A DNA stretch of 64,000 nt from Nitrosomonas supralitoralis (GTDB taxonomy: Bacteria; Pseudomonadota; Gammaproteobacteria; Burkholderiales; Nitrosomonadaceae): contig NZ_PXXU01000007.1 of assembly GCF_003011925.2 (NCBI RefSeq), positions 1 through 64,000 on the forward strand. The letters run 5' to 3'. Under the pieces are notes generated by a model. It worked only from the letters and a program-made list of their open reading frames with translations. It made no database searches and was not told where the DNA came from. The translations under genes were made by a program, and so were the position numbers. Shown here piece after piece: positions 1-64,000 of the stretch (position 1 is the first letter of the stretch; the number at the start of each line of letters is the position of its first letter).

Positions 1-58
1 AGTCAATACATAGATTTCTCACTATGCTCGAAATGACAATTATTTGGAGATTCCTTAA

Positions 59-1282
59 CTACCCCGGTTTCCCATCCACCCGTTGCCGCCAATAAACCGG
101 CGCATACTTGGCAGCCCAAAGTCCAAAGCAAGTCAGCCAGACAAGTCCGGCAGCTACGTAAAGCATCGGTGCTATCGTCGGTACGATATCAGCCAGGATC
201 CGCAGCACAGCCGTTGTCTGAAAGCCTAAAAACAACACCCAGGTCAATCGATCTAATTCCAACGGACGCCCCGAATGCCCGATAGTGACGCGCGAAGCCA
301 TCGCCAGAATCATGCTGGCAAAAAAGCCGATGCCCAGTGCATGCAATGGCGCGAGGCCAAGTATCATGTTGCCGGACAACATATAGGTCAAGCTCTGCAC
401 CCCATACAACAACATGGATACACCCAGCCAGGCGAAGGAGAAATGCAATACCGCCAGCAAGCTCACGCTAAAACTACGCAAAAATCCCCATCGGTACGAC
501 AGATAAATCGCGCAGCCTGCCAGCGGGAAGTCAACGATCCATAGATAGGTAGACAATTCCAGCCATTGCAGGCTCCCATGCGCCGCAATGCATGCGAGCA
601 TCAGCCACAGCATCCAGTATGGCCGCACCATTTCATAATTGGCCAATACCCGACTGGAGAAGAACGGGATCATGCGGTGCGAAACCGTCAGCACAATTGG
701 CAGCAGAAAAAACCAGATCCCCGCATGACGCGCAAAGTTAAGCACAACCTGGTTTTCGGTCACCAGCCAGAGCAAATACGCCGCAACGCCCAGCCAGCCC
801 ATCAGCAGCGCTATACTGGTTACCCTAGCATGACGTTTGTCCTCCGCGGGTGTTGTCAACAGAATGCGAAACAACACATAAACGGCGATGCTCCACCCGA
901 TCAACATAAGTTCGATGCCAGCGATAATGATTGCTTTGTGCGTAAGTACGCCGACATAAAACAGCGCCACGCCAGTTGCCATCAACGCGCAGGTGGTGAC
1001 ATATTCGCGCGGCTTTACTTTGTCGCCGTTCATCCAGTTGGGATAAGTGGTAAACAGAAAACCAAAAATAAAAAATGGAAAAAAACCATAGACCATCAAA
1101 AAAGCATGCGCCCAGGTTGGCGCAATGCTCCAATGAGTCATTGATCCGGCGATACCATAACGCCCGGTCAGATCAAACACCCACCACAACACGGTCAGCA
1201 CACCTTGCAATGCGCCCGCTAAAAAGAAGCTGCGATGCGGCGCAGCGGAAAGATGCTCACGGATAGCCAATAGCTTATTCAT
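59..1282 (-). CDS. nnrS: NnrS family heme/copper membrane protein
   Basis: The 407-residue protein is almost wholly hydrophobic, with about twelve predicted membrane segments, and matches the NnrS family in length and in its polytopic layout. NnrS proteins are heme- and copper-containing inner-membrane proteins linked to nitric oxide stress in denitrifiers and ammonia oxidisers. The ATG at 1282 has an AAGGAA ribosome site five bases upstream. It lies alone, divergent from the PHP gene. The family call comes from overall sequence character, and the exact biochemical role of NnrS is itself not settled. Confidence 0.85.
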   Translation of the reverse strand: MNKLLAIREHLSAAPHRSFFLAGALQGVLTVLWWVFDLTGRYGIAGSMTHWSIAPTWAHAFLMVYGFFPFFIFGFLFTTYPNWMNGDKVKPREYVTTCALMATGVALFYVGVLTHKAIIIAGIELMLIGWSIAVYVLFRILLTTPAEDKRHARVTSIALLMGWLGVAAYLLWLVTENQVVLNFARHAGIWFFLLPIVLTVSHRMIPFFSSRVLANYEMVRPYWMLWLMLACIAAHGSLQWLELSTYLWIVDFPLAGCAIYLSYRWGFLRSFSVSLLAVLHFSFAWLGVSMLLYGVQSLTYMLSGNMILGLAPLHALGIGFFASMILAMASRVTIGHSGRPLELDRLTWVLFLGFQTTAVLRILADIVPTIAPMLYVAAGLVWLTCFGLWAAKYAPVYWRQRVDGKPG

Positions 1283-1409
1283 TTGAGTTCCTTGTAAAAC
1301 GGTTTTTCTTTCAGGTTTCTAACTATCTCTTTCATTATCCAATGCAATTATTTCTCTTCGATGCAGTTATTTGCTATCATGCATGTCCTGCGTTGCTACG
1401 AATCACCTC

Positions 1410-2261
1410 ATGCTTAACATTGATCTGCATTGTCATTCCAACATTTCTGATGGCGTTTTAACACCGGCTCAACTGGTTGAGCGCGCCGCTATGCGCGGCG
1501 TCGAAATACTCGCGCTAACCGATCACGACGATATCGCCGGACTAGCGGAAGCACAGCAGATGGCCGAAACGAAAAGTATAACATTTATAAACGGCGTGGA
1601 AATCTCCGTAAGCTGGCGCAGCCGCACCTTGCATATTATTGGATTGAATATTGATCCGACCTATGCACCGCTGGTCGAAGGTTTGGAGGGCATACGAACT
1701 GGACGCGAGCAACGCGCCAAAAATATCGCTCTCGAGCTGCAAAAAATTGGCATTCAGGGTAGCCTGGAAGGCGCATATGCACATGTGGGCAAGAGGGGCC
1801 TGATCGGACGCACGCATTTTGCTCGTTTTCTGGTTGAACAAGGTTATGCCAAAGACGTAAAATCCGTGTTTAAAAAATATCTGGTGAAAGGCAAGCCAGG
1901 CTATACTGCGCACGAATGGGCCACGCTCAGTGATGCTGTGAACTGGATTCGCAGCAGTGGTGGCGAAGCGGTGATCGCACATCCAGCACGCTATGATTTA
2001 GGCAAGAACGTCTTGAATGATCTGCTTGATGTTTTTTGCGCACTGGGTGGATCGGGTCTTGAAGTGGTCACGTCGAGCCACACACCCGAGCAAATGCAAC
2101 ATTTTGCGCTGCACGCAAAAAACAGAAATTTGCTGGCTTCGTGCGGTTCAGATTTTCATGGTCCGGGTGAAAGCTATTTTGATCTGGGTCGGTTACCGGA
2201 ATTACCGCATGGCTGCACGCCGGTATGGCATCATTGGAAACCACCATTACATCCGAGCTGA
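1410..2261 (+). CDS. PHP-domain phosphoesterase (RNase AM / 3',5'-nucleotide bisphosphatase type)
   Basis: This PHP metal-dependent phosphoesterase has about 283 residues. The N-terminal HCH (residues 7-9), the TDHDD motif near residue 38 and the late GSDFHGPG motif are the metal-binding signatures of the family. Relatives (YciV/TrpH) remove nucleotides from RNA 5' ends or dephosphorylate 3',5'-bisphosphonucleotides. The frame is open from a TTG at 1371 and has an ATG at 1383, but the HCH motif sits at the usual distance from the ATG at 1410, so I chose that. It is the first gene of a plus-strand run that continues with a YciO-like gene, the same pairing seen in many proteobacteria. Confidence 0.85.
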   Translation: MLNIDLHCHSNISDGVLTPAQLVERAAMRGVEILALTDHDDIAGLAEAQQMAETKSITFINGVEISVSWRSRTLHIIGLNIDPTYAPLVEGLEGIRTGREQRAKNIALELQKIGIQGSLEGAYAHVGKRGLIGRTHFARFLVEQGYAKDVKSVFKKYLVKGKPGYTAHEWATLSDAVNWIRSSGGEAVIAHPARYDLGKNVLNDLLDVFCALGGSGLEVVTSSHTPEQMQHFALHAKNRNLLASCGSDFHGPGESYFDLGRLPELPHGCTPVWHHWKPPLHPS

Positions 2262-2312
2262 TTAACCAGCATATTGATTGATTACTTAACTTAACCCTGA
2301 TACCGGTTTACT

Positions 2313-2945
2313 GTGGCTCAATTTTTTTCAATTCACGCTGATACTCCACACGCACGTCTGATCCGGCAAGCCGTTGCTATTGTCCGAAAAGGCGGAATTA
2401 TCGTATACCCAACGGATTCCTGTTATGCCCTCGGTTGTCATCTGGGTGACAAGGACGCAATGACACGTATCCGCACAATTCGACAGGTGGATGAACGCCA
2501 TCATTTCACATTGGTGTGCCGTAATCTGACGGAAATTTCCATCTATGCCAAGGTGGATAACAGCCAATATCGGTTGCTTAAAGCCACGACACCAGGCAGC
2601 TACACATTTATTTTACAAGCAACTCGAGAAGTGCCAAGGCGGATGCAGCATCCGAAACGCAATACCATCGGTTTGCGCATTCCAGATCATCCGGTGGTGC
2701 TTGCACTATTGGAAGAACTCGACGAACCGTTGCTAAGCTCAACACTGATTCTGCCAGGGGACGAATATCCACTGAATGATGCTGAAGAAATCCGTGATCG
2801 ACTGGAACATCAAGTTGAATTGATTATGGACGCAGGTTCGTGCGGCATAGACATGACCACGGTGATTGATTTAACCACTGATGTGCCCGCATTGGTGCGT
2901 CAGGGGAAAGGTGGTCTCGAGCCTTTTGGAATCGAGCATGGATGA
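2313..2945 (+). CDS. L-threonylcarbamoyladenylate synthase family protein (YciO/Sua5/YrdC)
   Basis: The 210-residue protein is a YrdC-fold domain with the N-terminal KGGIIVYPTDSCYALGC signature (about residues 26-42). YrdC/Sua5 members make threonylcarbamoyl-AMP for the t6A37 modification of tRNA. The length and the pairing with a PHP gene are closer to YciO, whose cellular role is less certain than that of TsaC. The start is a GTG at 2313. The gene overlaps the next one by 8 bases, implying translational coupling with the site-2 protease. Confidence 0.85.
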   Translation: MAQFFSIHADTPHARLIRQAVAIVRKGGIIVYPTDSCYALGCHLGDKDAMTRIRTIRQVDERHHFTLVCRNLTEISIYAKVDNSQYRLLKATTPGSYTFILQATREVPRRMQHPKRNTIGLRIPDHPVVLALLEELDEPLLSSTLILPGDEYPLNDAEEIRDRLEHQVELIMDAGSCGIDMTTVIDLTTDVPALVRQGKGGLEPFGIEHG

Positions 2946-3603
2946 GATTATCCAGGGTATCGCCATTTATGCGCTTCCCGTTATTTTTGCCATTACCATG
3001 CACGAAGCTGCGCACGGTTATATCGCCAGGCACTTCGGTGACTTTACCGCATATAACGAAGGACGCATCAGCCTCAATCCATTGCGACACATCGACCCTG
3101 TTGGTACGATTCTGGTTCCACTGTCATTATTTATTCTGAGCAAGTTAACGATCGGTGCGGGGTTCTTGTTTGGCTGGGCCAAGCCGGTGCCGGTTAATTT
3201 TGCCAATTTGCGCCAACCCAAACGCGATATGCTGTGGGTAGCCGCTGCCGGACCCGGCGCTAATTTGCTGATGGCATTTTTCTGGGCTTTGATGATCAAA
3301 CTGGCCATTGCCATGCCGGATAATAGTTTTGCAAAACCGTTGGCACTGATGGGAATTGCTGGAATTGAAATCAATGTTATCCTAATGGTGCTCAATCTGC
3401 TGCCGCTGCCGCCTTTGGATGGAGGTCGAATGGCAGTGAGCTTGCTGCCGCATCGACTGGCCTTTCAGTTTTCTCGGATTGAACCGTATGGTTTTATGAT
3501 ATTACTGGTATTGTTATTTAGCGGCGTGTTGGGCGCTGTGATTGGCCCCATGATTACATGGGCTAAAATCATGCTTGTGTCAATTTTTGGACTCTATATT
3601 TAA
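2938..3603 (+). CDS. Site-2 protease family (M50) membrane metallopeptidase
   Basis: This compact rhomboid-sized M50 protease has about 221 residues and several membrane segments. HEAAH (residues 22-26) provides two zinc ligands and the catalytic glutamate, and the later NLLPLPPLDGGR segment (about 153-164) holds the third ligand, Asp161. Proteins of this class cleave substrates within the membrane, but the substrate of this one is unknown. The ATG at 2938 lies inside the end of the YciO-like gene, so I prefer it over the upstream in-frame codons. trpS follows after 26 bases. Confidence 0.88.
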   Translation: MDEIIQGIAIYALPVIFAITMHEAAHGYIARHFGDFTAYNEGRISLNPLRHIDPVGTILVPLSLFILSKLTIGAGFLFGWAKPVPVNFANLRQPKRDMLWVAAAGPGANLLMAFFWALMIKLAIAMPDNSFAKPLALMGIAGIEINVILMVLNLLPLPPLDGGRMAVSLLPHRLAFQFSRIEPYGFMILLVLLFSGVLGAVIGPMITWAKIMLVSIFGLYI

Positions 3604-3629
3604 TAACGTTTTATACATGGAAAATCAAC

Positions 3630-4832
3630 ATGTTTGCTGATCGTGTTTTATCAGGCATGCGCCCCACTGGGAGCCTGCATTTAGGGCATTATCACGGTGT
3701 TTTGAAAAATTGGGTGAAGCTGCAGCAACAATACGAATGTTTGTTCTTTGTCGCCGATTGGCATGCTTTGACGACCCATTATGATTCACCTGAAATCATC
3801 GAACAGAATGCCTGGGATATGGTGGTTGATTGGCTGGCTGCAGGCGTTGATCCATCGCAAGCGACTTTATTCATTCAATCCAAAGTCCCTGCCCACGCAG
3901 AACTGTATTTATTGTTGTCGATGATGACACCGCTCGGCTGGCTGGAGCGCGTGCCTACCTATAAAGATCAACAGGAAAAACTATCCGAGAAAGATCTTAG
4001 CACCTTTGGCTTTCTGGGCTATCCATTGCTACAAAGCGCGGATATCCTGATCTATCGCGCCAATCTGGTTCCTGTTGGAGAAGATCAAGCGCCGCATCTG
4101 GAATTTACGCGAGAAATTTCCCGCCGCTTTAATCACATCTACGGCAAAGAACCCGGTTTTGAAGAAAAAGCGGAGCAGGCCATTAAGAAACTGGGCTCGA
4201 AGAAGTCCAAACTGTACACTGAACTGCGTACGCTGTATCAGGAACAGGGCGATGAGCACGCACTGGAAGAAGCCAAATCATTATTGAACGAGCAGCAGAA
4301 TCTGAGCCTGGGGGATCGTGAGCGGCTGTTCGGCTACCTGGAAGGTGGCGGCAAAATGATTCTGTCCGAACCGGAAACATTGCTTACCGAAGCTTCCAGA
4401 ATGCCGGGGCTGGACGGTCAGAAAATGTCCAAATCGTATCACAACACCATCAGCTTGCGCGAAGATCCAGAAAACATTCGCAAGAGAATCCGTACCATGC
4501 CGACCGATCCGGCGCGTGTGCGGCGTACTGACCCAGGAGATCCGGCCAAGTGTCCGGTATGGCAATTTCACTTAGTCTATTCTGATGAAGATACAAAAAA
4601 ATGGGTACAACACGGGTGCCGGAATGCTGAAATAGGCTGCTTGGACTGCAAATTACCCGTGATCGACAAGATCCTGGCCGAACAAAAACCCATGATAGAG
4701 CGTATTAAAAAATATGAAGAAGACCCGACTCTGGTGCGTAACATCATTGCGGACGGCTGCGAAAAAGCCAACAAGCTTGCGGAAGAAACCATGCGCGACG
4801 TGCGCGCAGCCATGGGACTCAGTTATTCATAA
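3630..4832 (+). CDS. trpS: Tryptophan--tRNA ligase
   Basis: This class I aminoacyl-tRNA synthetase charges tRNA-Trp in the cytoplasm. HLGH (residues 17-20) is the HIGH motif and KMSKS is at residues 265-269. At 400 residues it is longer than the classic form of about 330. The extra length is a charged insertion at about residues 175-250, just ahead of the KMSKS loop, a form I know from other beta- and gammaproteobacteria. It lies between the site-2 protease and scpA, 36 bases before scpA. Confidence 0.96.
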   Translation: MFADRVLSGMRPTGSLHLGHYHGVLKNWVKLQQQYECLFFVADWHALTTHYDSPEIIEQNAWDMVVDWLAAGVDPSQATLFIQSKVPAHAELYLLLSMMTPLGWLERVPTYKDQQEKLSEKDLSTFGFLGYPLLQSADILIYRANLVPVGEDQAPHLEFTREISRRFNHIYGKEPGFEEKAEQAIKKLGSKKSKLYTELRTLYQEQGDEHALEEAKSLLNEQQNLSLGDRERLFGYLEGGGKMILSEPETLLTEASRMPGLDGQKMSKSYHNTISLREDPENIRKRIRTMPTDPARVRRTDPGDPAKCPVWQFHLVYSDEDTKKWVQHGCRNAEIGCLDCKLPVIDKILAEQKPMIERIKKYEEDPTLVRNIIADGCEKANKLAEETMRDVRAAMGLSYS

Positions 4833-4868
4833 TTTTACGGCACACCGCGAGACTGAACTTATTGGTCA

Positions 4869-5678
4869 ATGAACGACAATTCAGTAATCGAAACCAATGA
4901 AGTACAACCGATCGCCAGAATCTGCGGCGAACCGCTGCTGGAAATTCCACAGGATTTGTATATCCCCCCAGATGCACTGGAAATCTTCCTGGACACCTTT
5001 CAGGGCCCGCTGGACTTACTGCTGTACCTGATTCGCAAGCATAATCTGAATATTCTGGACATTCCGATGGCGGAGCTGACACAACAATATATGGCTTATG
5101 TTGAAATGATGCGCGTGGATCAACTGGAACTGGCAGCCGAATATTTGCTGATGACCGCCTTGCTGATCGAAATCAAGTCACGCATGCTGCTACCCAATCC
5201 TAAGACGGAAACGGAAGAAGAGCATGATCCACGCGCTGAATTGGTGCGGCGTTTACTTGAATATGAACAAATGAAATATGCGGCTACCCGTATCAATGAT
5301 CTGCCACAAGCAAGTCGCGACTTCAACGTGATCCAGGTATGGGTTGAACAACAAGCTGCCGCACAGATACCCAATATCAGCATGGACGATTTTCGTAACG
5401 CTTGGGCGGCTATTCTCACGCGCGCAAAAATCAACCGGCACCATCAAATTAAACGTGAAACCCTTTCGGTCAGAGCTTATATGAGCCAGGTACTGCGTGA
5501 CCTGGGTGGACGTGATCAAGTAGAATTTTACGAATTATTCAGCCCTGCGGCCACCATCGCTGAAGTCGTTGTCATCTTCCTGGCCGTTTTGGAATTAGCC
5601 AAGGAACTGTTGCTGGAAATTTCTCAATCACTTGACTCAGATATTATTTATGTCCGCTCCATTGACGCCGCTTCGTGA
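4869..5678 (+). CDS. scpA: Segregation and condensation protein A (kleisin)
   Basis: This 269-residue ScpA kleisin bridges the SMC heads and works with ScpB in chromosome condensation and segregation. The family core FLDTFQGPLDLLLYLIRKH is visible at about residues 40-58, followed by the helical AAEYLLMTALLIEIKSRMLLP stretch, and a C-terminal winged-helix segment is expected. It overlaps scpB by 29 bases. No smc gene is present in the window. Confidence 0.94.
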   Translation: MNDNSVIETNEVQPIARICGEPLLEIPQDLYIPPDALEIFLDTFQGPLDLLLYLIRKHNLNILDIPMAELTQQYMAYVEMMRVDQLELAAEYLLMTALLIEIKSRMLLPNPKTETEEEHDPRAELVRRLLEYEQMKYAATRINDLPQASRDFNVIQVWVEQQAAAQIPNISMDDFRNAWAAILTRAKINRHHQIKRETLSVRAYMSQVLRDLGGRDQVEFYELFSPAATIAEVVVIFLAVLELAKELLLEISQSLDSDIIYVRSIDAAS

Positions 5679-6276
5679 GCTCAATACGCCAGGTTCGCTG
5701 AATCCTGAAAAAGTCAGGCGAATTCTGGAAGCTGCCTTGTTGGCAACTTCAGAACCCCTCTCCATCAGCGAGTTACGTAAATTATTCAACCAAGAGTTAA
5801 GCGCCGCCGTGCTTTCGAAATTGCTAGAAGATGTTCGTGATAAATGGCGTGATAGTGGCGTGGAACTGGTCACCGTCGCGAGCGGTTGGCGTTTTCAGAC
5901 CAAAGCAGACATACAGCCGTACCTAGAGCGCCTGACACCGCCCAAGGCACCGCGCTATTCACGCGCGGTTTTGGAAACACTCGCCATCATAGCCTACCGT
6001 CAGCCAGTAACTCGCGGCGATATCGAGGAAATTCGAGGCGTGAGCGTTTCCGGCTCAGTGCTTAAAACACTCATAGCACGTGGGTGGATAGAAGCAATCG
6101 GACACCGTAATGCACCGGGAAAACCGGCATTGTTTGCCACCACGCAGCACTTCCTGAACGATTTGAATCTACGCTCGCTGGAAGAACTCCCACCACTGGA
6201 AGAGATGAAATCCTTGATTGATTCCAACGAAAAAATCCAAGACCTGCCTTTTGAAGTTCCCGAGGAACACAACTAG
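5650..6276 (+). CDS. scpB: Segregation and condensation protein B
   Basis: ScpB has about 208 residues and two winged-helix domains, with the conserved LETLAIIAYRQPVTRGDIEE segment (one residue short of identical to many relatives) and the RGVSVSGSVLKTLIARGWIE stretch. It binds ScpA to regulate the SMC ATPase. The frame is open from a TTG at 5632, but the ATG at 5650 is the likelier start. The start lies inside scpA, and the gene is the last of the plus-strand run before the convergent MscS-like gene. Confidence 0.93.
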   Translation: MSAPLTPLRELNTPGSLNPEKVRRILEAALLATSEPLSISELRKLFNQELSAAVLSKLLEDVRDKWRDSGVELVTVASGWRFQTKADIQPYLERLTPPKAPRYSRAVLETLAIIAYRQPVTRGDIEEIRGVSVSGSVLKTLIARGWIEAIGHRNAPGKPALFATTQHFLNDLNLRSLEELPPLEEMKSLIDSNEKIQDLPFEVPEEHN

Positions 6277-6356
6277 CTCAGCCCAGAATGACTTAACAAA
6301 TTGCCTAACTCTAATTTCAATCAACTCAGACAGAAATACTGTTTGCTGGCTTAAAA

Positions 6357-8150
6357 TTATGGATTGAGTTGCTGGTGTATCTGAGTATTGCGTTCACTTA
6401 GCGCCTTAAATCCTTCGCCCTGATGCACCGTCAGTTGAGTAAATGGAATAACCCAGCCTTCCCGGTTACAAACTTCAACACATGTTTTCTGAATCAGACG
6501 ATTAATCGTAAAATACGAATTGGCTGCCTCACCTTTGCAGTTGACAACAATCAGATAATCCAGAGAGTTCGTATTGGCTTCCTTAAATTCGACCAGCAAA
6601 CTGACGATCTTATCGCTAAATTCCGCTTGCGCAAGCGCATGCTCCAGCGCATCATTTAAACGAGTCGGCACTTCATCCAGACACTGTGCCTGATGCTTAT
6701 AATCAATGCCGAATATAACCACCACCACGAATCCCTGGCGAGATAGATTTAGCAAGTCCAGACGAAAAAAATCAGCGGCTGGAAATTGCACCAGACTACC
6801 TTTCATTTGCAGCAACACCAATTCCAAGGTTTGCTCTAATACTTCTCCGAAACGACCATCCGGCAACATGACATACTCACCTGGACGACAAGGAAACCAG
6901 GGTTCATCAATGTCTGGACGTGACACCATATCATCCAGTGCGCTTAATGGCAGTCGGACGATCCCCTTTAGATCAGGATTGCGTAGTAACGAATGCACAT
7001 TGATCGATCTAACCTGCATCGGCAAACCATTATAGATGAGTCTTTCACCAATTCTTACCGGCCCGATATCCAGCAATAATCGAGTCTCGTTGATATAGCG
7101 CGGCAAGATATGCCGAAGGCTCAGCGCAATTGCGATTAATAAAACAAATGCCAATGTCAGCAGCAAAAAATCATTGGCCAGATAAAATGTCATCAGAATT
7201 GCCAGCATCACTAGCAATCCGGTCAGAATGCGATAGGCATATCCCGCCAAACGCACCTGAATGCTGTTGCGGCGACCGGGGGGAACCAGTTTTTTCTGAT
7301 ACAGCCACAGTAAACTGCGCATCAGTAGCCAGATGCTTAGTGCTGCAATGATAGCGATTGTCAGCGTGAGCCCGCGACCCTGCGCAAAGTCTACCATCCC
7401 AGTTTTCAGGCTCTGCCCCCAATCTTTATTGCTTTCCTCCAGGCTGGCCAACTGATAATGGGCAATTTCTAAATCTTGGGCGTTATCGGCTTGTCTCTGC
7501 AACCATTTTTTAGTAACAGATTCAAATTCTTCTTTGATCGGCCGGGCCATAGTATCTGGTTGAAACCGCGTCATTGCGTTCAGCGCAAGCGCAATTAGAT
7601 CGTGTTGCTCTTGCAATAAACTGATTTTACTGCGCAGATTCTCAATTTTACGTGGTTTTTCGGTGAAATCCTTAAGCGCATCAATGATCGGTTTGGTCGC
7701 CAGAATCAGCTCTTCTTTCCAATCAAACGGCTTCGCAGGTCCATCCGAAAACGGATCCAGATCCAAGCCGCCAATAATTATTTGCTCAAATGAATGATTT
7801 AGTTGCTTTATAACTGTCTTGAGTTCATCAATCCGCTGCTGCAAATCTTTTTTTTCATCTTCTTGGGTGGCTTTCGCCAACTGCTGTTGCAACTCTTTTC
7901 GTTGCTTACGCTTTTCCTGCAGCGATTGAACAATAACGGATAACTGATCTGCTGGACCTTTACTGGCGGTATCAGCATCTTTGACTGAATTGCTAGCGGC
8001 TGAGTCATTAATTTGGGGTTTAACCTGTGGTATCGCATGCGCATACAGCGCCGACCCAGGTAACCCTATGCTCAACAGCAGCATTAAGGGGAATATACGA
8101 AGAATAATGAATTGGAAAATATAAATGCGCAAAAAATACCTTTTAGTCAA
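6357..8150 (-). CDS. MscS-like mechanosensitive channel family membrane protein
   Basis: The 597-residue protein starts with a hydrophobic signal or anchor segment (about residues 10-37). A charged glutamine-rich coiled coil (about 65-115) and a helical periplasmic region follow, then membrane helices around 258-345 and a cytoplasmic alpha/beta domain resembling the C-terminal part of MscS-type proteins. The layout fits large periplasmic-domain MscS homologues. The classic pore-helix glycine/alanine pattern is not obvious, so channel activity is inferred from architecture. It is monocistronic and convergent with scpB. Confidence 0.6.
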   Translation of the reverse strand: MTKRYFLRIYIFQFIILRIFPLMLLLSIGLPGSALYAHAIPQVKPQINDSAASNSVKDADTASKGPADQLSVIVQSLQEKRKQRKELQQQLAKATQEDEKKDLQQRIDELKTVIKQLNHSFEQIIIGGLDLDPFSDGPAKPFDWKEELILATKPIIDALKDFTEKPRKIENLRSKISLLQEQHDLIALALNAMTRFQPDTMARPIKEEFESVTKKWLQRQADNAQDLEIAHYQLASLEESNKDWGQSLKTGMVDFAQGRGLTLTIAIIAALSIWLLMRSLLWLYQKKLVPPGRRNSIQVRLAGYAYRILTGLLVMLAILMTFYLANDFLLLTLAFVLLIAIALSLRHILPRYINETRLLLDIGPVRIGERLIYNGLPMQVRSINVHSLLRNPDLKGIVRLPLSALDDMVSRPDIDEPWFPCRPGEYVMLPDGRFGEVLEQTLELVLLQMKGSLVQFPAADFFRLDLLNLSRQGFVVVVIFGIDYKHQAQCLDEVPTRLNDALEHALAQAEFSDKIVSLLVEFKEANTNSLDYLIVVNCKGEAANSYFTINRLIQKTCVEVCNREGWVIPFTQLTVHQGEGFKALSERNTQIHQQLNP

Positions 8151-8626
8151 GTAATTGATTTAAAATCATCTTAATTGATACTTACGCCTCAACCACTTCC
8201 CGTGCGACGTCAACACTTGAATCCATTATAACGTTGCAAAGTTTCAGGAGCAAACGACGTACCGTGTACGCGTCAGCACAGCTGCTTAGGATGTTGGCTA
8301 TTCAAGTTCGAGAAGACTGGCTAGAAATTGAACACTATGAGTATCTCATCGATCTGTGCTTGATCCGGAATGGACAGGTTGATCCATGTTAATTTTCTTG
8401 AAATCTCAAGTGTCATAAAAATTTTGACAGAGGAATATCCCAATAAAACGAGATTTCGTAAAAACGTATCGTTCTATTTCACGCGAGAGCAGCCGTGAAA
8501 TGCGTTCTGATTGAATTCGTGCGGCCATGTACCTGCCGTCTTAAGCTATCGGAACTCAGATGTTGATTACGTTCGTAGAGTGATTCAAATACTGAACGTA
8601 ATCAACTCATGGCAAGTAAGTTATTT
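8151..8626. other. Intergenic region with two inverted repeats, no gene seen
   Basis: No convincing open frame is present. The stretch holds an 8-bp inverted repeat (8476-8483 with 8494-8501, ATTTCACG/CGTGAAAT). It also holds a perfect 13-bp inverted repeat (8562-8574 with 8594-8606) separated by 19 bases, just beyond the end of the FG-GAP operon. Neither is followed by a T tract. Confidence 0.5.
8562..8606. repeat. 13-bp perfect inverted repeat downstream of the FG-GAP operon
   Basis: GTTGATTACGTTC at 8562-8574 is the exact reverse complement of GAACGTAATCAAC at 8594-8606. It lies 20 bases past the stop of the minus-strand FG-GAP gene, so an RNA stem-loop at the 3' end of that mRNA is the simplest reading. 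No uridine run follows on that strand. Confidence 0.6.
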
Positions 8627-9955
8627 CTACACAAAATCCGTCGCCACATGAACCCCAACCAGCACCACCGCCGCACCATGGGTGAAAGTGTGGTAACCAT
8701 GATCAATGCCGCCGTCCGTCCAGCCGTTGCTAAGTCCTACGACGGTATCATTGTTATTCCCGTCCACTGTCAAAGTATTGCTGGTACTCGACAAATTGAG
8801 CACATCCAACGCGTTTAAGGTCAGCGTATTGTGACCGTTGCCTTTCATATCGATGGCTTCAATGTCGCTGATCCTGCCGTACACGCTGGACAGATCCAAG
8901 TCCAGGTGGCTGCGGTCAAGCTTCAAGGTGTCGTAGCCGGCGCCGCCATCGACCAACTGGAAGCTGACATCGCGGATCTCAATCGTGTCGTCACCCGCTC
9001 CGGCATGAAACACATCCGCGCCGCCGCGACCAATCAGCGTATCGTCGCCGTCACCAGCCACCATACGATCTACTGCCTTGCTGCCCTTGAGTTTATCTGC
9101 TCCGGCTGTGCCCAAAGCAGTCACTGCGCCGTTAAAGTTACCGCCAAACACCACGTAACTGGAGCCGGAGTAATTGCCGTTCGGATCAGCACCCTCAGCG
9201 CCGACAATCAAATCAGCAAAACCATCGCCATTAACATCTCCCGCACCGCTGACCGGAAAACCTGAAGAATCATACGCCGCCACTCCATTCAAGCGAAAAC
9301 CGCTATTACTGTCGAGACTAGACAGATCCAGCGTGGCACTGAAACCGACAGCCTTGCCAAATACAACGTAACTGGAGCCAGAATAACTACCGTTCGGATC
9401 AGCACTAGAAGCATCAACAATTAAATCGTCAAAACCATCGCCGTTGACGTCCCCCGCACTGCTGACCGAAGCGCCCGATCCGTCCCCTGCCGCCCCATCC
9501 AAGCGAAAACCGTTGTTGCCATCAAGACTGGATACGTCCATTGCGGCGTCAAAACCGGCAGCTTTGCCAAATACTACGTAACTGGAGTTAGCCCCTGGAG
9601 CGCCGGCAATCACATCATCAAAACCATCGCCATTGACGTCCCCCGCACTGCTAACTGAATAACTAAAAAGACTATATAACTCTCCATCGAGGCGAAAGCC
9701 GTTACTGCCATCAAGACTGGACAAATCCAGCTTGTCATCAAAACCCGAAGCCCTGCCAAACACTACGTAACTGGAGCCGGAAAAACTGCCGTTCGGAGCA
9801 CCTGGAGCAGCGATAAGCACATCAGCAAAACCGTCGCCATTGACATCCCCTGCGTTACTGACCGGTCTGCCCGAAAAATCATACGCCGCAGCCCCATCCA
9901 TGCGAAAACCGTTATTGCCATCGAGACTGGATAAATTAATTGTTGAGATAGCCAT
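8627..9955 (-). CDS. FG-GAP repeat protein with RTX-like C-terminus (shorter paralogue)
   Basis: From the ATG at 9955, which has a GAAGGA ribosome site, this is a 442-residue protein. Residues about 8-262 are four FG-GAP (integrin-alpha-like) blades, each with a GDVNGDGF(A/D)D calcium loop and ending in SSYVVFG. A glycine/aspartate-rich stretch with GAGDDTI, as in RTX calcium-binding repeats, follows, then a C-terminal domain rich in L, N and D. There is no N-terminal signal peptide, so secretion through a type I system by a C-terminal signal is likely. No such transporter is in the window. It lies 76 bases downstream of a longer paralogue with nearly the same ends. The frame also opens upstream at a TTG (9985), which I rejected. 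Confidence 0.8.
   Translation of the reverse strand: MAISTINLSSLDGNNGFRMDGAAAYDFSGRPVSNAGDVNGDGFADVLIAAPGAPNGSFSGSSYVVFGRASGFDDKLDLSSLDGSNGFRLDGELYSLFSYSVSSAGDVNGDGFDDVIAGAPGANSSYVVFGKAAGFDAAMDVSSLDGNNGFRLDGAAGDGSGASVSSAGDVNGDGFDDLIVDASSADPNGSYSGSSYVVFGKAVGFSATLDLSSLDSNSGFRLNGVAAYDSSGFPVSGAGDVNGDGFADLIVGAEGADPNGNYSGSSYVVFGGNFNGAVTALGTAGADKLKGSKAVDRMVAGDGDDTLIGRGGADVFHAGAGDDTIEIRDVSFQLVDGGAGYDTLKLDRSHLDLDLSSVYGRISDIEAIDMKGNGHNTLTLNALDVLNLSSTSNTLTVDGNNNDTVVGLSNGWTDGGIDHGYHTFTHGAAVVLVGVHVATDFV
9146..9934 (-). repeat. Four FG-GAP coding repeats
   Basis: Four units of roughly 190-210 bp each encode SSLDG-NGFR, GDVNGDGF and SSYVVFG blocks. The DNA of the units is similar enough (for example the recurring AAACCATCGCC-TTGAC motif) to allow slippage or recombination. 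Confidence 0.75.
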
Positions 9956-10031
9956 GGTAAGAATTCCTTCAAAAGAATATTGCAATAAGCTGCTTGAAGA
10001 ATTGCCGCAACTCTGCTTTTACAGCGCTGTC

Positions 10032-11996
10032 CTAAACAAAATCCGTCATCACATGAACCCCAACCAGCACCACCGCCGCACCATGGGTGAAAGTGTGATA
10101 ACCATGATCAATGCCGCCGTTCGTCCAGCCGTTGCTGAGCCCAACGACGCTATCATTGTTATTCCCGTCCACTGTCAAGGTATTGCTGGTACTCGATAAA
10201 TTGAGTACATCCAACGCGTTTAAGGTCAGCGTATTATGACCGTTGCCCTTCATATCGATGGCTTCAATGTCGCTGATTCTGCCGTACACGCTGGACAGAT
10301 CCAAGTCCAGGTGACTGCGGTCAAGCTTCAAGGTGTCGTAGCCGGCGCCGCCATCGACTAACTGGAAGTTGACATCGCTGATCTCAATCGTGTCGTCACC
10401 CGCTCCGGCATGAAACACATCCGCACCGCCACGACCAATCAGCGTATCGTCGCCGTCACCAGCCACCATACGGTCTGCTGCCTTGGTGCCCTTGAGTTTA
10501 TCTGCGCCAGATGTGCCTAAAGCGGTCACCGCGCCGTTAAAGTTTCCTCCAAACACCACGTAACTGGAACCGGAGTAACTGCCGTTCGGGTCAGCAAAGG
10601 GAGCGCTGACCATTAGATCCGCAAAACCATCGCCATTGACATCCCCCGCACTGCTAACCCAATTGCCCGATAATTCATTCGCAGCTGCTCCATCCACACG
10701 GAACCCATCATTGCTATCAAGATTGGTTAGATCCAACGTGGCAGCAAAACCGGTAGCCTTGCCAAACACCACGTAGCTGGATCCTGAGTAAGTGCCATTT
10801 GGGCTAGCACCTTCATTACCAACAATCACATCAGCAAACCCGTCGCCGTTAACATCTCCTGCGCCACTAACAGAATAACCGGAAAAAACTTCTCCTTTCA
10901 AGCGAAAACCATTGCTACCATCCAGACTGGATAGATCCAGCGTGGCATCGAAACCGGTGGCCTTGCCAAACACCACGTAGCCGGAGCCAGTTCCAGTGGA
11001 ACCAACAAGCACATCGGCAAAACCATCGCCGTTGACATCCCCTGCACTACTAAGTGATAAGCCCGAAAAATCAATTCTCGCTGTTCCATCCAGACGAAAA
11101 CCATTGCTGCCATCAAGACTGGCTAAATTCATCGTGGCATCGAAACCGCCAGCCTTGCCAAACACCACGTAACTGGAGCCGGAGGCACTGCCGTTCGGGT
11201 CAGCAGTGGGAGCACCGACAAGCATATCAGCAAAACCATCGCCGTTGACATCCCCTGCACTACTAAGTGACAAGCCCGCTTTATCACTTGCTGCTACTCC
11301 ATCCAGACGGAAACCGTTGCTGCCATCAAGACTGGCTAAACTCATCGTGGCATCGAAACCGCCAGCCTTGCCAAACACCACATAGCTGGAGCCAGCAGCG
11401 TTTATACCGTTCGGACTAGCATATTGGGCACCAATAATCACATCATCAAAACCATCGCCATTGACATCCCCGGCATTGCTTACCGAATTGCCGGAAAAAT
11501 CATACGCTGCACCATCCAGGCGAAAACCATTACTGCCATCGAGGCTGGCTAGATCCAGCGTGGCATCAAACCCAGCAGCCTTACCAAACACTACGTAGCT
11601 GGAGCCGGAGTAAGGGCCGTTCGGATCAGCGGCGTAAGCACCGACAATCACATCAGCAAAACCATCGCCGTTGACATCCCCAGCGCCACTAACCAGCCCA
11701 CGTGAGAAACCAAGTGGGGCGGTCGAATCCACGCGAAAACCGTTATTGCCGTCGAGGCTGGATAAATCCAGCGTGGCATCAAACCCGGATGACTTGCCAA
11801 ACACTACATAATGAAATGCATTCAAGCCGGAAAAACGAGGACCACCAGCACTGAGAATCACGTCAGCAAAACCGTCGCCGTTGACATCTCCCGCATCGCT
11901 GAGCCGAAAACCCGCATAATCATACGCCGCGGCCCCATCCATGCGAAAACCGTTATTGCCATCGAGACTGGATAAATTAATTGTTGAGATAGCCAT
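10032..11996 (-). CDS. FG-GAP repeat protein with RTX-like C-terminus (longer paralogue)
   Basis: Starting at the ATG at 11996, which has a GAAGGAG ribosome site, the protein has 654 residues. It carries seven FG-GAP blades (GDVNGDGF loops) where its neighbour has four. The first blade and the last roughly 165 residues, including GAGDDTIEI and the C-terminal TDFV, are almost identical to the downstream gene, and so is the leader sequence before the start codon. It is therefore the other half of a segmental duplication and is probably co-transcribed ahead of the shorter copy. Lack of a signal peptide and the RTX-like motifs suggest a secreted calcium-binding surface protein. An in-frame extension upstream to 12089 has no ribosome site. 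Confidence 0.8.
   Translation of the reverse strand: MAISTINLSSLDGNNGFRMDGAAAYDYAGFRLSDAGDVNGDGFADVILSAGGPRFSGLNAFHYVVFGKSSGFDATLDLSSLDGNNGFRVDSTAPLGFSRGLVSGAGDVNGDGFADVIVGAYAADPNGPYSGSSYVVFGKAAGFDATLDLASLDGSNGFRLDGAAYDFSGNSVSNAGDVNGDGFDDVIIGAQYASPNGINAAGSSYVVFGKAGGFDATMSLASLDGSNGFRLDGVAASDKAGLSLSSAGDVNGDGFADMLVGAPTADPNGSASGSSYVVFGKAGGFDATMNLASLDGSNGFRLDGTARIDFSGLSLSSAGDVNGDGFADVLVGSTGTGSGYVVFGKATGFDATLDLSSLDGSNGFRLKGEVFSGYSVSGAGDVNGDGFADVIVGNEGASPNGTYSGSSYVVFGKATGFAATLDLTNLDSNDGFRVDGAAANELSGNWVSSAGDVNGDGFADLMVSAPFADPNGSYSGSSYVVFGGNFNGAVTALGTSGADKLKGTKAADRMVAGDGDDTLIGRGGADVFHAGAGDDTIEISDVNFQLVDGGAGYDTLKLDRSHLDLDLSSVYGRISDIEAIDMKGNGHNTLTLNALDVLNLSSTSNTLTVDGNNNDSVVGLSNGWTNGGIDHGYHTFTHGAAVVLVGVHVMTDFV
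10545..11975 (-). repeat. Seven FG-GAP coding repeats
   Basis: Seven tandem units of about 190-210 bp are each recognisable by the GDVNGDGF codons and the SSYVVFGK block. The loop following GDVNGDGF varies most between units, while the calcium loop itself is constant. Confidence 0.75.
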
Positions 11997-12106
11997 GATA
12001 AGAACTCCTTCAAAAGAATAATTCAATAAGCTGCTTGAAGAATTCCCACAGCCTCGCTTATACACACTGGGCAACTTTGTGGAAATCAACCCTTAACGAA
12101 ATGAGC

Positions 12107-12141
12107 ATATCAACAAGAACGTTACAGATTAGTTACAGATT
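12107..12141 (-). promoter_or_regulatory. Candidate SARP-type operator and -10 element of the FG-GAP operon
   Basis: GTTACAGATT occurs at 12121-12130 and again at 12132-12141, a direct repeat with an 11-bp period (read CTGTAAC on the transcribed side). Eight bases further toward the FG-GAP gene is TGATAT (minus strand, 12107-12112). Heptamer direct repeats spaced 11 bp and placed 8 bp before the -10 are the known binding layout of SARP regulators, and such a regulator gene lies just upstream. The repeat is seen directly. Its use as an operator is inferred. Confidence 0.5.
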
Positions 12142-12268
12142 CAAAAATAATTTGCATTAAATTGGTTTTAAGAAAAATAGGCTAATCGATACAGGCACAG
12201 ATTCATCGGGAAACTCATGTTGTGGCTAAATCAGAAGGGAAAGCAAATTGACCTGAAAATGCGAGGAA

Positions 12269-15200
12269 TTAATTTTTGACGAGTGTTTGATAGATGGCTT
12301 GAAAGTTTTGGGAGGGGCTAACACCCAAACGGGTCAACAGAGCCTGGTGGCAGCGTTGATAGATAGCCAGCGCTTCGATGCGCTGGCCCAGTTGCAAATA
12401 GACATTCATGAGACGGCAGTAGAACAGTTCTACGGTAGGTTCAGTCTCAATAGCTTTAAGGTAACACTCAGCTGCACTCAGCCAGTCAGCATCCTGCTCG
12501 AGCATAGCACCATATTGCTCAATTAATCTCCGATAATGGATACGCAGCCGGTCGCGGAAAGTTAATACCCAAGGTGAAGTATCGCCCTCCAAAAAGTGGC
12601 CACGATACCAATTCAATGCACGCTGCAACGAAGCTCGATCAGTCATGCCTGGATGATGTGCGACGCGATCAAAGGCCAGGCAATCTACCCAGATATAGCC
12701 CCGATCCAAAGATAAGTGGCGGTCTTCGAATCGAACTGCCTCAGCATGTTGCAACAGTTTGCGCAAACGATGCAGTGTAGTCCTGAGTGCTTGTTCCGCG
12801 GCACCGCTTACTGAGTCAGGCCACAGTGCGTCAATTATCCGATCCTGGTTAATTGCCTGGCCTCCATAGGAACATAAACATTTTAATAATTCCAACGGCT
12901 TGTGCTGAGCTTTTCCCGAAGTGCGGAATGGGTTGCCGTCGAATGTTATTTCAAACCGCCCGAGTGTGTAGATCTTGATTGGCCACGGCCAATTATCCGG
13001 TTCCGGCGGCTCGGCTTTGATGTTGCGTCGTTGAATCACACTTGTCACATAGGATTCCTCGATGCCGGATTTAAGAGCAAGGAAAAATAAGCGCGCCATA
13101 ACTTGTGGGCGCCACCACAGATTGAGAACGATATAATCGTTTTCACGGCCAAGTTGCAGTCCTTCACTCAGCAGTGTCAAGGCTTTCGCCTCCTCTCCCT
13201 GTTTTAACCATGCATGCGCTTTTATTAACAAGCATTGATGTTCTAAAAATGTACTTTTCATCGTACGACTGTACTGGATCACTTGATCAAGATGAAAATG
13301 AGCAATTTCAAATTGACTCAATTCAACCAGAATTTGCGCCAAACCAAATCGTGCCCCCTCGGTCAGAAATGGCCTTCCCAGCTTTTCATGAAGATTAAAC
13401 GATGATGACGCGTCATCGAGTGCGCCCAGTAAATTTCCTTCCAGCAATTCAATGCCTGCTCGCAAGAATCGGTATTCCGCTAAAGTATGTTTACCTTGCA
13501 CATCCAATGTCGCTTCAACTTTCTCTAGAAAAAATTTCGCTTGGGTTAATTCACCAGCGGAAAGCGCGCTGTATACGGCATTTCCCCATTGCATACAATC
13601 CAAAATTGCAATACCCGCTTCACGCGATATATCAATACCTTCCAGAATCTTTATTTCTGCAATCTGATAAGACGCTGTAGTAGACCAGGCATAGGCGGCC
13701 TCAATCACCCGCCAGCGGATAAGATCAAGAGGAGGCACTGACATGGCAGTCATAAGAAGGTTAGTTTCTTCTATGATCTTCCGAGCCCTGTAAATATCAC
13801 CACGCCAAAGTGGTAGCCATATGAATGCACAGGCAATTCCGAATCGCAAAAATGGATCAATTGCGGTTTCACATACAATTTCTGCTCGCTTCTCGAGCGT
13901 TTCTAACAGCGGGTGATGGGGCGCGGCATATATCAAACCTTGCATACTGGCTAATACCTTGGCTTCAACGTCAAGTGACGGGAAGCCGTGACACTGGATC
14001 AAAAGATCTTTTAATTGCTCGGCCCACGTTAATACGAGCGCCATATCATCTTCGATTAAAACATAGGCGTCGATTATGCTGCCACAGGTCAGAAACAGTC
14101 CGACAAGGTCATTTTCACGCTGAAACATAACATATGCCTGCTCAAAATCTGCAATAGCCTCCCGAGGGTTCAGCAGAACATGACTCATTCCACGCCAGTA
14201 AAGCAACCAGGATGTGGTTTGGCTCACTTCAGCGGGTAGATAATCTATCAGATCCTGCAGGGTCTGATGCCGCCCCTGGCCGAGTAGAATGGTTGCGTGC
14301 CTGATGATCATTTCGACAAGCCTTGTCCATTCTTTTATCTCTGCATATAACTCAGCGGCGACTTTGAATTTGCCATTTTGCTCGGCAAGGTCAGCAGCCA
14401 TGCGCTTGATGTCGAGAAGCTCAGATCCGGAAAAATGTTTATTCGCCCGAGCCAGCAAAAATTCACGAAACAAAGTGTGGTATTGATAGCTGATTTCGTC
14501 ACCGGCGCGCAGGTCAATAAATAGCCGGCGACGATAGAGAAAATCAAGCAATTCATGGGCACTTGTATTTCCACTAATAGCTTGCGCCATCTGAACAGTC
14601 AGGTACGGCAAAGTAGCCGTGCTCATCAGGAATCTCTGCATGTCCACAGATGATTTGTCGAAGATCTGGCTAGCAAAATAATCGAATATGGGCTCCATGG
14701 TTTCTGTCTGGAGAACATGGTTGACTGTGCCCGCCAGCCTGAAACATTCCAACATCAATACGAGTCCTGCTGCCCAGCCATTAGTTTGAACTTGCAACAA
14801 TTGCAGTGTGTTTTCATCGAATTTCTGTAGGTTGGACGCTGCAATAATTGCCTTAACTTCCATCGGTGTCAGGCGGAGAACCTCCCAATCTATTTGCCCG
14901 ATAAGGTTGCAGGCCAGTGATCGTGCAAAATGAGGCGGAGATTCGAGGTGGCTGATGACAATGATGTGGATACCTTTTGGTAGTTCTGCGATAGCACCTT
15001 TAATTGCATTATGGAATGCTGATGTTGGAACCATTTCCTGATAATTGTCGAATACCAGTATGGAGGTTTCAGGAATTGCTGTGAAAAGTTTGCGAAAGAA
15101 GCGACGGAAAAATTCTGACAGATCTGGCAGATATTCTGGCGTTAAATGGGGTAATGAAAGACGCTTGCTAGTGGAAGCGTGTAATCCAGCCAACCTCATG

Positions 15201-15442
15201 TAATAAAAGAATGTCGCGAGGTCAGAGTCGCCACCATCAACTTGATACCAGATGGCTGGCAGTTGACGTTCTTCAAGATAGCTTGCCACAAGCGTAGTCT
15301 TACCCGATCCCGGGGGGCCTTTAATCCAGACAACAGGATAATCGTTGCATACTTTATCTAACAGCATAAATAAACGATTGCGAGCAACAACTCTGTAAAG
15401 ATTTGGCGGGCTCAGCTTCGCAATATTAGGCCAGTTTGACAT
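12269..15442 (-). CDS. Large ATPase transcriptional regulator with SARP/BTAD domain (MalT/AfsR-like)
   Basis: The 1057-residue regulator has an N-terminal P-loop NTPase with Walker A GPPGSGKT at residues 42-49 and a Walker B-like SILVFDN. A long helical TPR-like middle follows. The C-terminus starts with IYTLGRFEI at about residue 815 and has an OmpR-type winged helix followed by a bacterial transcriptional activator domain (BTAD). It has no LuxR-type C-terminus, so it is closer to AfsR/SARP-type proteins than to MalT proper. ATP-dependent signal sensing and transcription activation are expected. It faces the same way as the FG-GAP operon, 273 bases upstream of its first start codon, and is a good candidate for that operon's activator. 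Confidence 0.82.
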   Translation of the reverse strand: MSNWPNIAKLSPPNLYRVVARNRLFMLLDKVCNDYPVVWIKGPPGSGKTTLVASYLEERQLPAIWYQVDGGDSDLATFFYYMRLAGLHASTSKRLSLPHLTPEYLPDLSEFFRRFFRKLFTAIPETSILVFDNYQEMVPTSAFHNAIKGAIAELPKGIHIIVISHLESPPHFARSLACNLIGQIDWEVLRLTPMEVKAIIAASNLQKFDENTLQLLQVQTNGWAAGLVLMLECFRLAGTVNHVLQTETMEPIFDYFASQIFDKSSVDMQRFLMSTATLPYLTVQMAQAISGNTSAHELLDFLYRRRLFIDLRAGDEISYQYHTLFREFLLARANKHFSGSELLDIKRMAADLAEQNGKFKVAAELYAEIKEWTRLVEMIIRHATILLGQGRHQTLQDLIDYLPAEVSQTTSWLLYWRGMSHVLLNPREAIADFEQAYVMFQRENDLVGLFLTCGSIIDAYVLIEDDMALVLTWAEQLKDLLIQCHGFPSLDVEAKVLASMQGLIYAAPHHPLLETLEKRAEIVCETAIDPFLRFGIACAFIWLPLWRGDIYRARKIIEETNLLMTAMSVPPLDLIRWRVIEAAYAWSTTASYQIAEIKILEGIDISREAGIAILDCMQWGNAVYSALSAGELTQAKFFLEKVEATLDVQGKHTLAEYRFLRAGIELLEGNLLGALDDASSSFNLHEKLGRPFLTEGARFGLAQILVELSQFEIAHFHLDQVIQYSRTMKSTFLEHQCLLIKAHAWLKQGEEAKALTLLSEGLQLGRENDYIVLNLWWRPQVMARLFFLALKSGIEESYVTSVIQRRNIKAEPPEPDNWPWPIKIYTLGRFEITFDGNPFRTSGKAQHKPLELLKCLCSYGGQAINQDRIIDALWPDSVSGAAEQALRTTLHRLRKLLQHAEAVRFEDRHLSLDRGYIWVDCLAFDRVAHHPGMTDRASLQRALNWYRGHFLEGDTSPWVLTFRDRLRIHYRRLIEQYGAMLEQDADWLSAAECYLKAIETEPTVELFYCRLMNVYLQLGQRIEALAIYQRCHQALLTRLGVSPSQNFQAIYQTLVKN

Positions 15443-15488
15443 GAGATAATCGTTAAGCTATGGATTCATCTTAAAAGATGATGCCATA

Positions 15489-15515
15489 TTTATACTTAAT
15501 GCAGTTGAGTATAAA
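15489..15515. promoter_or_regulatory. 8-bp inverted repeat upstream of the SARP-type regulator gene
   Basis: TTTATACT (15489-15496) and AGTATAAA (15508-15515) form a perfect dyad about 47 bases before the regulator's start codon. It could be an operator or overlap the promoter; this is inferred from position only. Confidence 0.3.
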
Positions 15516-15642
15516 CTAAGGCGCTTTTTTGAATCGCTCCAACGGCTCCGGAGATAAAATGCAATTTATGCAGGATAAATGAGCATTTCTGTATTTTGTA
15601 TAGAGGCATATTACGTTTTTAGACGATACCAACCTGCCTGCT

Positions 15643-16926
15643 TCACTTTTTATCATGTGGCAATTCTATGTGCGTCAATGTTCCAGCATCTTGATCATTA
15701 AATATTTCCATTGATACATTGTTTTCACTACGTGCAACAATCATGGTGATAACGGCATCTCCCGTAACATTGACCGCAGTACGCATCATGTCCAGCACAC
15801 GATCCACACCCATGATCAACGCAATGCCTTCAACCGGCAACCCCAACTGATCGAAAACCATGGCCAGCATAATGAGCCCGACGCCAGGCACGCCCGCAGT
15901 ACCGATAGATGCCAGTACCGACATGCCAATGACAGTCAAATAGCCCGTTAAACCCAGTTCAATACCATAAATATTGGCAATGAACACTGTGGCAACACCT
16001 TGCATAATAGCTGTGCCATCCATGTTGATGGTCGCACCAAAAGGCACAACAAATGAAGCCGTCGAATTATCCACGCCCATACGCTTCTCGACTGTTCTGA
16101 GTGTAACGGGTATGGTTGCATTGGAGCTGGATGTACTGAAAGCAAAAATCTGAGCAGTACGCATTTTCTTAAGAAACTGTATTGGACTGATACGCCCAAA
16201 GAATTTCAATAGCAACATAAGCGTGCCGGTTACATGGCAGAATAACACCAGTATAACGATGCCAAAATAACCGATCATTGGCAGAATCAAGTCAATTCCT
16301 TGCAACGCAAAGGTCTTGGTCATTATTGCAAATACCCCGTAAGGTGCAATAGACATGACAACACTCACCACCTGCATCATGACCTCATTCAGTTTTTCTG
16401 CGCCATCAATTAGACTGCGCCCTCGCTTACCGATCATCAGCAGGCAAATTGCAAACAGAATGGTAAAAAAAATGATTTGCAGCATGTTACCTTCTGCAAA
16501 GGCCGTCACTGGATTACTGGGAACAAGATCAATAAAGACTTGCGTTATGAGCGGTGGCTCAGGCGCTACAAATTCCGTCTGGGCATTGGGTGCCAAATGA
16601 AAATCCTTACCCGGGTTTATCGTGACAGAAACAAGGAGTGCTAATGAAATTGCAAGCGTAGTGGTCAGTAGAAAAAGACAAAAAGCTTTGATACCCACCC
16701 GGCCCAGTTTTTTAACATCGCCAATGCCACAAACGCCGCAAATCAATGAAAAAGTCACCAGTGGGACAACCAGCATTTTCAATAAGTTAATGAAAATTGT
16801 GCCTACAATGTGAAACAAACCATAAACCAGATAATCCTGAATGAAAGCGACATCAAAGGCAAAGGTATTAATCAAACTACCCAGCAGAAAACCTGCAATC
16901 ATCCAAATAATTATTTTAGTGGCCAT
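15643..16926 (-). CDS. Dicarboxylate/amino acid:cation symporter (DAACS family)
   Basis: The 427-residue membrane protein has the glutamate/dicarboxylate symporter pattern. The serine-rich stretch FAFSTSSSNATIPVT (about residues 255-270) matches the re-entrant loop HP1, and the downstream NMDGTAIMQGVA segment is the NMDGT motif of TM7, which takes part in sodium and substrate binding. It imports acidic amino acids or C4-dicarboxylates with Na+ or H+ (GltP/DctA-like). Substrate cannot be told from sequence alone. It is monocistronic, on the minus strand between the regulator and suhB. Confidence 0.9.
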   Translation of the reverse strand: MATKIIIWMIAGFLLGSLINTFAFDVAFIQDYLVYGLFHIVGTIFINLLKMLVVPLVTFSLICGVCGIGDVKKLGRVGIKAFCLFLLTTTLAISLALLVSVTINPGKDFHLAPNAQTEFVAPEPPLITQVFIDLVPSNPVTAFAEGNMLQIIFFTILFAICLLMIGKRGRSLIDGAEKLNEVMMQVVSVVMSIAPYGVFAIMTKTFALQGIDLILPMIGYFGIVILVLFCHVTGTLMLLLKFFGRISPIQFLKKMRTAQIFAFSTSSSNATIPVTLRTVEKRMGVDNSTASFVVPFGATINMDGTAIMQGVATVFIANIYGIELGLTGYLTVIGMSVLASIGTAGVPGVGLIMLAMVFDQLGLPVEGIALIMGVDRVLDMMRTAVNVTGDAVITMIVARSENNVSMEIFNDQDAGTLTHIELPHDKK

Positions 16927-17087
16927 ATTGATGGCTTATAGGAAAAACAAGCGCAGTCTTATATTGAATAAACGTCCAATGAGTCACAAAACTTGCTGCC
17001 TAGCCATCAAAGCGCATGAGGAGAAGAATGATCGCGCATCCGGCGATCGCATTGGATGCCGAATGACAATCCGATATCGATTTTATG

Positions 17088-17918
17088 CTAGATTGACTTG
17101 GCAGAGCGCTGCACTTCGATCAACTCAGGGGTGAGATGAGGCGCAATCACCTGAAGCAATTGCCCAAAAATTTTAGGGTTCCCGGCAATGATTTGTCCAC
17201 TTTCCAGCTGTGTCTCATTGCCTTCCAGATCACCCACCAATCCGCCCGCTTCAGTAATGAGTAAACAACCGGCGGCCATATCCCATGGTGCCAGTCCAAT
17301 TTCCCAAAAGCCATCATAGCGTCCAGCCGCAACATAGGCCAGATCCAGCGCGGCAGAGCCCGGCCGTCGAATCCCCGCGATGCGAGGTACGATGTCCTTC
17401 AACATCGCAAAATACGCATCGATGTGCGTCAAGTCACGGAACGGCAATCCGGTACCGATCAAACAATCTTCAAGCTTGATACGTTTACTGACACGGAGCC
17501 GACGGTCATTCAAAAAAGCGCCGCTGCCTCGGCTTGCAGTGAATAACTCATTATTATTCGGATCATAAATCACCGCATGCGTCAGCACACCTTTATACTT
17601 CAATGCGATGGAGACGGAATACTTGGGAAAACCATGCAGGAAATTAGTCGTTCCGTCCAGAGGATCGATAATCCATTGATATTCAGAATTGTTATGATCA
17701 CCCCGATGTCCACTTTCTTCCGCCAGAATTGCATGATCGGGGTAAGCTGCTTGCAGAACCTTGATAATAGCCTCTTCAGCTGCACCATCCACTTCACTGA
17801 CAAAATCACTGTGCGATTTCTTTGACACAGTAAGCAAATCCAGATTTTTGGAAGCCTGGTTAATAATATTACCTGCACGACGCGCGGCTTTCACCGCAAT
17901 ACTCAACATTGGATGCAT
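17088..17918 (-). CDS. suhB: Inositol-1-monophosphatase family protein (SuhB)
   Basis: This 276-residue lithium-sensitive-type phosphatase carries the three metal-binding motifs [14 protein letters not shown] and the late APWDMAAG. It hydrolyses myo-inositol monophosphate, and in E. coli SuhB also joins the rRNA antitermination complex. A dyad (17951-17974) lies 33 bases before the start codon. The gene stands alone on the minus strand, with a 482-base gap before the divergent LuxR-type regulator. Confidence 0.92.
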
Positions 17919-17950
17919 GATCTTGATTCAGAGGTTAATAAAAGGGCAAG

Positions 17951-17974
17951 GTGTGATTTTAATATGAATCACAC
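17951..17974. promoter_or_regulatory. 8-bp dyad upstream of suhB
   Basis: GTGTGATT (17951-17958) and AATCACAC (17967-17974) form a perfect inverted repeat with an 8-base centre. It contains TGTGA and TCACA half-sites but 12 bases apart, not the 6 of a CRP site. It may be an operator or a stem-loop. Confidence 0.3.
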
Positions 17975-18400
17975 ATACATGCTTTCATTATTAATACGAA
18001 CTTACCAAAGCCAGCGCAATAACTGGCAATCAACATCTTCCAAACTGCCTGCCAACGTTTATTACCACTGACCCCATGTGTGCTGATGAGAAAGCATCTT
18101 GACTTATGCCCTTATGCCCTTATGCCCTTATACCTAAAAGCTGCACTTTATAAGTACTTCAAATAGTCCCACGAAATCAGCATATTCTTACATGAGATCT
18201 CTAAATATTACTGCACCTTTAGGACAAATGACATATATTTACCCACAAGCATATCTGTTAGAATTCAATGAATATAACGTAGATAACGATTACTGTCTTG
18301 CACGCAAGCGTGTAATTTCTAATTTAATGTCCAAGCAATAATTAAAATTGACAGTTCTGCCCGTTAAACCAGTATTTTTGAGAGTTTACAAACAAAAAAC
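17975..18400. other. Intergenic region with an 8-bp tandem repeat
   Basis: No gene is seen. TTATGCCC is repeated three times without a gap at 18104-18127 and continues as a partial fourth copy to about 18134. The rest is AT-rich and presumably carries the promoter of the downstream LuxR-type regulator. Confidence 0.5.
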
Positions 18401-19180
18401 ATGATTCAATATTCTCATTTAAAAATACGAGTAATGGTCGCAGAAAGTTTTGAGCTTGTGCGATTGGGGTTGCGTTCATTGTTTGATAATCACGCTACCA
18501 TTCGTTTAGTTGCAGAAACTTATCAAATCGATGATTTGTTTAACTTGGCCGAACAACATCAGCCTGACGTAATCCTTCTGGATTTACTCCTGAGCAGTGA
18601 CCATTACGAAGAGCATATTACGCAATTACTGCAAGTTTGCCCGCACAGCAAAGTATTGGCTTTATCAAATCACAATAACGCACAAACTCATCTGCAAACA
18701 TTCCGTTCTGGCGCAGTGGGCGTAATCAGCAAAAACAACTCGACAGATCTGTTATTAAAGGCGATCCTTGCAATCCATACTGGGCACATCTGGTTTGATC
18801 GCAACACTATCAAGCTACTGTGGCAAGCACAATTCAATTGCGATCCCGCTCCAAACATTCAACCACAACCCGATACTCCGCTGTTCCAGCAAGTCAGATT
18901 AAGTGATAGTGAACGTCACGTTGCACATCTTGCATGTAAGGGATTGTGCGCTAAGGAAATAAGCGCGCAACTATCTATAACAGATAAGACCGTGAGAAAC
19001 CAGCTGTCAGCTATCTATAGAAAAACTGGCGTCAAGAAACAAATCGAGCTATGTCTGAAAGCCCCCTTATACAATTACTTCAAAGATCCCCATCCAGTCG
19101 GGACATCTCACCCATTTGATAAAGAGATTAAGCAAGAAGTTAAGGACAAAAACCTTCTTCCTGAAAAAAAACAAATTTGA
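18401..19180 (+). CDS. LuxR/NarL-family response regulator-like transcription factor (orphan)
   Basis: The 259-residue protein has an N-terminal receiver-like domain and a C-terminal LuxR helix-turn-helix (about residues 165-230, LSDSERHVAHLACKG then AKEISAQLSITDKTVRNQLS). In the receiver, Asp61 and Lys111 match the phosphoacceptor and switch lysine, but the usual acidic pair near residue 15 reads E-S. Mg2+ binding and phosphorylation may therefore be weakened. No histidine kinase is nearby. It is the gene directly upstream of the copper-oxidase pair in the same orientation, separated by 171 bases, and may regulate it. Confidence 0.82.
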   Translation: MIQYSHLKIRVMVAESFELVRLGLRSLFDNHATIRLVAETYQIDDLFNLAEQHQPDVILLDLLLSSDHYEEHITQLLQVCPHSKVLALSNHNNAQTHLQTFRSGAVGVISKNNSTDLLLKAILAIHTGHIWFDRNTIKLLWQAQFNCDPAPNIQPQPDTPLFQQVRLSDSERHVAHLACKGLCAKEISAQLSITDKTVRNQLSAIYRKTGVKKQIELCLKAPLYNYFKDPHPVGTSHPFDKEIKQEVKDKNLLPEKKQI

Positions 19181-19351
19181 TAGAATCCCCCCCCAGCTAA
19201 GATTGCATTCTCCCTTTGCAATCAACTTGCTAACTTAAGAGGCAAGTGAGTCGTGAACCCCAGATGTAAGCACCTGCATTGATCGGCCTTGATGCATCTT
19301 CCATACACGCTTCACTTGCTGTGCGCTTTTCACATCAGGAGGGTCATTTAA

Positions 19352-20353
19352 ATGTTATTTCAATCCAATCGAGCTGAGGATGACATAAAGCTCATAAAAA
19401 ATACCAATATTACGAGCATGTCGCAAAGGTCGATAATAAAACGAGTTGCGGCAATATTTGCGCTTACTCTGACACTATCAACTTTGGTTGTGAATTCCAC
19501 AAGTTTTGCTGCCGGTCATATTATTCAATTGACTGCGGAAGAAACCCAGGATGATGGTTTTGGAAACAAGTTGCTGGCTTACAAAATGATAAACCACAAA
19601 GTTGATGGCGTCGATATTACATCACGCTATAGCCCGGAAGCCACCATCCCCGGCCCCACTATTGAGTTAACCGAAGGAGACACGGTTAAGATATCGATCG
19701 CGAATGCGATTCCCGGTAATAATATTTTTGTTCCCGGAATCAGCAAACAAGTCAGCATTCATGTGCATGGGGTCCATTACGATATCCTTAGCGATGGAAC
19801 ACTCAAAGTTATCAATAAAAACCTTGACGAGGGTGCAGGTGCCGGGTTTGAAGAAACATATGTCGTTTATGAATACCAATGGAACGTTGCACCTGGAACT
19901 GCTGGCACTTGGCCATACCACGACCATAATTTTGAAACCCATAATGGTTCAGAACATAAAGGACTTTTTGGAGCAATCATCGTCAACCCAATCGGCGTTC
20001 CAAGCCATGACAAGGAATATGTTCTTTATTTAGGCGACGATGCTTTCTGGGGCATGGAAATCAATGGAACCAGCAAGACTCAATCCAAGCATGGCGCCAA
20101 TCCAACATTCGCCGCAACAAAAAATTCCAATGTCAGATTTCATTTAATCGCCTTAGGTACTGACATTCACACCTTTAAGCTTAACGGCTATAAGTGGATC
20201 GATCCGGGAACTACTAATTTTATTAATCAGATTGCAATTGGTCCGCTAGAGAAACATGTTTTCAGTGTTATCGCCAAAAATAGCGCCCATTACAAAGACG
20301 ATAATTTCTCCAATAAGCTACTGGGCATGAGAGGAAAATTTCTAGTCCACTAA
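19352..20353 (+). CDS. Two-domain multicopper oxidase-like protein, domain-1 ligands only (subunit A)
   Basis: The 333-residue exported protein starts at an ATG with a strong AGGAGGG site 7-8 bases upstream. A long n-region precedes a hydrophobic core and an AFA-like cleavage site near residue 53. Cupredoxin domain 1 (about 55-215) has the MCO motifs HVHG (His137, His139) and WPYHDHN (His190, His192), which in MCOs supply half of the trinuclear copper ligands. Cupredoxin domain 2 (about 220-333) keeps the fold pattern and ends in GMRGKFLV. There, however, the usual HxH is KLN and the HCH motif is absent; only His273 matches a type 1 ligand. It is followed after 35 bases by a homologue with the opposite ligand pattern, so a heteromeric enzyme is likely (inference). 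Confidence 0.8.
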   Translation: MLFQSNRAEDDIKLIKNTNITSMSQRSIIKRVAAIFALTLTLSTLVVNSTSFAAGHIIQLTAEETQDDGFGNKLLAYKMINHKVDGVDITSRYSPEATIPGPTIELTEGDTVKISIANAIPGNNIFVPGISKQVSIHVHGVHYDILSDGTLKVINKNLDEGAGAGFEETYVVYEYQWNVAPGTAGTWPYHDHNFETHNGSEHKGLFGAIIVNPIGVPSHDKEYVLYLGDDAFWGMEINGTSKTQSKHGANPTFAATKNSNVRFHLIALGTDIHTFKLNGYKWIDPGTTNFINQIAIGPLEKHVFSVIAKNSAHYKDDNFSNKLLGMRGKFLVH

Positions 20354-20388
20354 GTAAATGTTTGGCACCTAAATAATAAGGATAGAAA

Positions 20389-23124
20389 ATGCAAGCTAGC
20401 AATATATTTAGCCCGAGAAAACTAATAGTTACGATCGTGTTTGTTGTAGTTACTCTCTTAATCTCACCGCTCGCTCTGGCCGCTGTTCATAACATTTCAC
20501 TTACAGCTGAAACCTTACCTAACGGACAGGTCGCATACGCTATGGCAGGGAATGAAGCAGTAATACCTGGACCCACCATTTTCGTAAAGAAAGGTGATAC
20601 GGTCAATGTTTCACTAACAAATAACACCGGTATCAAAATCGGGTTTAAGGTGCCTGACCTTAAGCAATCAGATTCAGGAAAAATTAATCCCGGAAAGACC
20701 AGGAGTTACAAACTAAAAGCCAGTAACGAAGGTAGCTTCGTTTATCACGGCAATAGCAATGGTAAGGAACTACTGGGTTTATTTGGCGCAATCATTGTTG
20801 ATAAAGCACATGGACCGATCGACAGTTATGTCAATGCAGACGGCAGTATCATTCCTGTCAACTCGGATGATGTCGATAAACAATTTGTTCTATTCATGGT
20901 AGGTTCAACTTTCTGGGGAACCGAAATCTCCGGGGATGGTATACAGCAGAAACCACTCTGGGCGAATCCTGATCCTGGCGCGATTGAGAATAACATTGTA
21001 CGTTTTCACATCTTATCAATAGGGCCCGGGCACACCTTTCATCTACATGCACATCGCTGGCTAAAAAAAGATACCAGCGAAGTGATTGATGTCAAATTGC
21101 TAAAAGAAAAAACAGATACTCATTCCTTTACCGTCAAGGCAGGCACGGGCGTCGGTACTGGAAGCTGGCAATATCATTGCCATTTGATGTCTCATATGGA
21201 AGCAGGTATGCATGGTAGTTTCAAGGTTGATCCAATCGGAGGCGATGGGGCCAGTGTAGTAGGCGCATCACCTTACGGCCGAATTTTACTCGGCACGAAA
21301 GATGAGCCAGGCTTGGTAACATTTGAAATAACCGATGAGCCGGCCAGTTGGTTTAGAAGCGCTCGGGGGGATGCTATTATTGGTCTACCGCTTGACATCA
21401 AAACTAAATCATTGGAAGTAATTGCTCCCGGTAGTAGCGTCAACTTTATCATGTCGGATACGAATGGAGTACATACGATGAGTACACTGCTATGGCCTAC
21501 AGGTGCACACCATATGCCATTTACTCAAACCAGTGCCTATAAGGGCGGTGGTATCGTCAAACTGGATACACCGGGATTGTACGTATTCACCTGCAAAGTA
21601 CATCCCTATATGTTCGGGGCAGTCATAGTCGATGATCCTGATACTAATGGACTTGATTTAGGTAACCCGGCACAAGAGTTTAAAATTGATCTTGTAACAG
21701 GTATTCAAGGTCTTCCCACCAACAGTGATCTGGCGATTCGGTTACTAAGAATTTTTTTTGTCGCCACCTCTCCTGTTAATTGGCAAGATTATTCTTCCGG
21801 ATTATGGAATGTAAGATTTCCAACAATTCCTGTCAGAATTTCAGGCGAACCCTCTGGTGGTATTCGGGACGGCGGATTCGCTGCTTCACTGAGTATTCTT
21901 AATGTGGTAGACGCGCCGCTTGCAGCGCCGATTCCACCTTTGACTCCAGGTGTCGGAGAAGTATGGGTCAATACTCAATTTGAAAAAACTTCAGGTAAAA
22001 CAAAACCAGGAACCATTACAGTATTGGATGCTGAAACCTGGCAGATCAAACGTAAAATTGCATTACCTGAAATTAACATGAATAATCCGCATAATATGTG
22101 GAGTAACCGAGATCAGTCAATTATCTTCCAGACGCAATGGTTTGATAACAAATTGACTCTGATTAAACGTGAAAATGGAAAATTAATCAAAAATATTCAG
22201 GTCGGAAATTCGCCATCACACGTAATGACGCAACCCAGTAATGATGACATTACGATAGCAATCAACGGCGAAAACGGCATTATGGTTATTCCGGCAGGAA
22301 CAACGACAATCAGTAAAATGATGCCAACACAAGCTCTTGGACATACATCTGCCAATCCGCATGGACATTGGATTAGTTCAGACGGGAGAATCGTAACGCC
22401 CAATATCAATACCGACGATGTAGGAATTTACACTGCTAACGGCACCATAGAACACCGAACGGCCATAGGAAATAAAGCTCCAGGCGCTCATCCTATTGCT
22501 ATCGGTTTGATGCCGGATGCCAGCAAAGCTTACGCATCCAATTTATTGCATCACACTGTAAGTGTGGTGAATGGAGATACGGGAGCTTTATTGAAAACGA
22601 TCGATCTGATCGCTGACTATAATCCGATAGCTGGAACTTTTGCCGATAATGATGGCAATGGAAACATTGCTGTAGGTGTGCTTCCTATTCAGATCCCTGT
22701 TTCGCCGGATGGTAAAGCAGCCGTAGTGGCAGCCACTGGTGGGCAAATTGTTATCATCGATACAAAGACGGATACCATCGTCAAGATGCTGCCTTGTGAT
22801 CCAGGTTGTCATGGAGCAAATTTTGGTGCCAAACAGGGTGGCGGCTACTATGCCTATGTTACAAGCAAGTTTTCTAACCGCATTATCGTGGTTGATGTAG
22901 ACCCGAATGGTGACGGTGATTTATCGGATGCGACAATAGCAGGCGACATCTCTATGGTAGCGGATGCAAGTGTTGCCAAAGATGACGCTATCAGCAGCTT
23001 GGCTGGATTTGGTGGTCAGGGAATACTCGCTGTTCCCAATGTATATAATGGTTGGGTGCAAAACCTGCCAGAAGATTGGAAAGCCGGCTTGACTGCCGCA
23101 CAGAAAAATCCAATCGGAGACTAA
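20389..23124 (+). CDS. Multicopper oxidase-like protein with third cupredoxin domain and C-terminal beta-propeller (subunit B)
   Basis: The 911-residue exported protein has a signal peptide (hydrophobic about 12-30, cleavage near LALAA). Cupredoxin domain 1 (about 35-140) is homologous to that of the upstream gene, but HVHG is replaced by FKVP and only His120 of the second motif remains. Domain 2 (about 160-282) has intact HTFHLHAH (His215, 218, 220) and HCHLMSHMEAGM (His263, Cys264, His265, His269, Met274), a full type 1 site plus four trinuclear histidines. A third cupredoxin (about 335-415) has His362 and TCKVHPYM (Cys402, His405, Met408). Residues about 525-890 are YVTN-like beta-propeller repeats, as in NosZ or cd1-type proteins. 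Substrate is unknown. It is probably co-transcribed with subunit A. Confidence 0.8.
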   Translation: MQASNIFSPRKLIVTIVFVVVTLLISPLALAAVHNISLTAETLPNGQVAYAMAGNEAVIPGPTIFVKKGDTVNVSLTNNTGIKIGFKVPDLKQSDSGKINPGKTRSYKLKASNEGSFVYHGNSNGKELLGLFGAIIVDKAHGPIDSYVNADGSIIPVNSDDVDKQFVLFMVGSTFWGTEISGDGIQQKPLWANPDPGAIENNIVRFHILSIGPGHTFHLHAHRWLKKDTSEVIDVKLLKEKTDTHSFTVKAGTGVGTGSWQYHCHLMSHMEAGMHGSFKVDPIGGDGASVVGASPYGRILLGTKDEPGLVTFEITDEPASWFRSARGDAIIGLPLDIKTKSLEVIAPGSSVNFIMSDTNGVHTMSTLLWPTGAHHMPFTQTSAYKGGGIVKLDTPGLYVFTCKVHPYMFGAVIVDDPDTNGLDLGNPAQEFKIDLVTGIQGLPTNSDLAIRLLRIFFVATSPVNWQDYSSGLWNVRFPTIPVRISGEPSGGIRDGGFAASLSILNVVDAPLAAPIPPLTPGVGEVWVNTQFEKTSGKTKPGTITVLDAETWQIKRKIALPEINMNNPHNMWSNRDQSIIFQTQWFDNKLTLIKRENGKLIKNIQVGNSPSHVMTQPSNDDITIAINGENGIMVIPAGTTTISKMMPTQALGHTSANPHGHWISSDGRIVTPNINTDDVGIYTANGTIEHRTAIGNKAPGAHPIAIGLMPDASKAYASNLLHHTVSVVNGDTGALLKTIDLIADYNPIAGTFADNDGNGNIAVGVLPIQIPVSPDGKAAVVAATGGQIVIIDTKTDTIVKMLPCDPGCHGANFGAKQGGGYYAYVTSKFSNRIIVVDVDPNGDGDLSDATIAGDISMVADASVAKDDAISSLAGFGGQGILAVPNVYNGWVQNLPEDWKAGLTAAQKNPIGD

Positions 23125-23128
23125 CGTC

Positions 23129-23165
23129 AGTACAGCTACCAGCATCGAACTGGTAGCTGTACTTT
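23129..23165 (+). terminator. Intrinsic terminator after the copper-oxidase pair
   Basis: GTACAGCTACCAG (23130-23142) pairs exactly with CTGGTAGCTGTAC (23150-23162) around a 7-base loop, followed by a short TTT. It begins 5 bases after the stop codon of subunit B. Confidence 0.8.
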
Positions 23166-23755
23166 CCTGAGAATTCTCCCCGTCATTGCAAACCTGCGAC
23201 GTCTATATTTTTCTGGCAATACGCAAGAAAATCGCAAATACAAGTGCGCAAAGTATCGACATATTTATTTCAGTTAGCGCTTAATTTTGGTGAAATATGA
23301 CGGCGCTGTTTGTCGATTACCACAGAGAACGGCATAGACTGAACAGATCTTCTGATAAATCAGGTGTTTCCGCGTCATCGGGCTACTAAGCATACAAAGC
23401 ACGCGCGCGGACTCCTTGACCTAATAAAACGGACGAGGAGTCCAGACACGACTCGACATACGCGGAATGAAAGACAATTCAAGCTATTTCGCGCGTATGA
23501 TAGGCAGCTACTATAAAAAAGACTCAGACGCATTGAGACACCTATCACTCATGACACAAACACAAGCTCAAGCATTTTGAAGTCAATTATGCTACTGTGA
23601 GTCAGACTACAAAATGCGTAGAAAATACAAGACAAGAATTCTAAATATAAGACTTGGGTTTAATGATATACGAGAAGAGAAAATAGAAAAACTTGATCAC
23701 TCTTTGACCTGAGCGGGAACGTTATCTTCTTGGCTATTTATCATGAAAAATCACT
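23166..23755. other. Intergenic region between the oxidase pair and the DCC gene, no gene seen
   Basis: About 590 bases have stops in all frames and no recognisable product. An 8-bp inverted repeat GGACTCCT/AGGAGTCC (23409-23416 with 23436-23443) is the only clear structure. The length and lack of coding signal suggest decayed sequence or an unrecognised RNA. Confidence 0.4.
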
Positions 23756-24127
23756 ATGACAAGTCAACCAAAAATAAAAGTGTATTACAACTCGGCCTGT
23801 CCGGTATGCAAAGCTGGAATTGAAGCTCAGATGGACAAAGAAAGCCGTTGTGAAATCAAGTGGAACGATATTCACACACATCGCGCGCTTATTTCAGAGA
23901 TCAACGCTGATCTTGAGTTTGTTCGCGAGCGATTGCATGTTATTGATGAATCAGGAAATCTTCATGTTGGTTTCGATGCTTTCTTGGCCATCTGGCGAGC
24001 ATCTGCGCATGAACGCTGGAAAGCGAAGGTGCTGGGAATTCCGGTTGTCAGACAACTGTGCACTTTGGGCTACAATCTATTTGCAGCTGCGCTCTATCGC
24101 TGGAATAAAGCAAAAAAGCATTGGTAG
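23756..24127 (+). CDS. DCC-family thiol-disulfide oxidoreductase-like protein (DUF393)
   Basis: The 123-residue protein opens with YYNSACPVCKAGIE (residues 10-23), the DxxCPxC-type signature of the DCC/DUF393 family, here with N-S-A in place of the first acidic position. Members have a thioredoxin-like fold and a CxxC pair, and there is no signal peptide. It lies 630 bases beyond the copper-oxidase pair and converges on gatB, so it is probably a separate transcript. The role is unknown; thiol redox chemistry is a family-based guess. Confidence 0.8.
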   Translation: MTSQPKIKVYYNSACPVCKAGIEAQMDKESRCEIKWNDIHTHRALISEINADLEFVRERLHVIDESGNLHVGFDAFLAIWRASAHERWKAKVLGIPVVRQLCTLGYNLFAAALYRWNKAKKHW

Positions 24128-24200
24128 TTGAGTTAATTAGCTTCGTGCTTTAAACCTTATCAGCAGATCAGATTTAAAGATAATATCGCTGTATTAATTT

Positions 24201-25640
24201 CTATCCTGCCAGTTTATTTCTCAGAATTGTATTCACTTGTGCTGGATTGGCCTTACCCTGAGCTGCTTTCATGATCAAACCAACCAGTGAATTAAAAGCT
24301 TTTTCTTTGCCGTTACGATAGTCAGCGACTTGTTGTTCATTGGCTGCCAATACTTGATCAACCAGTTTCTCAATGGCGCTTTCGTCAGAAATCTGTTTTA
24401 ACCCTTTAGCGGCAATGATAGCATCGACATTTTTTTCCAGTTCACCACTCCACATGCTTTCAAATACTGTTTTGGCTGCCTTACCTGAAATGGTGCCATC
24501 AGCGATGCGTTCCAGCAGCATAGCAAGTTGAGAAGGTGTGATTGGGCAGTCGGTGATCTCCTGTCCTTCTTTGTTTAATTGTCCGCTAATCTCGCCCATG
24601 ATCCAATTGGCACACAATTTTGCCTGCGCGGGCAATTGCCTGACCGTGGCTTCAAAGTAATCAGCAGTTTCACGAGAGCTTGTCAATACGGAAGCATCAT
24701 AGCCGGATAGTCCGAATTCGGAAATATAACGATCGCGGCGCGCCTGAGGCAATTCCGGCAAGGCAGATCTGACCTGCTCAATCCAGTTTGCGGAGATTTC
24801 GAGCGGCAATAAATCCGGGTCGGGAAAATAGCGGTAATCGTTGGCATCCTCCTTGGTACGCATAGTACGTGTTTCATCTTTGCTGGCATCGTACAAACGG
24901 GTTTCTTGCCGGATAGTACCGCCATCTTCCAGGATTTCAATCTGTCTTCTGGCCTCATAATCAATCGCCTTCTCTAGAAAACGGAATGAATTCAAGTTCT
25001 TGATTTCGCAACGCGTGCCAAGTTTTTCCGTGCCGTGCGGACGTACCGAGACATTGGCATCGCAGCGAAAAGAACCTTCCTGCATATTGCCATCGCAAAT
25101 GCCGATCCAGCGTACCAGACCATGCAGCATCTTGGCATAGGCTACGGCTTCCTTGCTGCTGCGCATATCCGGTTCGGATACGATTTCCAGCAATGGTGTA
25201 CCGGCCCGGTTCAGATCAATCCCGCTCATGCCATGAAAATCCTCGTGCAGCGATTTGCCCGCATCTTCTTCCAGATGCGCGCGAGTCAAGTAGATGATTT
25301 TATCAACGCCATCGGCTTGGATGTGAATGCTGCCACCCTGCACCACTGGCAATTCATATTGACTGATTTGATAACCTTTTGGCAAATCGGGATAAAAGTA
25401 ATTTTTACGCGCGAAAACGGAGGGTGAATTGATTTTTGCGCCGACCGACAAACCAAACTTGATTGCTCGCTCAACCGCGCCCTTGTTGAGCACTGGCAAA
25501 ACACCGGGCAATGCCAGGTCGATTACACACGCCTGAGTATTGGGTGGCGCCCCATAGGCAGTGGAGGCGCCTGAGAAGATCTTAGATTGCGTTGAAAGTT
25601 GAGCATGAACTTCAAGACCGATGACAATTTCCCACTGCAT
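24201..25640 (-). CDS. gatB: Asp-tRNA(Asn)/Glu-tRNA(Gln) amidotransferase subunit B
   Basis: The 479-residue GatB has the family start [20 protein letters not shown] (residues 3-22) and the C-terminal tRNA-binding helical tail with [15 protein letters not shown]. It phosphorylates misacylated Glu-tRNA(Gln) or Asp-tRNA(Asn) so that ammonia from GatA can amidate it. It is the last gene of the minus-strand gatC-gatA-gatB run, 46 bases after gatA. Confidence 0.97.
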
Positions 25641-25686
25641 GATAAATTTCCGGATAAATAATTGATTTCACGTGATAACGATAGCT

Positions 25687-27135
25687 TTAAACTGGAGACT
25701 TCAAATGCCAATCTGTCACCAGTTGATATTGATGTGCAATATTCAGCATTTGCGCCTCCTTAAAATAATTACCGATAATGTGTAAACCGATTGGTCGGTT
25801 TTTATCACCAAAACCAATAGGGATCGACATCGCCGGCATTCCGGTCAGATTTGCCGCGCTGGTATAAATATCCGATAAATACATTTGAATCGGATCGCCG
25901 CTCTTTTCTCCCAGATTAAATGCGACGGTGGGAGTGGTAGGTCCCATGATAATGTCGCATTGCTTATAGGCTTCAGTAAAATCCTGCGCGATCAGACGAC
26001 GCAGTTTCTGCGCTTTGATGTAATATGCATCGTAATAACCATGCGACAACACATATGTGCCGATCAGAATTCGTCGTTTCACTTCCGCCCCAAAGCCTTG
26101 TGCACGCGTTTTGCGGTACATATCCGCCAGATCGCTGTATGATGGGGCTCGATAACCGTAGCGTACTCCATCAAAACGGGACAGATTGCTCGATGCCTCG
26201 GCGGGTGCCAGCACATAATAAACCGGAATTGACAGTGGCGCATTGGGTAATGAAACTTCGACAGTTTGCGCGCCTAATTTGCGGTACTCAACCAAGGCTT
26301 TCTCGATCGCGCTTGCGACATCATGACTCATGCCTTCGGCAAAATATTCTTTCGGTAAACCAATACGCAGACCGGCTAATGGTTTCTGCAAATCTCGCGC
26401 GTAATTCTCAGCATCGCGTTGCAGACTGGTGGAATCACGCGGATCGAATCCGATCATGACATTTAGCAGGAGGGCCAGATCTTCGGCCGTTTTCGCCATC
26501 GGACCGCCCTGATCCAAACTGGAAGCAAAAGCGATCATGCCGTAGCGCGATACCAGTCCGTATGTCGGTTTAATTCCGCAGATGCCGCATAATGCGGCTG
26601 GCTGGCGGATGGAGCCACCGGTATCAGTGCCCGTGGCTGCGGGCGCTAATCTGGCTGCAACTGCACACGCTGCGCCACCTGAACTGCCTCCAGGCACTGC
26701 TGCAATATCCCAAGGATTTTTTACTATTCCATAATAGGATGTTTCATTGCTTGATCCCATGGCGAATTCGTCCATGTTGGTCTTACCGATATTGATTGCA
26801 CCAGCCTGATTAAAACGCTCAATGACACCGGCATCATACGGAGAAACAAAATTTGACAGCATTTTTGAGCCGCAAGTGGTCAACCAACCTTTGGCGCAAA
26901 AAATATCTTTCTGCGCTATCGGAATCCCGGTTAATGGACCGGCCTGCCCAGTGGCAATCATTTTGTCTGCTGCCTTTGCTTGCGCAAGACTTATTTCTTC
27001 GTTGACTGTAATAAACGCATTGTATTCAGGATTGTGTTGTTTGATACGCTGCAAAAATTGAGTGGTTAGTTCAGTGCTGGAAATTTCTTTTTCGGCAAGC
27101 TGGATCGAGAGTTGTTTAAGACTGGCATTAAACAT
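25687..27135 (-). CDS. gatA: Asp-tRNA(Asn)/Glu-tRNA(Gln) amidotransferase subunit A
   Basis: The 482-residue amidase-signature enzyme releases ammonia from glutamine for the GatCAB complex. The glycine/serine-rich signature ([14 protein letters not shown] and then [12 protein letters not shown], about residues 148-180) contains the catalytic Ser-cisSer-Lys triad components, with the catalytic lysine in AQKDIF upstream. It lies between gatC and gatB in the same orientation. Confidence 0.97.
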
Positions 27136-27227
27136 GGATTTACTGATTAGAGAGAAATAAATTGTTGCGTATAATGGCTATGCTTTATGAGCTTATGAAA
27201 TTCTTTGAATTTCATTCAATTATTTTT

Positions 27228-27515
27228 TTATTCAATGACTTGAGGAACCAGATAGAGATCGGCTTCGACTTGGGGTGCACTCGATTGATATAATTCGTGC
27301 TGGTCAGCTTCAGTGACCTCATCCTCGCGTAGGCGCTGCAAGACACTTTGCGCATGAGACATGGGCTCTACTGTTGAAGTATCGACGGCTTGCATGGTTT
27401 CTATTAGATCAAAAATACCGGATAACTGATCCAGAGTTTCTTTCGCCTCGACATCGTTAATCTCAATATAGGCAAGATCAGCAATCCGTTTAACGTCATT
27501 AACCGATAAAGTCAT
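27228..27515 (-). CDS. gatC: Asp-tRNA(Asn)/Glu-tRNA(Gln) amidotransferase subunit C
   Basis: The 95-residue GatC stabilises GatA in the amidotransferase. It has the conserved N-terminal [12 protein letters not shown] and the internal [12 protein letters not shown] segment. It is the first gene of gatCAB and is divergent from mreB across 128 bases, which must hold both promoters. Confidence 0.95.
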
Positions 27516-27619
27516 TTTAAATAGGTAACCTTATATTCAAAGAAGTATTAGGGTATCATGCCGCAGTTTAACTGGCGTATTATTTTTGATGGTTTTATTT
27601 ATTATTCGCTCTCACATAA

Positions 27620-28702
<1,083 letters not shown>

Positions 28703-28772
28703 CTGTTGATTAATTACAAATTACTTTTTTCTCTGACACAAAACCAAGTCTTTCTCTTGAAGAGGAGACGTA

Positions 28773-29672
28773 ATGGAAACAGCACCACAGTTTTTCAGGA
28801 ATGGCCCCGGACCATTTACGCGGTTGTTTATTATTGCGTTACTATCCTGTTTGCTGATTGCAGAAGATACGCGGTTTAAATATTTTCCTCAGTTGCGTCA
28901 AACAATTGGTGTGATTGTCTTTCCTATACAAAAAATTGCTTATATCCCATCGGATATATATGATCGAGTTGAGAAATTCATTACCAGCCTTAACTTGCTC
29001 GAAGAGAATGTCAAATTGAGACATCTTTATCTGGAACGCCGTGAACAGCTTTTGAAATTAGATGCGCTGGAGGCAGAAAATATTCACTTACGCAGATTGT
29101 TAGGCGCGGCGCAGCAAGTTGAAACCACTACCAAAACGAAAGTAGTTTTAGCAGAAATCCAGTATACTCCGCGTGATCCGTTCAATCATAAAGTCACCTT
29201 GAGCAAAGGTAGTTATCATGATATTCAGCTCGGTCAAGCAGTGATTGATGACAAGGGTATCATCGGGCAAATTACTCAACTATATCCTTGGTCGTCTGAA
29301 GTGACACTGCTGACTGATAAAGATCATGCTGTTCCCATTCAAGTTGTTCGCAATGGTTTACGTTCGATTGTATCTGGAACTGGCAAGAGTAATGAGCTGG
29401 AATTGCGTTACATATCAATAAATACGGATATTCAGCAAGGTGATATATTAGTTACTTCCGGGATTGGAGGAGTGTATCCTCGAGGGATTCCAGTTGCAAT
29501 TGTGCTCAAAATTAAGCAGGACCCTGCGAGTGATTTTGCGCTAGTTACCAGCATACCGATCGCTGGTGTGAATCGCAATCGACAGGTTTTAATTTTGCCT
29601 TTGGCGCAGATTGAATCCGACGACTCTCTAGAGACTTCAACAATTGAATCAGGAAAGAATCAAAGTAAGTAA
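28773..29672 (+). CDS. mreC: Rod shape-determining protein MreC
   Basis: The 299-residue MreC has an N-terminal membrane anchor (about residues 17-33), a coiled coil (about 65-105) and the beta-rich periplasmic domain containing IDDKGIIGQI and LLTDKDHAVPIQV. It bridges MreB and the penicillin-binding protein PBP2. It lies 70 bases after mreB, and its end overlaps the open frame of mreD. Confidence 0.95.
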   Translation: METAPQFFRNGPGPFTRLFIIALLSCLLIAEDTRFKYFPQLRQTIGVIVFPIQKIAYIPSDIYDRVEKFITSLNLLEENVKLRHLYLERREQLLKLDALEAENIHLRRLLGAAQQVETTTKTKVVLAEIQYTPRDPFNHKVTLSKGSYHDIQLGQAVIDDKGIIGQITQLYPWSSEVTLLTDKDHAVPIQVVRNGLRSIVSGTGKSNELELRYISINTDIQQGDILVTSGIGGVYPRGIPVAIVLKIKQDPASDFALVTSIPIAGVNRNRQVLILPLAQIESDDSLETSTIESGKNQSK

Positions 29673-29703
29673 CTCAATTAAAGAGAACTACTTGGGGCAG
29701 GAT

Positions 29704-30195
29704 ATGTATGTACCTGCCAGTAGTTGGTTTATTGCTATAAGCCTAGTGATCGCACTTATCCTCAACTTTCTGCCATTGCAAGGCCAACTTTTAATTTCGC
29801 GCCCTGATTTTGTAGCGCTTGCAATAGCCTATTGGAATGTCAATCATCCATACAAATTAGGGATGAGTGTGGCATTTGGCATGGGGTTAATGATGGATGT
29901 GGGCAGCGCAGGAATTATGGGACAACATGCTCTGGCTTATTCTGTCATTTTTTATCTGACGCTGATTTCCGGTCGACGTTTGAGACTATTCAGTTTGTTA
30001 GAGCAAGCACCCCAAATTGGCTTTTTCTTACTTCTAATGCAAATAGTCATCGTTCTGATAGCCTTATCGAGCGGATCAACACTGCCCGGCTGGAAATATT
30101 TTCTAGCTACTGTCACAGGTACTTTACTGTGGGCACCAACTTCTTTTCTGATAACGCTGCTATTAAAGCCAAAACAAGATCCTAACGCATTATGA
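29704..30195 (+). CDS. mreD: Rod shape-determining protein MreD
   Basis: The integral membrane protein has about 163 residues and five hydrophobic segments, as expected for MreD, which works with MreC in the elongasome. The frame is open from a TTG at 29644 inside mreC. I chose the ATG at 29704, just before the first membrane segment, with GGGGCAGG upstream. The stop overlaps the mrdA start by four bases (ATGA). Confidence 0.88.
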   Translation: MYVPASSWFIAISLVIALILNFLPLQGQLLISRPDFVALAIAYWNVNHPYKLGMSVAFGMGLMMDVGSAGIMGQHALAYSVIFYLTLISGRRLRLFSLLEQAPQIGFFLLLMQIVIVLIALSSGSTLPGWKYFLATVTGTLLWAPTSFLITLLLKPKQDPNAL

Positions 30196-32105
30196 AACAA
30201 CGTGTAGAACTGCGGAACCACCCTGTCGAGCTGTACAAGTTTCGTTTGCGGCTTGCCATCAGCGCAGGCTTCGTTTTTGTTCTGTTCCTATTTCTCTATG
30301 CGCGCTTCTATTATTTACAGGTTATTCAGCAAGAGCATTATCATACACTGGCAGAAGCGAATCGTATTTCCATTTTGCCACTGGTTCCCAATCGAGGACT
30401 AATTTCCGATCGAAATGGAAAGGTATTGGCGCAAAATTATTCAGCTTATACGTTGGAGGTAGTGCCCAGTAAAATTCAGGATCTTGAATCGACATTGAAT
30501 GAGCTGGCAGCAATTATTGAGATCACCCCTACGGACCGCCAGAGATTCAGGAAATTGCTCAAAGAGAGCAAACGATTTAAACGCCTACCTATTAAGAATC
30601 GTTTGACAGATGTCGAGATTGCTACCTTTGCAGCTAATCGGTATCGTTTCCCAGGCATTGAAATCAATGCCCAAGTATACCGTCAATACCCTGAAAAAGA
30701 GATTGTTTCACATGTCATCGGCTACATCAGCCGTATCAATGATCAAGATCTCGAGCAACTCGAAAGCAGTGGTGAGCTTCACAATTACCGCGGTTCTCAT
30801 CACATTGGGAAAATTGGCGTTGAGCAGAGCTATGAAAAACAATTACATGGCGTCACAGGATTTGAAGAAGTTGAAACAGATGCAGCAGGTCGCTCTATTC
30901 GCGTTTTGTCTCGAACACCGCCCATTCCTGGCAATAACTTAATTCTTACTTTAGATCTTGGTTTGCAGGAGGCCGCGGAAATCGCATTTGGTGATCGCCG
31001 TGGCGCACTGGTTGCTTTGGATCCAAATAATGGGGAAGTGCTTGCTTTCGTTAGTAAACCAGGTTACGACAATAATCTCTTTATCGGTGGCATTGATCAA
31101 GAAAACTGGAGTATTCTTAACAATTCGATTGACCGTCCCCTCAATAACCGAGCACTAAGGGGAGTTTATCCTCCAGGCTCTACATTCAAACCCTTTATGG
31201 CGCTAGCCGCACTTGAACTGGGAAAGCGCACGGCCGAATATAGTATGAGTGATCCCGGATACTTTTCACTACCCGGCGTCAGCCGCCGCTATCGCGACTG
31301 GAAACCCGGTGGACATGGCAGAGTCGATTTGCACAAATCTTTAGTTGTTTCTTGCGACACTTATTACTACAGTCTTGCTAACGATCTGGGAATAGACAAT
31401 ATACACAATTTTATCAGTCAGTTCGGGCTGGGAAGTAAAACGGGAATTGACATCGAAGGAGAAGCATCCGGGTTATTGCCTTCTTCTGCCTGGAAAATGA
31501 GGCAACATAAACAAAAATGGTACGCTGGAGATACTATTTCGGTTTCAATTGGACAGGGATATAATTTGACTACGCCGCTTCAACTCGCTTTCGCCACGAT
31601 GATCATCGCAAATAATGGCAAGGCATATTTACCCCACCTGGTTAAACAAATACAAAATAGTCAAACCGGTGAAGTTGAGGATATCCCAGCTAAACTGCAC
31701 TATAGTTTGAATCTTACGCCTAAAAATCTTGAGGTTGTCAAAAATGCACTTGTGGATGTCACCCGCCCTGGTGGCACGGCAGCGAAAGCGGGTGCCAATG
31801 CAGCCTATACTTTTGCTGGCAAAACGGGTACATCGCAGGTTGTCGGCATTAAACAGGGAGAGCGTTACAATGAAAAATTGATCAATGAACGTCACCGCGA
31901 TCATGCGATGTTTATCGCCTATGCCCCAGCAGACGATCCCAAGATTGCTTTGGCAATTCTGGTCGAAAATACTGGAACCGGCGGTTCAACAGCAGCTCCT
32001 ATTGCAAGGCAAGTATTTGATTATTTCTTATTAGGTACATTACCTGAAACGGATCCTGCACATTTGATTGAGCCCATTCAAGATCACGCGCATGATCATC
32101 TCTGA
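30192..32105 (+). CDS. mrdA: Penicillin-binding protein 2 (peptidoglycan D,D-transpeptidase MrdA)
   Basis: The 637-residue class B PBP cross-links peptidoglycan during elongation. It has an N-terminal membrane anchor (about residues 17-40), the dimerisation domain and the transpeptidase domain with active-site STFK (in YPPGSTFKP), an S-x-N-type region and KTGT (in AGKTGTSQV). It is translationally coupled to mreD by an ATGA overlap and is followed by rodA. Confidence 0.97.
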   Translation: MKQRVELRNHPVELYKFRLRLAISAGFVFVLFLFLYARFYYLQVIQQEHYHTLAEANRISILPLVPNRGLISDRNGKVLAQNYSAYTLEVVPSKIQDLESTLNELAAIIEITPTDRQRFRKLLKESKRFKRLPIKNRLTDVEIATFAANRYRFPGIEINAQVYRQYPEKEIVSHVIGYISRINDQDLEQLESSGELHNYRGSHHIGKIGVEQSYEKQLHGVTGFEEVETDAAGRSIRVLSRTPPIPGNNLILTLDLGLQEAAEIAFGDRRGALVALDPNNGEVLAFVSKPGYDNNLFIGGIDQENWSILNNSIDRPLNNRALRGVYPPGSTFKPFMALAALELGKRTAEYSMSDPGYFSLPGVSRRYRDWKPGGHGRVDLHKSLVVSCDTYYYSLANDLGIDNIHNFISQFGLGSKTGIDIEGEASGLLPSSAWKMRQHKQKWYAGDTISVSIGQGYNLTTPLQLAFATMIIANNGKAYLPHLVKQIQNSQTGEVEDIPAKLHYSLNLTPKNLEVVKNALVDVTRPGGTAAKAGANAAYTFAGKTGTSQVVGIKQGERYNEKLINERHRDHAMFIAYAPADDPKIALAILVENTGTGGSTAAPIARQVFDYFLLGTLPETDPAHLIEPIQDHAHDHL

Positions 32106-32157
32106 GAAAAATCATTATACATTCAACAAACTAGCTATCGTCCGACATACGTAATGC

Positions 32158-33258
32158 ATGATTGCAATTAGAAAAATCTGGCACTATCTTACACGCTATA
32201 TGGATAGCTTTCTGCTGGCCGTAATCCTAATATTAATGACGATAGGGCTGATTGTGCTATATAGCGCTACGGGTGGAAATATATCCAAAATCGGCAATCA
32301 AGCAATCAATATGCTGATAGCGCTGGTAATTATGTGGTTAGTTGCAAATATTCCGCTGCAACAAATAATGCGCCTAGCATTACCGATGTATATGCTGGGA
32401 TTGATTTTACTTATCGGCGTGGCGTTATTTGGAGAAATAAACAATGGCGCCAGGCGCTGGCTGAACATTGGGGTTACTCGCATTCAGCCATCTGAATTGA
32501 TGAAAATTGCGATACCGCTGATGATGGCTTGGTATTTCGATAAACATGAAATTGCTTTACGTTTGAGAGATTATTTTGGGGCTACGATATTGTTATTGTT
32601 GCCAGTGTTACTGATTTTACGACAACCGGACTTAGGTACTGCATTGCTAATTGCCGCTAGCGGTTTTTATGTTCTGTTTCTGGCTGGATTGTCTTGGCGT
32701 ATCATTGTTGGATTGATGACGGCAGCGGCCGCAAGTTTACCGGTAATTTGGTCAGTGATGCACGATTATCAACGACAGCGTATCATGACATTGCTTGATC
32801 CAACACAAGATCCGCTGGGCGCTGGTTATCATACGATACAATCTTCAATTGCAATAGGATCTGGTGGAGTTGCCGGTAAAGGGTGGCAGAATGGCACACA
32901 GACTCAATTAGATTTTTTGCCAGAGCAAAGCACCGATTTTATTTTTGCTGTTTTTTCAGAAGAATTCGGGCTAATTGGGAATACTGTATTATTATTACTA
33001 TATCTGCTAGTGATTGGACGATGCATAGCGATTACTACAAATGCTTCAACACAGTTTACACGTTTGATCTCTGGATCAATTACGTTGACCTTTTGCACTT
33101 ATATATTTGTTAATATGGGAATGGTGAGCGGCATCCTACCCATTGTAGGTGTACCGCTTCCGTTGATCAGTTATGGCGGTACATCTATGGTTACAATGCT
33201 GCTTGGTTTTGGTATTTTGATGAGTATTCAGACACACCCTAAACTAGTAAAAACATGA
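32158..33258 (+). CDS. mrdB: Rod shape-determining protein RodA (SEDS glycosyltransferase)
   Basis: The 366-residue SEDS-family membrane protein polymerises glycan strands as the partner of PBP2. Motifs include ARRWLNIG, LRQPDLGTAL, and the late PLPLISYGGTSM typical of RodA/FtsW. The ATG at 32158 is used, as earlier codons overlap nothing. Its end overlaps rlpA by four bases. Confidence 0.96.
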   Translation: MIAIRKIWHYLTRYMDSFLLAVILILMTIGLIVLYSATGGNISKIGNQAINMLIALVIMWLVANIPLQQIMRLALPMYMLGLILLIGVALFGEINNGARRWLNIGVTRIQPSELMKIAIPLMMAWYFDKHEIALRLRDYFGATILLLLPVLLILRQPDLGTALLIAASGFYVLFLAGLSWRIIVGLMTAAAASLPVIWSVMHDYQRQRIMTLLDPTQDPLGAGYHTIQSSIAIGSGGVAGKGWQNGTQTQLDFLPEQSTDFIFAVFSEEFGLIGNTVLLLLYLLVIGRCIAITTNASTQFTRLISGSITLTFCTYIFVNMGMVSGILPIVGVPLPLISYGGTSMVTMLLGFGILMSIQTHPKLVKT

Positions 33259-34223
33259 CAAACACTAATTTTTCATACTTTGAAGCGGACAAATATTTAT
33301 CTTTACTATCAAGACCAATTTCTGGATTGGCATTTGCATTGATTTATGTGCTCTTAGCTGCGTGCGGCAGTACACCACAATATAGTAGCAGCATTCAAGA
33401 GCAGAAGAAGAAAACTACAACAACCAATTTATCAGGTACCAGCGCAAATGGAATTACTAGGCGCGGAGGTGGGTACTATCTGGACGATGGTCCGGGAGAT
33501 AATCCTCCACCAAACTTACATCTTGTCCCAGATGCCGTGCCTAAAGCTGAGCCATTGCGTACAGCCAATATGCAACCTTATGTTGCATTAGGAAAATATT
33601 TTAAGCCAATGACTGAACTAGAACCTTATAAAAAACGCGGAATTGCTTCATGGTATGGGCGTCGCTATCATGGAAACAATACAGCCTCGGGAGAAGTTTA
33701 TGATATGTATGCAATGACGGCTGCTCACCCCACATTGCCGCTACCCAGCTATGCCCGAGTCACTAATCTGGAAAACGGCAAAACGGTGATCGTGCGTTTA
33801 AATGATCGAGGCCCTTTTCTTTCTGATCGCATCATTGATCTTTCTTATACTGCGGCATATAAATTGGGAATACTGGCCGGTGGCAGCGGTCAGGTGGAAG
33901 TTGAAACTCTCATGCCCAATGATGGACAAGGTATGATGGCAGCTCCAAAAACATCTCCCACGTTGTCTGTAGCCGACAGTAATGCAGAGATGAGCATGGT
34001 TTATCTACAATTAGCTGCGTTTGGTTCATCGGATAATGCGCGGAACTTTCTCACTCACATACATAAGAGACTCCCTTCGCTCAGAGATACGGTGAGTATT
34101 ACCAAGAATAAGGGGTTGTACAAAATACACGCCGGTCCTTATCCTGATCTTACTGTAGCAAAGTTGGCAGCCAATACGATCGGTCGACAGCTTGCGATAA
34201 CGCCTGTTATGGTGAATGACTGA
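33255..34223 (+). CDS. rlpA: Septal ring lytic transglycosylase RlpA family lipoprotein
   Basis: The 322-residue protein has a signal sequence ending in the lipobox LLAAC (cysteine about residue 38). A double-psi beta-barrel domain follows with GIASWYG and VRLNDRGPF, including the family's catalytic Asp. The C-terminal SPOR domain (about 245-320) binds denuded septal glycan. RlpA cleaves naked glycan strands at division or pole sites. It is the last gene of the rod-shape operon, coupled by ATGA to rodA. Confidence 0.94.
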   Translation: MTNTNFSYFEADKYLSLLSRPISGLAFALIYVLLAACGSTPQYSSSIQEQKKKTTTTNLSGTSANGITRRGGGYYLDDGPGDNPPPNLHLVPDAVPKAEPLRTANMQPYVALGKYFKPMTELEPYKKRGIASWYGRRYHGNNTASGEVYDMYAMTAAHPTLPLPSYARVTNLENGKTVIVRLNDRGPFLSDRIIDLSYTAAYKLGILAGGSGQVEVETLMPNDGQGMMAAPKTSPTLSVADSNAEMSMVYLQLAAFGSSDNARNFLTHIHKRLPSLRDTVSITKNKGLYKIHAGPYPDLTVAKLAANTIGRQLAITPVMVND

Positions 34224-34236
34224 ATAGGATAAAAAA

Positions 34237-34262
34237 AATCCCTATTGCAAGCAATAGGGATT
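34237..34262 (-). terminator. Perfect 12-bp stem with T tract on the minus strand
   Basis: AATCCCTATTGC (34237-34248) pairs with GCAATAGGGATT (34251-34262). The flanking A run (34231-34238) becomes a T8 tract on the minus strand, so the best termination direction is leftward. It is 13 bases past rlpA and may also work as the rlpA stem-loop. No minus-strand gene ends here. Confidence 0.7.
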
Positions 34263-34595
34263 AAAGGGCCTCGTCATAAAATCATCCATCGCCATCAACG
34301 GTCAAATGTAAAGCATCTTCCTCAGTAAAGATATCGATACATTTTTTAAATTCCGGTTTCGATATTGCGACAACTGTTTATAAGTTTAATACCTACCGAA
34401 CACTTTTGAAGTTAAAAACAAAGGGGGAAAATAACTTTATATCTTACTTATGACTGTAATTTTTGTCACATACTGTTAAAGATATAGTGAGAATTCAATC
34501 AGACACCCAGAACACATTGAAGTGTTGCCACGTAACAGATTGGAGCTAACGGAAAGCCAATATGAACAATATGCAGTTGATCAGACTGAATAAAA
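34263..34595. other. Gene-free stretch between two leftward terminators
   Basis: About 330 bases lie between two stem-loops that both have T tracts on the minus strand. No open frame with a start codon is convincing. A minus-strand small RNA ending at 34237 would explain the second terminator. The one open minus frame (34282-34377) lacks ATG or GTG. Confidence 0.4.
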
Positions 34596-34624
34596 AAGCA
34601 CCACTCAGGTACTGAGTGGTGCTT
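34596..34624 (-). terminator. Intrinsic terminator of the chemoreceptor gene
   Basis: AAGCACCACTCA (34596-34607) and TGAGTGGTGCTT (34613-34624) form a 12-bp stem with a 5-base loop, and on the minus strand a T6 tract follows. It lies 74 bases beyond the end of the MCP gene. Confidence 0.85.
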
Positions 34625-34697
34625 ATTGCAAAAATTTCTTAAGTCTGATCATTCGGTAGTCATGAGCAACTATTTGATCGGACTGATTACCTTCGCG

Positions 34698-36422
34698 TTA
34701 AAACTCCTCCCAATCATCTCCACCACCAGACGCCACTTTGCGTGGCTGCCCTGAAATGGAGCTCTCGTTGGGCTTCGCTGCTGCTTTTTTCATCGCAGGC
34801 ATGCGATTTGGCAGTTTGGCAACTGTGGCAGATGGGCGGTTACTTCTCTTAATTGGCATTCCCTGTGAAGAACCAATACCACCAGATAACTTAAAGACAC
34901 TAACTGCCTGGGTTAAAGCTTGTGCTTGATCATTCATGGATTCAGCCGCCGCAGCCGCTTCTTCGACCAGAGCAGCATTTTGCTGGGTAACCTCATCCAT
35001 CTGCGTCACAGCCTGATTTACTTGCTCAATGCCTGAGCTTTGTTCATGTGAAGCTGCGGAAATTTCGCTCATGATATCTGTTACTCTCTTAACCGAAGTT
35101 ACAATCTCATCCATTGTGGCACCAGCTTCATCAACCAATCGTGTACCATCTTCTACCTTAGCTACCGAATCGCTGATCAATTCCTTAATTTCCTTTGCCG
35201 CCGCTGCAGAACGCTGCGCCAAGGTACGTACTTCTGTCGCAACTACGGCAAAACCACGACCCTGTTCACCTGCTCGCGCTGCCTCGACCGCAGCGTTCAG
35301 CGCCAGAATATTAGTCTGAAATGCAATGCCGTCTATGACACTGATAATGTCAACAATCTTCTTGGAACTTTCATTAATGGCGCTCATGGTTTGTACTACC
35401 TGACCAACGACTGCGCCGCCTTTCACAGCAACCTCGGAAGCGCCGGCCGCCAATTGGTTGGCTTGGCGCGCATTATCGGCATTTTGTTTCACAGTAGAAG
35501 TCAATTCCTCCATGGAAGATGCTGTTTCTTCCAAGCTGGACGCCTGCTCTTCAGTGCGTTGACTCAAGTCAGAATTACCTGAAGCAATTTCACCGGAAGC
35601 TGTAACAATTTGATCTGTACCTGTACGCACTTTACTCACCAGATCAACCAAATTTTCGTTCATGGTCTTAAGAGCTTGAAGCAAACGACCTGTTTCATTG
35701 GTCGATTTGGCTTCGATTCGACTGGTCAAATCACCCGATGCCACCGCATTCGCAACCGCAACTGCTTCATTTAACGGACCCACAATCGCTCGTATCAGCA
35801 AGAAACCCATTATGACAGCCAATAATACTCCCAACGTAATCACTGTAGAAGAAACCACAAAAATGCTGTTATAGTTACTTTGAGCTTCAGCATATTCCTT
35901 AGCCGCCACATTACGTTGCAGCTCCAACAGATTCAGCATGGTTCCATGGACTGCATCGAATTTAGCACCGGCATCATGTGTCAAATTTTCAATCGCGGCA
36001 TCATAATCTCCTGCAGCAGCTAAATTCAATGTGTGATTACGCGATTCTGTATATATCCTCCACTGCTGATTAAAGCTTTCAGCAAGTGCCGCTTCATCAG
36101 GTGTTAGAGTAGTGGCCATATACTTTTTCCAAAGATCGGCAACCTCTGCATCTCGCTGAATCGTCATAACTTGCCGTTCTTTTACAATTTCAGCACTTCT
36201 CCCGTAAGCGGACATTGCCGCATTAAGCCTTGCACGTTGCATACGATCCAAAACCAAACCAAGGTCCCCCAATGGAACCGCACGATCTTCATAAACGCCT
36301 CTAAAAGAATCATTGGTTTGATTTAAGCCATATATCCCCATACTACCGATACCAACCAACAAAACAGATAGCATACCAATGACAAATACCAGTCGTGATT
36401 TAATCGTCATGTTATTAAGCAT
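34698..36422 (-). CDS. Methyl-accepting chemotaxis protein
   Basis: The 574-residue chemoreceptor has an N-terminal TM (about 10-32), a periplasmic four-helix-bundle-type ligand domain, a second TM (about 187-212), a HAMP domain and a long signalling coiled coil. The tip contains GIAFQTNILALNAAVEAARAGE (split here: residues of the hairpin tip), and EEQASSLEETASSMEEL provides methylation-region glutamates. The C-terminus ends DWEEF, matching the xWxxF pentapeptide that tethers CheR and CheB. Its gene follows cheW by 43 bases, so they are one transcript. The ligand is unknown. Confidence 0.95.
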   Translation of the reverse strand: MLNNMTIKSRLVFVIGMLSVLLVGIGSMGIYGLNQTNDSFRGVYEDRAVPLGDLGLVLDRMQRARLNAAMSAYGRSAEIVKERQVMTIQRDAEVADLWKKYMATTLTPDEAALAESFNQQWRIYTESRNHTLNLAAAGDYDAAIENLTHDAGAKFDAVHGTMLNLLELQRNVAAKEYAEAQSNYNSIFVVSSTVITLGVLLAVIMGFLLIRAIVGPLNEAVAVANAVASGDLTSRIEAKSTNETGRLLQALKTMNENLVDLVSKVRTGTDQIVTASGEIASGNSDLSQRTEEQASSLEETASSMEELTSTVKQNADNARQANQLAAGASEVAVKGGAVVGQVVQTMSAINESSKKIVDIISVIDGIAFQTNILALNAAVEAARAGEQGRGFAVVATEVRTLAQRSAAAAKEIKELISDSVAKVEDGTRLVDEAGATMDEIVTSVKRVTDIMSEISAASHEQSSGIEQVNQAVTQMDEVTQQNAALVEEAAAAAESMNDQAQALTQAVSVFKLSGGIGSSQGMPIKRSNRPSATVAKLPNRMPAMKKAAAKPNESSISGQPRKVASGGGDDWEEF

Positions 36423-36465
36423 AAACTTTTCCTTTAATTAGGTCTTATTTAACAAACTGCCACAT

Positions 36466-36981
36466 TTACAAATTGATACTTCGATCCAATATTCCCATAT
36501 CACTACTATCCATCAGTTTCTCGATATCTATCAATATCAACATGCGTTCATCGACAGCACCAAGCCCCATGATGTACTCTGTATTGATTACTGAACCCAA
36601 TTCCGGAGTAGGTCGCATCTGTCCGGCTTCCAAAGTGATTACATCCGACACACCGTCCACAACGACTCCTATTACACGACCGGCTACATTTAAAATAATC
36701 ACTACGGTAAATTGATCATACTTCACATCACTTAGCTGGAATTTAATCCGCATATCAATAATCGGCACGATAATCCCGCGCAGATTGACAACACCTTTGA
36801 TGAAATCAGGCGCATTAGCAATTTGAGTAATCGCGTCATAGCCTCGAATCTCTTGTACTTTGAGAATCTCAATCCCATATTCTTCGTTTCCTAGACGGAA
36901 AGTCAGAAACTCGTTGGTTAAATGATTAACTACTTGACCAGCCTGCTCAGCAGTTAAACTTGCAATTCGCTCTTGCAACAT
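36466..36981 (-). CDS. cheW: Chemotaxis adaptor protein CheW
   Basis: From the ATG at 36981 (GGAGAGGG ribosome site) CheW has about 171 residues. It contains [18 protein letters not shown] and [15 protein letters not shown], the conserved CheW core that docks CheA onto receptors. It is upstream of a receptor gene in the same operon. No cheA, cheY or flagellar genes are in the window. The frame opens further upstream at 37023 without a ribosome site. Confidence 0.95.
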
Positions 36982-37295
36982 AAAGCCCTCTCCAGTTATC
37001 TCTATACAAAAAATCACCATCACATTACTAGCTTCAAGGATATGAATTACGGAAGAAAGAAGATTTTCTTAAACGGGCTTGCAAATTTTATTACAAGCAG
37101 CAACCGACAAAGCGTGGAAAAAGAAAACAAAAGCACCTGTTTTCTATAAAGATAATGTATATTGACCCGAAGAAAATCGCTGATTAACTAATCGATCCAA
37201 TGGATCTATTTCTCGCCACCTCCGTTGAATCGGTAGCGCCTACTTATTTAATTTCGTACTATATCTAAACCACATTTATGAAGGAGAACAGCAAT

Positions 37296-37685
37296 ATGGC
37301 GATCGCAGATATGAATCATTTCACCGTGTTAAGCAGCGATCTGGAGAGAAGCAAGGAATTTTATATTAATATTCTGGGGCTTAAAGAAGGTTATCGTCCA
37401 CCGCTTGCAATGCCGGGTGCGTGGCTTTATGCCGCCGGGGATCAATCTATCCTGCATATCATGGCAGGGAGGCCCATGCCAGTCCAGGCGGCGGGCGTGA
37501 TTGATCACATGGCTTTCACTGCATCCGACCTGCAAGCTGTTGTTGATACTCTAAAGCAGCATAATATTGACTATGAATTGCATCGCATGAAGGAATTGGA
37601 AATTTGGCAATTATTCTGCCATGATCCCGATGGCGCAAAAGTTGAGCTTGATTTTTCTGCAGACGAACCAGAACCTCGGCAATAA
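37296..37685 (+). CDS. VOC-family (glyoxalase/bleomycin resistance/dioxygenase) protein
   Basis: The protein of about 129 residues has a single vicinal-oxygen-chelate domain: NHFTVLSSDLERSKEFYINILGL at the N-terminus (paired beta-alpha-beta-beta-beta modules), IDHMAFTASDL in the middle, and FCHDPDGAKVELDF at the end with a glutamate metal ligand. I chose the second ATG (37296) because AAGGAG lies 8 bases before it; the ATG at 37278 lacks a site. The substrate is unknown. It converges on the M48 gene with a 4-base gap. Confidence 0.88.
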   Translation: MAIADMNHFTVLSSDLERSKEFYINILGLKEGYRPPLAMPGAWLYAAGDQSILHIMAGRPMPVQAAGVIDHMAFTASDLQAVVDTLKQHNIDYELHRMKELEIWQLFCHDPDGAKVELDFSADEPEPRQ

Positions 37686-37689
37686 CGGT

Positions 37690-38475
37690 TTATTTCTTAC
37701 AAGCTGGATTCTTGCCGGTTGATCGCGCTTGTCCCATTATCTTGTTCGCCTTAGGTAAAAGCGCTCTCAAATCTTCAATACGCGTTTCATGAGATGGGTG
37801 AGTCGACAAAAATTCAACCGGTTGTGCACCTTGGCTTGCCTGTGCCATTTTTTGCCACAGTGTAATGCTTTCCGCAGGGTTGAATCCGGCCTTTGCCATC
37901 AATTCAATACCAATTGCATCGGCTTCACTTTCATGCAGGCGGCTAAATGGCATAATCAATCCATATTGTGTCCCGACTCCAAGCAAGCCTAATGCAGTTT
38001 GCCCCATGGGAGTAGTCGGCGCAGCAACCGCAGCGATGATGGACATCCCCATTTGCGCTCCCAGTTTCTGCGACATCCGTTCATTGCTGTGTTTCGCCAT
38101 TACATGGCCGATCTCATGGCCAATCACGGAAGCTAACTGATCTTGATTGTCCACTAAATCAACTAATCCAGTATGCACGCCAATTTTGTTTCCTGGCAAG
38201 GCAAAGGCGTTCAAAGTATTATCCTCAAACACCACCACCTCCCAATCACCTCCAGTCTCTCGCGTGATGGCATTTGCAACACAGCGCACAAACTGATTTT
38301 CTCGCGTATTCTGACTTATCTCTTTTTCATTCTTCATAGTTGTAAATGCCTGCAGCCCCATAGCATCTAGCTCACTGTCAGGCATAAAAGCCAGCTGGCT
38401 TCGCCCCGTGGGTGTGGTTGCACATGCCACAAGTAAAACGATAATAAACAGAATTAGTAATAATCTAAACTTCAT
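37690..38475 (-). CDS. M48 family metallopeptidase, lipoprotein (LoiP/YcaL-like)
   Basis: From the ATG at 38475 (GGAG site), the roughly 261-residue protein begins with a lipoprotein signal ending LLVAC, so it is probably an outer-membrane-facing lipoprotein. HEIGH (in VIGHEIGHVMAKH) is the zinc-binding HExxH motif and the downstream ESEADAIGIELM provides the third ligand. Family members degrade misfolded periplasmic or outer-membrane proteins. The long upstream extension to 38535 was rejected. Confidence 0.92.
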   Translation of the reverse strand: MKFRLLLILFIIVLLVACATTPTGRSQLAFMPDSELDAMGLQAFTTMKNEKEISQNTRENQFVRCVANAITRETGGDWEVVVFEDNTLNAFALPGNKIGVHTGLVDLVDNQDQLASVIGHEIGHVMAKHSNERMSQKLGAQMGMSIIAAVAAPTTPMGQTALGLLGVGTQYGLIMPFSRLHESEADAIGIELMAKAGFNPAESITLWQKMAQASQGAQPVEFLSTHPSHETRIEDLRALLPKANKIMGQARSTGKNPACKK

Positions 38476-38653
38476 GATTAATATTCTCCGTAAGTTGGAC
38501 CAGTGGGATTTTAGCTCGCTTTGACCATGATACAAGTTTGAAACATAAGGATATGCAAATTCTTTTGATTAATCCTTATCACAAAGACTAATTCAGTTGT
38601 CAGCCAAGAATATGATATAACTTAACTCTCAACAATAGCATAGGGAGTCCAAA

Positions 38654-38860
38654 ATGAACGATCATATTTATAAAATCATCGAAATTGTTGGTTCATCAAC
38701 CAAAAGCAGTGATGATGCCATTCAATTAGCGGTTGCAAAAGCTGGAACAAGTGTGCGTAACCTGGATTGGTTTGAAGTAGTGGAAACGCGCGGGCATATT
38801 ATTGATGGCAAAGTTGCACACTATCAAGTCAAACTTAAAATCGGCTTTCGACTGGAGTAG
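38654..38860 (+). CDS. Dodecin family flavin-binding protein
   Basis: The 68-residue protein has the dodecin pattern: IYKIIEIVGSSTKSSDDAIQ at the start, RNLDWFEVVETRGHI in the middle with the flavin-stacking tryptophan, and VAHYQVKLKIGFRLE at the end. Dodecins assemble as dodecamers that store or buffer flavins or CoA. A terminator-like stem-loop follows. It is a single-gene transcript. Confidence 0.93.
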   Translation: MNDHIYKIIEIVGSSTKSSDDAIQLAVAKAGTSVRNLDWFEVVETRGHIIDGKVAHYQVKLKIGFRLE

Positions 38861-38893
38861 TCAATTATCAAGATAATGGTTCAGTGCATTGAG

Positions 38894-38944
38894 GCTGCAA
38901 TGGAGTGAAATTCCGATTTCTACTCAATTGCAGCTTATTATACT
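38894..38944 (+). terminator. Stem-loop after the dodecin gene
   Basis: GCTGCAAT (38894-38901) pairs with ATTGCAGC (38937-38944) and an inner GAGT/ACTC extends the stem. TTATTATA follows. It lies 33 bases after the dodecin stop. Confidence 0.55.
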
Positions 38945-39021
38945 AAAACAAAGAATTCCATATAGACTCAAAACATATATGGTCTACCAACAAGAGTCCA
39001 TAATAGACGCAATTCATCTAA

Positions 39022-41673
<2,652 letters not shown>

Positions 41674-41693
41674 ATAATTTGCATCCTTCACTC

Positions 41694-42209
41694 ATGATAA
41701 AAACACACAAACAACAATTACTTATTCTGATCGTCGTGATCTTGCTGTCAGCCTGCGGTTTTAAGTTGCGCGGACAAGCGACTGCACTGCCGTTCAAGAC
41801 AATGTATGTCACTGCACCGGATGGACATACGATCGGCATCGAGATGGAACGCATGATCAAAGCCACGCCGACAACCCACTTAGTTGCCAACGCTACAGAA
41901 GCCGAAGCGACCCTGGATATTATTAGCGCGATTAATGAAAGAGCAATTCTATCTTTGTCCGGTGGTGGTCGCGTGCGGGACTTTAATTTGATTTATCGGG
42001 TAATTTATCGCGTATTGAATAACAAAGGCATCGAAATCATGCCGCATACTGAAATCACCTTAACCCGGATTCTACCTTTTCTGGATGCACAAATTCTCGC
42101 CAAGGAAGCGGAAGAGAGATTGTTGCTAAAAGATATGCAATCCGATGCAATTCAACAAATTCTATGGCGCTTATCAACAGTTAAGCTTCCCACCGAAAGT
42201 ACACAGTAA
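41694..42209 (+). CDS. lptE: LPS-assembly lipoprotein LptE
   Basis: From the ATG at 41694 the protein has about 171 residues, with a lipoprotein signal ending LLSACGFKLRG, the near-invariant start of mature LptE. It forms the plug of the LptD outer-membrane translocon. The frame is open from a TTG at 41679, which has no ribosome site. It lies between leuS and holA. Confidence 0.92.
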   Translation: MIKTHKQQLLILIVVILLSACGFKLRGQATALPFKTMYVTAPDGHTIGIEMERMIKATPTTHLVANATEAEATLDIISAINERAILSLSGGGRVRDFNLIYRVIYRVLNNKGIEIMPHTEITLTRILPFLDAQILAKEAEERLLLKDMQSDAIQQILWRLSTVKLPTESTQ

Positions 42210-42242
42210 TTCCGTGATCGTTTCGCATAATGCCTCATCACC

Positions 42243-43277
42243 ATGCGTATAAAGCTCGAGCAATTATCGCAATCCCTGCAAAAGCAACCCGCGTCACTGT
42301 ACACTTTATTTGGCAACGAACCCCTGCTGATTCAGGAAGCTGCAGATTTAGTCCGCACCCATGCACGCCAGCATGGGTATACCGAACGTGAATTATTCAC
42401 TGTAGATCAGCACTTCGATTGGTCTGATCTGTTAAATGCAGGCAATAACCTGTCCTTGTTTGCTGATCGCAAAATCATGGATATCCGTATCCCCTCCGGC
42501 AAACCCGGCAAGGAAGGCGGCAAAGCAATCGAAACCTATTGCGGTGCGTTACCACCCGACACATTCACTCTTTTCACGCTACCCCGGATCGATAAGCAGG
42601 GGCAAGCAACGAAATGGTTCAAAGCGCTTGAGACTGCCGGCGTTTTAGTCCAAGCCTACACGATCGAGCGTAATCAATTATCCGATTGGATCGAGCAGCG
42701 TCTCGGCAAACATCAACAAAAAACTGATTCTGCTACATTACAGTTTCTAGCGAATCAGGTGGAAGGTAATCTACTCGCCGCACATCAGGAAATCCAGAAG
42801 CTCGCACTACTGTACCCCAATGGCAACTTAACCTTCGAGCAAGTAAAAGATGCAGTACTGAATGTGGCACGTTATGATGCATTTCAATTATCAGACGCCA
42901 TGATTAATGCGGATGCCTTGCGCTTTATCCGTATCCTATCGGGCTTGCAAGGTGAAGGCATTGCTCCGCTGCTTTTACTCGCCACCATGACCGAGCAAAT
43001 ACGACAATTGATTACCATTCGAAAAGGCCTCGACAATGGCCAACCACTTGCACAGTTACTGCAGGCCACCAGAATCTGGGGCGACCGACAAAAACCAGTA
43101 CAAGCTGCGGCCAAACGCATCAGCCTGCCAACTCTTGTGCAGGGATTATCGGATGCCGCAGAAATAGACCGGATGATCAAAGGGGTAGCACAGGGAGATG
43201 TTTGGGATGAATTGTTGCAATTGGGTTTGCGACTTACAATTCACGAAAATAAGAATTTCGCAAAAGTTACTAAGTAA
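42243..43277 (+). CDS. holA: DNA polymerase III subunit delta
   Basis: The 344-residue protein opens the beta sliding clamp in the clamp-loader complex. It has the family's LYTLFGNEPLLIQEAAD near residue 19, LFADRKIMDIRIPSGKPG, and the C-terminal helical domain with AALDAS-like helices. Adjacent to leuS and lptE, as in related genomes. Length matches the usual 330-350 residues. Confidence 0.93.
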   Translation: MRIKLEQLSQSLQKQPASLYTLFGNEPLLIQEAADLVRTHARQHGYTERELFTVDQHFDWSDLLNAGNNLSLFADRKIMDIRIPSGKPGKEGGKAIETYCGALPPDTFTLFTLPRIDKQGQATKWFKALETAGVLVQAYTIERNQLSDWIEQRLGKHQQKTDSATLQFLANQVEGNLLAAHQEIQKLALLYPNGNLTFEQVKDAVLNVARYDAFQLSDAMINADALRFIRILSGLQGEGIAPLLLLATMTEQIRQLITIRKGLDNGQPLAQLLQATRIWGDRQKPVQAAAKRISLPTLVQGLSDAAEIDRMIKGVAQGDVWDELLQLGLRLTIHENKNFAKVTK

Positions 43278-43475
43278 CTTTATTTCAAATCCCACCCATT
43301 ACAGGTTAAAAGAATAATTCTCGGATGAGAAGAAGAATTAACGCTCTTAGCTGGCAATTATCGCTTTCTGCGCCAATTAAACGAGTTAGATCCCATCAAC
43401 CCCGACCTTGCTCACCTGAACAAGAATCCGAGGCAAGCAGGGGGGTAATTCGGAATGTTCCTACTCGTGCCGCTG

Positions 43476-43649
43476 TCACTCGGTCTTAATCTTCTTTTCC
43501 TTTGTGACAGGATTCCGCAGCTCATAGCCTTCTTCCTTAGCCTTGTAGCCGCCGTATGCTCCGGCGCCACCTGCAGCAAGCAGCCAGCATCCCGACATCA
43601 GTGGGATCACGAGTAAAATTGCCAAGTAGTGCATCAACTTTGATTTCAT
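43476..43649 (-). CDS. Small glycine-rich lipoprotein
   Basis: The 57-residue product starts at the ATG at 43649, with a GGAGG site 7 bases upstream. The signal ends in the lipobox LMSGC, followed by WLLAAGGAGAYGGYKAKEEGYEL and a lysine-rich tail. The glycine-zipper-like stretch after the cysteine resembles small envelope lipoproteins. No function can be named. It is isolated downstream of holA on the opposite strand. Confidence 0.7.
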   Translation of the reverse strand: MKSKLMHYLAILLVIPLMSGCWLLAAGGAGAYGGYKAKEEGYELRNPVTKEKKIKTE

Positions 43650-43873
43650 CGCAGCCTCCAACAAAATTTATCAATACATGAAATATATATTATAATCAGT
43701 AACCTAATTAATACATGAGCATATGACTAATTCGAATCCTCACTATAACTTATATGATGCTTGAGGCACAAGAGAAAGTCGCTTAGGGAATAATCTCCCA
43801 GTAGTGTGTTATAACATTACCGGGATTTTACAGTTACTTAACGAGGCGAAAAGTAATTGCAATATTGTGACAT

Positions 43874-46800
43874 TTATCGCTCATACGCCAACACCGGTGC
43901 CAACCATCGCTCGGCTTCCTCTACTACCCAGGATTTCCTTTTCGCATAGTCCTCCACCTGGTCTTTACCAATTTTTCCGACAGCAAAAAATGTTGAATCA
44001 GGGTGCGCGAAATAGAAGCCAGATACTGCAGCAGTAGGAACCATGGCAAACGATTCGGTGATGACGATGCCGGCATTTGCGGTAGCATTCAATGTCGCAA
44101 ACAGCGCGCCTTTTTCAGTATGATCCGGGCACGCGGGGTAGCCAGGAGCAGGACGGATACCGCGATATTCTTCGTTGATCAGTTGCGCGTTGGTTAAAGT
44201 CTCGTCTTTTGCATAACCCCAGAATTCGCGCCGTACCCGCGCATGCATGTGTTCAGCAAACGCTTCCGCCAGACGATCTGCCAATGCTTTGAGTACAATC
44301 GCGCTATAGTCATCATTGGCATCTTCAAAAGCCTTCACTCGCTCGTCAATACCAAATCCCGCACCAACCGCAAACAGTCCAATCGTATCTTGAATACCCG
44401 TTTCCCTGGGAGCGATAAAGTCAGACAAGCATCGATTCGGTTTACCTGATGGCTTCTGGTCTTGTTGTCGCAAACAATGATAAGTCATGGCGAGCTTATT
44501 GCGTGACGGATCAGTGTAAATTTCGATGTCGTCGCCGACAGAATTGGCCGGAAACAAGCCAATTACTGCGTTCGCGCTCAACCATTTTTGTTCGATTATT
44601 TTCTTCAACATCGTTTGTGCATCGCGAAATAGCTGACTTGCTGTTTCTCCAACCACTTCGTCTTGCAGGATATCAGGATAACGTCCGGCAAGCTCCCATG
44701 CCTGAAAGAACGGCGTCCAGTCGATATACGGCACAATCTTTTCCAGCGGGTAATTATTCAGCGTACGAATACCTATCAGCTCCGGTTGATAAGACTGATA
44801 ATTTACCCAATCAGTTTTAAACGCATTGGCGCGGGCTTCAGCGAGTGTTAACAGTTTCGCGGGCCCTTTCTTATTTTTGTGCTGGGTGCGCACCTTTTCG
44901 TATTCGTTTTTTATTTCTTGCACATAACTTGCCCGCAAATCCTGTGATAGCAAATTACTGCACACACCTACTGCACGGCTGGCATCTGGCACCCAAACGG
45001 TTGGGCCTTCATAGTGCGGTGCAATTTTGACGGCCGTATGAACTCGCGACGTAGTTGCACCGCCGATCAGCAACGGAATGGTAAATCCCTCGCGCTGCAT
45101 TTCCTTGGCGACATGTGCCATTTCTTCTAAAGAAGGGGTAATCAAGCCGGATAAACCGATAATGTCGGCTTTCTCGCGCCGCGCCATATCAAGAATTTGT
45201 GCACTGGGTACCATCACACCCATATTGATCACTTCATAGTTATTGCATTGCAAAACCACGGTAACAATATTCTTGCCAATATCGTGCACATCACCTTTGA
45301 CAGTAGCGATAACGATTTTTCCTTTGGGCTTATTGTCTCCCGATAATTTCTTTTCGGCTTCGATGAACGGCAATAAGTGCGCCACCGCTTGCTTCATCAC
45401 GCGCGCCGATTTGACCACCTGCGGCAAAAACATCTTGCCAGCGCCAAATAAATCGCCAACCACGCCCATGCCTTCCATCAGCGGACCTTCGATCACCTGA
45501 ATCGGGCGTCCGCCCTGTTTATCGATTTCTAAGCGCGCGGCTTCGGTATCTTCCACAATATAGGTGGAAATACCCCTAACCAGAGCATGTGTCAAGCGCT
45601 GCTGCAAGGGCTCATCACGCCACGCCAGATCTTCAACCTGTTCTTTTTTCTTGCCTTTAAAGTTCTCGGCGAATTCAACCAAGCGCTCGGTTGCATCCGC
45701 ACGCCGGTTGAGGATGACATCCTCCACCTTTTCCAGCAGTTCTGCCGGGATATCCGAATACACCCCTAATTGACCGGCATTGACAATACCCATTGTCATA
45801 CCAGCTTTGATCGCGTGATACAAAAAAGCGGTATGAATCGCTTCACGAATCGGTTCATTGCCACGGAAGGAGAACGAGACATTGGAAACTCCGCCGCTTA
45901 TTTTGGCGTACGGCAGCGTTTGCTTAATGAGACGGATCGCCTCGATGAAATCGACGCCGTAGTTATTATGCTCTTCAATGCCCGTTGCAATAGCGAAAAT
46001 ATTCGGGTCAAAAATGATGTCTTCGGGTGGGAAACCTATCTTATCTACCAGCAAACGATAGCTACGAGTGCAAATCTCCACCTTACGCTGCAAGGTATCG
46101 GCCTGACCCTGCTCATCAAACGCCATCACAATCACTGCCGCACCATAACGACGAGCTAACTTGGCATGATGAAAAAATTCCGCTTCACCTTCTTTCATGC
46201 TGATGGAATTGATAATGGGTTTACCTTGCACGCATTTCAAACCAGCCTCAATTACGGTCCATTTGCTGGAGTCGAGCATGATCGGCACCTTGCAGATATC
46301 CGGCTCGGCCGCCAGCAGATTCAGGAAGGTCACCATGGCTTTCTGCGAATCCAACATGGCCTCATCCATATTGATATCGATGATCTGCGCACCATTCTCC
46401 ACTTGACTGCGTGCCACGTTCAACGCTTCCGCGTAATCGTCGCTGAGAATCAAACGAGCAAATGCTCGGGAGCCGGTAACATTGGTACGTTCGCCAACAT
46501 TGACAAACAATGAATCATCGCCGATGTTCAGAGGTTCCAAGCCGGACAAACGCAATTTCTTCGGAATTTCGGGTACCTGGCGTGGCGCGATATCGGCAAC
46601 TGCCTGCGCAATCGCTTTGATATGCGCCGGTGTGGTACCACAGCATCCACCGACAATATTGACAAAACCAGATTCCGCAAATCCTTTGATCTGGTTCGCA
46701 GTATATTCCGGCGACTCGTCGTAGCCTGTTTCAGATAAAGGATTCGGCAGGCCGGCATTGGGATGCACGCTGGTATACACATCTGCCACACCTGCCAGCT

Positions 46801-47584
46801 CTTCAATATACGGACGCATCAATTCCGCACCTAGGGCGCAGTTGATACCAACCGATAACGGTCGGGTATGGCTGATCGAGTTCCAAAAAGCCTCCGGTGT
46901 TTGTCCTGACAATGTACGCCCGGATGCATCGGTGATGGTGACTGAAATCATGATCGGCAATCGTATGTCATGATCGACAAAGTATTGATCGATAGCAAAT
47001 AGAGCCGCTTTTGCGTTAAGTGAATCGAAAATGGTTTCAACCAGCAGAATATCAACCCCACCGTCGACCAATCCGCGAATCGACTCAGTGTAATCAGCCA
47101 CCAATTGATCGAATGTTATGCCGCGAAAACCCGGGTCGTTGACATCAGGAGAAATAGATGCGGTTTTCGTGGTAGGGCCGAGCACACCGGCAACAAAACG
47201 CGGCTTCTCCGGTGTTTTTTCTTCATACGCCTGTGCCGCTTCGCATGCCAATTTTGCCGCAGCAACATTCAACTCATACACCACATCCTGCAAGTGGTAA
47301 TCAGCCATCGAAGCTGCAGTGGAATTGAACGTGTTGGTTTCGATAATATCCGCACCGGCTTCCAGATATCCGCCATGAATCGATTTGATAATATCCGGCT
47401 GAGTCAACGTCAGCAAATCATTGTTTCCTCTCAAATCATGCGGAAAATCAGCAAATCGCTGCCCGCGGAAATCTGCCTCAGAGAGTTTGAATGTCTGAAT
47501 CATCGTACCCATCGCACCGTCCAGAATCAGGATGCGTTGCGCAAATAAGCTTTCCAGTAAAGTAGTGCGGGGATTTTTATTCAT
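43874..47584 (-). CDS. metH: Cobalamin-dependent methionine synthase
   Basis: The protein of about 1236 residues transfers methyl groups from methyltetrahydrofolate to homocysteine via cobalamin. The order is: homocysteine domain with [14 protein letters not shown] near residue 15 and zinc Cys motif GGCCGTTP; pterin domain with [14 protein letters not shown]; cap; B12 domain with [11 protein letters not shown] (His ligand to cobalt); and reactivation (AdoMet) domain ending near VLAYER with [12 protein letters not shown]. The frame is open to an ATG at 47620 with a weak GAGG; I prefer the internal ATG at 47584 because homologues start there. No cobalamin riboswitch is visible upstream. Confidence 0.95.
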
Positions 47585-47655
47585 CGAAAAACATGTTTTA
47601 AAAGGAACTGAATTGACCATTATACCTCAGTGCACGCCTGCTTCTGCGTCACCGA

Positions 47656-48498
47656 TCAGGGATAAAGCAACAGCAGCCGATAACCCAGTGCATCCAGCTG
47701 GTTGCTATCAAAATCCAATCGAACCTCTATCTCTTGATGTGGCTGAATAAATTGCAACGACTTGTCTGCTTCTTGCAAATAATCCTGCGCCGCGAAAACA
47801 CGGCTGGCAATTAATTCTTCTCGTGCATCCAGCAATGACAATTGCAATACGGGCCAAGCCTGTGGAAAAGACGCGTAATTATGAATAGTCGCATACATTG
47901 TGGCCACCTCGGGCTGTTGCGCAGGATTTTTCTGCAATTCGGATGATTCGATGCCGATCAGATTGATATCTTGCGAATAGGGTACTGTACACGACAAGAA
48001 TTCACATAACCGCTCCAAACGAGGCCTGATTTCAGGTGCCATCATAGTCAGTTCGGTGCGATAGCTATAGGCAATCTGACTGATCAAGAGCAACGCCAGA
48101 AATGCATTCACCGATATCCACTGCACATACGACAGCTTATCCGGCTTCTCATCTCCAAACAGTTGATCTGATGTTTCAATTATCTCGGTTGTTTGAGTGA
48201 TGTCAGCCGTTTCAGTTGTTTCTTGATTCAACTCCGAAAAAGCTTGCGGCTCGGTTACATTGTCTAAATTCTCCGGATTGATCTGTTCTTCTGTTGCAGC
48301 TTCAGGTGTGCTGAAAGTATACAGTTGAATTTGAGAAGTATATTCAATGGACGATTCATTGACCGTAATCAGCGTGGCAAATCCATTGAATATCCGTTGG
48401 CAGTACCCACAACGTACATCGCCTCCATGCGCCTGTAATTGCGCAGCATTCACACGGAAAGTAGTACTGCAACCTGGACAAAGTGTTACAAGCGCCAT
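47656..48498 (-). CDS. MJ0042-type zinc-ribbon / DUF3426 membrane protein
   Basis: The 280-residue protein begins with a zinc ribbon: CPGC at residues 8-11 and CGYC at residues 31-34. A low-complexity glutamate/threonine-rich stretch follows, then one membrane segment (about residues 127-143) and a DUF3426-type periplasmic C-terminal domain. The family is often found next to prmA and accC in Betaproteobacteria. Function is unknown. It is the fifth gene of the aroQ-accB-accC-prmA run. Confidence 0.8.
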   Translation of the reverse strand: MALVTLCPGCSTTFRVNAAQLQAHGGDVRCGYCQRIFNGFATLITVNESSIEYTSQIQLYTFSTPEAATEEQINPENLDNVTEPQAFSELNQETTETADITQTTEIIETSDQLFGDEKPDKLSYVQWISVNAFLALLLISQIAYSYRTELTMMAPEIRPRLERLCEFLSCTVPYSQDINLIGIESSELQKNPAQQPEVATMYATIHNYASFPQAWPVLQLSLLDAREELIASRVFAAQDYLQEADKSLQFIQPHQEIEVRLDFDSNQLDALGYRLLLLYP

Positions 48499-48587
48499 AG
48501 GTTATTGCCTGTATTGAATCGTCACATTAATAATCAGTGAACTATGTATTTACCAAGCTCAGGAGCTCGATAGAAGTGATAATTATT

Positions 48588-49505
48588 TCATCTTTTGCAG
48601 CCGGTTAACAACACCCATCCTTGCTGTTCATTGTCGCTGTGCATATCAAACCACTGTTGATATACATGTTTAACTTCTGCAGCTTGCTGGTGCAAAATTC
48701 CAGATAGTACAATGGTGCCCTGTTGCCGAACCAATTGCGCCAGAACTGGCGCCAACATGATTAAAGGATTTGCCAGAATGTTGGCAACCACAACATCCGC
48801 ATACTCTTGCGGCTGCAAATACCGTGCAGCAGCCTGATGAGTTGTTGTGAAATAGAATTTTGAAGCAACACAATGATTTCTGGCTGCGTTTTCCTGACTG
48901 GCTTTAATTGCCTGGTGATCGATATCAATGCCGGTGACATGGCTGGCACCCAGTTTTAGCGCAGCAATCGCCAATATTCCGGAGCCACAACCATAATCAA
49001 TAATCTTAGTCCCTGGCCGCAAATTTTGATCCAACCAGTTCAAACACAATTGGGTCGTGGGATGACTGCCGGTACCAAATGCCAAGCCTGGATCAAGTAT
49101 CAGATTAATCGCTTCAGGATCAGGTGCCTGATGCCAAGTAGGAACAATCCATAAACGCTGCGAGATTTGAATTGGATCAAATTGTGATTGGGTCAGACGC
49201 ACCCAATCCTGCTCTTCAACACGCTCCAGACGGAAATTCAGTTGGCCGCTCGATGGGGCAATATTTGTCAGACTGTGCATAACTTCATCGATATTGACAG
49301 CTTGATCGAACAAGGCTGAAACCTCAGCGTTTTGCCAGATTTCTCCGCAGGGCTCTCCGGGTTCTCCAAACAGCATTTGCTCGTCCTGGGTGTCAACCGC
49401 CGCATCATGAATGTCCACCGATAATGCGCCCTGTTCCATCAATGCATCACTCAGCAACTCGGCATTCGTTGCATCAGCTTGGATAATTAGCGTAACCCAG
49501 GACAT
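48588..49505 (-). CDS. prmA: Ribosomal protein L11 methyltransferase
   Basis: This SAM-dependent methyltransferase of about 305 residues trimethylates ribosomal protein L11. DPGLAFGTGSHPTT and the SAM motif IDYGCGSGILAIAALKLGA are both present, as is VVANILANPL (motif IV). The ATG at 49505 gives the family start SWVTLIIQ. A TTG at 49544 overlapping the accC stop is the longer alternative. It is downstream of accC. Confidence 0.95.
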   Translation of the reverse strand: MSWVTLIIQADATNAELLSDALMEQGALSVDIHDAAVDTQDEQMLFGEPGEPCGEIWQNAEVSALFDQAVNIDEVMHSLTNIAPSSGQLNFRLERVEEQDWVRLTQSQFDPIQISQRLWIVPTWHQAPDPEAINLILDPGLAFGTGSHPTTQLCLNWLDQNLRPGTKIIDYGCGSGILAIAALKLGASHVTGIDIDHQAIKASQENAARNHCVASKFYFTTTHQAAARYLQPQEYADVVVANILANPLIMLAPVLAQLVRQQGTIVLSGILHQQAAEVKHVYQQWFDMHSDNEQQGWVLLTGCKR

Positions 49506-49540
49506 ACTTGATATAAGAAATCTGCGATCAAATCCGCTTC

Positions 49541-50902
49541 TCAATCGATTTTAGTTTTATTATGCAATGCAAGTTTTTGTTCCAGATAATGAATTGAAAC
49601 ACCACCGCGCAAAAATGATGCATCATTCATCAAGTCTCTATGCAATGGAATATTAGTTTTGATCCCGGCAACCACCATTTCAGACAACGCAATCCGCATC
49701 CGCGCAATTGCTTGCTCGCGCGTATCGCCATAGGTAATGATTTTGCCAATCATCGAATCATAATAGGGCGGCACCATATAGTTATGATAAACATGCGAAT
49801 CGACCCGCACCCCTGGGCCTCCCGGCGCATGATATTGTGTGATACGCCCGGCAGAAGGTGTCAGTTTGTATGCATCTTCCGCATTGATGCGACATTCTAT
49901 GGCATGCCCCTTGAATACAATATCTTTCTGGTGCATCGGCAAAACCTTACCAGCCGCAACATTTATTTGCGCCTGTACCAGATCAATACCCGTGATCGCT
50001 TCCGTTATCGGATGTTCCACTTGTAAGCGGGTATTCATTTCAATGAAGTAAAACTCATTGTTCTCAAACAGAAACTCAAACGTACCGACGCCGCGATATT
50101 TGATCCGGCGACAGGCATCGGCACAGCGTTCACCGATTTTATTGCGCAATTTCTCAGAGATACCAGGCGCAGGCGCTTCCTCGAGAATTTTCTGGTGGCG
50201 GCGTTGCAATGAACAATCTCTTTCGCCCAGATGAACAGCATTTCCATGCTCATCAATCAATAACTGAAATTCGATATGGCGTGGGTTTTCCAGGAATTTT
50301 TCTGCATAAACTGTCGGATTGCCAAAAGCTGATTGCGCTTCATTGCGGGTCATGATGACTGCATTGGATAGTGCAGCTTCGGTATGCACCACTCGCATCC
50401 CACGCCCACCACCTCCACCTGCGGCTTTAAGAATAATGGGATAGCCGATCTCCTTGGCTATCTTTCTTGTCTCATCAAGGTCTTCCGGTAGCGCACCATC
50501 CGATCCTGGAACGCACGGCACACCGGCAGTTTTCATGGCATTTTTTGCGCTGACTTTATCGCCCATCAAACGAATTGTTTCTGATCGTGGACCAATAAAT
50601 ACAAATCCGCTTTTTTCTACCCGCTCGGCAAAATCCGCATTCTCCGACAAAAATCCATAACCCGGATGAATAGCCTCCGAATCGGTCACCTCGGCGGCAC
50701 TGATAATGGCAGGAATATTAAGATAGCTCAGCCCGACAGGAGCTGGACCAATGCATACTGATTCATCAGATAGCATTACGTATTTCGCCTCCGCATCGGC
50801 TTCCGAATGCACTGCCACTGTTTTGATACCCATCGCACGACAGGCACGCTGAATCCGCAACGCTATTTCGCCGCGATTTGCAATAAGAATCTTCTCAAAC
50901 AT
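49541..50902 (-). CDS. accC: Acetyl-CoA carboxylase, biotin carboxylase subunit
   Basis: The 453-residue ATP-grasp enzyme carboxylates biotin on AccB, the first step of fatty acid synthesis. The N-terminal [15 protein letters not shown] and the glycine-rich ATP loop [14 protein letters not shown] (about residues 159-172) are diagnostic, as are [14 protein letters not shown] and ECRINAED. It starts 2 bases after the accB stop and is co-transcribed. Confidence 0.98.
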
Positions 50903-50904
50903 AA

Positions 50905-51384
50905 TTATTGAATCACGAATAAAGGCTCACCGTACTCAACGGGCTGCCCATTTTCTGGCAGGATCGCTTTGATCACACCATTTTTATCCGCTTCAATTTC
51001 GTTCAGCAATTTCATTGCCTCAATAATGCATAAAGTATCTCCAACCTTCACACTCTGGCCAACCTCAACAAATGGGCTGGCTCCAGGCGATGCCGATCGA
51101 TAGAATGTACCAACCATCGGAGATTTGACAATATGCCCATCCGGGACTAATTTATTATTTGAGCCTGATGCTTCATTAGATGTATTGACTTCAGAGATTG
51201 CCGCCGACACGGGTTGCGAAGCCGGGGGCATAACTGCCGCCATAGGCGGCATGAAAGCATAGTTCTGCACACCGGAACCAGATTTACTGATTCGTACTTT
51301 TTCCTCGCCTTCCGTAATTTCCAGCTCAGCAATACTCGACTCTTCAACCAACTCAATAAGTTTCTTAAGTTTTCTTAAATCCAT
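50905..51384 (-). CDS. accB: Acetyl-CoA carboxylase, biotin carboxyl carrier protein
   Basis: From the ATG at 51384 (GGGAG 7 bases upstream), this carrier protein has 159 residues. It has an N-terminal dimerisation segment, a flexible proline/alanine-rich linker and a C-terminal biotinyl domain with [12 protein letters not shown], whose lysine is biotinylated. A TTG at 51390 is an in-frame alternative start. It lies directly upstream of accC. Confidence 0.96.
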
Positions 51385-51452
51385 ATCCAATCTCCCGAGA
51401 TATCATCTCGCTGTAAGGAAGTTTTATAACTATTTTCAACGGCATCAGATCA

Positions 51453-51905
51453 TCAATATGTCATCGCATATTTTAGTGCCAATTCATAACCCTTAGCACC
51501 CAAGCCACTGATAACACCAATCGCCAAATCCGAAAAATAGGAATGTTGACGAAAAGATTCACGAGAATATATATTCGACAAATGCACTTCGATAAATGGC
51601 AGTTTGACCGCAGCAATTGCATCACGCATTGCAATACTGGTGTGCGTATAGGCAGCTGGATTGATGATGATGAAGCTAGTCCCATCATTCATAGTCAGCT
51701 GTATTCTTTCAATCAACGCCGATTCCGCATTACTCTGAAAGAAATCAAGTTTAAATTCAGTGTTTTCAACTAATTCACTTAAATTTCTGTTAATATCCTG
51801 CAATGTTGCACCGCCATAAACCTCCGGCTCACGAACACCCAGCAAATTCAAATTGGGCCCATGAATAATCAAGATATTATCAACTTTAATCTTTTTTGAA
51901 TCCAT
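51453..51905 (-). CDS. aroQ: 3-dehydroquinate dehydratase, type II
   Basis: The 150-residue type II dehydroquinase has [20 protein letters not shown] (residues 13-32) with the catalytic tyrosine region, [13 protein letters not shown], and [18 protein letters not shown]. It works in the shikimate pathway as a dodecamer. It heads a minus-strand run aroQ-accB-accC-prmA, a frequent proteobacterial arrangement. The start at 51905 fits the family length. Confidence 0.96.
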
Positions 51906-52126
51906 TTGCGAATTATGTACCGTTGCAGCCAGAAAGTACAGATTTTTGACGAAATTAACCGAACTTAAGCGAAAATTGTCAGATAAATATTGAATTTGGT
52001 ATTTTAGAAAAAGTTCAATTTATTGCAATAAAAAATATCTATAAAACACAAACTATTGAATTCAACCCTTTATCATTTGCCCGCAATTCTCCAACCATCT
52101 ATAATACCTCGCTTGATTTAAGCCGG

Positions 52127-52202
<76 letters not shown>

Positions 52203-52356
52203 ATTAAATCAATAAATTACAGATATTGAATCGATAACATCTTAACAATTTTATTGATTATCGTAAAATTAGACCCAGTTTTAATCCCAGTAAGTATCTT
52301 GGCTACAACTGGACATCTTTGGACATAATATGCTTAAAAACACCAAGATAGATTGA
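52203..52356. other. Non-coding flank between tRNA-Thr and the hsdS fragment
   Basis: About 150 AT-rich bases with short open stretches interrupted by stops. No direct repeat of the tRNA 3' end is seen here, and no integrase fragment could be recognised with confidence. Confidence 0.3.
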
Positions 52357-52641
52357 TTTGATCAACTAATTCTGGGCAATCCAGTTAAGCAACTTTCTCC
52401 GATTTTTCTGTTTCTGCCTTACATTAAAGAATTGAATCGGAATATTGAAGGTATTCGTGATGAAAAGGTGATTAGCTGTAAATATTTCTCGGAAATACTA
52501 TTACCCTTTCCCTCACTTTCGGAACAAACCAAAATCGCCAACTTCCTCGCCGCTATCATCGACAAGATCACCCACACCAAAATTCAGCTCAATGCTTTAA
52601 AGTTGTACAAAAAAGAATTTTTACAGCAATTATTTGTTTGA
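52357..52641 (+). pseudogene. Type I restriction specificity subunit (HsdS) C-terminal remnant
   Basis: The frame is open from 52357 to 52641 without a usable start and encodes the end of an HsdS protein. It contains ELNRNIEGIRDEKVISCKYFSE, then LPFPSLSEQTKIANFLAAIIDKI and KLYKKEFLQQLFV, which are the second conserved helical region and the C-terminus. The upstream target-recognition domain is missing here, but an incomplete hsdS fragment on the opposite strand at 53429-53973 carries a matching recognition domain. There is no hsdM or hsdR nearby. Confidence 0.75.
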
Positions 52642-52707
52642 TCATTAGATTACTGTTTAAGCTATGTTTATACTTATGTGTAAACATTTTAATCTTGAGG
52701 TGTCGTC

Positions 52708-52962
52708 ATGGTCGAAGTGATTCTGGATATCAAACAATGGGGCAATAATCTGGGTGTGCGACTGCCCGCAGCCATTGCACGTGAAGCTCATGTGCATGCC
52801 GATCAACAGGTAAAGCTGACCGTTTCAGGTGGCCAGATCATCATCACCCCAGTGCAGGATAAACCGCTGACGCTGGAACAACGTTTGGCGCAATTTGATC
52901 CTGCCAAGCATGGCAGTGAAGTAATGACACCTACCCAGCCCTTGGGCGCTGAGAAATGGTAG
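52708..52962 (+). CDS. MazE-like antitoxin (SpoVT/AbrB fold)
   Basis: The 84-residue protein starts at an ATG with GAGGTG upstream. WGNNLGVRLPAAIAREAHV is the swapped-hairpin DNA-binding motif of MazE/AbrB proteins, and the acidic C-terminal tail is the toxin-binding region. Antitoxins of this type repress their own operon and neutralise MazF. The adjacent toxin gene is broken, so the antitoxin may be a relic or a solitary regulator. Confidence 0.85.
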   Translation: MVEVILDIKQWGNNLGVRLPAAIAREAHVHADQQVKLTVSGGQIIITPVQDKPLTLEQRLAQFDPAKHGSEVMTPTQPLGAEKW

Positions 52963-52969
52963 CCTAGCA

Positions 52970-53375
52970 ATGGCAAAAGCAGCCAGCGCCGGTGTGTAGA
53001 TACCCGAGCGCCAAAACATTATCTGGATCAACTGCAACCCGCAGGCCGAGCAGGAAATGCGCGATATTCATCCCTTTCTGGTATTCGCCAAGCATCTTTA
53101 ACGATAAAACTTCGCTGGTAATCGGTTTGCCCACGACCACCGCTGCATATAATGCCGACAATCCTTTTGCTGTTGCCATTGGTAAAACATCCAAGCGCAA
53201 GATAGAGCAAACCAGTTATGTGCTATGCCATCAACCAAAATCATTTGATTGGCGGGCACGGAGTGCCACGCCTCATCCATTGGGCAAGCTTGGCGATAAC
53301 TTGTTTGTACAGGTTTGCGAACGACTCAATCAAATCATTCAGCTTTATTGTCTACACAATCCGAGTTTGCTTTGA
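52970..53375 (+). pseudogene. MazF/PemK-type toxin gene, inactivated by a stop and a frameshift
   Basis: Translation from the ATG at 52970 gives MAKAASAGV, then an in-frame TAG (52997-52999), then IPERQNIIWINCNPQAEQE and HPFLVF. This is the N-terminal part of a MazF/PemK endoribonuclease. Near 53080-53085 the frame shifts, and the rest continues as NDKTSLVIGLPTTTAAYN, TSYVLCHQPKSFDW and LGKLGDNLFVQVCERLNQI to the stop near 53375. Two independent lesions mean no full-length toxin is made. It directly follows mazE. Confidence 0.85.
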
Positions 53376-53428
53376 AACAATGCCTGATTGAGCAGCTTCA
53401 ACGCATGAAATGCGCGGGTGCGCATTGA

Positions 53429-53973
53429 TCATAAAGCCGCATAATTTTTTGTCTTCAAATAAAATCTGAAGAATATTCGATTAATTTCAATCGATGGCCT
53501 TAAAATCACATAGGCATGGCTATATATGCCTTTGCATGCCGAATACTCAATACCCCCTTGAAAAGAACGGAGACTAATAATAAAACCACCAATTTGAACA
53601 ACTTTGTAAGTTTCAATTCTTTTTTCGGCTGCAGAAATGTTGTAATCGATCATTTTAAGGGGAACGGCACCAAGTTCCTGAGAAATTGCTAAAACAGGCA
53701 AATCAGAATTGTGATCTTTATCTGTAATGCTATCGAAAACTTCGTTGCCGAATTTCTCTTCCCATTCCGGAAACTCTCGTTCATCCTCATCCTCATCCTT
53801 AAACCGCAGCCTCTGGCTAAGAAGCTGATGCATGACGCTTTTCTGTATTGTTTTAGTAAGTCGTGTTTTTGCGTGAGTTGAGTGATTTTTTCATCTACTG
53901 CCGTGAGGAAGTTAGCGATTTTTGGTTTGCTCTGGAATTGTCGGAATGCACAATTCCAGCGCCAGTAAATCAC
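53429..53973 (-). pseudogene. HsdS specificity subunit fragment, frameshifted, opposite strand
   Basis: On the minus strand, KIANFLTAVDEKITQLTQKHDLLKQYRK (first conserved helical region; split across one frame) is followed by a frameshift around 53833-53845 into MHQLLSQRLRFKDEDEDEREFPEWEEK. A target-recognition domain follows, containing SFQGGIEYSACKG, and ends at a stop at 53429. The piece therefore carries a conserved region plus a recognition domain, but lacks both the first recognition domain and the C-terminal conserved helix. It faces the C-terminal remnant at 52357-52641 across mazEF. Confidence 0.75.
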
Positions 53974-53976
53974 CGT

Positions 53977-53991
53977 TAGGCGTTGCGCCTA
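53977..53991. repeat. 6-bp hairpin
   Basis: TAGGCG and CGCCTA flank a 3-base loop, just upstream of the hsdS fragment and 70 bases before the SEC-C gene. It is too short to assign a role. Confidence 0.3.
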
Positions 53992-54064
53992 GAAATTGAA
54001 TCCGCGCCAAAAATCAATCAAGTAAAATGATGGTCTTTAAATCTGATGTCACGAATCATTCGCT

Positions 54065-56425
54065 ATGATTGATCCTATTCTCAATGCAAAAGAAAAATTA
54101 GATGACCCGCTCATGCTGGAGTGGGCGCTACGTTACTATAAAGATCTGCCCGAAAATAATCGTGAAGAAAAGGCCCATATTGAATCTTCATGGTTTCATG
54201 ATCTTTTCATCGCACAGCTAATCGAACGAAATGAAACAGAAACATTGCTTCGCCTATTTAATACGTTACCAGCCCAGCATTTCTCTTCATTTACGAATCT
54301 GATCATCAAGCGCTGGCTCGAATGGCCTACTTCTTTGGCTAATGCGACGATACAGATTCTAGCCGTCAATGCACCTAAAGAACTTTTGCATTTGCTTGAA
54401 AGCTATTTGAATAAGGTTGAGCAAGGTGCTCCCTTTGAAATCGAACGCCTCCTGAGTATTTATGAGTTATCAGAGACTGGGATCGATACGTCGTACCAAC
54501 CATTATTAAATAGGCTTTGTCAGAAAGTTCTGTTACTCCCAAAGATTCATTTTGGCAGGATGTTTTTTCTGCCATCCCTGTTACGTCTAGGCAACGGCTT
54601 ATCTTTCGATATGCACGCATCTTTGCTAGAAGCTGCGCTTCAAAGTTGTGAAGATAATGATCGTCGCAGAAGTGTGTTAATAGCCTTAATTCAAGGTGTG
54701 TTCGGTCATAAAGAATACCTGGATATAGTTTTTGATCGTAGCGAGAAACAATCAGAGCAACACCTTGAATCATTAGTCTATTTATTTCAAGAAGAAACAC
54801 CACTGACACAACTTGATCAGTGGCTGGATTCACCACCTGCTTTCTCCGAGGTTATCCCAATGCTGGAGAAAATTTCCTATCAATCAAGTGGTTGCAAAAG
54901 AATTCTAAGCTTACTGAAGGATTCATCGAGAATCAAACGGCAATTGCCTGATGCCATTCGATCTCAACTCGTTGTAGCCACCTGCATTCATGGTTTTGCA
55001 CGGACAACATTCGAGAATCTGGCTCCCGACCTCAAGGAAACAGTTGATTTGTTGTCGGGAGACTTTTTGAAACCGCATTGGTATCCCGCTTTATTAGCGC
55101 ATTTGCGTACCTATGATCAGCAAGATATTACAACCGCATTAATTTCTCGCTTACCTTATGTTAGACACACCTATGGTGGCGTGCAATTGGCCGAAGTTAT
55201 GGGTGATTTGGCCTGGGCAGAGTTCGTGCCATGCCTAATCGACTCAATTACGCAAGATCAAGGAGATTATCTCTGTGAAGCCTCACAAACAGCATTGAAA
55301 AAAATAGGTATCTCGGCCCAAGCAGCTTTGATTGAGTTTTGGGATCAATTAGATTGGTCTCAACAAATATTTGGCCTTCCGGTAATCAGCGATATCGGCG
55401 GCAAAGCAGCGGCAGATTTTGCTTATGAACATTTCGACACATTGATGGCTGATAATGTGGAGTTTTATTGTAAATTAGCATTAGCCGCTCCAGATAAACG
55501 CTTGCTGGATCGCTTAAAGCCGGAACTGCGTCGCCAGCAACCTCTAATTGATTGCGCCTGCTATATTCTTGCACGTCTCTTGGACCAGGATGATGATGAA
55601 ATACAGGCTGCCAAGAAGCGCGCGATAGCAGACTTGACTAGACAAGCAAGGAACAGAAAGTCTTTCGAATCTGGAGACTTATCCAACGATTCGCTCTATC
55701 TGGAATTACACTGCCCGTCATGCAATGGCGTCAACCAGTATGCAGTCAAGGGCGTTATTATCGGCAAAAATCAAGATGAAAAAATTCCACACTTGATCAA
55801 TGATGAATTCCCCTGCGCATCCTGCGGCCAGTACGTTGAGTTTGAATTGACATCCTCAGCATTGACGTCACTGACTGCTGAAATGCTGATGATGAAAGCG
55901 GCGCATGAGAACGAACAACAACCGAGCACACGCATTACAACGATGAGCTGTCAAGTAGATGGCCATACATTACCCGCCGCCACTGCTTTGGAGAAGCTAA
56001 GAGAACATGTCGCCAAGTCTCCTAATGATGCCAGCGCATGGTTTCAATTGGGAAAGATTCTTGCCTATATCAATAGACCGAAGGCCGGAATACAGGCTTT
56101 GTCACAAGCTCTGCAATTGGAGCCTGCTGCTATTGATGTCAAACTGATGCTGGCTAATGCACTTGTTCTAAATGACGCCAATGAAGAGGCATTCCAGATA
56201 TTGACAGATGCGCTCAATCAATTAGCCGACTGGGAATTTCTTGTGCCACAATCAAACTTTGGGCAAGATTTCGCTAAACTTTACAATCAATTGCGGCGAA
56301 GCCTGGGCAGAGACGATTTGCCAGCGTTGCATCCATCTTCGTTAAAGACACCTCAAAAGACTGGTCGCAATGATCCTTGTCCCTGTGGCAGTGGAAAGAA
56401 ATTCAAAAAATGTTGTGGTCGTTAA
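54065..56425 (+). CDS. SEC-C motif protein with internal zinc ribbon, TPR and helical repeats
   Basis: The 786-residue protein is mostly alpha-helical repeats in the first two-thirds (HEAT/ARM-like character). It then has a zinc-ribbon-like pair, CPSC (about residue 558) and CASC (about residue 588), a TPR unit around residues 655-740 (ASAWFQLGKILAYIN and ANALVLNDANEEAFQILTDA), and a C-terminal SEC-C motif NDPCPCGSGKKFKKCC. The SEC-C motif binds zinc and is often a protein-interaction tail. I do not recognise a characterised homologue. It is intact between decayed restriction and toxin genes, so its retention may reflect function. No ribosome site is obvious. Confidence 0.65.
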   Translation: MIDPILNAKEKLDDPLMLEWALRYYKDLPENNREEKAHIESSWFHDLFIAQLIERNETETLLRLFNTLPAQHFSSFTNLIIKRWLEWPTSLANATIQILAVNAPKELLHLLESYLNKVEQGAPFEIERLLSIYELSETGIDTSYQPLLNRLCQKVLLLPKIHFGRMFFLPSLLRLGNGLSFDMHASLLEAALQSCEDNDRRRSVLIALIQGVFGHKEYLDIVFDRSEKQSEQHLESLVYLFQEETPLTQLDQWLDSPPAFSEVIPMLEKISYQSSGCKRILSLLKDSSRIKRQLPDAIRSQLVVATCIHGFARTTFENLAPDLKETVDLLSGDFLKPHWYPALLAHLRTYDQQDITTALISRLPYVRHTYGGVQLAEVMGDLAWAEFVPCLIDSITQDQGDYLCEASQTALKKIGISAQAALIEFWDQLDWSQQIFGLPVISDIGGKAAADFAYEHFDTLMADNVEFYCKLALAAPDKRLLDRLKPELRRQQPLIDCACYILARLLDQDDDEIQAAKKRAIADLTRQARNRKSFESGDLSNDSLYLELHCPSCNGVNQYAVKGVIIGKNQDEKIPHLINDEFPCASCGQYVEFELTSSALTSLTAEMLMMKAAHENEQQPSTRITTMSCQVDGHTLPAATALEKLREHVAKSPNDASAWFQLGKILAYINRPKAGIQALSQALQLEPAAIDVKLMLANALVLNDANEEAFQILTDALNQLADWEFLVPQSNFGQDFAKLYNQLRRSLGRDDLPALHPSSLKTPQKTGRNDPCPCGSGKKFKKCCGR

Positions 56426-56473
56426 GTTGTATAAACAAAGCCAGTCAAGTTTACTAGTTATATCGATGATCTG

Positions 56474-56704
56474 ATGAATAGATCTTCCAAGTCTCAGCAC
56501 TCTGCTGATAATCCACTGAAAACGCTACAGGAATCAATGGAGCGCATCATCTTTCATAGCGAATCATCAAGTTTCTGTGTTTTGCGCGTCAAGGTCAAAG
56601 CGCATTGAGAACTAATAACAGTAATTGGCTCCGCTGCTTCTGTAACAGCGGGGGAGTATGTCGAATGTTTAGGCATCTGGGTTAATGATCGGCAACATGG
56701 TTAA
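56474..56704 (+). pseudogene. RecD2-like helicase N-terminal remnant
   Basis: After an ATG at 56474 comes ERIIFHSESSSFCVLRVKVKAH, then a TGA (56606-56608), then ELITVIGSAASVTAGEYVE and WVNDRQHG before another stop. This is the N-terminal OB-like part of RecD2/YrrC-type helicases. The helicase core is absent. The remnant follows the SEC-C gene by 49 bases. Confidence 0.6.
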
Positions 56705-57606
56705 CAGTTTTAAATCAATCTCTATAAAAATCGTTATAACCTAAATCAACCGTTGAACAAGTCAGAGAAAAGCACATTTATAGCTGGGCCATATTGCCGT
56801 GTGTTGCAATCGAACTGCTGAGAATAAACAAGAAGCTTTAAATGACACGACATTGAAGCAAGCTTTGATGATTTCGTTAAAACTGGAAAAAACTTTAAAG
56901 ACTGCACTCTGCAGAATATCGATGATCTTTTGCCTTTTCCGCCAAAAGCCGATTCTTAGGCGGATGCACAAATGACCGCGCTTTCAGGCACTAAATTGAA
57001 ATAATATTGTTTTATAATGACTATGTGCTGAGTGACCAGTTATAAGAGTAAAGTTTGTTAACAATAACTGAAGTTATCAACTAATCTTTGAGCTACGTTT
57101 ACATAAAATGAACAAGTTTTGTGATGCTATACGACTGGCTATTTTGCCGTGAAGTTGAGATGAGTCGAACCTCAGGTATAGTGATTACGAAACGTAATTT
57201 ATAATGATAGACATCAAAAATCAATTTCTTGTACTTATTCTGGGCGAATGGTCAGCGCCACGAAGTCTCAAGCGATGGTATTTCGTCCACAATCTGACAC
57301 AATAAGCTTCAAACAAGAATTACAATATAAATAATTTTGCTTTTTGTTTATACGCTAAATAATACTGAAAGCAGTAACTTTTATGTGTTGCTTGAGAATC
57401 TTCATAGACGATGACGATATTGGTAAATTACATGTGGCTATTTTTTTATTTGAGGTATTGTCAAATTAAGAAAATTTGAGCAAACGCCGATACAATAATT
57501 TGTAACTATCTAATTGATCTGTATTGGCAATTATGCCAAGAGGCAAAGATCAGCTCAATTTGACTTAACTTGATAATACCTTCAAAACTACTAAAGCCAC
57601 ACTTAA
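56705..57606. other. Gene-free decayed region
   Basis: About 900 bases in which no intact gene is supported. An open run at about 56840-56950 on the plus strand contains HDIEASFDDFVKTGKNF and DLLPFPPKADS before a stop; I cannot place its family. The base composition is AT-rich and consistent with neutral decay of acquired DNA. Confidence 0.4.
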
Positions 57607-57738
57607 TTAGTTCTCTTTATTCGCACTATCGCGATCTTTCAGAATATCTTGACTTGGAGGATACTGACCTGGTTTTGGCTCGCCACATGCAGTTAAGAAC
57701 AATACTAAACAGGCAGCTACAAAAAGAGTATATTTCAT
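57607..57738 (-). CDS. Very small lipoprotein (43 residues)
   Basis: A minus-strand frame from ATG 57738 encodes a signal MKYTLFVAACLVLFLTAC, a lipobox ending in cysteine 18, then GEPKPGQYPPSQDILKDRDS and a short tail. AGGA lies about 10 bases upstream of the ATG. Such tiny lipoproteins (entericidin-like in size) are often missed. Function is unknown. It opposes a longer plus-strand open frame (57570-57773) that has no coding signature. Confidence 0.6.
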   Translation of the reverse strand: MKYTLFVAACLVLFLTACGEPKPGQYPPSQDILKDRDSANKEN

Positions 57739-57979
57739 ATTATCAATGTCCTATATTTGAATTGAAAGAATAAGGCTCTTTCGAAAAATACAAAGAACTG
57801 GTTCCTTGATTTTGCTGGATCGCAATTTTCGCTATTTCTTGGAGCACTTCTTTATAACATAAATAATATTAAGTTTTCGTGAATTATCGTTAATATCTTC
57901 GATTCTACGAAAATTATGCACATTTGGGTTAGTTCGTTAGCTCAGCTACATCGTAGCGAATATTTCTCCTAGTCATTTT

Positions 57980-58363
57980 TCAACCGGCCTCAACAGTGTT
58001 GAGAAATCTACAGGTGACTCCCGGTTGGCTACCATCCCAAATTGAACCCGCCTTACCTTCGACGTCCACCTCAAACAGGAAAACCTTTTTGGGGCGTGCC
58101 GCTGATTCAATCAGCGTGGCATCAATTACCGCTCCCGCCGCGCCCTTGATCATCAATCCGTGTGATTGAAGCTGTTCATTGATCGAGGCCAGCAGATCGT
58201 CTAACCGAGCGCCGGTCACCAAACGGATGCAAAACCAACACGGGGTGGCTTCGTCCGGTATCGCATCCGACAGGGACAAACCACAAAATCGTAGAAAATC
58301 AATCCGAACATACAGTGCTTGCTCCAACGCAGCATCTCCAACTGTCTTTGACTTGTCACTATT
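57980..58363 (-). pseudogene. IS5-family transposase fragment
   Basis: The minus-strand frame is open from 58363 to 57980 and encodes KTVGDAALEQALYVRIDFLR, GLSLSDAIPDEATPCWFC, RLDDLLASINEQLQSHGL and AVIDATLIESAARPKK. This is the N-terminal part of an IS5-group transposase, including the DAT that holds the first catalytic Asp. It then runs into unrelated sequence. Both ends of the gene and the terminal inverted repeats are missing, so it is a dead remnant. Confidence 0.8.
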
Positions 58364-58604
58364 TTAGACGGTTATCGCGCTGACGGGGGAGTTGTGCAGT
58401 AGTCTTGTAATCAGCCACCAGAGCGGATTGGCTTGAATGTAGAAGAGGGTTATCTGTTTGAGTAAAATGTTTTAAAGTTTCAATTTCGTGGAGCTGTGCA
58501 GCGATCCGATCGAAAAAGGCCGATCGAACCTTGGAAGAATAGAATGATCAGGGGATTTTAGAAATGTCATGCACGATAACTTTATTTGTAAAAAAAAACC
58601 ATAT
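58364..58604. other. Intergenic remnant without a gene
   Basis: About 240 bases between the transposase fragment and the terminator of the next gene. No coding or structural signal is seen. Confidence 0.3.
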
Positions 58605-58633
58605 CTGGCTCTCTATTGTTATTAGAGAGCCAG
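58605..58633 (-). terminator. Intrinsic terminator of the DUF1269-like gene
   Basis: CTGGCTCTCTA (58605-58615) pairs with TAGAGAGCCAG (58623-58633) around a 7-base loop. On the minus strand a long T tract (58590-58598) follows the stem after a 6-base gap. It lies 20 bases past the stop of the minus-strand gene. Confidence 0.85.
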
Positions 58634-58652
58634 TGTCAGGCTAACAACATAA

Positions 58653-59162
58653 TCAAGGAAATGCCGGCATTCTCGGTTCCGTTTGTTCAACTTCAACCTG
58701 CGGCAGATGTTCTTTGACTCGATTTTCAATTTCATTCACTCGATCAGTTGGCACATCAACAAGAACCAGCAACTTGCCGGCCTCAATAGCATCCTCGTAT
58801 TCTTTGATTCGTCGATTGCCAATACTCATGCCGACCATGCCGCCAAACCAAGAACCTACACCCGCACCCACCAATGTGGTCGCCAATAAAACGCCTCCAG
58901 CGATAACCGTTGATGCCGGTGGCAATGCAACTGCAACTAGCCCGGCAAGCAAGCCCGTTGCACCACCTAATGCGACCCCTTGCTCCACGGCAGGAATGAA
59001 ATCAGTTTTTTGCAAAAGATTTGCTTCCGGCAAATCTTCAAGCGGTGTACCGCGTTTTGCAATCACATGGATATGTTTCTCCTCAATTCTTTCCATAAGT
59101 AAATCTTGGACAATTTTCTTGGTAGTAGCGATATCTGGAACTAGAAAGTATATACGTCGCAT
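58653..59162 (-). CDS. DUF1269-like glycine-rich membrane-associated protein
   Basis: The 169-residue protein starts with an alpha/beta N-terminal part (RIYFLVPDIATTKKIVQDLL), then a glycine/alanine-rich hydrophobic stretch (about residues 67-115), then an ADEYEDAIEAG-type region and LLVLVDVPTDRVNEIENRV. This is the general layout of DUF1269 (general stress 17M-like) proteins, which have two glycine-zipper-like hydrophobic segments. Start ATG at 59162 has GGAGGG 5 bases upstream. It is monocistronic. Function is unknown. Confidence 0.75.
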   Translation of the reverse strand: MRRIYFLVPDIATTKKIVQDLLMERIEEKHIHVIAKRGTPLEDLPEANLLQKTDFIPAVEQGVALGGATGLLAGLVAVALPPASTVIAGGVLLATTLVGAGVGSWFGGMVGMSIGNRRIKEYEDAIEAGKLLVLVDVPTDRVNEIENRVKEHLPQVEVEQTEPRMPAFP

Positions 59163-59550
59163 AATTCCCTCCTACGAGATTATGGAGTTTAAAAAGAAAG
59201 AGCATTAAATAACTCTTTGGACTGAAAAACTTTCTTTAAGTAAATACTGAAACAATTTGTTCCTATCTTTTTTTCTGAATCTGCTTTAATCCCAGCAAAT
59301 CTATTTCTGTACATTGTTTGTACGTTTTATAACATATGTTTAAATTGTACTTTTTCAACCCTCTGGTTAACAAACTGACAAATTCTTACAAAGCGTCAAT
59401 TTAAGTATAGAATAAAGTCTTCAGCCCTCATTTGAAAATGGATATAAAGAGAGTTGCAGCAACACTCTTCTCTTTAGAATTTTTCCATAAATAAGCTAGA
59501 TGCTTATTCTCTAGTATATTGTGAGTGCCAATGTTTATTTTGGAGGCTAC
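59163..59550. other. Intergenic region with a large stem-loop before the cytochrome c peroxidase gene
   Basis: The 388 bases hold the promoters of both divergent genes. A stem of TAAAGAGA (59445-59452) with TCTCTTTA (59469-59476), extended by GTTG/CAAC, lies about 75 bases before the peroxidase start and is followed by TTTTT. It may act as an attenuator or upstream terminator. Confidence 0.45.
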
Positions 59551-60606
59551 ATGAAAGTATTCTTATTTCTGGCATTGATGTTAAGTTCCTACAGTTATGC
59601 TCAAAGTGAACATGATTCTCAGGGAGGTATACAAAAAAATAGCGGTCATCATAATGAAATGCACGGTGGCGATCATCACGAGATGGGCGGAACGATGCAT
59701 GGAAGTCATCACAAACTGGACAAAATTACTCTAAAACATTTTTTTGAACCGCTGCCCGCATCAATTATCGATGAGAAAAAGAATGCTGCATTAATTGCGC
59801 TGGGCAAGAAACTTTATTTAGATCCACGACTTTCAGTAAATAATACAATTTCCTGTAACTCCTGCCATCAACTGAATAATTTCGGTGTCGACAGTCAACC
59901 CACATCACCCGGTCATGAAGGAAAACGCGGCGGTAGAAATTCACCAACTACGCTGAATGCTGCACTACATATTGCTCAATTTTGGGATGGACGTGCCAAG
60001 GACGTTGAAGAGCAAGCACTCGGTCCAATTCTGAATCCGATCGAAATGGGCATGGCAAAAGATGTTGATGTTGTCGGTAAATTGAAAAAAATAGACGAAT
60101 ATAAGACCATGTTTGCGGAGGCCTTTAAGGATGAAAAAGATCCAATTCTGTATGTAAATATCGGCAAAGCAATTGGCGCATTCGAGCGTACACTTTTAAC
60201 ACCATCCCGCTTTGATGATTTCCTCAAAGGCGATGAAAATGCGTTAAATGATACTGAGAAAAGGGGTTTGCAGAAATTCATCAGTATGGGATGTGCAAAT
60301 TGTCACAACGGCGTAGCAATTGGTGGAAACTCATATAAGAAAATCGGTCTGGTCGTACCCTATGAAACAAAAGATTTGGGAAGATTTGAAATAACTGGAC
60401 TTGAAACTGATAAAAAAGTATTTAAAGTACCGAGCCTAAGAAATATCACCAAAACTGGCCCTTATTTTCATGATGGCTCGGTGGCAACCTTGGATGAAGC
60501 TATTGAGGAAATGGCAGAGCATCAGTTGGGACGGAAAGTCGAACCGGAATTTGTTGCTGATGTGAAAGCTTTTCTGGGGTCCTTAACTGGCAAAGTTCAG
60601 AAATAA
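59551..60606 (+). CDS. Di-heme cytochrome c peroxidase (CcpA/MauG family)
   Basis: From the ATG at 59551 (GGAGG upstream) the protein has 351 residues and a signal peptide ending near SYAQ. A histidine- and methionine-rich linker follows (about residues 30-54). Two heme-c motifs are present: CNSCH at residues 102-106 and CANCH at 248-252, with NPIEMGM and TGPYFHDGS typical of bacterial CCPs. It reduces hydrogen peroxide in the periplasm with electrons from cytochrome c or a copper protein. The His/Met linker is unusual and could bind metal. Confidence 0.92.
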   Translation: MKVFLFLALMLSSYSYAQSEHDSQGGIQKNSGHHNEMHGGDHHEMGGTMHGSHHKLDKITLKHFFEPLPASIIDEKKNAALIALGKKLYLDPRLSVNNTISCNSCHQLNNFGVDSQPTSPGHEGKRGGRNSPTTLNAALHIAQFWDGRAKDVEEQALGPILNPIEMGMAKDVDVVGKLKKIDEYKTMFAEAFKDEKDPILYVNIGKAIGAFERTLLTPSRFDDFLKGDENALNDTEKRGLQKFISMGCANCHNGVAIGGNSYKKIGLVVPYETKDLGRFEITGLETDKKVFKVPSLRNITKTGPYFHDGSVATLDEAIEEMAEHQLGRKVEPEFVADVKAFLGSLTGKVQK

Positions 60607-60639
60607 ACTTGAATATATACGATAACTCAACAAAGTGAA

Positions 60640-60677
60640 AAGTAATGTGTAACAGGAACTGGGGTTGTACATTACTT
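60640..60677 (+). terminator. Intrinsic terminator of the cytochrome c peroxidase gene
   Basis: AAGTAATGTGTAAC (60640-60653) pairs with GTTGTACATTACTT (60664-60677), allowing two G-U pairs, around a 10-base loop. TCTATATTCT follows. It lies 34 bases after the stop. Confidence 0.7.
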
Positions 60678-60722
60678 TCTATATTCTAAAAACAATCAGT
60701 CTTTAAAATGCCGCTCTCTCAT

Positions 60723-60748
60723 ATGAGAAAGTTAAGTCACTTTCTCAT
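60723..60748. repeat. 10-bp perfect hairpin
   Basis: ATGAGAAAGT (60723-60732) and ACTTTCTCAT (60739-60748) flank a 6-base loop. No T tract follows. Possible second terminator-like or regulatory element. Confidence 0.5.
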
Positions 60749-60853
60749 CCAGCTGATTATTAGTCAAAAATTGATATGTATCAGCAAAAAAATAGCCAAG
60801 GCTCCCTTTTAATACGAACCAAGCAAGTAATAGCTGTTATGTTAAAAATCTTT

Positions 60854-60871
60854 TTTACGGCGCGCCGTAAA
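60854..60871. repeat. 18-bp perfect palindrome
   Basis: TTTACGGCGCGCCGTAAA reads the same on both strands, with no spacer. It has a T6 tract on its left side. It sits in a gene-free region between the peroxidase and the small membrane protein. A dimeric DNA-binding protein site is one possible reading. Confidence 0.6.
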
Positions 60872-61386
60872 GTTCAACAAACTTAAGCCAGCAAGTACAT
60901 CGCATAGATTCCGGTCCGGACACAACACTGGTCATTGAAATCATATCTAGAGCTTACTCAAAATATAGCCTACTACTTAACAACGAGTGGTAATGCAAAA
61001 AATTTAATTCCATAAAAAGCAAATGTTATAAAGCCTAATCGCTCAAACCAGAACTTAAAAAGTTATCGATATTTTAAGCTCAGGCACAAACCGACTCGTT
61101 TGGTCATCCATGAATTTCCCGACTATACCAAAAACTCTTTTTCTTGAGAAAATAGAACTATGAAAATCAAATTAGATATTCGATGAAAATGTGAAAAGCA
61201 AGCTTTCGGATGATTCATGAACATCGACGAAGCATGGAACGCAGCGGGCGGCAGTGACATCGATATCACCGAAGATAGGTTGTTACTGCCAACCAGGATA
61301 CATTCGACGTCGGAAACAGCCATTAATGTATGGAGTAAATTTATCCATACACCTTTGACGGCACCGACTCGATCTGAATTTTATAT

Positions 61387-61620
61387 CTATTTTGAGTCAT
61401 TCTTGTTTGCCCCCCGAATGTTCAGAAAAGCTAAAGCAATCTGCAGAACGATTAGCGCATAAGCTTGGACGTGCCACCCCCAGATTATCCAAAGACAGTT
61501 GCCGAAAAGCGAAAACCAAAAGCCGATCATGCGGCTCCGCTGGTTTTGCGATGCAATGAGCCATACGCCCAAAATTGTAACAATCATCGCAGGCCACTGT
61601 AGTTGATGTAAATAATCCAA
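61387..61620 (-). CDS. Small membrane protein of unknown function
   Basis: The 77-residue product has three hydrophobic segments: WPAMIVTILGVWLIAS, MIGFWFSLFGNCLWIIWG and AYALIVLQIALAFLNI. It ends in a charged tail. It resembles small conserved proteobacterial membrane proteins related in shape to half-transporters, but I cannot name a family. The start at 61620 is a TTG without a clear ribosome site; an ATG at 61587 would remove the first eleven residues. It is monocistronic. Confidence 0.6.
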   Translation of the reverse strand: MDYLHQLQWPAMIVTILGVWLIASQNQRSRMIGFWFSLFGNCLWIIWGWHVQAYALIVLQIALAFLNIRGANKNDSK

Positions 61621-61822
61621 ATGGAAGCTTTATAAAACTTTAACTGGGGTTAATAGGAAAATAAGTGGTTGTTGCTAAGCTGGAGCGATCCATGAATTCA
61701 AAAGAAGGCATAAAATAAAGACAATGAATAGACAAAAATCATCCGCTTTATTTTTAATGCGGATAAATAGATTTATTTGCAGCCTAATTAAATGTGGACA
61801 GCATCTTCCGCAGCTTTTTATG

Positions 61823-62089
61823 CTACATCAGCATTTTAATAGCATTATTCAATGAATCTATCCCCTTATCCAAATGTTTAGAATCAATTTGATGATCTGT
61901 ATTGTTTTTTGCCGCATTCGAATATTTCTTTGCCTCCTCTGAGTAATTAGCAATTGCTTTCAAATTTGCTGACTTGGCTGCAACTTCAGCATGCTGTACA
62001 GCTTGATCCAAATTGTTTGTTTCTGCAAATACGCCAAACGAAAAAAGTATCATAATTAAAATACTTGTAATTAACTTAGTATTTTTCAT
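61823..62089 (-). CDS. SmbP-like small periplasmic metal-binding protein
   Basis: The 88-residue protein has a signal peptide ending FGVFAE (about residue 22) and a mature part of two amphipathic helical repeats. The pattern, QAVQHAEVAAKSANLKAI then YSEEAKKYSNAAKN and KHLDKGIDSLNNAIK, is that of SmbP, the small copper-binding protein of Nitrosomonas europaea. It has fewer histidines than the classic protein, so metal affinity may differ. GGAGGAG lies upstream of the ATG at 62089. It is monocistronic. Confidence 0.72.
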   Translation of the reverse strand: MKNTKLITSILIMILFSFGVFAETNNLDQAVQHAEVAAKSANLKAIANYSEEAKKYSNAAKNNTDHQIDSKHLDKGIDSLNNAIKMLM

Positions 62090-62501
62090 AGGAATTCAAG
62101 CTCCTCCATTCGTAACTATTTCAATAAATTCTGATCACTCTTTTTTAATGACATAAGCGAAATTAGTAAAGTAGTTAATAATACATTCAAAAACATGCAA
62201 TTTTATTTTTTATAAAGGGCGGATTCAAATTGAAATTGAATTCGCGAAATAATGTTAACAGGCCATAAGTCTGGCGGCTCTCAATACTTGTTTGAATCAC
62301 ACTCAAATTAAACTGAAAATGGTATGGAGGCATAAATTTTTATTCTGCACTAAGTAATAATCAATCGATGCCGTTAAATCTGCACAATTTAAAAACAATC
62401 TTTTGATTCCGTTATCAAGAAATGATCATATTAGAATTTTTGTGATATTTGCTGATAATGATTAAATATCATGTGAATGCCAAGTACTTGAGGAGCTATT
62501 T
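62090..62501. other. Intergenic region between smbP-like gene and pilC
   Basis: About 410 AT-rich bases containing the divergent promoters of the SmbP-like gene and the pil genes. GAGGAG just before 62502 is the pilC ribosome site. No other feature is recognised. Confidence 0.4.
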
Positions 62502-63725
62502 ATGGCAACTGTAACCACGACTACCGAAAAAAAAATAAAAGAAATTAATTACTTATGGGAAGGAAAGGATAAGTCTGGAAAGTACCTAAAAGGCGAAATG
62601 CGTGCAGCAGGAACTGTTATTGTAACTTCCGCACTGCGCCGTCAAGGTATCAAAGTTACAAAAATAGAAAAAACGCATTCCAATGGCAGAATCATTGAAA
62701 AAGATATTACGTTATTTACACGTCAGTTAGCAACCATGATGAAATCTGGAGTGCCGCTACTACAGGCGTTTGATATTATAGGAAAAGGTCATAGCAACCG
62801 TGCTTTGAGTAAATTATTAATGGATATAAAATCTGATGTCGAAACTGGCAGTAATTTAACGGATGCATTCCGCAAATTCCCGCTTTACTTCGATGCTTTA
62901 TATTGTAATCTTGTTGGCGCAGGCGAAGCTGCGGGTATTCTGGATACCATTCTTGATCGCTTAGCCACATATAAAGAAAAAATTCAGGCTATCAAGGGAA
63001 AAATTAAATCTGCTCTTTTTTACCCTATTTCAATTATTGTAGTGGCATTTGTCATTACAGCGATAATAATGATTTTTGTGATCCCGGCCTTTAAAGAATT
63101 GTTCGAGGGATTCGGTGCCGATCTGCCTGCTCCGACACTTTTCGTAATGACTATCTCAGATTTCTTCGTTGCTTATTGGTGGGCAATTCTTGGAATTGTG
63201 GGTGGTGGAATTTATGCTTTTTTTTATACCTGGAAACGATCTATTCCCATGCAACGAAGTATCGATCGTGTTGCACTAAAGATTCCTGTTTTCGGAGAAG
63301 TAATTCGTAAAGCTACTATTGCACGTTGGTCGCGCACTCTTTCGACGATGTTTGCAGCAGGCGTACCTTTGGTAGAGTCATTAGATTCTGTAGCAGGCGC
63401 TGCCGGAAATTATATCTATTATGAGGCCACAAAGAATATACAACTCGAAGTTAGCACAGGTAATAGCTTAATGTCATCCATGACTAACAGTAATGTATTT
63501 CCAAACATGGTTATTCAAATGGTAGCTATTGGTGAAGAAGCCGGATCGCTTGATTCTATGCTCGGAAAAATAGCCGATTTCTATGAAGCAGAAGTTGACG
63601 ATGCTGTTGCCGCACTTTCTAGTTTGATGGAACCTATGATCATGGTTGTTCTAGGGACACTTATTGGCGGTATGGTAGTTGCAATGTATTTGCCCATCTT
63701 TAAAATGGGTATGGTCGTTAATTAA
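62502..63725 (+). CDS. pilC: Type IV pilus inner-membrane platform protein PilC
   Basis: The 407-residue protein has two T2SSF domains, each followed by membrane segments (about 170-210 and 370-400). Typical pieces are FTRQLATMMKSGVPLLQAFD in the first repeat and WSRTLSTMFAAGVPLVESLD in the second. PilC anchors the PilB/PilT motors to the pilus base. GAGGAG is 7 bases before the ATG. It is followed after 32 bases by pilD; pilB, usually upstream, is not in the window. Confidence 0.96.
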   Translation: MATVTTTTEKKIKEINYLWEGKDKSGKYLKGEMRAAGTVIVTSALRRQGIKVTKIEKTHSNGRIIEKDITLFTRQLATMMKSGVPLLQAFDIIGKGHSNRALSKLLMDIKSDVETGSNLTDAFRKFPLYFDALYCNLVGAGEAAGILDTILDRLATYKEKIQAIKGKIKSALFYPISIIVVAFVITAIIMIFVIPAFKELFEGFGADLPAPTLFVMTISDFFVAYWWAILGIVGGGIYAFFYTWKRSIPMQRSIDRVALKIPVFGEVIRKATIARWSRTLSTMFAAGVPLVESLDSVAGAAGNYIYYEATKNIQLEVSTGNSLMSSMTNSNVFPNMVIQMVAIGEEAGSLDSMLGKIADFYEAEVDDAVAALSSLMEPMIMVVLGTLIGGMVVAMYLPIFKMGMVVN

Positions 63726-63757
63726 ATCTTGTATTTTCTGATCTACATAAAATAACT

Positions 63758-64000
63758 ATGGCCATACTTACCCTGCTGCAGGAATCTCCCGCTTTATTCG
63801 TCTCCTTGATCGCTTTTCTTGGTTTAATGATTGGCAGCTTTCTAAATGTTGTCATTTATCGATTACCTGAGATGATTAAAAGGGATTGGCTGCAGCAATG
63901 CGCAGAGTTACAGGGGCAAGAAAACAAAACTTTGCCAACATTTAATCTCATTACCCCGCGTTCAGCTTGTGTCCATTGCGGGCATAATCTGAGTGCATGG
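63758..64000 (+). CDS. pilD: Prepilin peptidase PilD (5' part, cut by the window end)
   Basis: The first 81 codons are present. The N-terminal hydrophobic segment contains GSFLNVVIYRLPEM, the signature start of type IV prepilin peptidases, and the cytoplasmic loop ends with CVHCGHNLSAW, whose CxxC pair belongs to the zinc-binding cluster. PilD cleaves and N-methylates prepilins. The catalytic aspartates lie beyond the window. Confidence 0.93.
   Translation, partial: MAILTLLQESPALFVSLIAFLGLMIGSFLNVVIYRLPEMIKRDWLQQCAELQGQENKTLPTFNLITPRSACVHCGHNLSAW

Follow-up and report, generated by a model that had tools for sequence, protein, structure and literature searches.

Two adjacent copper oxidase homologs of Nitrosomonas supralitoralis as probable obligate subunits of a split multicopper oxidase

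The window analyzed here, a stretch of 64,000 nucleotides of Nitrosomonas supralitoralis DNA, contains two adjacent genes, designated A and B, which encode homologous cupredoxin proteins (table 1). The closest solved-structure match of either protein is a two-domain laccase (E-value 1e-22 for A and 8.6e-24 for B). In addition to two SLAC-like domains, B has a third cupredoxin domain (about residues 311–417) and a beta-propeller in which His568, His611, His658, and His808 as well as Cys803 and Cys807 are invariant among 11 relatives. The original prediction described A and B as adjacent homologs carrying complementary halves of a multicopper site, and the open reading frames, motifs, and residue numbers match that description. 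The third cupredoxin domain and the propeller of B go beyond that description. Based on these motifs, A appears to supply the trinuclear copper site with its domain-1 half, and B to supply the domain-2 half together with the type 1 site.

Table 1. Features of the A–B locus (positions are those of the window)
Feature	Position	Strand	Remark
NarL/LuxR-type response regulator	18401..19180	+	Upstream of A
Gene A, 333 aa	19352..20353	+	Predicted exported two-domain cupredoxin protein, SLAC-like
A domain 1, HVHG	19760..19771	+	Trinuclear-site ligands His137 and His139 retained
A Tyr143 and Asp148	19778..19795	+	Second-shell residues corresponding to SLAC Tyr108 and Asp113; absent from B
A domain 1, WPYHDHN	19910..19930	+	Trinuclear-site ligands His190 and His192 retained
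A domain 2, HTFKLN (SLAC HTFHLH)	20168..20185	+	Two trinuclear ligands lost
A domain 2, KDD (SLAC HCH)	20294..20302	+	Neither the type 1 Cys nor the two trinuclear His retained
Gene B, 911 aa	20389..23124	+	Predicted exported; SLAC-like domains 1 and 2, third cupredoxin domain, beta-propeller
B domain 1, FKVP (SLAC HVHG)	20644..20655	+	Two trinuclear ligands lost
B domain 1, YHGN (SLAC YHDH)	20743..20754	+	Second His lost
B domain 2, HTFHLHAHRW	21031..21060	+	Type 1 His215, trinuclear His218 and His220 retained
B Asp234	21088..21090	+	Equivalent of SLAC Asp259, counted from His236 in the 3tas stretch
B domain 2, HCHLMSHMEAGM	21175..21210	+	Trinuclear His263 and His265, type 1 Cys264, His269, and Met274 retained
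B third cupredoxin domain	21319..21639	+	Own type 1 ligand set His362, Cys402, His405, Met408
B beta-propeller, YVTN/YncE type	21946..23058	+	About residues 520–890

All four domain-1 His residues are present in each of 59 bacterial A units, a set that includes the A of the window and its paralogs from the same genome. The four trinuclear positions of domain 2 hold a single His in all these units taken together, at the last position. The type 1 Cys of this domain is absent from all 59 (Asp is found there in 50), and the type 1 ligand set is incomplete, unlike that of type B two-domain enzymes. Despite the loss of Cys, the type 1 His and Met still occur in 52 and 55 of the A units, respectively, an observation that speaks against the split oxidase proposed below.

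The domain-1 HxH motif was found in none of 56 bacterial B units, 31 of which have a lone His at the third domain-1 position (the first His of the YHDH motif). Each of the eight domain-2 ligands, including the type 1 set of His, Cys, His, and Met, is present in 55 or 56 of these units. The exception among the 56, L023, is frameshifted. This bears out the claim that A and B jointly hold the eight trinuclear His residues and a type 1 site. Neither protein carries both trinuclear half-sites in one polypeptide, as a type B enzyme does. No type 1 Cys of the NirK or type C kind was detected in domain 1, where A reads WPYHDH and B reads VYHGN, and the match of B domain 1 to NirK models (E-value 2.5e-11, 43.5 bits) is far under the cut-off of 296.

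Second-shell residues are divided between the proteins like the ligands. According to the available part of PMC10539750, Tyr108, Asp113, and Asp259 of SLAC have roles around the trinuclear cluster. Equivalents of the first two lie in A and that of the third in B, where the position is Asp in all 56 bacterial units versus 4 of 59 A units. The complementary ligand split was observed in 59 of 61 A–B pairs, by a criterion that disregards A's type 1 His and, in B, the third position of domain 1; archaeal pairs are among them and are split as in bacteria. Fragments (L031_A_7690, L031_B_7979, and L030_B_7962) were removed before counting, and at three loci (L043, L032, and L031) a B unit to set beside A was lacking, so that these stand outside the 61 pairs. 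Alignments A4 and A6 were used, whereas A3 and A5, in which MAFFT had set A or B rows on the wrong half, were discarded. Two further paralogous pairs elsewhere in the N. supralitoralis genome, which the original prediction did not mention, have the identical split, the three pairs being 47–62% identical. Ligand loss is therefore conserved across orthologs, paralogs, and archaea, as it should be in a split enzyme, and judging from the alignments the complementary pattern is not a matter of chance.

The best explanation, with a probability that we put at roughly 0.8, is that A and B are two obligate subunits of one secreted heteromeric split multicopper oxidase. Since each protein has half a site and the same split occurs in many ammonia oxidizers, a working oxidase very probably arises only through their association. 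Neither half would be able to form the trinuclear cluster alone, and the single subunits should be inactive. A less probable reading is that A and B do associate, but that the His residues retained in each serve for other coppers (e.g., in storage or at mononuclear type 2 sites), giving a complex for copper binding or electron transfer with no trinuclear O2-reducing site. The oxidase activity is deduced from sequence, B has two type 1 ligand sets able to carry electrons, and archaeal multicopper oxidases have been discussed in connection with copper acquisition (PMC7785015, section 10). However, such a complex needs no exact complement of eight His residues, and the second-shell residues of the cluster are present in the matching halves, which makes this reading improbable.

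To examine how consistently the two genes occur together, we analyzed their distribution. Bacterial ammonia oxidizers with the identically split pair are numerous, and some archaeal ones have it as well. Among the matches listed, 72 of 125 Nitrosomonadaceae genomes have A and exactly these 72 have B, while A without B occurs in none of the 125, so that the homologs are seldom found alone. The genome of Nitrosomonas europaea (G506) has one pair. Stand-alone cupredoxin-propeller genes without A–B were recognized by reading in 13 of the 125 genomes, again among the matches listed (the start of the gene is missing in G039 and G061); G060 has an unclassified propeller-side fragment and no A, and the archaeal genome G616 has unclassified fragments. 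One archaeal B (L141) lacks an adjacent A in a genome that holds two full pairs, and at another archaeal locus (L146) B is truncated and a split A is absent.

The orphan B and the stand-alone genes would be expected if each protein worked on its own, B being a propeller-bearing redox protein with type 1 copper and A a relic or chaperone, and if their complementarity were a by-product of relaxed selection after duplication. Against this, A does not occur without B among the listed matches, the retained half is complete in each protein of nearly all pairs, and B keeps four His residues that are superfluous for a type 1 site; we consider separate action very unlikely. That domain 1 of A pairs with another multicopper oxidase of the cell, its operon partner being incidental, is hardly credible, for although the three pairs and two more genes with Cu-oxidase_3 matches in the genome could cross-pair, A and B share the same 72 genomes and their paralogous lineages branch in step on the tree (e.g., L045, L008, and L009).

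The genes neighboring A–B loci include regulators but gave no hint of the substrate; genes of the response-regulator cluster occur in 27 of 80 fetched loci. Among 369 genomes of the class, the cupredoxin-propeller was found in 4, AmoA in 10, and both in 2, and AmoA had no match in this N. supralitoralis draft genome or in G146. That the family merely follows the distribution of copper monooxygenases is supported only in part.

Structure prediction is consistent with the split oxidase. With A joined to B as a single chain rather than run as a multimer, AlphaFold2 placed the two together confidently (pTM 0.80 and 0.83; we estimate that two independently placed proteins would give about 0.5). In two-domain enzymes, the cluster sits between domain 1 and domain 2 of the neighboring subunit (PMC13151041, in its available part). 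Foldseek comparison of the model appears to disfavor the other SLAC-like interface, A domain 2 against B domain 1. By TM-score per query length, ascorbate oxidase was the best match (0.43); Foldseek support is mixed because the three-domain oxidases CotA, 8z5b, and 9bd5 in the same list reach only 0.32–0.33. Mutual information placed 27 of the top 50 pairs between A domain 1 and B domain 2 (1.78-fold, about 49 effective sequences), but the excess involves B domain 2 with both A domains, so the interface signal is weak. Indirectly, these models render the proposed A–B heteromer plausible. The A3B3 stoichiometry suggested with it was a guess; since three subunits make up a SLAC-type ring, an A2B or AB2 assembly holding a single complete site would fit better.

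Direct relatives with an undivided site, in contrast to A–B, were found in two forms, both with the same domains and gene order. In methanotrophs (e.g., L071 and L084), all 12 ligands lie in one two-domain protein, and a separate gene encodes the cupredoxin-propeller. In some Nitrosopumilaceae and in Cenarchaeum (L087–L089), a single open reading frame has all 12 ligands in its two-domain unit. We considered the latter as a natural A–B fusion and rejected this, as it is an intact two-domain oxidase fused to a cupredoxin-propeller part. The split form itself occurs in ammonia-oxidizing bacteria and Nitrososphaerales. In the phylogenetic tree, the bacterial and archaeal A clades are sisters, as are the B clades (support 99/96 and 98/93), which supports a single split common to bacteria and archaea.

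A reasonable scenario is that an ancestral gene was duplicated, that one copy became fused to a cupredoxin-propeller protein, and that the two copies then lost opposite halves. A would contribute domain 1 with four His residues and the Tyr108 and Asp113 equivalents, and B domain 2 with four His residues, the type 1 copper, and the counterpart of Asp259. The only complete site would then lie where domain 2 of B meets domain 1 of A, presumably one per ring with an interface of the SLAC kind. The type 1 copper of B may receive the electrons, perhaps from that of its third cupredoxin domain, and relay them along the HCH bridge to the joint A–B cluster, where O2 would be reduced to water; copper content and activity are likewise deduced.

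Among known systems, the SLAC/type B two-domain laccases (PDB 3tas, 9ix9, and 8aip) share with A–B the ligand motifs, the type 1 site in domain 2, the trinuclear half-sites in domains 1 and 2, and the Tyr108/Asp113/Asp259 set. However, they are homotrimers with both half-sites in each subunit, whereas A and B have one half each and B has two domains beyond the SLAC type. Like B, MCO4/type C of Nitrosopumilus maritimus (PDB 9cck, which we take to be Nmar_1354) combines a two-domain oxidase with an extra, C-terminal cupredoxin; unlike A–B, it has been described as a lineage apart that has a full complement of copper centers. It was matched by A and B with E-values of 5e-4 and 4e-5, much weaker than the SLAC types. 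MCO4 had been considered as the closest archaeal relative and was dropped as a separate type C lineage.

The MCO3 genes NFRAN_2029/2030 of ammonia-oxidizing archaea form an adjacent pair like A–B, and their order with ferredoxin and ABM genes, as given in the available part of PMC12448741, equals that of an archaeal locus (L152, genome G578) in which B and A are followed by ferredoxin and ABM on the opposite strand. The available part of that report describes two copies of one type and does not mention a split site. What has been reported as "two copies of MCO3" is probably the archaeal A–B pair.

In ceruloplasmin and other six-domain oxidases, the domains form a ring whose one trinuclear site lies where the first meets the last; these oxidases are one fused chain, whereas A and B are separate specialized subunits. 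A tentative extension, which we regard as rather unlikely, is that A–B is an unfused counterpart of ceruloplasmin. An A2B or AB2 ring would hold exactly one trinuclear site, the outcome of duplicated subunits decaying in complementary ways. A third type 1 copper would feed the ring, which would also be coupled to a propeller that possibly binds metal. Ammonia-oxidizing bacteria and archaea might have exchanged it for its role in their copper-monooxygenase metabolism, for example in oxidizing a nitrogen intermediate.

If the split oxidase is real, A–B would provide a natural example of a multicopper oxidase with a catalytic cluster confined to the heteromer. The intact, single-frame, and split forms are all present in databases, so the transition from a three-site homomer to a one-site heteromer is directly open to testing. 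The motif losses in A and B should not be annotated as pseudogenization, and the archaeal genes strongly induced in biofilms may be reinterpreted as encoding two subunits of one enzyme.

Comparison with SLAC, a type B two-domain multicopper oxidase (MCO), confirmed the motifs on which the claim of complementary ligand halves in two adjacent genes, A and B, had been based. In A, domain 1 contains HVHG and WPYHDHN and domain 2 has HTFKLN and KDD; in B, domain 1 has FKVP and YHGN and domain 2 contains HTFHLHAHRW and HCHLMSHMEAGM. The two genes are separated by 35 bases, and both proteins start with a hydrophobic, export-like stretch as read from the sequence. Pfam analysis placed Cu-oxidase_3 above the cut-off in A and B and Cu-oxidase_2 in B only, and two-domain SLAC-type laccases were the top solved-structure matches of both (E 1e-22 for A and 8.6e-24 for B).

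Domain 2 of B is followed by a third cupredoxin domain with a set of type 1 ligands (FTCKVHPYM) and by a beta-propeller. Across 11 relatives, four propeller His residues (see table) and Cys803/Cys807 do not vary; His568, His611 and His658 are spaced by 43–47 residues, and the propeller funnel could conceivably hold a metal. A DCC1-like gene is located downstream of B, and a gene of equal length occupies this position in L011 and L012, two related loci. Other loci also have one or two NarL/LuxR-type response regulators upstream of the pair, the cluster being present in 27 of 80.

Coordinates of genes and residues discussed in the text
Feature	Location	Strand	Length
Gene A	window 19352-20353	+	333 aa
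Gene B	window 20389-23124	+	911 aa
NarL/LuxR-type response regulator, upstream of A	window 18401-19180		
DCC1-like thiol-disulfide oxidoreductase gene, downstream of B	window 23756-24127		
B propeller His568	window 22090-22092		
B propeller His611	window 22219-22221		
B propeller His658	window 22360-22362		
B propeller His808	window 22810-22812		
Stand-alone cupredoxin-propeller paralogue of B C-terminal part	L120:3368-5209 (G000:C161)	minus	613 aa

To analyze the distribution of this arrangement, we scanned genome contigs and surveyed the best 80 of 97 related loci, which span Nitrosomonas, Nitrosospira, Nitrosovibrio, methanotrophs, ammonia-oxidizing archaea, and some unresolved MAGs. In the range L010-L063 (54 loci), 53 have a B-type frame next to A, partial in some cases; L032 lacks one. 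The four domain-1 His are present in all 59 bacterial A units, whose four domain-2 trinuclear positions hold a single His in total, at the last position. None of the 56 bacterial B units has the domain-1 HxH, and each domain-2 ligand is kept in 55 or 56 of them. The same split was observed in five archaeal pairs, plus four further ones. We considered a pair complementary if A has four His in domain 1 but neither a trinuclear His nor the Cys in domain 2, and if B has all eight domain-2 ligands but lacks both HxH and the fourth His in domain 1 (its third domain-1 position was left uncounted); 59 of 61 pairs were of this kind, the other two being L023 (B frameshifted) and L016 (A with one stray His). 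Within the 3.75 Mb draft genome of the organism itself, Cu-oxidase_3 matches were found on contigs C214 and C169 among others, and these two carry further complete A-B pairs with an identical split (47–48% identity to the window protein for A and 57–62% for B). The split between A and B is real, and the ligand loss is conserved across bacterial orthologues, own-genome paralogues, and archaeal pairs. On the other hand, domain 2 of bacterial A units still has the type 1 His in 52/59 and the Met in 55/59, which counts against the simplicity of the split reading.

Residues around the copper ligands are divided in a similar way. In the part of the SLAC study consulted (PMC10539750), Tyr108, Asp113, and Asp259 are described as adjoining the trinuclear site, Tyr108 and Asp259 as members of one hydrogen-bond network. 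Among bacterial A units, 58 of 59 have Tyr at the Tyr108 equivalent, a position that is never Tyr in B; the Asp113 equivalent is Asp in 59/59 A units and a gap in B; and the Asp259 equivalent, located by counting from His236, is Asp in 56/56 bacterial B units versus 4/59 A units. The five archaeal pairs have this pattern too. We know of no other reason for such a division than a site shared by the two proteins.

The original prediction also implied that neither gene should often be found alone. Among 125 Nitrosomonadaceae genomes, 72 contain A (leaving out weak matches in G066, G094, and G114), and a B reaching into domain 2 was found in the same 72 among the matches listed, partial or broken in four (G012, G033, G065, and G092). 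Because the genomes are related, a chance probability for this co-occurrence is not meaningful. Of 150 genomes of the archaeal class, five (G492, G494, G578, G605, and G619) contain split A together with split B. However, a third B of G494 (L141:2058-5210, contig C14), which keeps its domain-2 ligands, lacks a neighboring A, the same genome having two complete pairs, and G647 has a truncated B (L146) and no split A; both cases count against strict co-occurrence. Among the matches listed, a stand-alone cupredoxin-propeller paralogue of the C-terminal part of B, which has no MCO neighbor at its locus in the own genome (L120), was detected in 52 of the 125 Nitrosomonadaceae genomes, 13 of them without A-B.

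For folding with AlphaFold2, the two genes of Nitrosomonas oligotropha Nm75 (L024) were joined into a single chain by reading the natural stop between them as one serine. The model with B domains 1–3 (776 aa, 41 rows) had a pTM of 0.80 and a mean pLDDT of 80.9, with values below 50 in parts of A domain 1 (residues 119–126 and 142–165); with B domains 1–2 only (590 aa, 78 rows), the values were 0.83 and 87.3. Independent placement should give a pTM of about 0.5 by our estimate, so the models put A and B together confidently; the interface was inferred from Foldseek. Packing of A domain 2 on B domain 1 would predict that the four domains match four successive domains of ceruloplasmin or factor V/VIII. 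Their TM-scores per query length (0.31–0.37) were no better than those of a single SLAC chain (0.34–0.37), and this comparison indirectly disfavors that interface. The top score among the matches listed was that of ascorbate oxidase (0.43), whose trinuclear site sits between the first and last domain. A domain 1 against B domain 2 would fit, a match short of proof because other three-domain oxidases reached only 0.32–0.33 among the matches listed and Foldseek gives no residue ranges. Mutual information over 65 A-B pairs (~49 effective sequences) weakly favors the same contact: among the top 50 inter-protein pairs, 27 link A domain 1 to B domain 2 (1.78-fold), 14 both domains 2, 5 both domains 1, and 4 A domain 2 to B domain 1 (0.40-fold).

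The earlier interpretation of the pair as a probable heteromeric split MCO holds up well. Type B two-domain enzymes hold the cluster between domain 1 of a monomer and domain 2 of its neighbor, as stated in the part of the source consulted (PMC13151041). By this rule, A domain 1 would meet B domain 2 to form a single complete trinuclear site; a ring of three subunits would leave its other contacts without a site, and there would be one site per A2B or AB2 ring. Our guess is that the type 1 copper of the third domain of B passes electrons on.

No relevant report of a split or heteromeric two-domain oxidase was found in open-access PMC text, and one may be published elsewhere. An adjacent pair of Ca. 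N. franklandianus genes, NFRAN_2029/2030, is described as two copies of MCO3 (PMC12448741), with ferredoxin and ABM genes nearby. In L152, from a 2.84 Mb archaeal genome, a 4Fe-4S ferredoxin and an ABM gene come after B and A, and by this shared gene order the two MCO3 copies are very probably B and A. MCO4 has an extra cupredoxin domain, as in B, but is described as a separate lineage in the consulted part of PMC7785015. The two-domain MCOs of N. viennensis are termed type C in the corresponding part of PMC11561398.

All 12 ligands are present in 16 proteins of methanotrophs and unresolved gammaproteobacterial MAGs, in two archaeal single proteins, and in three archaeal single-ORF proteins. 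In L087, L088, L089, L145, L147, L149, and L150, single archaeal ORFs join an intact two-domain oxidase to the cupredoxin-propeller part; these are the unsplit version of the A-B system. Two intact oxidases, L083:6667-7728 (labelled Gammaproteobacteria) and L085:6770-7831 (Methylocystaceae), are identical over the compared columns, and the L083 contig may therefore be misbinned. A divergent winged-helix regulator lies upstream of the intact oxidase in six loci (e.g., L070:702-1349); in the one sequence seen, its C-terminal part is cysteine-rich.

A separate cupredoxin-propeller frame adjoins the intact bacterial oxidase in 15 of 16 loci, which suggests duplication of the oxidase gene, fusion of one copy to the cupredoxin-propeller gene, and subsequent complementary decay of both copies. 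In a tree of 83 two-domain units with ligand columns removed, bacterial A is sister to archaeal A (99/96), bacterial B is sister to archaeal B (98/93), and the intact bacterial proteins form one clade. Paralogous lineages of A show the same branching as those of B, as in both tandem pairs of L045. The simplest reading is a single split event, after which the complete pair passed from one domain of life to the other, in either direction.
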